From NCBI GenBank assembly GCA_030066295.1, contig JASJBX010000005.1, forward strand, positions 1 through 37,001: 37,001 bases of DNA, in the 5' to 3' direction. The notes under the pieces are model-generated. The model was given only the letters and a program-made list of their open reading frames with translations, was not told where the DNA came from and ran no database searches. This stretch comes from Crocosphaera sp. (GTDB lineage: Bacteria; Cyanobacteriota; Cyanobacteriia; Cyanobacteriales; Microcystaceae). How positions within the stretch are numbered: position 1 is the stretch's first letter; every line of letters begins with the position of its first letter. This document shows, piece after piece, positions 1 through 37,001 of this stretch. The position numbers were made by a program, and so were the translations under genes.

Positions 1-356
1 TCAATCACAAAATCAGGACAAATAGGGGGAAACTTTTCTTGTTCTTGTCGACTCAAAGATTGCCAACGTTTTAAACTAATCCAAGCAGCATCAGGGGAAC
101 GATCTCCACCCTTTGGTAACCGAAAAATAGTCGAAGAACTAAACACTTTTCCCAGTTTAGTTTGACGGTTCCATAGTCCTAAGTCAATGATAAAATCAGC
201 TTCTCTATTCCCACTAATTCCCCCAACCGGTGGCATAACAATTAATTCTCCTTTGGCGGTTCTTTCCAGTTGCCAATCTTGGTTAACTTGACAAAGACGG
301 TAAAATTGTTCATCCGTTAGATTCACTGTATCTAAGTTTAAAATAACTGCTGTCAT
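1..356 (-). CDS. Uma2 family endonuclease-like protein (DUF820), 3' end cut by window
   Basis: Reverse translation from the ATG at 356 reads MTAVILNLDTVNLTDEQFYR and stays open for 118 codons to the window edge. It shows the usual Uma2/DUF820 layout: an N-terminal segment, a GGISGNREADF stretch, then RSPDAAW, which carries the Asp of a PD-(D/E)xK nuclease fold. The final visible residues are PPICPDFVI, just before the expected E-x-K half of the active site, which lies outside the window. Cyanobacteria carry many paralogues of this family and their in vivo role is largely unknown. Family call is good; activity is not shown. Confidence 0.8.
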   Translation of the reverse strand, partial: MTAVILNLDTVNLTDEQFYRLCQVNQDWQLERTAKGELIVMPPVGGISGNREADFIIDLGLWNRQTKLGKVFSSSTIFRLPKGGDRSPDAAWISLKRWQSLSRQEQEKFPPICPDFVI

Positions 357-402
357 CCCTCAATTTTCCCCTAATAATCACTTTAAATTAATTGCTTTTT
401 AT

Positions 403-1812
403 CTAAAAAATAACTAATTTCTGCCAATATTCTTTTAACCATATAGCCACTTTTCCTGATAACAACATACACCCCAAAAGATTAGGAATAGCTAAAGTTA
501 ATAACATCATATCGCTAAAATCAACCACTGCTCCTAAACTAACCACAGAACCAATAAAAATACAAGTTAAAAAGAGCAATTTAAAAATAATCGAACTGGG
601 TTGACCAAACACATAAGTCCAACATTGTTCCCCATAATAACACCAAGTAATCATGGTAGAAAAACCAAATAAACAGATAATTCCCACTAACACAAACGGA
701 AACCAATCGATTACTTGAGCGAAAGCCATGGCTGCTAAAGTAGACCCACTAATACTATCCCCCACAGACTCCCCATACATTCCCGTGGTAATAATCACCA
801 AAGCCGTCACATTACAGATAACAATGGTGTCAATAAACGGCTCTAAAATAGAAACAATGCCCTCTTGTATCGGTTCTTTTGTTTTCGCTACGGCATGGGC
901 GATCGCAGCCGATCCTAACCCGGCCCCATTAGAAAAAGCACTGCGTCTGATCCCTTGTACCAAAATACCGATCAACCCGCCTTCCATCCCAGAGGGGGAA
1001 AACGCTTCCTTGAACATCAAGCTAAATGCAGCAGGAATCGCGGTCAAATTAACCAGTAACACCCACGAACAGCCCAAAAGGTAAAAAAAGACCATCACCG
1101 GCACTAACTTGCTGGTAATCACCCCAATACGACTGATGCCCCCAATAATCACTAATCCCACCAACAGGGCTAGAATTAAACCATACAACCAATCGTACGC
1201 TTTCACCGCCGGAACCACCACCGCCAACGCCGCAAAAGATTGATTGGCCTGGAACATATTACCCCCGCCAATGGCTGCCCCTAAACCAGCGATACCGTAA
1301 AAAATAGCCAGTCCTTTACCTAATTTTTCTTTTCCCAACTCCTTTAACCCTTGGGAGAGATAATACATCGGTCCGCCGATAATGGTTCCGTCTGGGTTCA
1401 CAGTGCGATATTTTAGCCCCAACGTACATTCAACGAACTTATTGGACATTCCCAAAAAACCGGCCACTGTCATCCAAAACACCGCCCCGGTTCCCCCCAT
1501 CTGAATCGCAATAGCAACCCCGGCGATGTTTCCTAAACCGATACTAGCCGATAAAGCAGTAGCCAAGGCTTGAAAAGAAGAGACTTCTCCCTTTACCTCA
1601 TCATCTTGATTGTAGAAGCCTAGAGCAATTTTAAGCGCGTGTTGAAAGCCAACAAGACTAATGAACCCCATACGGAGGGTAAAAAAAATCCCTCCCATGA
1701 GTAACCAGAGGATAATCACGGGAAAATGGGCAACCTCAAAAAAAAGTACCCGTTCAATGACTGTTACCAGACTCGAAAACAGGCGATCGATATTATCTAG
1801 AAATTGATTCAC
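403..1812 (-). CDS. Sodium:alanine/glycine symporter (AGCS family)
   Basis: 469 residues, a normal length for the AGCS family of Na+-coupled amino-acid symporters in the inner membrane. The family signature is clear around residues 85-115, where ALSASIGLGNIAGVA is followed by GGTGAVFWM, and IGGPMYYLSQGL follows near 145. Around ten hydrophobic segments run through the protein. Substrate is probably alanine or glycine, but it cannot be read from the sequence. Only 4 bases separate it from the upstream CPP1-like gene, so the two are probably cotranscribed, though no functional link is evident. An ORF on the opposite strand at 728-1084 is a shadow of this gene. Confidence 0.93.
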   Translation of the reverse strand: MNQFLDNIDRLFSSLVTVIERVLFFEVAHFPVIILWLLMGGIFFTLRMGFISLVGFQHALKIALGFYNQDDEVKGEVSSFQALATALSASIGLGNIAGVAIAIQMGGTGAVFWMTVAGFLGMSNKFVECTLGLKYRTVNPDGTIIGGPMYYLSQGLKELGKEKLGKGLAIFYGIAGLGAAIGGGNMFQANQSFAALAVVVPAVKAYDWLYGLILALLVGLVIIGGISRIGVITSKLVPVMVFFYLLGCSWVLLVNLTAIPAAFSLMFKEAFSPSGMEGGLIGILVQGIRRSAFSNGAGLGSAAIAHAVAKTKEPIQEGIVSILEPFIDTIVICNVTALVIITTGMYGESVGDSISGSTLAAMAFAQVIDWFPFVLVGIICLFGFSTMITWCYYGEQCWTYVFGQPSSIIFKLLFLTCIFIGSVVSLGAVVDFSDMMLLTLAIPNLLGCMLLSGKVAIWLKEYWQKLVIF

Positions 1813-1816
1813 AAAA

Positions 1817-2437
1817 TTAACGTAAAAAGCTGCTACTTAGCCAAAAGACAAAAAAGATAGTGATGCCAATCAAAGACTGACTCATTTCTCCTGAAAGATT
1901 AGCCCCTTGTAACAATTGGGCGATGCCCCAGCCTAAAACAAGACCTAAAAATAGTCCGCCTAGGGTGATTAAGATAGCCCGACCCAGCCGATTTTCTTTG
2001 CGGTTCAGAAAATAAATATTAGCAAAAATTCCCAACGCTAAAAAGAGGGAAACCGAAGAAGAATTGGCATCAGCAAAACCAGTGATGAGGGCCAAGACCA
2101 GAAAAATTCCGGTGGGCCAGAGAATATCGTTAGACGAAGGGGTATCGATAAACTGTTGTAACCAGGGAGGGGAATTATCCAAAGAAAGGGACGGAGGGGT
2201 TGGAGGGGTTTCTCGTTGACGTTCGGCAAAACGAATTTTATCCGGAACCTTAATTCTACCTTCTTGACGGAGTTTGAGCCGTTCCATGATGATCGAATCA
2301 TAGGCCGCCTCGATGTCCTCAACGGTTTTGACGTCGTTACTATATTCTTGTGTTAAACGATTTTTAGCTGCTTGGATTTCCTCAAACGAGGCTGTTTCGC
2401 TGACACCAAGCTTTTCATAGGGTGTTTGTTCACTCAT
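1817..2437 (-). CDS. CPP1-like (DUF3353) J-domain-like membrane protein
   Basis: 206 residues. The N-terminus (about 5-60: TPYEKLGVSETASFEEIQAA, then a helix with IEAAYDSIIMERLKLRQEG) resembles a J domain but has no HPD motif, so it is not a classical DnaK co-chaperone. The second half has about four membrane segments (roughly 103-122, 127-146, 153-175, 186-205). This matches the CPP1/CDF1 family. In plants CPP1 is a chloroplast chaperone-like protein acting on light-dependent protochlorophyllide oxidoreductase; the cyanobacterial role is less certain. The start is well fixed by AAGGAGG about 7 bases upstream of ATG. It probably leads a two-gene unit with the symporter. Confidence 0.88.
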   Translation of the reverse strand: MSEQTPYEKLGVSETASFEEIQAAKNRLTQEYSNDVKTVEDIEAAYDSIIMERLKLRQEGRIKVPDKIRFAERQRETPPTPPSLSLDNSPPWLQQFIDTPSSNDILWPTGIFLVLALITGFADANSSSVSLFLALGIFANIYFLNRKENRLGRAILITLGGLFLGLVLGWGIAQLLQGANLSGEMSQSLIGITIFFVFWLSSSFLR

Positions 2438-2477
2438 TGAGAACCTCCTTGCATATTTCCTTCATCAAACCACTAAA

Positions 2478-2506
2478 ATAATTGAAATTATCATTTTGGG
2501 TGTCAA
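2478..2506 (-). promoter_or_regulatory. Candidate sigma-70 promoter of the CPP1-like gene
   Basis: On the minus strand a perfect TTGACA (complement of 2501-2506) is followed after 17 bases by AATTAT (complement of 2478-2483), about 40 bases before the ATG at 2437. The -35 is exact and the spacing ideal, but the -10 is weak. Prediction only. Confidence 0.35.
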
Positions 2507-2576
2507 AATATAGCATCACGCATTAAGGTTAGGATATTGAGAAAAGCTACAACTTGGTTAGAGCCTACTTTTTCCT

Positions 2577-2604
2577 TTTACACTGAGCTTAAGCACAGTG
2601 TAAA
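2577..2604. repeat. 28-bp near-perfect palindrome upstream of the CPP1-like gene
   Basis: TTTACACTGAGCTT is followed directly by AAGCACAGTGTAAA. The arms are complementary at every position but one (A opposite A at 2586/2595). There is no T-run directly after it on either strand, so it does not look like an intrinsic terminator. It sits about 140 bases upstream of the CPP1-like start and 150 bases downstream of tatA. The rest of the 315-base gap 2438-2752 holds the candidate promoter above and nothing else I can assign. Confidence 0.6.
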
Positions 2605-2752
2605 CCTTTTTGCCTTTTGCTCGACCCAAAAGGTGATCAACCATCGACGGGTATTTTGACATCGATTATATCCTTTCTGTACAAAATTGGCTGGCACAAC
2701 CTTCAAAAGATTTCACAATGTTGATCAGGGTATGCTCAAGACTTATCTGTAT

Positions 2753-3022
2753 TTAGGTATTGACCTGGGTTTTATCCTTATCCGTTGGGTTCGGATTGGC
2801 CATTTTGTTTTCTTCAAGTTCTGCTTTCATGGTGACAGATTCTTCGAGTTGTTGGGCTTCCCGTTTAAATTCATTTTCAAATTCTTTAGATGCGTCTTGA
2901 AACCCACGAAGGGCTTTCCCCAGACTGCGACCGATTTCTGGCAGTTTTTTCGGTCCAAACACCAATAAGGCAATCACTAATATCAACGCCATTTCCGGCA
3001 ATCCAATGCCAAAAACATTCAT
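2753..3022 (-). CDS. tatA: Twin-arginine translocase subunit TatA/E
   Basis: 89 residues. One N-terminal membrane helix (about 3-20, FGIGLPEMALILVIALLVFG) is followed by the hinge and amphipathic helix GPKKLPEIGRSLGKALRGF, then a charged tail. This is the standard TatA/TatE/Hcf106 layout: the pore-forming part of the pathway that exports folded proteins across the thylakoid or plasma membrane. TatA, TatB and TatE cannot be firmly separated by sequence; most cyanobacteria have a TatA-like and a TatB-like copy. The start is supported by TTAGGAGT about 6 bases upstream. No other tat gene is adjacent. Confidence 0.93.
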   Translation of the reverse strand: MNVFGIGLPEMALILVIALLVFGPKKLPEIGRSLGKALRGFQDASKEFENEFKREAQQLEESVTMKAELEENKMANPNPTDKDKTQVNT

Positions 3023-3116
3023 AGGTTACTCCTAAATATTCTTTATCCTAGTCTATCCTATTGTAAACCTTAGCAATGCTCTGACCATTGCCTGTTACCC
3101 GTTCCCTATTTCCTAT

Positions 3117-3139
3117 AAAAAAACCCCGAAAAGTCGGGG
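3117..3139 (-). terminator. Rho-independent terminator downstream of psbH
   Basis: Read on minus, a six-base-pair stem (CCCCGA/TCGGGG, 3124-3129 with 3134-3139) with a four-base loop is followed by seven T (complement of 3117-3123). It lies about 87 bases after the psbH stop, and should separate psbH from tatA transcription. Confidence 0.8.
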
Positions 3140-3225
3140 AAAATTGAACTGAGAGTCGAGGTGATAGACTTTCTGGAAGTATCCAAAACCCTATCACCAT
3201 TAATCACGAATCAATGACTCAGGGT

Positions 3226-3420
3226 TTAACCTCCCCAAGTAACGGTAAATCCATTGAGAATGAGAGAAGAGTTGTAAATTTGAAGGATGATTAACAGGAA
3301 GACTAAAAATAAGCCCATGAAAACTCCCATTAAAGGAGTGGTTCCCCATCCAGGTACAACCTTCCCATATTCAGAATTAAGGGGTCTGAGTAAATCTCCT
3401 AATCGAGTACGTTGTGCCAT
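3226..3420 (-). CDS. psbH: Photosystem II 10 kDa phosphoprotein PsbH
   Basis: 64 residues, the normal cyanobacterial length. The sequence begins [20 protein letters not shown], continues [16 protein letters not shown], and has one membrane helix (about 28-52). PsbH is a small core subunit of photosystem II near CP47 and is needed for stable assembly and quinone-side function. Cyanobacterial PsbH lacks the phosphorylated N-terminal extension of the plant protein, as here. psbN, often a neighbour in other cyanobacteria, is not recognisable on either strand here. A hairpin terminator follows the gene, so it is probably transcribed alone. No strong ribosome binding site precedes it. Confidence 0.97.
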
Positions 3421-3506
3421 AAGTTTTTAATCGGTATCTATCTAAGATTTACAGTTTATCAAAGAAGAACCCCTCATGGTAGATTTCTTGCAGGGAACTC
3501 GGAATA

Positions 3507-3545
3507 GGGGGAGACTGGAAGGGGAGGAGCAGGGGGAGATAGGGG
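3507..3545 (+). repeat. G-rich tract with four runs of 4-5 G (C-rich heptad-type repeat on minus)
   Basis: G runs lie at 3507-3511, 3521-3524, 3532-3536 and 3542-3545, separated by 9, 7 and 5 bases. In minus orientation this is a CCCCTATC/TCCCCCT-like low-complexity repeat of a kind common between cyanobacterial genes. It lies between the 102-residue ORF and psbH, 87-125 bases upstream of the psbH start. The plus strand could form a G-quadruplex; this is inference. Confidence 0.55.
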
Positions 3546-3558
3546 AGGAAAAGATCAA

Positions 3559-3867
3559 CTACTCATTCAAAGGAAAGAGACTGAGAAAGTTTTCTAACTC
3601 AAACCAGTATTCGAGAAAATATTCGTTGGTTAAAGTGGTAACAAATTCAGAAAAATCGATGTATTTATCCCAAGCTTGTTCGGTTTGGGCAATCTCTGCC
3701 GTGATTTCCCACAGGGTTTCGTAATACTCTTGTTTAGAAATTTCTCCTACATTTCTATATAAGTTGAGCAGTGTGTAATCAATGGCAATGGTTTCTTCAA
3801 CATTATGAAGAACTGCCTGTAATTTAATGTGGGTTAAAAGAATTTCGATAGGTTGAGAATTTTTCAT
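3559..3867 (-). CDS. Hypothetical acidic protein, 102 residues
   Basis: I do not recognise a family. The product is acidic and rich in Glu, Tyr, Phe and Leu, looks all-helical, and has no membrane segment or signal peptide (for example YYETLWEITAEIAQTEQAW). Codon use and composition look like real coding sequence, and the opposite-strand ORF at 3476-3724 is basic and low in complexity by comparison. It lies upstream of psbH in the same orientation but about 140 bases away across a G/C-rich repeat, so cotranscription is doubtful. Confidence 0.6.
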   Translation of the reverse strand: MKNSQPIEILLTHIKLQAVLHNVEETIAIDYTLLNLYRNVGEISKQEYYETLWEITAEIAQTEQAWDKYIDFSEFVTTLTNEYFLEYWFELENFLSLFPLNE

Positions 3868-4508
3868 AATTTAAACACTTGAACCAATAAACTAAATAAT
3901 TATGAGGTTGATGACCGAGAAAGTGAGGCGCAAAAATAGAGATATTGATGTTAATTTAAACAAAAAATCGAGGATTTTCTTGGGGGTTTTTAGGGAATTC
4001 TCAAAATTTTGTCAAATCAATTCAGTAATTTTTCTGACAAAAGACAACATGAATCTCCATACTTCTATGAAGTATTTGTTGACTGGCATCGGTAATAGAC
4101 AAAGATGGCTAATATTCGTTAACTCTAGGGTTAAATTTTGTGTGCTGTTTCCAAGGAAACCATTGTTCCGCTTTTACATTTTCTTGTACATCAGAAATAG
4201 AAAATCCCTCAAACTTAGATAGCTTAAACCATAAAACATTAGGAGCAGAAAACGAAATACTACTTAACTGTAAGCAGAAATACAGTCCTAACGTGATCGT
4301 ACACGCTTCAAAAAATTTCCCAAACATCTCACACCACCTCGTGACATTGAATCACAATCATTAAATTAGACTAGCTAGTCCAATTACTCTTCCACTCTAT
4401 TACGACTTGATTGCTGATGAGTATGACGGGGTGAAACCGGACAAAGTGTCACACTCTTTGATGAACTTAACAAAAATTTTATCATTATTATGGTAATGGT
4501 TCTTAATA
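3868..4508. other. 641-base stretch with no convincing gene
   Basis: AT-rich. The plus ORF at 3902-4222 is basic, Phe/Arg/Lys-rich and looks like chance. The minus ORF 4109-4327 is listed separately with low confidence. Also visible are a 17-base hairpin (ATACTTC, loop TAT, GAAGTAT at 4059-4075) and a perfect 12-base palindrome GACTAGCTAGTC at 4369-4380. I see no RNA gene. Confidence 0.4.
4109..4327 (-). CDS. Possible small exported protein, 72 residues
   Basis: The product starts MFGKFFEACTITLGLYFCLQ and continues LSSISFSA, which reads like a signal peptide with possible cleavage around residue 28. About 44 polar and aromatic residues follow. GAGGTGG lies about 7 bases upstream of the ATG, which supports translation. 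I know no matching family. An overlapping plus ORF at 4140-4364 competes for the same DNA. It could be a real short gene or a decaying one. Confidence 0.35.
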   Translation of the reverse strand: MFGKFFEACTITLGLYFCLQLSSISFSAPNVLWFKLSKFEGFSISDVQENVKAEQWFPWKQHTKFNPRVNEY

Positions 4509-4769
4509 ATGGCCATGAAAGTCTTATATTTCCTAAAAATTAACAAAAAAAATGCAAAACCACACAATTTAGGCTTAGCTGTCTGGCAACTCCTACTCCT
4601 TATTGTTTTCTCTGGAACGATCGCTTATTTGATTTTATTCATCCAACAAACTCAGATGACTCCTGTTGACTGTAGCGAAAAAGATAAGAACAAAGATAGG
4701 TGGGTGAAATGTGAGGAAGAAAACATTAATCAGAAAAAAGAGCAAATGATTGAAAATTTAAGAAAATAA
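4509..4769 (+). CDS. Hypothetical small single-pass membrane protein, 86 residues
   Basis: A basic N-terminus is followed by one strong hydrophobic helix (about 25-47, LAVWQLLLLIVFSGTIAYLI), then a highly charged Lys/Glu-rich tail with two Cys (CSEKDKNKD and VKCEEEN). By the positive-inside rule the N-terminus should be cytoplasmic. The family is unknown to me. The ATG two codons downstream (4515) is an equally possible start, since no clear ribosome binding site decides between them. The cupin gene follows 54 bases later on the same strand and may share its transcript. Confidence 0.55.
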   Translation: MAMKVLYFLKINKKNAKPHNLGLAVWQLLLLIVFSGTIAYLILFIQQTQMTPVDCSEKDKNKDRWVKCEEENINQKKEQMIENLRK

Positions 4770-4823
4770 AAATTAGGGTTTATAATTAGGTCAGTTAGAT
4801 TATTACTGATAAATTTAGGATAA

Positions 4824-5288
4824 ATGTTGCTAACACTTTTAGAAAAATTAGGACGAAAACGGATTATCTATGATCGAAATGGAATTAACCCTTATTTGAT
4901 CCGTTATTACTTACTTTTTTCCGATAAATTAACAGAAGCAGATCAGCCTCGTTCTCTTCCCTTCAATCTCATGTTACACTACATTTGCTTAAGTGATCCC
5001 GATGATTTACACGATCATCCTTGGTGGTATGCAACCCTAATTTTAAAAGGAGGTTACTGGGAAATTACTCCAGAAGGTAAGTTTTGGCGCGGTCCAGGTC
5101 ATTTTCGGATTCGCTCCCCCCACTCCCTTCATCGTATCGAAATTTCTGCTGATTCTCAAGGTTCCTGGAGTTTGTTTTTTTGCGGTCCTAGGATTAGAGA
5201 CTGGGGGTTTATTAAAGAAGGTAAATGGTTAGATCATAAGCATTACTTAAATCAAAGAAAGCAGAAATTTTCGGAAGTATCACGTTGA
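4824..5288 (+). CDS. Cupin-fold protein of unknown substrate, 154 residues
   Basis: The centre looks like a small single-domain cupin. HDHPWWYATLILKGGYWE gives two His (63, 65) and Glu80 as in cupin motif 1, and RIRSPHSLHRIE gives His103 as in motif 2, so a His/His/Glu/His metal site is likely. The N-terminal 50 residues (RYYLLFSDKL, LPFNLMLHYI) form a lead-in rather than a second domain. There is no signal peptide, so it should be cytoplasmic. Members range from dioxygenases to epimerases and binding proteins, and nothing here fixes the reaction. Confidence 0.7.
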   Translation: MLLTLLEKLGRKRIIYDRNGINPYLIRYYLLFSDKLTEADQPRSLPFNLMLHYICLSDPDDLHDHPWWYATLILKGGYWEITPEGKFWRGPGHFRIRSPHSLHRIEISADSQGSWSLFFCGPRIRDWGFIKEGKWLDHKHYLNQRKQKFSEVSR

Positions 5289-5317
5289 TTTTATTCAAAA
5301 TATTTTTTGAACAAAAT

Positions 5318-5343
5318 TCCAAAAATATTTGACTATTTTTGGA
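5318..5343 (+). terminator. AT-rich hairpin after the cupin gene
   Basis: TCCAAAAATA (5318-5327) pairs with TATTTTTGGA (5334-5343) around a six-base loop. It lies 30 bases after the cupin stop. The stem is long but AT-rich and no clean T-run follows, so termination is only a possibility. Confidence 0.35.
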
Positions 5344-5376
5344 GTAAAAATTGTTCTACGATATTAAGAAACCACG

Positions 5377-5625
5377 ATGACTAGAATCTATGACTCTCCT
5401 CAACGGTTTGAAGGGTTAGGGGTTGAGGTCATTTTTGGGTCAGGACACTTTATTAATTCTGATATTTTTGAGGTTAATGGACAACAATTAAAGGCACGCA
5501 ATTTTGTTATTGCTACCGGTTCTCATCCGACTGTCCCTAATATTTCTGGGTTACAAGAAAGCGGTTATTTAACCAATGAAGATGTGTTTTATTCAACAAC
5601 CTGTCCTGAGTCTTTGGCTATATAA
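5377..5625 (+). pseudogene. Internal fragment of a pyridine nucleotide-disulfide oxidoreductase (mercuric reductase/lipoamide dehydrogenase type)
   Basis: The 82-residue reading frame matches only the middle of this flavoenzyme family. It contains EVIFGSGHF, then KARNFVIATGSHPTVPNISG (the second FAD-binding ATG motif), then GYLTNEDVFYSTTCPESLAI. Complete enzymes are about 450-500 residues and have an N-terminal GxGxxG FAD site, a redox CxxxxC, an NAD(P)H site starting just after the LAI seen here, and a dimerisation domain. All are missing, and no continuation is seen in other frames up to the next gene. It is a relic truncated at both ends and should make no active enzyme. Confidence 0.8.
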
Positions 5626-5735
5626 AGGATTACAAAAAATATTAAAGCAATTTTTTGCTATCAGGCGATCGCTTAGCTAAATCAAGAAAATTTATTGTTA
5701 TACTAAAGTCAGCTTTAAACCTTGAATTATTACCC

Positions 5736-6461
5736 ATGAAACCATCAGTTTTAACCTGTTTCTCGGTTGTAGTAACTTTGTGTACTTATCCAGTTGTGAA
5801 TATACCTGTTACTTCTCCTGCAATGGCACAAGAACAACTCGTCAAAACCCTAACTGTAACAGGAAACGGAACGGTCACAATTCCTACTACTTTAACCCAT
5901 GTAAGTTTGGGAGTAGAAATACAAGAAAAAACAGCAACAGAAGTGCAAAAAAATGTAGCAGAACGAACATCATCCTTAGTGGATTTTTTGCGATCGCGTC
6001 CGATAGAAAAATTACAAACCACAGGAATTCGTTTACAACCTAACTATCAATACGATAATAATCAACGTCGGTTAGTGGGTTATATTGGTACGAATACTGT
6101 TACTTTTCGAGTGAAAACTGAGGAGGTTGGTCGTTTATTGGATGAGGCCGTCAAAGCAGGAGCAACTCGTATCGATAGAGTGGCTTTTACAGCAGAAGAA
6201 ACCGCCATTTCAAAGGCGCAAAAGGAAGCCTTGAAATTAGCAACTTTGGATGCACAACAACAAGCTCAAGCGGTTTTGTCAACCTTAAATTTTCAATCTC
6301 AAGAAATTATTAATATTTCTATTAATGGGGCCAATACACCCCAACCTCAAATGATGCCATCTTCAGAACCCTTAAGAACCGCAAGTGCTGCTGATAGGAC
6401 TCCTGTTATTGGAGGAGAACAAACCATTAAAGCGATGGTAACGTTACAAATTCGTTATTAA
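5736..6461 (+). CDS. SIMPL domain-containing exported protein (DUF541)
   Basis: 241 residues from the ATG at 5736. This start is preferred over one 27 codons upstream because it begins a proper signal peptide (MKPSVLTCFSVVVTLCTYPV, cleavage after AMA near residue 30). The mature part starts with VKTLTVTGNGTVTIPTTLTH, typical of SIMPL/DUF541 proteins, and runs through GYIGTNTVTFRVKT and AVKAGATRIDRVAFT. The family includes Brucella BP26 and human SIMPL. Bacterial members are periplasmic or cell-surface oligomers of unclear function, sometimes tied to stress. It follows the broken oxidoreductase and has no obvious operon partner. A HIP1 octamer lies in its 5' region at 5665. Confidence 0.88.
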   Translation: MKPSVLTCFSVVVTLCTYPVVNIPVTSPAMAQEQLVKTLTVTGNGTVTIPTTLTHVSLGVEIQEKTATEVQKNVAERTSSLVDFLRSRPIEKLQTTGIRLQPNYQYDNNQRRLVGYIGTNTVTFRVKTEEVGRLLDEAVKAGATRIDRVAFTAEETAISKAQKEALKLATLDAQQQAQAVLSTLNFQSQEIINISINGANTPQPQMMPSSEPLRTASAADRTPVIGGEQTIKAMVTLQIRY

Positions 6462-6491
6462 TTCAAGCAGCATTATCTCGGTGTTATTTTC

Positions 6492-6507
6492 TGTATTAAT
6501 TAATACA
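6492..6507. repeat. Perfect 16-bp AT palindrome
   Basis: TGTATTAATTAATACA is fully self-complementary. It lies 31 bases after the SIMPL gene and 154 before the next start. It could be an operator or part of a weak bidirectional hairpin; nothing decides. Confidence 0.35.
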
Positions 6508-6660
6508 AAATAAGCGATTTAATCTTTTTTTACCAACCTTTAAAAAATATTAATTTAGCTAGTCAAGAACAGAAATGAATGTTATCTATGTAGTAGTTTA
6601 ATAAAGCGACTTGCATTAGAGAATAATTACACAATAACAATCATACTAGAGGGCTTTTAA

Positions 6661-6858
6661 ATGTACGAGGATTTTAATTATATTACCGATGATAAATTTT
6701 TAAGAAACTATTGGTGGCAAGAAAAAATTACTTGTCAACGATGTCAGGGTAACGGAAAGTTGCATCTCGAACATGATGAGGATACAATTTCTTGTCCTCT
6801 GTGTGAAGAGACGGGGAAAGTACATCGTCATCAGCAACACAAGGCATCTGCTGCTTAG
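6661..6858 (+). CDS. Small zinc-knuckle protein (DnaJ CxxCxGxG-like), 65 residues
   Basis: The sequence has two Cys pairs, CQRCQGNG (about residues 24-31) and CPLCEETGKVH (about 43-53). Together they would make one four-Cys zinc site like half of the DnaJ cysteine-rich region. The rest is acidic and aromatic at the front (YEDFNYITDDKFLRNYWW) and His-rich at the end (HRHQQHK). There is no J domain and no membrane segment. Such orphan DnaJ-type zinc modules occur as single small proteins in cyanobacteria; a role in protein binding is inference. The upstream AGAGGG about 8 bases from the ATG may be its ribosome binding site. Confidence 0.65.
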   Translation: MYEDFNYITDDKFLRNYWWQEKITCQRCQGNGKLHLEHDEDTISCPLCEETGKVHRHQQHKASAA

Positions 6859-7010
6859 TTGGTGAACGGCTCAATTAAATCACAGATTATAGTTGGGGCT
6901 TCCAGACTCATTTTCAAATAACAAATAAAAGCTTAAATTTGACCGTCAATCCGCAAGGTTCTGCTTACACTATTATTGAGAATATTTAGCATTAAAATAA
7001 TTTTGACTTC

Positions 7011-7850
7011 ATGGCACTCTCCCATTTTCCCTTGCTCGGTGACAGTTCTGATGCTAAAAAATCCTGTTTAATTCCTGTGTGGTGTCGTCCTACATTTGCC
7101 CCGGAACAGGGTGTATTGTTAGTGTTATTCGGTTCTTTTTTGACCGGTGCTGCTTTAGCACAGCAATGGAGTCAATGGACAAATCTAGCCTTGCTGTGTG
7201 CTTTTTTTACCCTACAGATGGAACACCCTTATGTGGTTCAACTAAAACAACGGAAAACCTGGAAACCGCGTTTTTTGATTTGGGGGGGAATCTATGGGAT
7301 GAGTGCGCTAAGTTTAGCGGTGATTCTTTGGTTTCACTCATCAGTCTTATTCGTCATTTATAGTTTAGCAGTGGTTGCTTTGATTGCTGATGGCATTGCT
7401 GTTATTCACCAAAAACATAAGTCTATCCTCAATGAAATCATTAGTTTTGCTGCTATTTGTTTAGCTTCCCCCTTAGCGTATGGTGCAACAACGGGTAATT
7501 TATCCCTTGAAGCAATGGGAATGTGGATTTTAAACACCTTATTTTTTAGTAGTGCCATCTATACCATCAAACTTAGGAAGAAAAAAACTCATTCCATCAA
7601 ACCAGGAATCATTTATCATGGTGTAGCAGTGTTTATTTTGGCTGGATTATATAGTTGCCATTATTTATCCTTAATTACTGCTTTATCGTTTGTTGTTGCT
7701 TTAATTAAATTTGGTATTGTTAATTTTGTATTAGATTGGTATCGTCAAGCGAGGTTTCATGCGATCGCTATTTTCGAGACACGATTTGCTTTAATTTATA
7801 TTGCGATTGCTTCTATTAGTGTTCTTCCCGCACACTTATCACCCAAGTAA
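7011..7850 (+). CDS. YwiC-like multi-pass membrane protein
   Basis: 279 residues with about eight hydrophobic helices. The N-terminal region FAPEQGVLLVLFGSFLTGAA resembles the start of the YwiC-like family, where an EHG motif is usual (EQG here). HPYVVQLKQRKTWKPR and the later ASPLAYGA segment also fit. The family function is unknown; in some bacteria it sits near respiratory genes. The antiporter gene follows 73 bases later on the same strand. Confidence 0.75.
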   Translation: MALSHFPLLGDSSDAKKSCLIPVWCRPTFAPEQGVLLVLFGSFLTGAALAQQWSQWTNLALLCAFFTLQMEHPYVVQLKQRKTWKPRFLIWGGIYGMSALSLAVILWFHSSVLFVIYSLAVVALIADGIAVIHQKHKSILNEIISFAAICLASPLAYGATTGNLSLEAMGMWILNTLFFSSAIYTIKLRKKKTHSIKPGIIYHGVAVFILAGLYSCHYLSLITALSFVVALIKFGIVNFVLDWYRQARFHAIAIFETRFALIYIAIASISVLPAHLSPK

Positions 7851-7910
7851 AAAGTCAAAGGATATTAGATAGGGCATTGCTAAGGACTATAATAATTAAG
7901 GTAAGTAGTT

Positions 7911-7955
7911 ATGACTAACCTTAATGGAAAATTTGTTATCTATTTTACGGGATAA
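7911..7955 (+). other. Possible 14-codon leader ORF overlapping the antiporter start
   Basis: ATG at 7911 opens MTNLNGKFVIYFTG and stops at 7955, 31 bases inside the antiporter gene in another frame. AAGGTAAG lies about 6 bases upstream, a better ribosome site than the antiporter has. Arms ATTAAGGT (7895-7902) and ACCTTAAT (7918-7925) could pair across this start and bury the antiporter ATG. Speculative. Confidence 0.2.
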
Positions 7956-10023
7956 TCCTCTTGTTTCTTTTACTATTTTATTGCTGGTTGTTTTAACATT
8001 ACCGCCCATTTTTGAGCGGTTACGTCTCCCCGGGTTAGTAGGACTATTATTTGCTGGTGTTGTCTTAGGGAAAGATGGTTTACATCTCTTAGATGCTGAT
8101 TCAGAAAGTATAAAATTGTTTGCTGATATCGGTAAAATTTATCTCATGTTTGTGGCAGGATTAGAGATAGATTTAGCAGAATTTAGAAAAACAAAAGAAC
8201 GCTCCTTAGTTTTTGGGGCTTTAACCTTCTTTTTGCCTCTATCTATGGGAACTATAGTAGGTTTAAATTTTGGGTTCGGTTGGAATGCTTCAATTTTAAT
8301 TGGTTCTCTTTTAGCCTCTCATACTTTACTGGGTTTTCCCATTGTTCAACGGTTAGGAATGGTTAAAAATCAAGCAGTAATGGTTACAATTGGTGCAACT
8401 ATTTTTACTGATATTGCTGCTTTGTTAGTGTTAGCTATTTCTGTCTCTATTCATAGTGGAGACTTTTCGTCAATTAGCCTAATGATACAACTGGTTTCTC
8501 TAGGAATTTATTCAGCAATTATTCTTTTTGGTTTTGGTAGGTTAGGAAAAGAATATTTTAGACGCACTGGTGATGAAGAAAGTAACCAGTTTTTGTTCGT
8601 TTTATTGTCAGTTTTTTTAGCTTCTATTGGCGCACAATTGATTAATGTTGATAAAATTGTTGGAGCTTTTTTAGCTGGTTTAGCAGTCAACGATGTAGTG
8701 GGGAATGGTCCGGTTAAAGAGAAGGTAGAATTTGTAGGAGGAACCTTATTTATACCCTTCTTTTTTGTGGGAATGGGACTGTTGTTAGATATTCCTGCTT
8801 TTGTAAAAACCATTCAATTTGAATTACCTTTAGTTATTGGCATTGTTGGCGGTTTGATCGTTTCAAAATTATTAGCTGCAACGGCTACAAAGTTTATCTA
8901 TCGCTATAATTGGTCTGAATCACTGACGATGTGGTCTTTATCATTGCCCCAAGTGGCTGCCACATTAGCAGCAGCCTTAGCTGCTTATCAAATCCAAAAT
9001 TCAGCCGGAGAAAGATTAATTAACGACGCCGTTTTTAATAGTGTGATTGTCTTAATGTTAGTTACTTCAATTTTGGGTCCGGTATTAACAGCACAATTTG
9101 CGACAAAGTTACCCCTGCCAAAAACAAAAAATAACGGAAACGATGAAAAGATTGGCAGTACCTTAGATGAATGGTTACCCGAATTAAAATCCGAACAAGA
9201 GAAGAATCGTTTTACCGTTGTAATTCCCATTTATAATCCCCATACCCAACGAGACTTAATCGAAATGGGTGCCTTATTAGCCAAAAAAGAATCGGGAATT
9301 ATTGTCCCCGTTTCCATTGCTGCGGCCAATGTCCATATGGATGATCCACAAGTAGATGGAAACTTAAAACAAAGTCAGATGTTATTAGAGCGAGCCATAG
9401 AAATTAGTCAAGAATTTAGTGTCGATACTGACCCCATTATCCGTATTGATGATCATATTGCCCAGGGAATTAGTCGCAGTGCCAAAGAAAAAAATGCCAA
9501 CTTAATTATTATGGGATGGAGGGAAAACATCGGGTTAAAAGCAAGACTGTTTGGAACCATTGTAGATACGGTTTTTTGGTCGTCCCATTGTCCCGTTGCC
9601 GTGATGAGATTATGGGATAACCCGACTAACTTACATCGCATTTTACTGCCGGTGAAAAACATAAGTAAAGCCACCATAGAAACCATCAAATTTGCCAAGC
9701 TATTTGCCGAGGCTAACCAGGGAACCATTACCCTATTACATATCTGCGATCGCCAAACCCCCCCCCAACAAGTGACTGAATTTAAAACAACCTTATCTCG
9801 GTTAATGACCGAGTATGGACTAGCTGAAAACGCTAAGATCAAAATGATTATTCATGATGCACCAGCACAAGTGATTATTCGCGCCTCTCATCAATTTGAT
9901 CTCGTTATTTTAAGATCCTTTCGTCGTCGTACCGCCGGCGGTTTAGCCGTAAGTGATATTACCACCGAAGTCTTGAAAAAATTGCGGTGTTCTCTCGTTT
10001 TATTCGGTCAACCCCATTCTTAA
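7924..10023 (+). CDS. Cation:proton antiporter (CPA2) with tandem C-terminal universal stress protein domains
   Basis: 699 residues. Residues 1-390 form a CPA2 Na+/H+ exchanger membrane domain of about 12 helices, with LRLPGLVGLLFAGVVLGKDG near the start and an acidic intramembrane site in TDIAALLVLAI. Residues about 420-560 and 565-697 read as two UspA-like domains; the first keeps a nucleotide-loop-like stretch (IIMGWRENIGLKARLFGTIV, then CPVAVMR). Exchange of Na+ or K+ for protons at the plasma or thylakoid membrane is likely, with the Usp part probably sensing nucleotide or stress. Fused NhaS/Usp proteins are known in cyanobacteria. A nine-C run at 9758-9766 lies within the second Usp domain. 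Confidence 0.9.
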   Translation: MENLLSILRDNPLVSFTILLLVVLTLPPIFERLRLPGLVGLLFAGVVLGKDGLHLLDADSESIKLFADIGKIYLMFVAGLEIDLAEFRKTKERSLVFGALTFFLPLSMGTIVGLNFGFGWNASILIGSLLASHTLLGFPIVQRLGMVKNQAVMVTIGATIFTDIAALLVLAISVSIHSGDFSSISLMIQLVSLGIYSAIILFGFGRLGKEYFRRTGDEESNQFLFVLLSVFLASIGAQLINVDKIVGAFLAGLAVNDVVGNGPVKEKVEFVGGTLFIPFFFVGMGLLLDIPAFVKTIQFELPLVIGIVGGLIVSKLLAATATKFIYRYNWSESLTMWSLSLPQVAATLAAALAAYQIQNSAGERLINDAVFNSVIVLMLVTSILGPVLTAQFATKLPLPKTKNNGNDEKIGSTLDEWLPELKSEQEKNRFTVVIPIYNPHTQRDLIEMGALLAKKESGIIVPVSIAAANVHMDDPQVDGNLKQSQMLLERAIEISQEFSVDTDPIIRIDDHIAQGISRSAKEKNANLIIMGWRENIGLKARLFGTIVDTVFWSSHCPVAVMRLWDNPTNLHRILLPVKNISKATIETIKFAKLFAEANQGTITLLHICDRQTPPQQVTEFKTTLSRLMTEYGLAENAKIKMIIHDAPAQVIIRASHQFDLVILRSFRRRTAGGLAVSDITTEVLKKLRCSLVLFGQPHS

Positions 10024-10176
10024 TGGTATCCAAGGACTTTGGCCAGAGTATGATAGAGAAAACTTAAGAAAATAATTGACAGATTGAAAATTTAGCTTAA
10101 AATAGCGTACATTCCCTTCTCGTTGTTCCTTGACCTAAACCATGCTTTTATTTGTTTTTTCTACTGACGTATCGCC

Positions 10177-12084
10177 ATGGCACCAGAGAACCCCATATCC
10201 ATCAACTCCCACTTAGTTTCCGTAGAAGAATTAGTTATTGAACATAATCAGACCCTCCATCAAGCTAAAGAACATCTACAACAACTTACCCTTTATTTAG
10301 AACAATTAACCCAGAAAAATATTCAACTCTCAGAAGATGTCCGTCACTGTCAAAGGTTGAACGAAGAACAAAGAATTCATCAAACACGACTCCATAATAT
10401 TCTCGGTTCTATTGATGATGTGGTCTGGTCTATTGTCCCTCAAACCGGTCATCTTCTCTACCTAAATAACGCGACTGAAACCGTTTATGGTCGTCCCATT
10501 GCAGACTTTTTAGAGAACTTGCACCTATGGCAAGATATCATCCATCCAGACGATCAAAAACGGGTTGAAGATGCCCGACAACTGCTGTATAAGACGGGAC
10601 GAGAAGAGATTGAATATCGTATCGTCTGGCCCGATGAATCGGTTCATTGGGTTCGGGTTCGGAGTCATTTAATTACAGATAATCAAGAAAACCCCATTCG
10701 TATCGATGGAATCACCACAGAAATTACCCGACATAAAGAAGCTAACGAAAAACTACGGCACGATGCCCTCCATGATAGTTTAACGGGATTACCCAACCGC
10801 ACCTTATTAATGGATCGCATTGAACAAGCCTTTAAACGGTGTCAACGGGACAAGGATAGACGCTTTGCCCTTCTCTTTTTGGATTTAAACGGCTTTAAAC
10901 TGGTTAATGATAGTTTGGGACATTTAACCGGTGATCACCTACTGAAGATAGTTAGTCGTCACTTCGGTCAATGTTTGCGATCAGAAGATACCTTATCCCG
11001 ACTGGGGGGGGATGAATTCGTCATTTTACTGGAAAATTTAAGCGGTGTTGAACAAGCGATCGCTATTGCTGATCGTATCCATGAAATATTAAAAGAACCG
11101 ATTGTCTTACAAAACCAAGAAATCCCTACCAGTGTGAGTATTGGTATTGTTTTAGCCGGGGACCTGCCGAGTTATGATAACCCAAATTGTGTGGCTGAAC
11201 TGTTACGAGATGCTGATACGGCCATGTATCGGGCCAAAGCTAAAGGATCAGGGACTTCAGAAGTGTTTCAACCCTCCATGGACAGCCATGTCATTCAACG
11301 CTTACAATTGGCCGATGAGTTAGAAGGGGCTATCGAACGTCAAGAATTTGACCTTTATTATCAACCCATCATTTCCTTATCCAGCGATCGCATCGATGGG
11401 TTTGAGGCCCTAGTTCGTTGGCAACATCAAGAAAAAGGATTAATTTCCCCCACTGATTTTATTCCCTTTGCTGAAGAAACAGAAGCTATCTTAGAGATTG
11501 ATCAATGGGTGTTGCGTCGCGCTTGTCATCAATTGGTTCTGTGGCAAGAACAATTCCCCAACATGGGTCCGTTGACCATGAGTGTTAATCTTTCTAGTAA
11601 ACATTTAAGTCAACCGGGTTTAATTGATATGTTAGACGACATTCTAGCAGAAACCAATTTAGACGGCACTTCCTTAAAATTAGAAATTACGGAAAGTCTG
11701 ATGATGGAACAGACCAGAACAGTGTTTGAGATTCTTGAGCAAATTAAACAGCGAAAGATTGAAATTTGTTTAGATGATTTTGGCACAGGCTATTCTTCTT
11801 TAAGTTATTTAGATTGTTTTTCTTTTAATGTTTTGAAACTTGATCGCTGTTTCATTAAACGGTTATGGGAAGACGAGGATCGATGTAAAGTAATTAAAGC
11901 AATTGTAGATTTAGCCACCACCCTCAATATGAAAGTGGTGGCCGAAGGGGTAGAAACGAATGTTCAACGGGATAAATTAAAAGCTTTAAATTTTAGTTAT
12001 GGTCAAGGTTATGGCTTGTTTCCCCCTGTAAATAGCACAACCATCACCCATCTTTTAGAAGAGCAAAACCTAACCATCAATTAA
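10177..12084 (+). CDS. PAS-GGDEF-EAL cyclic-di-GMP signalling protein
   Basis: 635 residues, no membrane segment. Order: N-terminal coiled coil (about 10-70, Gln/Glu/Leu-rich), a PAS/PAC domain (about 72-190, [20 protein letters not shown] through [14 protein letters not shown]), GGDEF (about 200-365) and EAL (about 380-625). GGDEF is intact, preceded by the inhibitory-site RxxD (RSED) at the correct distance. EAL keeps [29 protein letters not shown] and AEGVET, so both cyclase and phosphodiesterase activity are possible; the net direction cannot be told. The PAS domain shows no clear haem or flavin signature. The pseudouridine synthase gene starts 2 bases after its stop. The GG of GGDEF lies in a run of eight G. 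Confidence 0.94.
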
Positions 12085-12086
12085 GG

Positions 12087-12701
12087 ATGCCCAGCCAGAA
12101 CTATCGTTATCTTTTATTTAATAAACCCTATGGGGTGTTATGTCAATTTACCGATAATAGCAACCCCGAAAAGTCCCGGCCTACCCTTAAAGATTATATT
12201 AATGTTCCTGATGTTTATTCTGTGGGCAGATTGGATAGGGACAGCGAAGGATTACTCTTGTTAACCAATAACGGCCCCTTAAAACATCGGTTATCCCATC
12301 GTCAGTTTGCCCATCCTCGCACTTATTTAGTACAAGTAGAACGTATTCCCGATGATACCGCCTTAAATCAATTACGTCAGGGTGTGATGATTAAAGAGTA
12401 TCGAACCCGGCCAGCTAGGGTTAAACCGTTAGAGAGTCCCCCCTTAATACCCCCTCGTGATCCCCCCATTCGTTATCGTAAAACCGTCCCCACCGCTTGG
12501 TTAGAAATGACCTTAACCGAAGGACGTAACCGACAGGTGAGACGCATGACGGCGGCGGTGGGTCATCCCACCCTGAGACTGATTAGAATCGCCATAGGGG
12601 TACGAAAAAACGAAAAAATCTTAAATTTAACCTTAGATGGTTTAAACCCTGGTCAATGGCGTGAATTAAGCCCTCAAGAGCTAATTATATTCAGAGATTG
12701 A
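12087..12701 (+). CDS. Pseudouridine synthase, RsuA/RluE type (23S rRNA)
   Basis: 204 residues. It starts in the fold typical of RsuA/RluB/E/F enzymes ([19 protein letters not shown]), followed by the catalytic motif [15 protein letters not shown] with its essential Asp, then [20 protein letters not shown] and [13 protein letters not shown]. There is no N-terminal S4 RNA-binding domain, which fits RluE (23S rRNA U2457 in E. coli) better than RsuA or RluB. The exact target base in this organism is inference. The ATG follows the GGDEF-EAL stop with two bases between, so translation is probably coupled. Confidence 0.9.
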
Positions 12702-12818
12702 GGTAGATTGTAGAGTTACCCATGGAAAATTCTGATCAAAATGTAAAATTTCATCAAAACAAGCTATGGAAAGCATCATCTTCTATGCGATCAGGAAAAT
12801 TCCGTTTATCATATAAAG

Positions 12819-13760
12819 GTGAAGCTAACATCAAACCTTAAACTCTTAGATGAAAAGTTGAGCTTACACCCAACAATGATCAATGATCCCTGTCATGTTT
12901 TATTAATAGAAGATAAACTCGAAAATATTCAGTTATTACAAGATTTATTGTCTCAAAGTCAACATAGTTCTTTAGCCCAAGGTTTGACTTTTCCGATTAC
13001 TTGTGTAACCACGTTACAAGAAAGTTTAGCGTCCCTAGACGCTCATAAGTTTGATGTTATTTTACTGGACTTAGATTTACCGGATAGTCAAGGGGTGGCT
13101 ACCTTAATTAAACTGCGAGAAAAAGTAGCCAATCTGCCGATTATTGTGGAAATGGATGGACAAAGCGAGGGGGCAGTGGTGGAATCTTTTCAATTGGGGG
13201 CTGATGGTTATTTACAGCTAAAAACTCTCGATAGTAACCTTCTAATCCATGAAATTCGTTTAGCCATTGAACGGCAAAAGTATCGGGCTAAAATTAATCA
13301 ACAACAACAGGAAATCCGTCAAGAACAGGAGTTTTCTGACCTAGATTCTTTGATCAAATCCAGTCGAGAAACCAGCGTTACCGCTCGCTTATTCGGGGCT
13401 TATCCCCTGCAAGAAAGTTTACCCGATGTTTTTGATGAATTGGTAGAAAACTACGGAAAATTATTAGACCTAGCTCTCGAACAACGCATCTTCAAAGTAG
13501 ACTATAATCTTTCTGAACAACTACGAACCCTAGGAGAAAAATTAGGCTTTCTCAAAGCAAGTCCTAGAGATGCCATTGAAATTCACACCAAAGTTTTAAA
13601 ACAAAAAAGTCAGGACGTTCCAACGGCGAAAGCTCAAGCTTATGTTGTGGAAGGGAGACTGATGATATTAGAATTAATGGGCTATTTAGCTTCCTTTTAT
13701 CGTAAATATTATATAGGACTAAGTAACATCAACCTTTCTGCTAGAAAAGATTATCGGTAA
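12819..13760 (+). CDS. kaiA3: KaiA3-like clock protein: receiver-like N-terminus plus KaiA-type C-terminus
   Basis: Up to 313 residues (GTG start); the ATG at 12876 gives 294 and may be the true start, six residues before the first strand. Residues about 25-150 read as a receiver domain: acidic pair Glu31-Asp32 and phosphoacceptor-like Asp84 in VILLDLDLPDSQG are kept, but the conserved Thr/Ser is Met112 and the conserved Lys is replaced or shifted. A coiled linker (about 152-172) leads to a C-terminal helical domain (about 195-300) with EIH, then GRLMILELMGYLASFYRKYY, resembling the KaiC-activating and dimerisation domain of KaiA. This chimera matches KaiA3 of Synechocystis 6803, not the standard KaiA pseudoreceiver. 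kaiB3 follows 5 bases later. It should bind KaiC3 and promote its phosphorylation. Confidence 0.82.
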   Translation: MKLTSNLKLLDEKLSLHPTMINDPCHVLLIEDKLENIQLLQDLLSQSQHSSLAQGLTFPITCVTTLQESLASLDAHKFDVILLDLDLPDSQGVATLIKLREKVANLPIIVEMDGQSEGAVVESFQLGADGYLQLKTLDSNLLIHEIRLAIERQKYRAKINQQQQEIRQEQEFSDLDSLIKSSRETSVTARLFGAYPLQESLPDVFDELVENYGKLLDLALEQRIFKVDYNLSEQLRTLGEKLGFLKASPRDAIEIHTKVLKQKSQDVPTAKAQAYVVEGRLMILELMGYLASFYRKYYIGLSNINLSARKDYR

Positions 13761-13765
13761 CTTCT

Positions 13766-14050
13766 ATGAATAAATATCTCCTCAAACTCTATATTACCGG
13801 AAATACCATCAACTCTCAACGGGCAATCGCCAATCTTTTTCGGATCTGTCATCAAGAGTTAAACGACCAGTATACGGTAGAAATTATTGATGTCCTTGAA
13901 CAACCCCAAACTGCCGAACAAGAAAAAATTCTCGTCACCCCCACCCTCATCAAACAGTTACCCCCACCTCTACAACGTATTATCGGGGATATGTCCAACA
14001 CCCAAAAAGTTCTCTTAGGCTTAGATTTAGTTTCCCAAGTTGACAACTAA
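13766..14050 (+). CDS. kaiB3: Clock protein KaiB3-like
   Basis: 94 residues, thioredoxin-like fold-switching clock protein. Hallmarks are LKLYITGNT at the front, EIIDVLEQPQTAEQEKILVT, PTLIKQLPPP and RIIGDMSNTQKVLLGLDL. In the standard oscillator KaiB binds the CI ring of phosphorylated KaiC and sequesters KaiA; KaiB3 does the corresponding job for KaiC3. The protein ends six residues after GLDL and lacks the acidic C-terminal tail of KaiB1 (about 102 residues), one reason to favour KaiB3. The gene starts 5 bases after kaiA3, so the two form one unit. Confidence 0.88.
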   Translation: MNKYLLKLYITGNTINSQRAIANLFRICHQELNDQYTVEIIDVLEQPQTAEQEKILVTPTLIKQLPPPLQRIIGDMSNTQKVLLGLDLVSQVDN

Positions 14051-14170
14051 TCTCAATTTCTTGGCAAGATGAGAAGAAAAAGGCAAAATAAACAATGAAC
14101 CATAAAGGCAGTCGAAGTATAGTTGAGCATAGTCATGTTTTGTCAAACTTAGATACAAAGCGAGTTTAAC

Positions 14171-14198
14171 TTCTGACTTCTGACTTTTGACTTTTGAC
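14171..14198 (+). repeat. Four tandem heptamers TTYTGAC between kaiB3 and kaiC3
   Basis: TTCTGAC occurs twice, then TTTTGAC twice, then a partial TTCT. Short heptameric tandem repeats (STRR type) are common between cyanobacterial genes. The array ends 38 bases before the kaiC3 start, inside the 186-base spacer. Confidence 0.8.
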
Positions 14199-14236
14199 TT
14201 CTACCATAACCCTCTATTCCTTAACAAAAAAAACGG

Positions 14237-15751
14237 ATGACTCCAGAAAACGAACTAGATTATATTGAAAAATTAGAAACCGCCATTCCAGGGTTTGATT
14301 TTTTGTCCGAAGGAGGACTTCCTAAAGGACGGGCCACCTTAGTCGCAGGAACCGCCGGCAGTTCTAAAACCGTTTTTGCTTGTCAGTTTTTAGTTGAAGG
14401 AATTAAACGAGGGGAAAACGGCGTTTTTATAACCTTTGAAGAACCACCCAAAGCTTTACGCCGAAATATGCGAGGGTTTGGCTGGAATATTGCCCAATGG
14501 GAACTCGAACGAAAATGGGCTTTTGTGGATGCCTCTCCCCAACCCGGAGAACCGATGGTGGTGACAGGAGACTACGATCTTGGTGCTTTGATCGCCCGTA
14601 TCGAGTTCGCTATTCGTAAATATAACGTTCAACGGGTGTCGATGGACTCCTTAGGTGCTATTTTTAGCCATTTAAGCGATAGCGCACAAGTTAGAAGCGA
14701 TCTGTTTCGTTTAGCCTCGGCCTTACGAGAATTAGGAGTAACCGCCATTATGACGGCGGAAAGGACGGAAGAATACGGAGAAATTAGTCGGTTTGGGGTA
14801 GAAGAATTTGTGGCCGATAATGTGGTCATTTTACGCAACGTTTTAGCCGATGAAAAGCGTCGTCGTACCATCGAAATTTTGAAATATCGGGGTACGGATC
14901 ACCAAAAAGGAGAATATCCCTTTACCATTGTTCCCGGTCGTGGGGTGGTGATTATTCCCTTATCGGCCATTGAGTTAGAACAAAAATCTTCTAACATTCG
15001 CATCACTTCCGGTAGTGAAGAGTTAGATACCATGTGTGGCGGTGGATTTTTCCGAGACTCCATTATTTTAGTGTCTGGGGCCACCGGAACCGGAAAAACC
15101 TTAATGGTAACGGAATTTATGGCCGGTGGGGTTCTTAACAACGAAAGATGTTTAATTTTTGCCTTTGAAGAAAGCCGAGAACAACTGTTTCGCAACGCCA
15201 CTGGTTGGGGTGTGGATTTTCAAGAAATGGAAAAACAAGGCAAGTTAAAAGTCGTGTGTCGTTATCCGGAAACCACCGGGTTAGAAAATCACCTCATTAA
15301 TATGAAGGAAACCATTGAAACCTTTAAACCTAACCGCGTCGCTGTTGATAGTTTATCAGCCTTGGAACGGGTATCTACCTTAAAAGGATTTCGAGAGTTT
15401 ATTATTGGTTTAACCTCTTTTATTAAACAGCAAGAAATTGGCGGGTTATTCACCTCAACCACTCCCACTTTATTAGGGGGTTCATCCATCACCGAAGCGC
15501 ATATTTCTACCATTACCGACTCCATTATTTTACTGCGCTACGTGGAAATGTATGGGGAAATGCGTCGCGGTGTCACCGTATTAAAAATGCGCGGTTCCAT
15601 GCACGATAAAGATATTCGAGAATTTTCCATCGATAACAAAGGAATGCACATCGGCAAACCCTTCCGCAACGTTACCGGTATTTTATCCGGTTCCCCCATG
15701 TACACGGCCCAAAGCGAAGTGGAACGATTAAGTAACTTATTTGAAGAGTAA
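14237..15751 (+). CDS. kaiC3: Clock ATPase/kinase KaiC3-like
   Basis: 504 residues, a double RecA-like KaiC. CI (1-about 245): P-loop GTAGSSKT (38-45), catalytic Glu pair 68-69, and the EEFVADNVVILRN stretch. CII (about 250-504): P-loop GATGTGKT (281-288), Glu pair 311-312, and AHISTITDSI with Ser424-Thr425 and Thr419, which align to the phosphosites S431/T432/T426 of Synechococcus KaiC. So CII should autophosphorylate. The final FRNVTGILSGSP matches the A-loop where KaiA acts, but the tail after it is short. The CI P-loop has Ser where KaiC1 has Gly before the Lys. Length and neighbours fit KaiC3. It may drive a second oscillator or a metabolic timer beside a KaiABC1 elsewhere in the genome. 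Confidence 0.9.
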   Translation: MTPENELDYIEKLETAIPGFDFLSEGGLPKGRATLVAGTAGSSKTVFACQFLVEGIKRGENGVFITFEEPPKALRRNMRGFGWNIAQWELERKWAFVDASPQPGEPMVVTGDYDLGALIARIEFAIRKYNVQRVSMDSLGAIFSHLSDSAQVRSDLFRLASALRELGVTAIMTAERTEEYGEISRFGVEEFVADNVVILRNVLADEKRRRTIEILKYRGTDHQKGEYPFTIVPGRGVVIIPLSAIELEQKSSNIRITSGSEELDTMCGGGFFRDSIILVSGATGTGKTLMVTEFMAGGVLNNERCLIFAFEESREQLFRNATGWGVDFQEMEKQGKLKVVCRYPETTGLENHLINMKETIETFKPNRVAVDSLSALERVSTLKGFREFIIGLTSFIKQQEIGGLFTSTTPTLLGGSSITEAHISTITDSIILLRYVEMYGEMRRGVTVLKMRGSMHDKDIREFSIDNKGMHIGKPFRNVTGILSGSPMYTAQSEVERLSNLFEE

Positions 15752-15850
15752 CATCCCAAATCTTAATCATTCTCTCTTCTCTGTTTCGCTGTTCTCTCTG
15801 TCAAAAGGCGTTATCCTAAATAGTAAAGATGACGGTTAAGTGACCACCCT

Positions 15851-17035
15851 ATGTCGAAAATAGAAACTAGAACCGAACCCATGGTATTAAACATGGGGCC
15901 TCATCATCCCTCCATGCACGGGGTATTACGTTTGATCGTCACGTTAGACGGAGAGGACGTGGTAGACTGTGAACCCGTGATCGGGTATCTTCATCGGGGG
16001 ATGGAGAAAATTGCAGAAAATCGCACCAACGTCATGTATGTTCCCTATGTCAGTCGTTGGGATTATGCAGCCGGAATGTTCAACGAAGCGATTACGGTTA
16101 ACGCCCCTGAACAATTAGCGGATATTGAAGTTCCTAAACGGGCCCAGTATATTCGGGTGATTATGTTGGAACTCAACCGCATTGCCAACCATTTACTCTG
16201 GTTAGGCCCCTTTTTAGCTGATGTGGGCGCACAAACCCCCTTCTTCTACATTTTCCGCGAACGGGAAATGATTTATGATCTCTGGGAAGCAGCTTCTGGA
16301 ATGCGCTTAATCAATAATAATTACTTCCGTATTGGTGGGGTAGCGGTAGATTTACCCTACGGTTGGATCGACAAATGCGAAGACTTCTGCGATGCGTTTG
16401 ACCCCAAAGTAGACGAATACGAGAAGTTAATCACCAATAACCCCATTTTTCGCCGTCGTGTGGAAGGGATAGGCACGATTACCCGCGATGAAGCCATTAA
16501 CTGGGGGTTATCTGGCCCGATGTTACGGGGTTCCGGGGTTAAATGGGACTTACGTAAGGTAGACCATTACGAATGTTACGATGACTTCGACTGGGAAGTA
16601 CAATGGGAAACCGCAGGGGACTGTTTTGCCCGTTATTTAGTCCGTATTCGGGAAATGCGTGAATCGGTTAAAATCATTCGTCAAGCGTTGAAAGGGATTC
16701 CAGGGGGTCCCTATGAAAACCTGGAAGCAAAACGCATGATGGAAGGGAAAAAGTCCGAATGGAACGATTTTGACTATCAATACATCGCCAAAAAAGTCGC
16801 CCCCACTTTTAAGATTCCTGAAGGGGAACACTATGTGCGTTTAGAAAGCGGTAAAGGAGAATTAGGGATCTTTATTGTCGGTAATAACGATGTCTTCCCC
16901 TGGCGTTGGAAAATTCGCGCCCCAGACTTTAATAATTTACAAATTCTACCCCACCTTCTTAAAGGGGTCAAAGTTGCTGATATTATGGCAATTTTGGGTA
17001 GCATTGATGTCATTATGGGTTCTGTTGATCGTTAA
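15851..17035 (+). CDS. ndhH: NAD(P)H-quinone oxidoreductase subunit H (NDH-1 49 kDa type)
   Basis: 394 residues, the normal length for cyanobacterial NdhH. The start [20 protein letters not shown] and [20 protein letters not shown] are diagnostic of the 49 kDa/NuoD family, which forms part of the quinone-binding pocket in the peripheral arm of thylakoid NDH-1. This complex serves respiration, cyclic electron flow and CO2 uptake. The C-terminus IMGSVDR is typical and complete. It stands alone, 99 bases after kaiC3, and a hairpin terminator follows at 17065. Confidence 0.97.
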
Positions 17036-17064
17036 AGGTTTTCAATCCATAATTATTAGTTATT

Positions 17065-17090
17065 GAGGGGTTTTATCCCCTCTCTTTTTT
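17065..17090 (+). terminator. Rho-independent terminator of ndhH
   Basis: GAGGGG (17065-17070) pairs with CCCCTC (17077-17082) around a six-base loop. The sequence TCTTTTTT follows. It lies 30 bases after the ndhH stop. Confidence 0.85.
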
Positions 17091-17095
17091 TACAA

Positions 17096-17101
17096 TATAA
17101 T
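17096..17101 (+). promoter_or_regulatory. Candidate -10 box (TATAAT) of the first coiled-coil gene
   Basis: A consensus TATAAT lies 28 bases before the ATG at 17130 and just after the ndhH terminator. No clear -35 is visible. Similar boxes precede the next two copies. Confidence 0.4.
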
Positions 17102-17129
17102 TAAAGTAATACGATTAACAGTTAAATCC

Positions 17130-17498
17130 ATGAATGAACCGGTGACCGTTAAATACTCCTTAGAAGATATCCTCAAAAAGATCGATGATAAACTTGATAG
17201 AATGGAAGAAGCTTCTACCCAAAGATTTGAAAAGTTGGAATCCAAGTTAGAGAGTAACCAAAGAGACTTTGAACAGAAATTAGATAGTTTTCAGAGAGAT
17301 GTTAATCAAAAATTAGATAGTCTCCAAAAAGATGTTACTGATCTAAAAGTTGGACAAGCAAAGCTAGAAGAAAAAGTAGAAGGTTTAACCAAAAGATTAG
17401 ATTATCAAGAGTTCATTAATCGTGGGGTTATTATTAGTTTGCTTGCTGCTGTCTTGGGAAGTTTAGCTAAAATGTTGGGATTTATTGGCAATCACTAA
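17130..17498 (+). CDS. Coiled-coil protein with C-terminal membrane helix, tandem copy 1 (122 residues)
   Basis: A charged N-terminal part (MNEPVTVKYSLEDILKKIDD) leads into a long coiled coil (about 10-95), and one C-terminal hydrophobic helix follows (about 97-119, VIISLLAAVLGSLAKMLGFI), so the protein is probably tail-anchored with the coil in the cytoplasm. Residues 44-65 are two units of an 11-residue repeat (QRDFEQKLDSF, QRDVNQKLDSL). The layout recalls Borrelia Bdr and DUF1640-type proteins, but no firm family is claimed. The C-terminal segment is nearly identical in all three copies, so membrane anchoring is probably under selection. The function is unknown; self-assembly or scaffolding would fit. 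Confidence 0.8.
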   Translation: MNEPVTVKYSLEDILKKIDDKLDRMEEASTQRFEKLESKLESNQRDFEQKLDSFQRDVNQKLDSLQKDVTDLKVGQAKLEEKVEGLTKRLDYQEFINRGVIISLLAAVLGSLAKMLGFIGNH

Positions 17499-17502
17499 AT
17501 GC

Positions 17503-17508
17503 TATAAT
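17503..17508 (+). promoter_or_regulatory. Candidate -10 box (TATAAT) of coiled-coil copy 2
   Basis: TATAAT lies 31 bases before the ATG at 17539, in a 40-base spacer beginning ATGCTATAATTAATAGT. The same box at the same distance precedes copy 3. Confidence 0.4.
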
Positions 17509-17538
17509 TAATAGTCTTAATAGATAGGAATTGAATCC

Positions 17539-17940
17539 ATGAATGAACCGGTGACAGTTAAATATTCTTTGGAAGATATCCTTAAAAAGATCGATGATAA
17601 ACTTGATAGAATGGAAGAAGCTTCTACTCAACGATTTGAAAAGCTGGAATCAAAGTTAGAGAGTAACCAAAGAGACTTTGAACAGAAATTAGATACTCTC
17701 CAAAAAGATGTTAATCAGAAATTAGATAGTTTCCAGAGAGATGTTAATCAAAAATTAGCTACTCTCCAAAAAGATGTAACAGACTTAAAAGGTGGACAGG
17801 CAAAACTAGAGGAAAACGTGGAGGGTTTAACCAAACGATTAGATTATCAAGAGTTTATTAATCGTGGGGTAGTTATTGGTTTAATTGTTGCTTTATTAGG
17901 GGGTTTGGCTAAAATGTTAGGATTTATTGGTAATTCTTAG
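17539..17940 (+). CDS. Coiled-coil protein with C-terminal membrane helix, tandem copy 2 (133 residues)
   Basis: Nearly the same protein as copy 1, with the same N-terminal 43 residues apart from silent changes in the DNA. Here the repeat block is three 11-residue units (residues 44-76: QRDFEQKLDTL, QKDVNQKLDSF, QRDVNQKLATL) instead of two, which accounts exactly for the 11-residue length difference. The C-terminal helix (VVIGLIVALLGGLAKMLGFI) is more Gly-rich than in copy 1. It is the longest of the three and could differ in coil length while keeping the same end structures, so mixed oligomers are possible. Confidence 0.8.
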   Translation: MNEPVTVKYSLEDILKKIDDKLDRMEEASTQRFEKLESKLESNQRDFEQKLDTLQKDVNQKLDSFQRDVNQKLATLQKDVTDLKGGQAKLEENVEGLTKRLDYQEFINRGVVIGLIVALLGGLAKMLGFIGNS

Positions 17941-17944
17941 ATGC

Positions 17945-17950
17945 TATAAT
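17945..17950 (+). promoter_or_regulatory. Candidate -10 box (TATAAT) of coiled-coil copy 3
   Basis: TATAAT lies 31 bases before the ATG at 17981. The 40-base spacer 17941-17980 starts with the same 17 bases as the spacer before copy 2, so spacer and gene were duplicated together. Confidence 0.4.
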
Positions 17951-17980
17951 TAATAGTATTAATTGATAACAGTTTAAACT

Positions 17981-18316
17981 ATGAATGAACAAGTAACAGT
18001 TAAATATTCTTTGGAAGATATACTCAAAAAGATCGATGATAAACTCGATAAAATGGAAGAAGCTTCTAGTAAAAGATTTGAAAAGCTGGAATCAAAGTTA
18101 GAGAGTAATCAAAAAGATGTTAATCAGAAATTGGACACTTTGCAAAAAGATGTAACAGACTTAAAAGTAGGACAAGCAAAACTCGAAGAAAAAGTCGATG
18201 GTTTAGGAAAAAGATTAGATTATCAAGAGTTCATTAATCGTGGGGTTATCATTGGTTTGCTTGCTGCTTTGTTAGGAGGGTTAGCTAAAATGTTGGGATT
18301 TATTGGTAATTCTTAG
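17981..18316 (+). CDS. Coiled-coil protein with C-terminal membrane helix, tandem copy 3 (111 residues)
   Basis: Third copy, with one 11-residue unit only (44-54, QKDVNQKLDTL). Its N-terminus differs slightly (MNEQVTVKYS, DKMEEASSKRF), while the C-terminal FINRGVIIGLLAALLGGLAK is close to the other two. Lengths 111, 122 and 133 are thus a strict series in steps of 11. A convergent methylase gene ends 75 bases downstream, and that AT-rich gap shows no strong terminator. Confidence 0.8.
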   Translation: MNEQVTVKYSLEDILKKIDDKLDKMEEASSKRFEKLESKLESNQKDVNQKLDTLQKDVTDLKVGQAKLEEKVDGLGKRLDYQEFINRGVIIGLLAALLGGLAKMLGFIGNS

Positions 18317-18391
18317 CTTTCTAATTTTAAACATTAGTTTTTACATCTTTTTAAAGAATTAATTATTCTAAAATTACTAATTAAAATATTA

Positions 18392-19369
18392 CTAATAATT
18401 AGTAATTACAATCTCTCTTATCTTACCCCGTTTATTACCTTTAGAATTAATCATCCTTGATGCTAAAATACGATTAATATTAAAATCCTTATATAACTCA
18501 TCAAAAAAAGGATCATCGACATAATTAGTAGGATCTGAATTACTCAACAGTTGTAATGCACCTTGATTAGACATTTTTACAAATATATCTCTTAATCTTT
18601 TTTGTTCATTATCGTTAAATTCTAAAGAACTATAGGCATTAAAATTTGCCGTTTCACTAATGGGACGATAGGGAGGATCATAATAAATAAACGTTGATTC
18701 ATTAGCATAATTAACAACTTCTGCAAAATCGGTGTGTTTGATTTCAGCAATTTTAAATGCTTGATGAACAGCTAGTAAATTATCTTTGTTCAGTATTTTA
18801 GGATTTTTATAACGCCCCATAGGTACATTAAAACATCCTTTACTATTGACTCGATATAACCCATTAAAACAAGTTTTATTCAAAAATATTGTACAAGCTG
18901 CTCGTTTTACCCACTCTTGTCTATAATTATTAGCATCAGTTTGTTTATCAAACGTATTATAATTTTCTCTCACTTGATAATATAATTCTTTTCTTTTTTC
19001 AGTATCTAAGCCAAGATATTCACCTTCTAAAATCGATAATTCTTCAATGAGATTACCGACATCATTTTGAATCACCTTGTAAAGAATAATTAATTCGGGA
19101 TTTTTGTCAAAAAGATAAGCTTTCTCAATTTTAAAGTTAGAATAAATATCAAAAAACACCGCACCACCCCCAAAAAAAGGCTCGATGTAAGTTATAATTT
19201 TACTTTGTTTAAGTTGTTGAGGATATTGTTGTTTTATTGCTGGCAATAATTGGGTTTTTCCGCCAGCCCATTTCAGTATAGGAGACGCTTTAATCCTATC
19301 TTGATGCGTACAACTTGGGAAAAGAGATAACTGTTTAATTGGCTGAGAGTTTACCTGATAATTAATCAT
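18392..19369 (-). CDS. dam: DNA adenine-N6 methyltransferase, Dam/D12 class
   Basis: 325 residues, slightly longer than E. coli Dam (278) because of a 25-residue N-terminal lead. Motifs in order: PILKWAGGKTQLLPAI (30-45, cofactor side), YIEPFFGGGAVFFD (61-74), FLNKTCFNGLYRVNSKG (162-178, DNA recognition region) and the catalytic DPPY (231-234). These point to an alpha-class methylase, most likely of GATC. No restriction enzyme gene is adjacent, so it is probably an orphan like the GATC methylase DmtA of Anabaena. GATC lies inside every HIP1 site. A TnpB element ends within about 35 bases upstream of its start, so its native promoter may have been displaced. Confidence 0.9.
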   Translation of the reverse strand: MINYQVNSQPIKQLSLFPSCTHQDRIKASPILKWAGGKTQLLPAIKQQYPQQLKQSKIITYIEPFFGGGAVFFDIYSNFKIEKAYLFDKNPELIILYKVIQNDVGNLIEELSILEGEYLGLDTEKRKELYYQVRENYNTFDKQTDANNYRQEWVKRAACTIFLNKTCFNGLYRVNSKGCFNVPMGRYKNPKILNKDNLLAVHQAFKIAEIKHTDFAEVVNYANESTFIYYDPPYRPISETANFNAYSSLEFNDNEQKRLRDIFVKMSNQGALQLLSNSDPTNYVDDPFFDELYKDFNINRILASRMINSKGNKRGKIREIVITNY

Positions 19370-19406
19370 TTATTTTTATCAATTATGCTGTCAAGACCTC
19401 TATGAA

Positions 19407-20777
19407 CTACCCCAACTTTTGAGAAGTTGGGGTTTCCAAATGCCCCAAACTTTTCTGATTTTGTTGAGATTTTTGTCGCTTCATTTCCCCAAGTTGCTTC
19501 ATAGATCCCGTATGTTTACGATTCTTAGAAGTAGAGCTTATGAGATCCACGATTTCGAGGTGAGTTCCTAACCCCGGTTGCTGATAGGTAGCAACATTAT
19601 ACATGACCATCACACTGGATTTATCTCGTCCATTTTCAAAATGACAATGATTACAGACATGATAACGATTGGACAAATTAGCCCAATCTTTGTGAACAGT
19701 TCCACAGTTTGGACAACGTTGTGAAGGTTTAATTTTCCTAGTAGGAAGAAATAAAACTAAACCACCTTTGGCTTCAATTTTATAGGTAATCATTTTGTTG
19801 AGAGTGCCAAAACCTACGTCTAAAATTGACTTATTAAGTCCAGCTTTTTGACGTTTTCTTTGACTACCTGGTTTAGCTTTACGAGTCATCTTTTTAGTTT
19901 CTAACTTCTCCGTAACCACGATGTCATAACGACGAGAAATATCTGTAGTTACGTGATGCTGCCAATTTTTTCTTTGTTCAGCTACTTTTCTTTGAAGTTT
20001 AGAAACTTGCTTTCTAGCTTTTTTCCAACGTTTAGAAGCTTTGATTTTTTTCTGGTAGTTAGGGCATCTTTTCCTCCTTAGTTTTTTTGATGCCGACTTG
20101 ATCTTTTTCTGGGACCTAAGAGTAAATCTTTGATTTTCTATTTCTAGAAATTCCTGCCCATTGTAGGCGGTTAAGACCGTTTCAGTTCCTAAATCAATGG
20201 ATAACATGGATTCATACTTAAGATCACTATCCGACCCAAATTTTCTATTAGGAACCTCAATATTAACCGTAAAACTTGCGAACCATTGATTGAGATAAGG
20301 CTTATAAATAATGGTTAAAGTTGTGGGAGTTCCCCATTGTTTAGCCTGTCCCCTCATTCTGATAGTTATGCCTAAATCTCTCAAACGAACTTGACCATGT
20401 TTACCTTCGGTCAAAGCATTCCATCCACTATGTCCTGGATAAGTCCAACCTGAGTAATTCCGAATAGATTTGAAGAGTGGTTTTTGAGATAAACTTTTGA
20501 TAAAGCGATTATAACTTAAGTCCACTCTTTTGAGAGTAGCTTGTAGGGTTTGAGAGTTTAGTTTTTTATACTCTGGCCAGCATTCTTTGAAAGCAGGTAA
20601 AGCATTTTGTTGTTGGAGATAAGTAACAGACTTTGACCAGTATTGATACTCAGTTTTTCGGTGAGAAATAGCTGCGTTATAGAGATAACAATGCAACCGT
20701 CTAGCCTCAAATAGCTTTGACGTTTGAGACTTATTAGGATATAGTCGAAATGTATATCGTCTAATAACAGTAAGCAT
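19407..20777 (-). CDS. tnpB: TnpB RNA-guided endonuclease
   Basis: 456 residues from ATG at 20777; an upstream start at 20810 adds 11 residues that precede the family's usual beginning MLTVIRRYTFRLYPNKSQ. RuvC residues are all present (numbering of the longer form): Asp206 in SIDLGTETV, Glu301 in VVTEKLETKKM and Asp396 in ENGRDKSS. A CPNC...CNHC zinc finger (Cys 366, 369, 386, 389) is intact. So it could be an active nuclease, guided by RNA from the element's right end. The last 50 residues are Lys/Gln/Ser-rich and overlap the guide RNA scaffold, as is usual. It lies divergent to ddl and upstream of dam. Confidence 0.9.
   Translation of the reverse strand: MLTVIRRYTFRLYPNKSQTSKLFEARRLHCYLYNAAISHRKTEYQYWSKSVTYLQQQNALPAFKECWPEYKKLNSQTLQATLKRVDLSYNRFIKSLSQKPLFKSIRNYSGWTYPGHSGWNALTEGKHGQVRLRDLGITIRMRGQAKQWGTPTTLTIIYKPYLNQWFASFTVNIEVPNRKFGSDSDLKYESMLSIDLGTETVLTAYNGQEFLEIENQRFTLRSQKKIKSASKKLRRKRCPNYQKKIKASKRWKKARKQVSKLQRKVAEQRKNWQHHVTTDISRRYDIVVTEKLETKKMTRKAKPGSQRKRQKAGLNKSILDVGFGTLNKMITYKIEAKGGLVLFLPTRKIKPSQRCPNCGTVHKDWANLSNRYHVCNHCHFENGRDKSSVMVMYNVATYQQPGLGTHLEIVDLISSTSKNRKHTGSMKQLGEMKRQKSQQNQKSLGHLETPTSQKLG
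19410..19432 (-). ncRNA. Right-end hairpin and likely 3' part of the TnpB guide (omega) RNA
   Basis: CCCCAACTT (19410-19418) pairs perfectly with AAGTTGGGG (19424-19432) around a five-base loop, overlapping the last codons of tnpB. In this family the 3' end of the tnpB transcript, ending in such a hairpin, forms the guide scaffold, and the DNA just outside the element supplies the guide. Here the guide would start near 19402 and read ATAGAGGTCTTGACAG. The extent of the scaffold upstream is not determined. Confidence 0.55.
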
Positions 20778-20868
20778 TGTAATTTTAGAAGTGGTCAAAG
20801 AATATATCAAACATCAATCAGGAGGACTAGAAACTAAGAAATAAGGACGCTACGCAGTTGATTTATTG

Positions 20869-20917
20869 GTCGGTCATTCATCCCTAAGTTATAGAACGTT
20901 AGGGAATTCTGACCGAC
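20869..20917. repeat. Imperfect inverted repeat between tnpB and ddl
   Basis: GTCGGTCA (20869-20876) pairs with TGACCGAC (20910-20917), and TCCCTAA (20881-20887) pairs with TTAGGGA (20899-20905), with a 4x4 internal loop and an 11-base apical loop. It may be the left-end hairpin of the TnpB element, which lies on that side, or a 5' structure in the ddl leader. Confidence 0.6.
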
Positions 20918-21002
20918 ATCTGGTTAAAATCGGGGAACGTCAAACCCATAACAAGGGTCAATTATAACGATAATTCACAAGAAACGCACGGGAGAAGTGA
21001 CA

Positions 21003-22052
21003 ATGGCTAAAATACGGGTAGGATTATTATTTGGTGGGCGTTCCGGAGAACACGAGGTTTCCATAAACTCTGCACAAGCCATTGCTCAAGCCCTGCAAAC
21101 CGGGAACAATAGAGACAAATATGATGTCCTCCCCTTCTATATTCAAAAAAATGGTGTCTGGATAGCAGGAGAGACAGCCAATAGGGTTCTAGATAGCAAA
21201 ACCCCACTCTCCAGCGAAGAGATTAACCCCTCCCAATTATGGCAGTTTCCCCCTCAAGTGCAAGAGGTGGCGGTCTGGTTTCCCGTCTTACACGGACCCA
21301 ATGGGGAAGATGGAACCATTCAAGGGTTACTCACCTTAATGCAGGTTCCCTTTGTGGGCAGTGGGGTGTTAGGATCAGCCGTGGGGATGGATAAAATTGC
21401 CATGAAAATGGCCTTTGCTCAAGCCGGCCTCCCTCAAGTGAAGTATCAGGCCGTTGAGCGATCGCAAATCTGGTCGAATCCCTGTATTTTCCCCAAACTC
21501 TGTGACGACATCGAAGCCGCGTTAGGGTATCCTTGCTTTGTGAAACCGGCCAATCTGGGATCGTCGGTGGGTATTGCTAAGGTGCGATCGCATTCTGAAC
21601 TGGAAACCGCCTTAGATAGCGCGGCCAGTTACGACCGACGCATCGTCATCGAAGCAGGAGTCAAGGCCAGAGAGTTAGAATGTGCGGTGTTAGGCAATGA
21701 TAACCCGAAAGCCTCTGTGGTGGGAGAAGTGACCTTTGAGGGGGATTTTTATGACTACGAGACCAAATACACAGAAGGCCGTTCCCAGGTACATATTCCG
21801 GCTAAGTTACCCGCCAACATTGTCGCCCAAATTCAAGAAATGGCCGTCCAAGCTTTTAAAACCGTTGATGCGGCTGGCCTGGCGAGAGTGGACTTTTTCT
21901 ATGTAGAAGAAACCCAAGAAATTTATCTTAATGAAATTAATACCTTACCCGGATTTACTAAGTTTAGTATGTATCCTCAACTTTGGAACGCCACAGGCAT
22001 CAATTTTGAGCAATTGGTGGATCAATTAGTCCAATTGGCTTTAGAAAAATAA
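21003..22052 (+). CDS. ddl: D-alanine--D-alanine ligase
   Basis: 349 residues from ATG 21003, preferred over GTG at 20997 because GGAG lies 8 bases upstream and the product begins [20 protein letters not shown]. It is an ATP-grasp enzyme that joins two D-Ala for the peptidoglycan pentapeptide. Signatures are [38 protein letters not shown] and [10 protein letters not shown]. The omega loop reads [11 protein letters not shown] with the Tyr typical of true D-Ala-D-Ala ligases rather than D-lactate ones. Complete and normal in length. Its transcription unit begins next to the mobile element. Confidence 0.96.
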
Positions 22053-22092
22053 GTACATTTCTTGTATTTAAACCCCTTCTGCCTTCTGGCTT

Positions 22093-23295
22093 TCAATTCA
22101 AGATCCACTGAATATGTTCAGGTAATAACTTCAATAAATCATAGGTGTCTTGGATGGTTTCTCGGGCTTTTATTCTTAACTTAGCCATTTTCTGAGGATC
22201 ATCTAAAGCTTCTTCTATGCGTTCAACAATCCGATCAACAGCAAAAAAATCCACCAATAAACCATTAACCCCATCTTCGATCACTTCCTCGACGGGAGGG
22301 GTTTTTGACCCCAACACTAAACCCCCTGTGGACATCACTTCTAACATCGACCAAGACAGAACAAACGGACGGGTTAAATAAACATGAACCGATGACGCTT
22401 GAATCACTTTTAAATATTCCCCATAGGGTAAGGACCCCGTAAAATGTAGCCGAGATAAATCATAATCATAAGTCTCTAGCATTAACTGTTTATAAGTCTT
22501 CCCATCCGGTAGCGATCGCCCATAGGCCACGCGATCGTCTCCCACAATCACCACATGACAAGAAGGCCGCTTTTTTAACAGTAGAGAAACCGCTTCCATG
22601 AACTGAGGAAACCCCCGATAAGGTTCCATTCCCCTGGCCACATAAGTAACAATTTCATCCACGTCCGATAAGTCGAGTTTATTACTATTTAAGAGCAATT
22701 TTGCCCCAGGTTTCGGTTGAAAATACTGGGTATCGATACCATCGTGACGGACGGTTATTTTCCGGTGGAACTCCGAGGGAAATTGTTGTTTTTGCCACTG
22801 CGTGGGGGATAACCCGCGATCGCAACTATATAAGTCGGTCAAGATAGGAGTATTTTTAATGCGAATACGGGCTTCATCATCCACCGTTAAGGGTTCTTTG
22901 GGATCAAAGTCAGCATCGGTTCCGTGGGCGTGATAAAACCATTCAAAAAAGCATAATAATTCCGCTTTGGGAAAAATATCCTTAATAAATAGAGTCGGTC
23001 CCCACCCAGAATGGCCGTAAACCACGTCAGGAATGAAGTTTTCCCGTTTTAACTGGTCTGCTAACCGATAGACCGCTTGTCCTTGCAAAACCGCATTTTC
23101 TAGGGTTCTCACGTAATGATGGGTTTCAGGACGGGCTTGACGAGAAGGGGTATAGATAGCTTTAAAAACCCCTGGAATACCGCCTTCTTTGCGCTTTGTC
23201 CCGAAGACAACCTTGTTTTTAGGATTTTTAGCCAAAACCCTGGTCACATGGCGGAATTGGGCGGGAAAATTAGGGTGTAAAAATAGAATATTCAA
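22093..23295 (-). CDS. Glycosyltransferase family 4 protein
   Basis: 400 residues with the GT-B fold of GT4 enzymes. The N-terminal half has NILFLHPNFPAQFRHVTRVL and DVVYGHSGWGPTLFIKD. The C-terminal half has YVARGMEPYRGFPQFMEAV (donor-site region) and ending motifs FVLSWSMLEVMSTGGLVLGS and PPVEEVIEDGVNGLLV. Retaining transfer of a sugar from a nucleotide donor is expected; sugars are not predictable. Cytoplasmic, no signal. It ends convergent with ddl and is separated from the next upstream gene by a strong terminator, so it is probably transcribed by itself. It is at the edge of the polysaccharide region. Confidence 0.9.
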   Translation of the reverse strand: MNILFLHPNFPAQFRHVTRVLAKNPKNKVVFGTKRKEGGIPGVFKAIYTPSRQARPETHHYVRTLENAVLQGQAVYRLADQLKRENFIPDVVYGHSGWGPTLFIKDIFPKAELLCFFEWFYHAHGTDADFDPKEPLTVDDEARIRIKNTPILTDLYSCDRGLSPTQWQKQQFPSEFHRKITVRHDGIDTQYFQPKPGAKLLLNSNKLDLSDVDEIVTYVARGMEPYRGFPQFMEAVSLLLKKRPSCHVVIVGDDRVAYGRSLPDGKTYKQLMLETYDYDLSRLHFTGSLPYGEYLKVIQASSVHVYLTRPFVLSWSMLEVMSTGGLVLGSKTPPVEEVIEDGVNGLLVDFFAVDRIVERIEEALDDPQKMAKLRIKARETIQDTYDLLKLLPEHIQWILN

Positions 23296-23310
23296 CTGGG
23301 ATTAATACCA

Positions 23311-23342
23311 TAAAAAATAGTCTAGAACTCAGTTCTAGACTA
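23311..23342 (-). terminator. Strong intrinsic terminator
   Basis: A 12-base perfect arm pair (TAGTCTAGAACT at 23318-23329, AGTTCTAGACTA at 23331-23342) around one central base is followed on minus by six T (complement of 23312-23317). It ends the gene at 23371-23796 and insulates the GT4 gene. Confidence 0.85.
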
Positions 23343-23370
23343 CAACCAAAACGAAACTTAAATCAAGGAA

Positions 23371-23796
23371 TTAACCCCGTCGTACTTTTACCTGAGAAGC
23401 CATATTTCTGAAGGTATTTAAACTGGGGCCGGGACGACGGCGAGGGGTAGAAATCATATAAAATTTGGTGGCGAATTCTACTTCGTTAGGTTCTTCCTTC
23501 TTAGCCACTTGAGTATTAGTTAAAGCGGGAGAAGTGGGAACAATTTCGGTTTTAGGGGTTTCTTGTTTCGCTGCTTTTTTAATGGATTTCTTTTTACTTT
23601 TCTTAGGGGTAGCCGCTTCTTCGACAACTTCTGCTGCTGCTTCGGGTTGGGGGGCTTCTGCTACCGGTTCAGGGGTTGCCACAGGTTCAGGGGCAGGGGT
23701 TTCAACCTTAGGTTCAGACGCAGGAACACCATTGGCTTCGTCTAATTCTAAGAAAAATTCTTTTTTCTTGCCACCACCTAATAATTTCTTCAACAT
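23371..23796 (-). CDS. Charged low-complexity protein with conserved-looking ends, 141 residues
   Basis: No catalytic family is recognised. The protein has three parts: a basic and acidic head (MLKKLLGGGKKKEFFLELDE), a Pro/Ala/Glu/Val-rich disordered middle (about 25-70) followed by a Lys-rich patch (KKSKKKSIKKAAK), and a defined tail (FATKFYMISTPRRRPGPSL, then NTFRNMASQVKVRRG). Head and tail look constrained while the middle looks like a linker. No signal or membrane segment is seen. It might bind a nucleic acid, polymer or partner by its basic tail, but that is conjecture. A strong terminator follows it, and a 248-base leader precedes it. Confidence 0.7.
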   Translation of the reverse strand: MLKKLLGGGKKKEFFLELDEANGVPASEPKVETPAPEPVATPEPVAEAPQPEAAAEVVEEAATPKKSKKKSIKKAAKQETPKTEIVPTSPALTNTQVAKKEEPNEVEFATKFYMISTPRRRPGPSLNTFRNMASQVKVRRG

Positions 23797-24044
23797 GGTT
23801 TCTAATCTCCTAAAAATTTAGTTAAAAGTTAATTCAATCAATGACAATTTTTTCCTAAGATTTTCTTGGTTCGTACCCCAATTTTCTTAGTGCGAGTTAA
23901 TCGTTTCGTTCAACTAATTAACAAGGTCGTTTAAGGCTGTTTTCACTTTCCTCTCTTAACCATAAAGCCAGATGTAGAAATCTTTTGCAATCATTTTTAA
24001 CAAAAGTTAACAATTGTCTTAAGGTTTCCAGGGTTGGCCTAGGC

Positions 24045-25220
24045 TTAATTCCTGTCTAGAGGAGGGGCCAAAGGTTGTCTAAAGGCATTGTCATTGAGGG
24101 TTTTGACAGGAGAATTGTTTGTGACAATGGCTAAGGTTTGAAACAGCTTATTAATATCCTGAGAGAAAGGAGACGGTTGGTTACGGTTTCCTGAAAAAGA
24201 AAATCCATAAGCCTGTTTAAATTCCTCAGACACCCCTGTTTCAACCGCAATGGCGTAACTATCCCAAGCCGTATCATCCACAATGTAACCCCCAAAATTT
24301 TGTAGGGTGTAAAACAACTTTTTCCCTGGTAGGGTTTCTAAGTTCAAACTGTCCACAGTCACATTAGGGGGAATGGCCAGTAAGGTTCCCATCACTAAAT
24401 TAGGGTTATTACCTCCATAACGTAAGTCTGAGCTATCATTGAAAGCGTAAGCATCAGAGCGAATGGCTGGCCAACGATAACCAGGAGGCTGATGATAAAG
24501 GTATTGGCGACCATAGACTAATAGTTTTAGCACATGGGGAATCGGGTGCGCGTCGGGCAGTAATTCCCCTAAGCGAATGGTTCCGCCGATACTGGATAAC
24601 CCAGACCCTCCTTGTCCTCCAGTGATTCCTTGGCCATAGATGTCTTCTGTTGCTGGGGTTTCGTATCCGAACACTGGCCCCCCTGCTTCGCACCGGGTTA
24701 AGGGGTTCAATTGAACTAAAGTATGACCATCCGGTTGTAGAAAAGCGGCTGCGTTATTGGGGGTTTTGGTTTCTGTGGCATCAGGTACAATTAAGTCGTG
24801 AGGAACGGGGATGTTTCCTAATTGTTTTCCTCCCCTTTCACACCGTCCAACGCCCCAATTTTTCGGTCGATACCAAGGTACAATGGGGTCATTTTTTTTC
24901 GTAACAATATAGTAGTTGATTTCTGGCGAGATATCATAGGCTTCACCTAAGTTTGCTGGTTCATATTCAGCATCTAGTCTGAGAGGAAGATTCCAAATAC
25001 TATCCCGAGAAAAAGGCTGTTTATGTTTATTTCGCCTACTATTTGAAGTGTATTGAACATCAGAGGCAACTCCATGATTTTTAGTTAAATTAACTGCAAT
25101 GGGCTGTTGTTTTGGATTAGTTTCCGATAGTTTAGAAAAAATTCGGTGGCTAATTAAAATAGTAGAGAAGACTATCACGATAATAGGAATATAAATTATT
25201 TTTTTCGACCAATTTCTCAT
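24045..25220 (-). CDS. Membrane-anchored or exported protein of unknown function, 391 residues
   Basis: One N-terminal hydrophobic helix (about 8-27, IIYIPIIVIVFSTILISHRI) after basic residues suggests an uncleaved anchor with the rest outside the plasma membrane. The body has recognisable blocks: PFSRDSIWNLPL, PWYRPKNWGVGRCERGG, GHTLVQLNPLTRCEAGGPVF, GSGLSSIGGTIRLGELLP, HVLKLLVYGRQYLYH, PPGYRWPAIRSDAYAF and NFGGYIVDD. Proteins with similar blocks occur near polysaccharide genes, but I cannot name an enzyme activity. Glycine-rich blocks with conserved Trp, Arg and His would suit carbohydrate binding or cleavage. It lies 37 bases after the flippase gene and is probably the last gene of that operon. 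Confidence 0.7.
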   Translation of the reverse strand: MRNWSKKIIYIPIIVIVFSTILISHRIFSKLSETNPKQQPIAVNLTKNHGVASDVQYTSNSRRNKHKQPFSRDSIWNLPLRLDAEYEPANLGEAYDISPEINYYIVTKKNDPIVPWYRPKNWGVGRCERGGKQLGNIPVPHDLIVPDATETKTPNNAAAFLQPDGHTLVQLNPLTRCEAGGPVFGYETPATEDIYGQGITGGQGGSGLSSIGGTIRLGELLPDAHPIPHVLKLLVYGRQYLYHQPPGYRWPAIRSDAYAFNDSSDLRYGGNNPNLVMGTLLAIPPNVTVDSLNLETLPGKKLFYTLQNFGGYIVDDTAWDSYAIAVETGVSEEFKQAYGFSFSGNRNQPSPFSQDINKLFQTLAIVTNNSPVKTLNDNAFRQPLAPPLDRN

Positions 25221-25257
25221 AGACTTAATAGCTCAAGAATTTTTAAAGAACGGATTT

Positions 25258-26523
25258 TCAAGAATTCTTCAGGGACTTAAAAACAAGATGATTAGACCAA
25301 AGACTAAACGGAGGAGAAATCAATAATTGAGTGGTTAAAACCGCCACAGCTACCCAGAAAACCCCACCTTGAACCGCTATTAAAAGGGCAATCACAAATA
25401 AGGATGTGTATCCAATATTCCAGTATAAGGTTAAATGAGGTTTACCAATCGTATTGATTAATTCTGAGGTGAAAATAAACAAAGAATAGGGAATCACCGA
25501 TAAACAAACTAAGATTAAAATTGGTATAGCTGATGTCCATTTTTCACCAAAAATTATTGGTACATAAAAGGGAGCTAAACCAGATTGTAATGCAATAAAA
25601 GGTATAATAACCAAAAAGGCTTTTTTGAGACTACTAAAATAACGTTTTTTAAGTTGAATTAAATCAGTTCTAACTTGGCATAAATAGGGGAATAAAGCCG
25701 AGGTAAAAATACTAATAACGTTACGACTAATGCCAAAACCAGCATTAAAAGCAAAATAATAGATTCCTAATTCATCAAGTCCGAAAAACCCACCAATAAT
25801 TAAATAATCTAAGTTTGCTCGTAATTTATCTAATAATTTTACCCCTAATAAATTACCTCCAAATGTAACAACTTCTTGCCATTTTTCTAAGTTTATAGTA
25901 AGAGGTGGCCGCCAAGAATTATATTTCCAATTAATAACAATCCATACAGGAGTTGTCAAAACCATCGGTAAAACAATTGACCAAATTCCCATACCCATAA
26001 GAGCAAGAACAATGGTAATCAAATTTGCTAAAATAGACTGAGTTACGTTACATAAAGCGATAACTTGTAACCGGTTTGCTCGTCTATTTAAAGCAGCACT
26101 CACCACAAACAAAGGAAACATTAAATAGACGAAAGCAGAGGTACAAAGGGGAGCAATAATATCATTGTCATTATAGAAATGAGCAACCGGAAAAGCTGCA
26201 AGACATTGAATAATAAAAATAACAATACAAAGTAACCAATTTAACCAATAGGAACTATTACAAATAGCTGATAAATTTTCTTCTTCACCTTGAACAATTT
26301 TTGCTCCTAACCCTTGACTTAAAGTGAAAACTTGGGCGAATTCAAAAGCAGTATAAATAATGGACATGAGTCCATATTCTGCTGAATTAAACATTCGCGC
26401 TAAGACGACAGTGGTTCCCAAGCGAAAGACTCGATTAATTAATTCTGCACCACTTAACCAACCAATATTCCTAATAAAATCGTTCGATAAGAGATTTTTG
26501 ATTTTTTTGATAAGGTGTTGCAT
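25258..26523 (-). CDS. Wzx-type polysaccharide flippase (MOP/PST family)
   Basis: 421 residues with 11-12 hydrophobic helices. The N-terminal NIGWLSGAELINRVFRLGTT, then VVLARMFNSAEYGLMSIIYT, is typical of the polysaccharide transport branch of the MOP superfamily, as is WQEVVTFGGNLLGVKLLDKL mid-protein. It should flip lipid-linked oligosaccharide units from the inner to the outer leaflet. The upstream GT2 gene ends 3 bases before its start, so they are cotranscribed. No name (wzx) is assigned since the family is divergent. Confidence 0.88.
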   Translation of the reverse strand: MQHLIKKIKNLLSNDFIRNIGWLSGAELINRVFRLGTTVVLARMFNSAEYGLMSIIYTAFEFAQVFTLSQGLGAKIVQGEEENLSAICNSSYWLNWLLCIVIFIIQCLAAFPVAHFYNDNDIIAPLCTSAFVYLMFPLFVVSAALNRRANRLQVIALCNVTQSILANLITIVLALMGMGIWSIVLPMVLTTPVWIVINWKYNSWRPPLTINLEKWQEVVTFGGNLLGVKLLDKLRANLDYLIIGGFFGLDELGIYYFAFNAGFGISRNVISIFTSALFPYLCQVRTDLIQLKKRYFSSLKKAFLVIIPFIALQSGLAPFYVPIIFGEKWTSAIPILILVCLSVIPYSLFIFTSELINTIGKPHLTLYWNIGYTSLFVIALLIAVQGGVFWVAVAVLTTQLLISPPFSLWSNHLVFKSLKNS

Positions 26524-26526
26524 CAG

Positions 26527-27456
26527 TTAATAACGAGAAGGATGATACCTAAATAAAATTAGGAAACTTTGCTTAATCGTACCACGAATTAACCCCTGAG
26601 TATAATTATCTAATAGAGCTTTTGGATAAATGGTAATTAATTTCCAAAGTAGGTTAACAATTTTTCTAAGATAAGGATAGTTATGTTGCATATTTTGTAA
26701 GTATTTTTGAACACAATATCCATAAACTTTAGATAATGTTTGTGATTTGCCAGGTTGAAGCTGAGACGGTACATTAATAAAAATTTTGTCAACTGTTATT
26801 AATAGTTGCTCTTCTAAAGAATCAAGCTTTGAAGTAGAAGAAGAAGATAAATATCGATATAAAATTTGTCTTTCAGGAACCACAGAAAACTTGAATTTCT
26901 TAGCCAATCTAACATAAAATTCCCAATCTTCACCGATAGTCAGATTAGAGTCAAACTTTCCTATTTCCATAATTGCTTTTTTTTCGATTAAAGCATTAGA
27001 ACCACTAGCAAGAAAATTCTCAATTAATAATTCATTATAAACATTTCCTTCAAAATATAAAGGTTTACCTTCCCACAATAATTGCCCTTTTTCATCGATA
27101 AAAGAAGTCCAACTATAAGCTATTTTTGCTTGAGGATTATTTTGTAATACTTGAACTTGCTTCTCTATTTTGTCAACCGTCCATAAATCATCTGCGTCTA
27201 AAAAAGCTATCCATTTTCCCTGAGCTTTTGTAATTCCTAAATTGCGAGCAGAGGAAACCCCTTGATGCTCAGAAGAATAAATAGTAAGACGTTTTTCTTC
27301 TAAATTAGATAAAATAGAAAGGGTATTATCTTCTGAACCATCATCAATAATAATAATTTCTAAATCTTTAAATGTTTGATGTTGAACCGATTTAATTGTC
27401 TCGACAATTGTCCTCTCAGCATTATACGTTGGAATAATTACAGAAACAGTTACCAT
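26527..27456 (-). CDS. Glycosyltransferase family 2 protein (A)
   Basis: 309 residues, GT-A fold. Begins VSVIIPTYNAERTIVETIKS and contains the nucleotide-binding DDGS block (IIIIDDGSEDNT) and the metal-binding D-x-D in AFLDADDLWTVDKIEKQ, then GEDWEFYVRLAKKF near the acceptor side. It is inverting, cytoplasmic, and acts on lipid-linked intermediates. It closely resembles the GT2 protein at 28628-29608 in the first 130 residues, suggesting an old duplication. Confidence 0.92.
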   Translation of the reverse strand: MVTVSVIIPTYNAERTIVETIKSVQHQTFKDLEIIIIDDGSEDNTLSILSNLEEKRLTIYSSEHQGVSSARNLGITKAQGKWIAFLDADDLWTVDKIEKQVQVLQNNPQAKIAYSWTSFIDEKGQLLWEGKPLYFEGNVYNELLIENFLASGSNALIEKKAIMEIGKFDSNLTIGEDWEFYVRLAKKFKFSVVPERQILYRYLSSSSTSKLDSLEEQLLITVDKIFINVPSQLQPGKSQTLSKVYGYCVQKYLQNMQHNYPYLRKIVNLLWKLITIYPKALLDNYTQGLIRGTIKQSFLILFRYHPSRY

Positions 27457-27567
27457 TGTTTTTATTCACATACTTTAACTTCTTTTAAAAGTTATCATTG
27501 ATAGTAAAAGTAAGAAATGCTAAGTCTAGCAAATCCTACTTTTTACTGAATGATGAGCAAACCCTAG

Positions 27568-28536
27568 TTAAGCTTTTTTCTCCAAATATAAAGGCAATGA
27601 TTGGGTGGCTTTCCAATCCATAATAATCGTCAATACAGCCACCATAATTCGTTTAGTAATATAGTTTAAACTCAGTTGACGTTTAGGACAAATTAAAAAC
27701 CGATGACCCCGCAAAAATTGCTGATAATGTCGAATGGTGGGAGATTCTGGGGTTAAATTCCATTTTTCTTGTAAATGTTCTAAACTAATCTTACCCCAAG
27801 TATTACTCCAGCGAAAGAAAAAGTAAGGTAAATCTGATAAACTTAGGGTTTTAGGAGGAACATAAGAAACAATCGAATCAGGTTCAAAATAAACCGGTTT
27901 ATTCATGTTAAAGAGGGTTAAACAAATATCTGTTTCTTGCGCTAAGGTCATAAATTTTTCATCTAACAGTCCAATCTGCTCGAATAACTCAGTGCGGGCT
28001 AACATACAGTGAAATTCAACAATTTGTGTCGTTTCTCTTTTGAGTTTATCTTGAACTTTAGACAGGGGTAATCTCATATAAGGACGTTTTTCTACTAACC
28101 ATCTTTGATTATTCTTTTCTTTAAATTTGAAGGTTCCCGTGACTTGATGAATAGTATCAAAGTTAGGCCCTTCTAAACAAAGTGGTCCCACCATCCAAGC
28201 ATCGGTCTCTTCAGCACAATTGACCAATTTTTCTAACCAATCCCTGGCCACTAAAACATCATTATCAATAAAAATAACATATCTTGTTTTGACATATTTT
28301 AAGGCTAAGTTTCGTGCTTGATTGGGAGAAACAAAGTAATCAGTCCGAATCAACTTAAAATCTTTTTCCTTAGATTTATTTTCAAGATATTGTTTGATAT
28401 GGCGAGGGGAATTACCATCAACATAGACTAAATTAAAGGGAAATTGAGTATTATCATAGATACTTTCTAAAGACTCTTTAGTGTAACTAAATCTTTCTCT
28501 AGGAACAACGACGATAGTAACAATAGGTTCAGACAT
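27568..28536 (-). CDS. Glycosyltransferase family 2 protein (B)
   Basis: 322 residues from the ATG at 28536, chosen because GGAGG lies just upstream; a longer start four codons earlier would place that ribosome site inside the gene. The N-terminal IVTIVVVPRERFSYTKESLE and the acidic DND in VIFIDNDVLVARDWL define the GT-A fold, followed by AQETDICLTLF. The region 155-190 is rich in Arg/Lys and may contact membrane or acceptor. It is a different subgroup from the other two GT2 enzymes here, and is probably used at a separate sugar step. Confidence 0.9.
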   Translation of the reverse strand: MSEPIVTIVVVPRERFSYTKESLESIYDNTQFPFNLVYVDGNSPRHIKQYLENKSKEKDFKLIRTDYFVSPNQARNLALKYVKTRYVIFIDNDVLVARDWLEKLVNCAEETDAWMVGPLCLEGPNFDTIHQVTGTFKFKEKNNQRWLVEKRPYMRLPLSKVQDKLKRETTQIVEFHCMLARTELFEQIGLLDEKFMTLAQETDICLTLFNMNKPVYFEPDSIVSYVPPKTLSLSDLPYFFFRWSNTWGKISLEHLQEKWNLTPESPTIRHYQQFLRGHRFLICPKRQLSLNYITKRIMVAVLTIIMDWKATQSLPLYLEKKA

Positions 28537-28627
28537 AAAAACCTCCAATAAATTTTGATTGATAACTGATTAAAATTGCTATGTATTGTAAGAGATGTTT
28601 TGAAAAAAATCAAGATATTTATTTTTA

Positions 28628-29608
28628 CTAGGATTTGGCAGTGGTTGGATAGACTGATAGTACAAACCGTCGTAGTGGATAAACAATCGATAAAATTTGA
28701 CTATAGGCATCTTTGCCAAAAAAGCGCATTAAAAAGATGGCAATACTTAATCTAAAATTTTCTTTAGAGAAGCGTAATTTAGGATAATAGTCAAGGGCAT
28801 TTTTTTGAAAATGGATAGCTTTTTGATAATCAGGGTTTTGGGTTTGTAGGGGTTTCCAAGCCAGAACAAAGTTAGCTAACCCATAACTTTGTGATTTGAG
28901 ATATTGTAATTCTTTGGGGGCTGTTTTAAAGGCTTTTTCAATGACAATTTCAAAACTTTTTTCCATAGCATCCCATTTTTTTGAGGCACTATTAGGATGT
29001 TGTCGATAATAAACTAAAGGTTCTTTAATTACTTTAAAAGGATAGACTACAGCAATGCGTAACCACATATCCCAATCTTCTACAAAAGAGCCTAAATTTT
29101 TATCAAAGTTTCCTACTTTTTCAAAACATTCTTTTTTAACAACGGCGACACTACCACAGCCAACAAAGTTTTTTTGAGTTAATTCTTTCCAGATATAACC
29201 TTCGACTTCTTCTTGAAAAATTCGTCCCGTAGGTATGCCATTACTATCGATAATAGCAACACCAGTATAAACTAATCCTACCCCTGGATTATTATCTAAT
29301 ACCTTAACTTGTTTTTCAATCTTAGTGGGTTCCCATAAATCATCTGCATCTAAAAAAGCGATATAGTCTCCTTTGGCCTTTTCTATACCGGTATTTCTGG
29401 CCCCGGCTAATCCTTTATTTTCCTGAGATATTAATCTGACTCTATCATCTGAAATGGTTGTTAACCAGTCTTTTATATTATCTGTACTCCCATCATTAAC
29501 AATAATAACTTCAAAGTCTTTATAGGTTTGTTGTAAGAGATTATCCAAGGTTTCCGGTAAATACTTCATTGCATTATAAGCCGGAATCACAATTGAGACT
29601 TTAACCAT
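28628..29608 (-). CDS. Glycosyltransferase family 2 protein (C)
   Basis: 326 residues. VKVSIVIPAYNAMKYLPETL, IIVNDGSTDN, AFLDADDLWEPTKIEKQVK and FVEDWDMWLRIAV give a complete GT-A domain. It shares FLDADDLW..KIEKQV.VL.NNP with protein A at 26527-27456, so they are paralogues probably using related donors. The C-terminal 90 residues are basic and hydrophobic and may lie against the membrane. The polymerase gene is 83 bases upstream. Confidence 0.92.
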   Translation of the reverse strand: MVKVSIVIPAYNAMKYLPETLDNLLQQTYKDFEVIIVNDGSTDNIKDWLTTISDDRVRLISQENKGLAGARNTGIEKAKGDYIAFLDADDLWEPTKIEKQVKVLDNNPGVGLVYTGVAIIDSNGIPTGRIFQEEVEGYIWKELTQKNFVGCGSVAVVKKECFEKVGNFDKNLGSFVEDWDMWLRIAVVYPFKVIKEPLVYYRQHPNSASKKWDAMEKSFEIVIEKAFKTAPKELQYLKSQSYGLANFVLAWKPLQTQNPDYQKAIHFQKNALDYYPKLRFSKENFRLSIAIFLMRFFGKDAYSQILSIVYPLRRFVLSVYPTTAKS

Positions 29609-29691
29609 TGTTGATGTTATTCATTTATTTTAGTTAACGGTCGAACTATACCATAGTTACTCCAAAAACGCGAGAGCATTGTTTGTGATTA

Positions 29692-31110
29692 TCAAGAAGA
29701 TATTTTTGCAGATTCCCAGTCCCAACTCATGAGAGAAAAAATTGTCCACCAATAGAAAAATAATGTGGTATGTGTCCAAATATTTTCCGTAATCATTCCT
29801 ACACATAACCCTAATAAAATAGCAATTAAGGTAAAGGCTAAGTCTTGCTTCATTTTATGATTAAAACTAGAACGTATTACATTTAATAAATAAACAATTT
29901 GTCCTCCTAAAAATATAAAAAATATCATTAAACCCATGATACCCCCTTCTATTAAAGCACGGAGGTATTCGTTATGGGGTTCTAGTCCATTGGTTGAAAT
30001 ATATTTACCGGTTCCTAAGCCAAATCCCAGGATAGGATATTGTTGCCATTGTCCCAAAAGATAGGTCCATTGGGCAAGTCGCCAGTTGAAACTATTCCCG
30101 TCTGTTTTTGATAACAGAATGGCTTTCCAAATATCAATATCAGGGTTTAATAACGGGGTTTGAGCAATTGAACCTAGCCTTTCTTGTCCAAACTCTGTAC
30201 TGGCAAATAAGGCAATCACGAAAACAAATAAAAGAATTCCGCCGATAATATTGATGATATTAGCATTGCGACTAAAGATACAAAATAGAAAAGTGGCTAA
30301 CATCATTAAGCCCACTAAAGCTTTGGTACTGACAAAGAAAAATGCAACAATTCCTAATAAAATTAACCAAGGTTTTCTATTTTGTGAATGTTGTTGTTTC
30401 CAATAGGTTAACCCTAAAAAGAGAAAAGTAAATGTGGTGAAAGTATTAGGATGGCCAAAGGTTCCATTAATACGGGTTCCCGCCTCAAAAATATCAGTTT
30501 CATAGACTAAAATAGACGGTAAAAGAGAGGAAGGAACGGCGATTTGTAAAAAAGCTGCTGTAAAAGGAAGAATCAAGCCTAAAAATAAGGCGGTAATAAT
30601 TTTTTGAGGAGGTATTTTATCTTTTAACTGAAGAATTAATAGATAAATAATAATCCAAGAAAAGAGGCGAACCCACTCACGAATGGCAATGGATAAGGCC
30701 CATCCTCCTAACCCTAATCCTCCTAATGGTAGGAGAATAACCCATAACCCTTGAGTCACTAACCAAGCGACCAAAAACCACCAAAACTTGTCGGTATAAA
30801 TTGGTTTATTGGTTAATAGTTGGATGGTGACATACATTAATGTTAGTCCAATCATTCCTAAAGCAAAGGCGGTGGGAATTTGATAGTCTGATAAAATATC
30901 CAGAGATGAACGAATAATTAAAAGACTTAAAACAGTCATTTCAAAGGAGACAAAAAAGAGAATTAGACTGCTAATAACAACAATTAAGGCAATAACGTAT
31001 AAAGCATTAAAACCGACGACAATACCGACTAATATTCCTCCTAAAATTCCTGCCAATGTTATCAAAATGCCAAAATTTGAGGCTTTATTTTTTAGGTGAT
31101 GAGGGGTCAT
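29692..31110 (-). CDS. Wzy-type O-antigen ligase/polymerase family protein
   Basis: 472 residues with about 12 membrane helices. The Wzy_C/O-antigen ligase domain (about 200-410) is visible: GTFGHPNTFTTFTFLFLG, then WRLAQWTYLLGQWQQYPILG and FGLGTGKYIS, followed by the hallmark EPHNEYLRALIEGGIMG with its His. It should polymerise repeat units on the outer face of the plasma membrane, or ligate the chain to an acceptor. Given a flippase and Wzc-like protein in the same cluster, polymerase is more likely. Spacing to the Wzc-like gene is 44 bases. Confidence 0.88.
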   Translation of the reverse strand: MTPHHLKNKASNFGILITLAGILGGILVGIVVGFNALYVIALIVVISSLILFFVSFEMTVLSLLIIRSSLDILSDYQIPTAFALGMIGLTLMYVTIQLLTNKPIYTDKFWWFLVAWLVTQGLWVILLPLGGLGLGGWALSIAIREWVRLFSWIIIYLLILQLKDKIPPQKIITALFLGLILPFTAAFLQIAVPSSLLPSILVYETDIFEAGTRINGTFGHPNTFTTFTFLFLGLTYWKQQHSQNRKPWLILLGIVAFFFVSTKALVGLMMLATFLFCIFSRNANIINIIGGILLFVFVIALFASTEFGQERLGSIAQTPLLNPDIDIWKAILLSKTDGNSFNWRLAQWTYLLGQWQQYPILGFGLGTGKYISTNGLEPHNEYLRALIEGGIMGLMIFFIFLGGQIVYLLNVIRSSFNHKMKQDLAFTLIAILLGLCVGMITENIWTHTTLFFYWWTIFSLMSWDWESAKISS

Positions 31111-31154
31111 AATTTAGTCTAAGAATAGGTCAGATTTAGAGTTGATTGTAATAC

Positions 31155-33215
31155 TTAATTCACACCATTAAAAATAATTCCAGTGATAGAAATATTTTTC
31201 TTTTGTAAATCATTGGCAACAGTTTGTAAAGCAGTTTTAGAGGTAAACTTAGGACGAGAAACCATCACTAAACTATCACTCAACTCCTGCAAAGTTATGG
31301 CATCTGTATAATCGGATAAACAGGGAGTATCAAAAATAATTAAGTCATAGTGTTTCTGGGCTTCTTGTAAGAAAGATTTAAACATTTCTGTTTCTAATAA
31401 ATAGTAGGGATTAGACTTGAATTGCCCACAAGATAAAAGGGAAAGATTTTTGATATTAGTAACTTGAACTAAGTCAGAAATTGAGAGATCACTATCAATA
31501 ATATCACTTAACCCAGGGAATAAATTAAGACCGAAATATTCATGAAGTTGAGGATTATAGAGATTCGTATCAATCAGCAGGGTACGACGGGATAACATAG
31601 CAGCAACGACCCCTAAATGAGAGGAAACTAATGACGTTCCTTCTCCAGCCATAGCACTGCTTATAATGATTGATTTTAACCCATCTGATTGCGTTAATTC
31701 CAGGGTTTTAAATAGTCTGCGGTAAGGTTCAATGGCTGTATGATTTTCCGTAAATAAATCACTGTGTTCTGGGTGTAAACTAATTTGTTTGAGCATAGGT
31801 AATTCACCTAAAAAAGTGACATTAAGTAACCTTTCTACATCAAAATCCTTATACAACGTATCATCTAAAATTTCTTGTAATAAAATCATTCCTGTAGCGA
31901 AAATCATACCCACAAATCCAGCTAGTAATAAAATAACTTTTTTAGAAGGGGTTTTGTTAGTGGGATCAACTTCCGCTAATTCTAGAATTCTAACATTACT
32001 TAATAGTTGTGCTTCCGTTAATCTTGCTTCTCCGAGTTTTCCTTCCAAAAACTTTAAAGTATTAACCGCTTCTTCTCGTTTTCTAACCAATTGGGATAAA
32101 TTTTGTTTATGATTGGGTATTTTATCAAGGCGTTGTTTGAGTTGTTTCTGTTGGATTTGTAAAGTTTTTAATTGTTCTTGTAAAGCCAATCCTTCAATTT
32201 GACTAAGAATAAACTGACTGGTTAAATTTTGACTTAAGTCATCATTGGTGATTTTTTTTGTGCTAATAACATCAGCATTAGAAGTTACCTTATTTAATTC
32301 TTGTTGATATAAATTAACTACTTTTTCTTGCTCTTCTACCAAAGAAAGAACCGTCGGATGAGATTCAGTAAAACGCGAACGAGCATTGGCAATAGAAATC
32401 TCTAATTCCACCAGTTTATTTTGTAGAGTTCTCAAGGTTTCATCTTGTGCAACTTGTCCGGCAAGATAAGCTTTTTGGGTATTTTGTAAGCCAATTAATT
32501 GCTGAATCTCTTGAGTTTTTCGTTGGTTATTTTGCAGTTGAGCAATAATTGTCCGTTCTTGATTTTCTAAACTGCCTAAACTATCAACTAAATTACTGGT
32601 TTGTTCTCCTTCTGCCACTAAACCATAGTCTTGTCGATATTGATTTTCTGCTAAGGTAGCTGCTTCAGTTGCTTTTTGTTGTTTGGGGATTTCTTGTTCT
32701 AAAAATTCTCTAATTGCGGTAGCTTGTGAGCGAATAGTTTTGATATTTTCAGCCACTAACGTCTGGGTAATTTCGTTGACAAACTGAGCAGATGTTTCGG
32801 GATCAGGGTGTTTAAAATGAATTTCTAAAATGTTAGTTTCAGGAACAATTTTTACCTGTAATTTTTTTTTAATCACTTTCATGGAAATAGGCGTTTCAGC
32901 CTCTTTTAACCCTTGAGGAAACACCGTATTAACCGTCTTACCTAAAACATTTTTTGATTTAACTAACTCAGCTTGAGTAGCAATAGGACTGGGTTCTCCT
33001 GGCCGATAACCTGATAATTCGCTCAAATTTTGTCCTAACTCTGCAACCCCAACTTGTCGCTCATTAATCATCAATTTGGTGGTGACTTTGTATTGAGGGG
33101 GAACCAAGACAAGATAGGCCACAGCGCCGGCAATAACGGATAAAAAAGTTGCTCCGCCTAACCATTGCCGACGTTTTAAAATTGCCAATAAGGATGAAAA
33201 GTTTGTCTCAGTCAT
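31155..33215 (-). CDS. Wzc-like polysaccharide co-polymerase with degenerate tyrosine-kinase domain
   Basis: 686 residues in the usual BY-kinase layout. The Wzz domain has a first membrane helix (about 15-37), a long periplasmic coiled coil (about 165-400) and a second membrane helix (about 425-447); a cytoplasmic P-loop domain follows (about 480-686). The P-loop reads SSAMAGEGTSLVSSHLG where active enzymes have GEGKS/T, so Thr527 replaces the essential Lys (codon at 31635-31637). Walker A' (LLIDTN, Asp549) and Walker B (IIFDTP, Asp629) remain, but the protein ends at IIFNGVN with no Tyr-rich tail. It probably acts in chain-length control or assembly without being a kinase. It is the first or second gene of the minus-strand polysaccharide operon. 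Confidence 0.88.
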   Translation of the reverse strand: MTETNFSSLLAILKRRQWLGGATFLSVIAGAVAYLVLVPPQYKVTTKLMINERQVGVAELGQNLSELSGYRPGEPSPIATQAELVKSKNVLGKTVNTVFPQGLKEAETPISMKVIKKKLQVKIVPETNILEIHFKHPDPETSAQFVNEITQTLVAENIKTIRSQATAIREFLEQEIPKQQKATEAATLAENQYRQDYGLVAEGEQTSNLVDSLGSLENQERTIIAQLQNNQRKTQEIQQLIGLQNTQKAYLAGQVAQDETLRTLQNKLVELEISIANARSRFTESHPTVLSLVEEQEKVVNLYQQELNKVTSNADVISTKKITNDDLSQNLTSQFILSQIEGLALQEQLKTLQIQQKQLKQRLDKIPNHKQNLSQLVRKREEAVNTLKFLEGKLGEARLTEAQLLSNVRILELAEVDPTNKTPSKKVILLLAGFVGMIFATGMILLQEILDDTLYKDFDVERLLNVTFLGELPMLKQISLHPEHSDLFTENHTAIEPYRRLFKTLELTQSDGLKSIIISSAMAGEGTSLVSSHLGVVAAMLSRRTLLIDTNLYNPQLHEYFGLNLFPGLSDIIDSDLSISDLVQVTNIKNLSLLSCGQFKSNPYYLLETEMFKSFLQEAQKHYDLIIFDTPCLSDYTDAITLQELSDSLVMVSRPKFTSKTALQTVANDLQKKNISITGIIFNGVN

Positions 33216-33286
33216 TACAGTATGAAATAGCCAGTTGAATTATCTATAATCTATCTTTGTTATTATAGTCAACCCGCTATTTTTGG

Positions 33287-36200
33287 TTACCAATTGGCCG
33301 GATCGTAATAAGGGTCAGTGGTTAAGACAATTTTATCGACAATAAAGCCATCTTCACGCATCCAGAGGTTAAAGGTTTGCAGTCCCGTTTGCGTGACTTC
33401 AACGGTTGCTCTGACTCCATCCATTGTCCTGTTTGACCATCCATAGCTACCATTAAAGCCAGAAATGCGGTCAGAAGTGGTTAATCCTCGGCCATTGAGT
33501 CCCGCGTGGAGAGAGTCACTACTGCTGATATCACTTCCCCCAGCTTTTCCTAAAATCCAAACGTAATGGGTTCCGGTTTGGGTAAAGTTGATCTCGTAGT
33601 CGAGACGGGGACTCGAAGACTCATACCCTGTATTATAGTTGGTTCCATTATCTACTAACGCTTGTAACCCTTGACCCCCGGAAGCAGCAGCATCATTGAC
33701 GGTAACCCATTGATGTAAACTACTGGGGGAGGTATGGGAGTGAAACTGTTCTGCCTCAATGGTCACTAACCCCAGTCCATCGTTACTCTGTTGGAAAACG
33801 TCATTAATCTCCACACTGAAACTATCCATAACCCCTCCCACCACTGCGTAACCGTTGATATCTTGGACTTGGTTAGACCCTAAACTGAGGGTATAAAGAC
33901 CATTATCGCTGATGTCCCAACTTCCTCCAGGAACATTAATCGAATAAGTGGCGATCGCAGCCGTCCCATTCCCTATGACATTAACATCATTGAGGGTAGC
34001 ATTGGCACTAAACCCATTATTTCCAGTCACCATGACATCATTATGGTCCAGACTGTTAAGATCAATAGCAACATTATCGGTGTAAGTGACTTGGAAGGTG
34101 TAGTGGGTGTCTCCTGGTTGCGTGATAGTCGGGAGTGCAACATGGGCCACCGGCGCGATGGTATCCCCACCAATCTGAGTACGATATAAACCCCCTCCCG
34201 TGGTTCCGATCACCACAGTACCAGACGCATCGGGTTTGAATTGTATATTTTTCACCCGTAACATGGGGAGTCCTTGGTTATATTGTTGCCAACTGTTTCC
34301 CCCATCTTCTGATAACCAGACCCCGGTTGCTTCGGAGACAGAGAGAAAGGGATCTTGATCGGTGGCGGCTAAAATGCGATCGGGGTTACGAGGATCAACG
34401 GCAATATCGGCGGCTAATCTAAAAGGAGTTGAACCGTCGGTATTATTATTCGTTAACTGGGTCCAAATTCCTTGATCATACTGCCAAATTCCTCGCTTAT
34501 TATAGCCATCTCGTTTACGATTAACTGCATAAAAAGTATCGTGATCTACAATTTCAATGCGGGTGATTCCTCTGGGGTCTAAATTAGACCCTGTGACGAG
34601 ATCGTAACTATTACCATTAACATCGGAAGATTGATATAAACCGGTTGCTGTTCCCACATAAATTTGAAAGGTTTCCCCTGTATAGTCAGGGGCTAATTCG
34701 TAAACGTTTCCTGTGGTAGTTAGTTTCTGCGTCCAGGTTTGGCCAAAATTATCAGAAAAGAATAATTTTTGACCCCAAATTGTCCAAAGTTTGTTCGTTT
34801 CTGTGGGATGAGCCACAATCCGACTACCAGTTCCTAAACTGATCGGACTGCCTTGATTTTGCCAAGTTTGACCTCCATCAAAAGAAGCGTAAATACCCTT
34901 ACTGCTATCAGTTGTATATTGTCCGACTACACCATAAATTACTTGTTGCTCCACTACTGTATTGGTAAAAGAAACATCAATTAACCCATCAAAATCTGAC
35001 ATTCCATTAAACCGTTGTGATCCCGACCATTCCCAACTATGCAAATCATCTCGACTCATCCATTTTCCTGAGTCCATAGCTGCAATAAAAGATTGATTGG
35101 TATGGAAATGATCCCAGCGAAAATTACGAACCACTAACCCTGAATAACCGTTACCTCGCCAATAATTTTCGGTGATTTCGGTACTAGAAACGTCTGTCCA
35201 ACTCTTGCCTAAATCTTCGCTTAACCAGATTCCCTCACCTGTTCCACCGACAATTTTTTGGGAATTGTTGGGGTCAATGGCAAAAGCTCGAAAATACTTA
35301 TTTTGCATCGAATAAGCACTGTTATCATACCCTTCAAGTTTATTCCAGGTGAATCCACCATCTTCACTGATGTAATTTCCTGCTTTACTCCATTCTCCAA
35401 CAAAAGCAATATTGGGATCGCTTTCCGAAAATTGAATTTGATCGAAATAGGTTTGATTAATGTTACTGGTATTTAACCCTGTATTAACCGCAGAAAAAGT
35501 GTTACCTGCATCCGTAGAGCGATAAATTCCTTGACCATTAACGGTGATTAATAAGGTAGTTGATTCTGTTGTATGAGTGGTTAAAGATTGTTTATCTCCT
35601 GTGGGTAAATTGAGTCCAACTTGTGACCAAGTTTGACCTCCATCCCTACTCCTAAATAATCCTTCATCGGTGGTTGCAAAGAGTTGATTAAAATTATTGG
35701 CAGAAACGTCAACATCATAAATATTATTTTCCACACCTGAGCCAATTTTTGATAAAAACTGCCAGCTTTCTCCATTATCCCAACTTTGATAAACTTCCCC
35801 TAAACGACTTTCAGCAGCTTGGTCAATACGTTGATGACCAGTAAAGGCTAATAAATGATCACTATTATTAGAATTGAGCAAAATTTCTTGAATTGGTGCT
35901 GTATATTCTCCCCATTGAAAATCGGGCAATCCATTTCGTTTTTCTATCCAAGTTTGGCCTTGATCTAGGGATACATAAGGTCCTGATTTTGTCGCCAACC
36001 AAATCTCATTGGGATCGGTAATATCAAAGGTGATTTCTTCAACTTCCCAACTCTTTAACCCTTCACCTCCTAACCAACTATTCCCACCATCATGAGAGTA
36101 AGCAACCCCTAACATATCGCCACCCGCAATGATAATATCAGAGTCGTGGGGACTAATGGCAAAAGAGGTTAACCAACCCCCAACTCCTGGTTCATAAAGG

Positions 36201-36496
36201 GGTTTCCAACTGCTATCTATGGGTATCATTTCGGATGCCACGGGTTGGCTTTCATTGATACCCGTAAGGGGGTCTACATCAGCACTCATTGCATCAAGTT
36301 GAATGGTGTTTTCTTCCCCAAAATTTTGTGTTTGATTATCTATTGTTTGAGGTTCTAAATATTCATCAATATCGATGGCTGTTAATTGATTATTATTTTG
36401 AGTTTCCAAGGAAAGAGTATCTTCTGTAAAACCACTACTATGAGCTTGTAAAATATCTTGTGATTTGGTAAAAATTGCGGGTGCTTCGGTTAACAT
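33287..36496 (-). CDS. Large Asp-box beta-propeller protein (GH74/sialidase-like) with Ig-like and carbohydrate-binding C-terminal domains
   Basis: 1069 residues from ATG 36496; a GTG at 36529 would add 11. About ten Asp-box motifs of type S-x-D-x-G-x-[ST]-[WF] (SHDGGNSWLG, SRDGGQTWSQ, SEDGGFTWNK, SFDGGQTWQN, SEDGGNSWQQ and others) are spread over residues about 120-790 (counted from the GTG). This fits two seven-bladed propellers as in GH74 xyloglucanases or a sortilin-like fold. Then comes an Ig-like domain (about 805-920) and a beta-rich carbohydrate-binding-like domain (about 925-1080, IEAEQFHSHTS and HYVWILGKAGG). There is no signal peptide. That is usual for type I-secreted cyanobacterial proteins, though no exporter is seen here. 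Likely substrate is an extracellular glucan, perhaps the polymer made by this cluster. Catalytic Asp residues were not assigned. Confidence 0.8.
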   Translation of the reverse strand: MLTEAPAIFTKSQDILQAHSSGFTEDTLSLETQNNNQLTAIDIDEYLEPQTIDNQTQNFGEENTIQLDAMSADVDPLTGINESQPVASEMIPIDSSWKPLYEPGVGGWLTSFAISPHDSDIIIAGGDMLGVAYSHDGGNSWLGGEGLKSWEVEEITFDITDPNEIWLATKSGPYVSLDQGQTWIEKRNGLPDFQWGEYTAPIQEILLNSNNSDHLLAFTGHQRIDQAAESRLGEVYQSWDNGESWQFLSKIGSGVENNIYDVDVSANNFNQLFATTDEGLFRSRDGGQTWSQVGLNLPTGDKQSLTTHTTESTTLLITVNGQGIYRSTDAGNTFSAVNTGLNTSNINQTYFDQIQFSESDPNIAFVGEWSKAGNYISEDGGFTWNKLEGYDNSAYSMQNKYFRAFAIDPNNSQKIVGGTGEGIWLSEDLGKSWTDVSSTEITENYWRGNGYSGLVVRNFRWDHFHTNQSFIAAMDSGKWMSRDDLHSWEWSGSQRFNGMSDFDGLIDVSFTNTVVEQQVIYGVVGQYTTDSSKGIYASFDGGQTWQNQGSPISLGTGSRIVAHPTETNKLWTIWGQKLFFSDNFGQTWTQKLTTTGNVYELAPDYTGETFQIYVGTATGLYQSSDVNGNSYDLVTGSNLDPRGITRIEIVDHDTFYAVNRKRDGYNKRGIWQYDQGIWTQLTNNNTDGSTPFRLAADIAVDPRNPDRILAATDQDPFLSVSEATGVWLSEDGGNSWQQYNQGLPMLRVKNIQFKPDASGTVVIGTTGGGLYRTQIGGDTIAPVAHVALPTITQPGDTHYTFQVTYTDNVAIDLNSLDHNDVMVTGNNGFSANATLNDVNVIGNGTAAIATYSINVPGGSWDISDNGLYTLSLGSNQVQDINGYAVVGGVMDSFSVEINDVFQQSNDGLGLVTIEAEQFHSHTSPSSLHQWVTVNDAAASGGQGLQALVDNGTNYNTGYESSSPRLDYEINFTQTGTHYVWILGKAGGSDISSSDSLHAGLNGRGLTTSDRISGFNGSYGWSNRTMDGVRATVEVTQTGLQTFNLWMREDGFIVDKIVLTTDPYYDPANW

Positions 36497-36529
36497 TTTA
36501 GGATTAAAAATTATTATCAATAGCCGCAC

Positions 36530-36905
36530 AAAATCTATAAATTAAGTCGTTAAGTCAATAATAATTCTCAAAAAAAAGAAGCAATATTTAACGATCTTGA
36601 TTTATTTAAAATATTTTTGATTTGTGAAAAAGGCTAGGGTTGCAATACTTTAATACTATTTTTTTTATCTTAAAAATGCCAACAGTAAAAATACTGATGT
36701 TTAACTAATCTTTATCTGTTTTAATTTTTTATTAGTAACATTCACTAAGGAATTAAAAATCCTGAATTTTTGAACCATAAAAATTAACTAAGAGAATTCT
36801 ATTAAATCCAGTATTTTTTATTTATTTTTCTCAGTAATATTATGGTATAATTTTAGAGAAATAGATTATGAAAAATTATCAATTAGGTTCCATTAATTTG
36901 TGATT
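36530..36905 (+). promoter_or_regulatory. 376-base AT-rich divergent promoter region
   Basis: This gap lies between the divergent propeller and GT4 genes and is mostly A/T. The best signal is an extended -10, TGGTATAAT (36843-36851), 55 bases before the GT4 start, without a clear -35. A 12-codon ORF (36868-36903) between it and the gene is probably chance. No hairpin or RNA gene was recognised. Confidence 0.35.
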
Positions 36906-37001
36906 ATGAAAAAACCAAGTTTAACCATTTGCTATCAATTTAACCCTTGGAATAGTAGTATTGGCGGTATTCAAACGATTATTCGTTCTTTTCTAAAATA
37001 T
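36906..37001 (+). CDS. Glycosyltransferase family 4 protein, N-terminal part (cut by window)
   Basis: The 32 visible residues start MKKPSLTICYQFNPWNSS and continue IGGIQTIIRSFLKY. The I-G-G-I-x-x-x-I-R-x-[FL] pattern after a short hydrophobic strand is the usual start of GT4 enzymes, where the loop binds the acceptor or nucleotide sugar. The frame is open to the window edge. It is divergent from the propeller gene and extends the polysaccharide region to the right. Little more can be said from so few residues. Confidence 0.6.
   Translation, partial: MKKPSLTICYQFNPWNSSIGGIQTIIRSFLKY

Follow-up and report, generated by a model that had tools for sequence, protein, structure and literature searches.

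In Synechocystis sp. PCC 6803, a ~24-h cycle of KaiC3 phosphorylation has been demonstrated for the KaiA3-KaiB3-KaiC3 system, and the Synechocystis KaiA3 orthologue binds and stimulates KaiC3 (Köbler et al. 2024, PMC11372060). The same report describes a contiguous kaiA3B3C3 as the usual arrangement and Synechocystis as an exception. The stretch of DNA analysed here (the window, 37,001 nucleotides of a Crocosphaera sp. contig) resembles the system of PCC 6803 in encoding a chimeric KaiA3 upstream of kaiB3, in having a KaiC of the KaiC3 class that co-exists with a standard kaiABC, and in carrying the acceptor Asp at residue 65 of KaiA3 (PMC11372060). According to the open reading frames of the window, the three kai genes are contiguous and co-directional on the + strand at 12876-15751, in the order in which the earlier note had placed them. 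The features are as follows.

12819, + strand: alternative GTG start of kaiA3, 19 aa longer than from ATG 12876
12876..13760, + strand: kaiA3 of 294 aa, a (pseudo-)receiver followed by a KaiA-like domain
12909..12914, + strand: codons of the acidic pair E12-D13 of kaiA3, present (E31 and D32 in GTG numbering)
13068..13070, + strand: codon of the acceptor Asp D65 of kaiA3, present (D84 in GTG numbering)
13152..13154, + strand: codon of M93 of kaiA3, Thr/Ser in active receivers (M112 in GTG numbering)
13218..13220, + strand: codon of L115 of kaiA3, Lys in active receivers (L134 in GTG numbering)
13386..13757, + strand: KaiA-like helical domain of kaiA3
13766..14050, + strand: kaiB3, 94 aa, acidic tail absent
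14237..15751, + strand: kaiC3, 504 aa, catalytic Glu pairs E68-E69 and E311-E312, phosphosites S424/T425
15851..17035, + strand: ndhH (NAD(P)H-quinone oxidoreductase subunit H), neighbour of kaiC3

The earlier note had begun the first gene at 12819. The ATG at 12876 appears to be the more likely start, since relatives align from that Met, several of them with a stop just upstream, and since the acceptor Asp then becomes residue 65, the number published for Synechocystis. The spacing between kaiA3 and kaiB3 is 5 bp in the window, and kaiB adjoins kaiA3 in all 67 intact KaiA3 loci collected (one kaiB, in L034, is interrupted), which argues against a chance arrangement. ndhH lies 3' of kaiC3 in 7/7 mapped loci of the window's genus; it is a neighbour, and its membership in the kai system is not shown.

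The identity of 12876-15751 as kaiA3-kaiB3-kaiC3, a second clock beside the standard kaiABC of a Crocosphaera-like genome, is confirmed. The system itself is already known (Köbler et al. 2024, PMC11372060), and this genome contributes a new member. In a quick tree without bootstrap, whose groups had been pre-sorted by identity to the query, the window KaiC falls within the KaiC3 clade (28 rows, SH-aLRT 99), apart from the genome's own KaiC1 and from KaiC2. The window KaiB groups only weakly with the KaiBs that adjoin KaiA3 rather than with KaiB1, lying on their side of a branch whose support is 75. A standard kaiA/kaiB/kaiC cluster is present on another contig (C241) of the same genome, its KaiA scoring 216 bits against PF07688 and its KaiC being 55% identical to that of the window; no KaiC2-type match was found in this 91%-complete genome. 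The earlier note named two outcomes that would refute its proposal of a non-standard system, and neither occurred: KaiC groups with KaiC3 and not with KaiC1, and the C-terminus of the first gene has the KaiA fold, as described below. The search of the genome for a standard kaiABC, which the note had also suggested, was positive as well. Its descriptions of KaiB as lacking an acidic tail and of KaiC as 504 residues long hold as well. A diverged ordinary kaiABC acting as the organism's main clock would present the identical gene order and protein families; however, the second kaiABC on C241 and the KaiC tree lead us to reject this reading, which is barely credible. The fold-switch residues of the window KaiB are presumably K54, G85 and D87, as placed by the motifs of canonical KaiB. 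Each of these corresponds to the KaiB3 number of PMC6989803 minus 3, and each of the KaiC3 residues, the phosphosites S424/T425 and the catalytic E68/E69 and E311/E312, to the published Synechocystis position +1 (PMC6989803, PMC11372060).

Database models recognize the three proteins unequally. KaiC3 scores 748 and 647 bits against the two NCBIfam KaiC models, above the cut-off in each case, and KaiB3 matches PF07689 (E=6.2e-30) and stays under both NCBIfam KaiB cut-offs (108.9 versus 110 and 102.7 versus 145.3). KaiA3 reaches 14.6 bits against KaiA PF07688, below the cut-off of 22.2 for a standard KaiA, and no NCBIfam model scores above its cut-off among the 25 listed of 83. Its N-terminus matches Response_reg PF00072 (E=6.4e-13, residues 27-146); since this is the sole Pfam match above cut-off, automatic annotation would probably call the first gene a response regulator alone. 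This worry, already voiced in the earlier note, is borne out by the gene count for Crocosphaera watsonii WH 8501: a 2025 proteome preprint (PMC12265555) lists a single kaiA and a single kaiB beside two kaiC, although a contig of that strain (L050) encodes kaiA3-kaiB3-kaiC3. In the searched text of two recent clock or proteome papers on Crocosphaera-lineage organisms, PMC12265555 being one of them, neither kaiA3 nor kaiB3 is named.

The lone receiver match would also suit a plain response regulator that merely adjoins kaiB and kaiC. Yet the six best PDB matches of the predicted C-terminal model are KaiA C-domains, with modest Foldseek E values (0.06-0.15, none <0.001), and hhalign aligns this region to KaiA C-domains with a probability of 63%, compared with 0.5 and 1% for two cross-domain controls. 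Structure prediction and profile match thus agree on a KaiA-like four-helix domain, a KaiA-like helical domain having been proposed from the sequence. It is also the best conserved part of the protein, with a mean column entropy of 1.08 versus 1.88 for the receiver and an omega of 0.091 versus 0.136, the receiver value being a rough one (28 pairs in the genus, mean dS ~1.1). Given this fold and conservation, and with kaiB adjacent in every intact case, the plain regulator was rejected as highly implausible.

The N-terminal half of KaiA3 is modelled with alternating strands and helices, and its Foldseek matches are receivers. A phosphorylatable receiver possesses all five of an acidic pair, an Asp, a Thr/Ser and a Lys (PMC12632262); in the window KaiA3 this quintet reads E D D M L. 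The receiver with an ED pair claimed earlier therefore stands as to the pair and the acceptor Asp, but it is incomplete. With Met in place of Thr/Ser and Leu in place of Lys, both of which bind the phosphoryl group in active receivers, and D65 kept, the N-terminal half is, as judged from its residues, a pseudo-receiver by definition, and phosphate input to this clock is doubtful. The quintet was counted in 67 intact KaiA3, leaving out two reduced-genome remnants (L044 and L160), the frameshifted L154 and, from the sample as a whole, G460, whose match scores are identical to those of G445. The Lys is absent in 35/35 members of the window's family (f1), five Synechocystis-genus genomes included, and present in 29/32 others; all five residues occur in 0/35 and 21/32, respectively. 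Within the family the acceptor Asp is kept in 18/35 members (the window included) and lost in 17/35, and in the window's genus the Thr/Ser is absent too (8/8). A Lys stands one residue past the lost position (K116 in the window) in 16/35 family members, and the stretch flanked by columns G127 and D138 contains no gap in any row of the alignment. On the KaiA3 tree the Lys was lost once, at the base of the family (clade support 98). The domain itself is retained in 67/67 intact genes, L154 being split by its frameshift and the two remnants lacking the receiver, and apparent purifying selection on it persists in the genus.

We therefore favour, with a probability of roughly 0.8, a KaiC3-based second oscillator whose KaiA3 carries a non-intact phospho-receiver as a pseudo-receiver. 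By homology with the reconstituted system of Synechocystis, a KaiA3 dimer would act through its C-terminal helical domain to stimulate the autophosphorylation of KaiC3 at S424/T425. KaiB3 would bind KaiC3, recruit KaiA3 and promote dephosphorylation; the outcome would be a roughly daily phosphorylation cycle, presumably coupled to the main clock. The N-terminal half may serve in partner docking or ligand binding, convergently with canonical KaiA, for which quinone binding is reported. Purifying selection on this half apparently continues, so that it most probably functions with no conventional phosphorelay.

An ordinary phosphorelay input would persist if D65 were phosphorylated by an unlinked histidine kinase, with Met and Leu tolerated or K116 substituting. 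The acidic pair and D65 are in place in the window, a possible kinase input to KaiA3 has been proposed (Köbler et al. 2024, PMC11372060), and a 2026 review (PMC13421787) treats the Synechocystis domain as a genuine receiver with a kinase still to be assigned. The main text of PMC11372060 contains neither 'lysine' nor 'threonine'. Of 19 family genomes searched, 18 have Hik2; the exception is the 91%-complete genome of the window (no match at E<=1e-30), in which an assembly gap may account for the absence. Since a receiver may still be phosphorylated after substitutions at T or K (PMC12632262) and D65 is so often kept, weak phosphotransfer to D65 is possible in the window KaiA3, and the neighbouring Lys could partly substitute for the lost one. 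However, the Lys is missing throughout the family and the Thr/Ser throughout the genus, the loss of the Asp in 17 members indicates that this residue is not a general requirement of the family, and a cluster-linked kinase was found in none of the 24 mapped family loci; an ordinary input is therefore unlikely, if still worth taking seriously. The step-by-step disappearance of active-site residues within the family, and the higher entropy and omega of the receiver, might instead mean that this half is decaying and functionless and that the KaiA-like domain alone matters. Its retention in every intact gene and an omega far under 1 among members of the genus make such decay quite improbable, and the pseudo-receiver remains our preferred reading.

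Outside the family most KaiA3 retain an intact receiver, and some of these genomes have a histidine kinase gene linked to the cluster. Such a gene borders the kai cluster in 8/53 mapped loci, 8/8 of them with five intact receiver residues, as judged by a profile seeded with the genome's SasA (E<=1e-4), which could miss unusual kinases. Flanks were too short for a call in L041, L155, L159, L146 and L152, and the frameshifted L207 was mapped but lies outside the 47-row linkage test. Three independent pairs on supported branches were available to this test; averaged, 1.9 of them agreed with the expected direction, 0 ran against it and 1.1 showed no difference. In all, 8 of its 16 five-residue rows have no linked kinase. 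As a sign test on three pairs cannot reach 0.05, the link of a cluster kinase with an intact receiver is suggestive only. In Geminocystis the cluster kinase is the single Hik2/CSK orthologue, since no other protein of the four genomes matches over its full length at E<=1e-20; it has GAF-HisKA-HATPase domains (GAF weak, 0.001 and 0.01 in two genomes, none in the other two) and no Hik2-named model among the 25 NCBIfam rows listed. The Cys19 equivalent is kept in all four, and the orthologue of G424 has Cys at 19 and 35. Hik2/CSK is reported to carry an iron-sulfur cluster and to sense plastoquinone redox (PMC6949291); one paper names both KaiA3 and Hik2, with no link between the two in the 12 listed of 14 passages. 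Clusters of the Stanieria type likewise carry a kinase gene next to kaiA3 or kaiC. A SasA-type output kinase was rejected, as the ten kinases scanned (four of g33, five of f11 and one of L056) lack a KaiB domain at E<=0.01; they may still serve in output in some other way. A twin cluster in L056 (Calditrichota) comes from one contig of one MAG.

Crocosphaera-lineage unicellular nitrogen fixers, which are known to confine photosynthesis and nitrogen fixation to different times of day, possess this second oscillator. Tentatively, and with the odds rather against it, KaiA3 may have originated as a true response regulator that passed two-component signals directly to the KaiC3 clock, among them, in certain lineages, plastoquinone redox via Hik2/CSK, the phosphate-binding Lys having been lost once at the root of the family of Crocosphaera, Synechocystis and, as judged by its traits, Microcystis, and the domain re-purposed as a pseudo-receiver, independently of canonical KaiA. 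If so, the bench-studied KaiA3 comes from a lineage that abandoned the phosphorelay. The lack of the Lys throughout the sampled family questions the printed 'genuine receiver' view (PMC13421787), and the kinase genes of Geminocystis- and Stanieria-type clusters are candidate cognate kinases for KaiA3.

Among known systems, Synechocystis PCC 6803 differs from the window in that only the latter has kaiC3 contiguous and in that the window's genome, at 91% completeness, gave no KaiC2-type match. The Lys would be missing in both if PCC 6803 resembles the five congeners seen, whereas the Thr/Ser position is Met in the window and Ser in Synechocystis PCC 7338. With the canonical KaiABC of Synechococcus elongatus the window shares gene order and the C-terminal KaiA fold, and canonical KaiA likewise has a receiver-like N-terminus without phosphotransfer residues, the two N-terminal domains giving a weak profile match (28%). 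Unlike the canonical system, the window has a KaiA3 below the KaiA Pfam cut-off, a Pfam-recognisable receiver with its Asp, and another class of KaiC. The kaiA3-kaiB3-hik2 loci of the genus Geminocystis encode orthologues of the window's KaiA3 and KaiB3, yet they keep the five receiver residues, carry the Hik2/CSK-type kinase gene directly downstream and have kaiC3 elsewhere.

The source genome of the window (4.4 Mb in 263 contigs, 91% complete) carries the cluster and its surroundings on contig C216 in the following arrangement.

12819 or 12876 to 15751, plus strand: three genes in one direction, with products of 313 or 294 residues (KaiA3), 94 residues (KaiB) and 504 residues (KaiC)
14169-14202: degenerate short repeat of the TTCTGAC/TTTTGAC type, inside the kaiB3-kaiC3 gap
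14348-14371: CI Walker A of kaiC
15851-17035: ndhH, next after kaiC3
17130-18316: tandem trio of closely similar coiled-coil-like ORFs (122, 133 and 111 residues), for which Pfam gave no family above cut-off
18392-20810, minus strand: a D12-class adenine methyltransferase gene and a TnpB-family gene

The start of kaiA3 is more likely the ATG at 12876 than the GTG at 12819, judging from the alignments of relatives, which begin at that methionine, and because the acceptor Asp then becomes residue 65, as in the published Synechocystis protein of 299 residues (PMC11372060). Among 10 named relatives, the closest is a MAG labelled Crocosphaera sp. MO_188.B44 (KaiA3, 89%). The ndhH gene follows kaiC3 in all seven mapped loci of the genus, with an extra ORF intervening in one (L047), and was found in none of the remaining loci among the 53 mapped.

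The earlier note had expected automatic annotation probably to label the first gene a plain response regulator, or else the cluster the main clock; a response regulator is indeed the sole Pfam match of this gene above cut-off, KaiA scoring 14.6 bits vs a cut-off of 22.2. Its proposal of a KaiA-like C-terminus was borne out by structure prediction: the model of this domain (pLDDT 84, pTM 0.76) has KaiA C-terminal domains as its six top PDB matches, the best being 1v2z (TM 0.71 by target length, E 0.06; none below 0.001). Compared profile to profile with 29 canonical KaiA C-domains, this domain scored 63% (E 7e-5); the cross-domain controls reached 0.5 and 1%, and the receiver against the KaiA pseudo-receiver 28%. 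The full-length model was weaker (pTM 0.51), matching receivers first and KaiA at rank 41. A search for a separate standard kaiABC, as the note's reading implied, located one on another contig (C241), where KaiA scores 216 bits, above the Pfam cut-off, and where KaiC and KaiB are each 55% identical to their window counterparts. In a tree of 50 KaiC rows, made by a quick method from rows pre-sorted by identity and with some long branches meeting, the window KaiC falls inside a KaiC3 clade of 28 rows supported at SH-aLRT 99, in agreement with the KaiC3 assignment proposed before; the second KaiC of the genome is placed with KaiC1, and a set of four KaiC2-like rows stands apart. Synechocystis is represented in the KaiC3 set by a genome that matches strain PCC 7338 (100% over 6 kb of a plasmid). 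The KaiB tree points in the same direction, the window KaiB being on the KaiB3 side with weak support (75). The separate standard cluster, the KaiC3 clade and the KaiA fold of the C-domain together identify the window cluster as the KaiA3-KaiB3-KaiC3 oscillator reported in 2024 (PMC11372060). The CI Walker A site reads GTAGS[A/S]KT in 27 of the 28 KaiC3-class rows, the glycine preceding Lys being substituted (the remaining row is partial and lacks the region), and GTSG[T/S]GKT in 18/18 KaiC1-class rows.

Matches to the KaiA3 C-domain, remnants counted, occur in 19/388 class, 67/388 order and 37/50 family genomes, these sets overlapping. Intact KaiA3 number 67, of which 66 come from these genomes and one from a Calditrichia contig. 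In all 67 loci kaiB adjoins kaiA3; in one, from the Geminocystis genus (L034:4435-4846), a short stop-containing insertion interrupts it, as judged by eye.

An active receiver has an acidic pair, Asp, Thr/Ser and Lys, and one lacking any of these is considered a pseudo-receiver (PMC12632262). The window KaiA3, numbered from the ATG, reads E12, D13, D65, M93 and L115 at these five positions. Among the 67 intact proteins, Asp is present in 44, Thr/Ser in 53, Lys in 29, the acidic pair in 58 and all five in 21. The window's family (35 rows, 11 genera) has Lys in none, Thr/Ser in 25, Asp in 18, the acidic pair in 34 and all five in none; in the 32 rows outside it, Lys is found in 29 and all five in 21. 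Thr/Ser is absent as well in the window's genus (8/8). The genus of Synechocystis PCC 7338, whose KaiA3 has the published length of 299 residues and Asp at 65 by count, has Leu at the Lys position in 5/5 rows. In a KaiA3 tree computed without the five receiver columns, the family forms a single clade (support 98), and Lys changed three times overall, once at the base of this clade, with eight changes for Asp and five for Thr/Ser. The columns flanking the Lys site align without an intervening gap in every row, and a co-aligned second receiver protein of the Calditrichia contig has Lys in that column. The missing Lys should not be over-read, since 16 of the 35 family rows, the window among them, have a Lys one residue further on, and since loss of T or K does not necessarily abolish phosphorylation (PMC12632262). 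Nor is the receiver simply decaying, to judge from substitution rates, because its omega within the genus is 0.136 (KaiA-like domain, 0.091; 28 pairs, dS near saturation).

The published accounts name no cognate kinase for KaiA3 (PMC11372060; PMC13421787). In eight of 53 loci with gene maps, a histidine kinase gene in the same direction borders the run of kai genes.

Geminocystis genus, four loci: kaiA3-kaiB3-kinase
Family with Stanieria, three loci: kaiA3-kaiB-kaiC-kinase, two of these with another kinase just upstream
Calditrichia MAG contig L056, one locus: kinase bordering the kai genes

The distance to the first in-frame kinase ATG is 24, 24 and 60 bp from the kaiC stop in the Stanieria family, and 184, 224, 121 and 124 bp from the kaiB3 stop in the Geminocystis genus. 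One genome of each group matches a named strain through plasmid sequence (Stanieria cyanosphaera PCC 7437 and Geminocystis NIES-3708, respectively). No kai-linked kinase was seen in 24 mapped loci of the window's family; kinases lie several genes off in three of them (L029, L210, L213), on the opposite strand in two. In one genome of a further family (L155), a single-receiver gene immediately follows kaiA3-kaiB-kaiC. All five receiver residues are present in 8/8 kinase-linked loci; of 47 rows with sufficient flank, 16 have all five, eight of these without a linked kinase. There are three independent contrasts, none opposed but too few for significance, and the association of kinase linkage with an intact KaiA3 receiver is thus suggestive.

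The four Geminocystis-genus kinases are HisKA-HATPase proteins, two of them also matching GAF weakly; each is the sole full-length match at E<=1e-20 in its genome. They are read as Hik2 orthologues: the equivalent of Cys19 is present in 4/4, and the orthologue in one further genome (G424) has Cys at 19 and 35 by count. In Synechocystis Hik2, Cys19 is an iron-sulfur ligand and C35 was mutated as well (PMC6949291); Hik2, a homologue of the chloroplast sensor kinase, is reported to be a plastoquinone sensor and to phosphorylate the NarL-type regulator Rre1 (PMC6949291; PMC13421787). The Stanieria-family kinases contain PAS domains and are of a distinct type. The linked kinases were also considered as SasA copies, which was rejected, as no KaiB domain was found in the 10 kinases scanned. 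They could still have an output role.

Four reduced genomes of 2.5-3.1 Mb (G384, G422, G354, G423) from the genus that includes Rippkaea orientalis PCC 8801, probably of diatom endosymbionts to judge from genus and small size, have kaiA3 or kaiC3 as remnants only, or none.

L044:6819-7241 and L160:4295-4576: kaiA3 remnants, two reduced genomes
L251:982-1407: kaiC3 remnant full of stops, one reduced genome
L056:218-12734, Calditrichia: kinase, receiver, two tandem kai clusters, two further PAS/kinase-type genes

KaiC1 is retained in both reduced genomes searched for KaiC (G384, G354). In three of the reduced genomes, upstream sequence persists with 82% identity to the stretch next to kaiA3 in R. 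orientalis, so the genes were lost in place. The tandem Calditrichia clusters encode five KaiB and two KaiC along with a pair of proteins of receiver-KaiA type, of which the first scores 22.7 bits, just above the Pfam KaiA cut-off of 22.2; a literature search for KaiC in this group found no paper.

Ancestrally, a kinase might have supplied the input, and in some lineages this was perhaps Hik2. In the window organism, it would most likely, with moderate confidence, take a form other than an orthodox phosphorelay. By homology, and with high confidence, the oscillator core itself would work as in Synechocystis.
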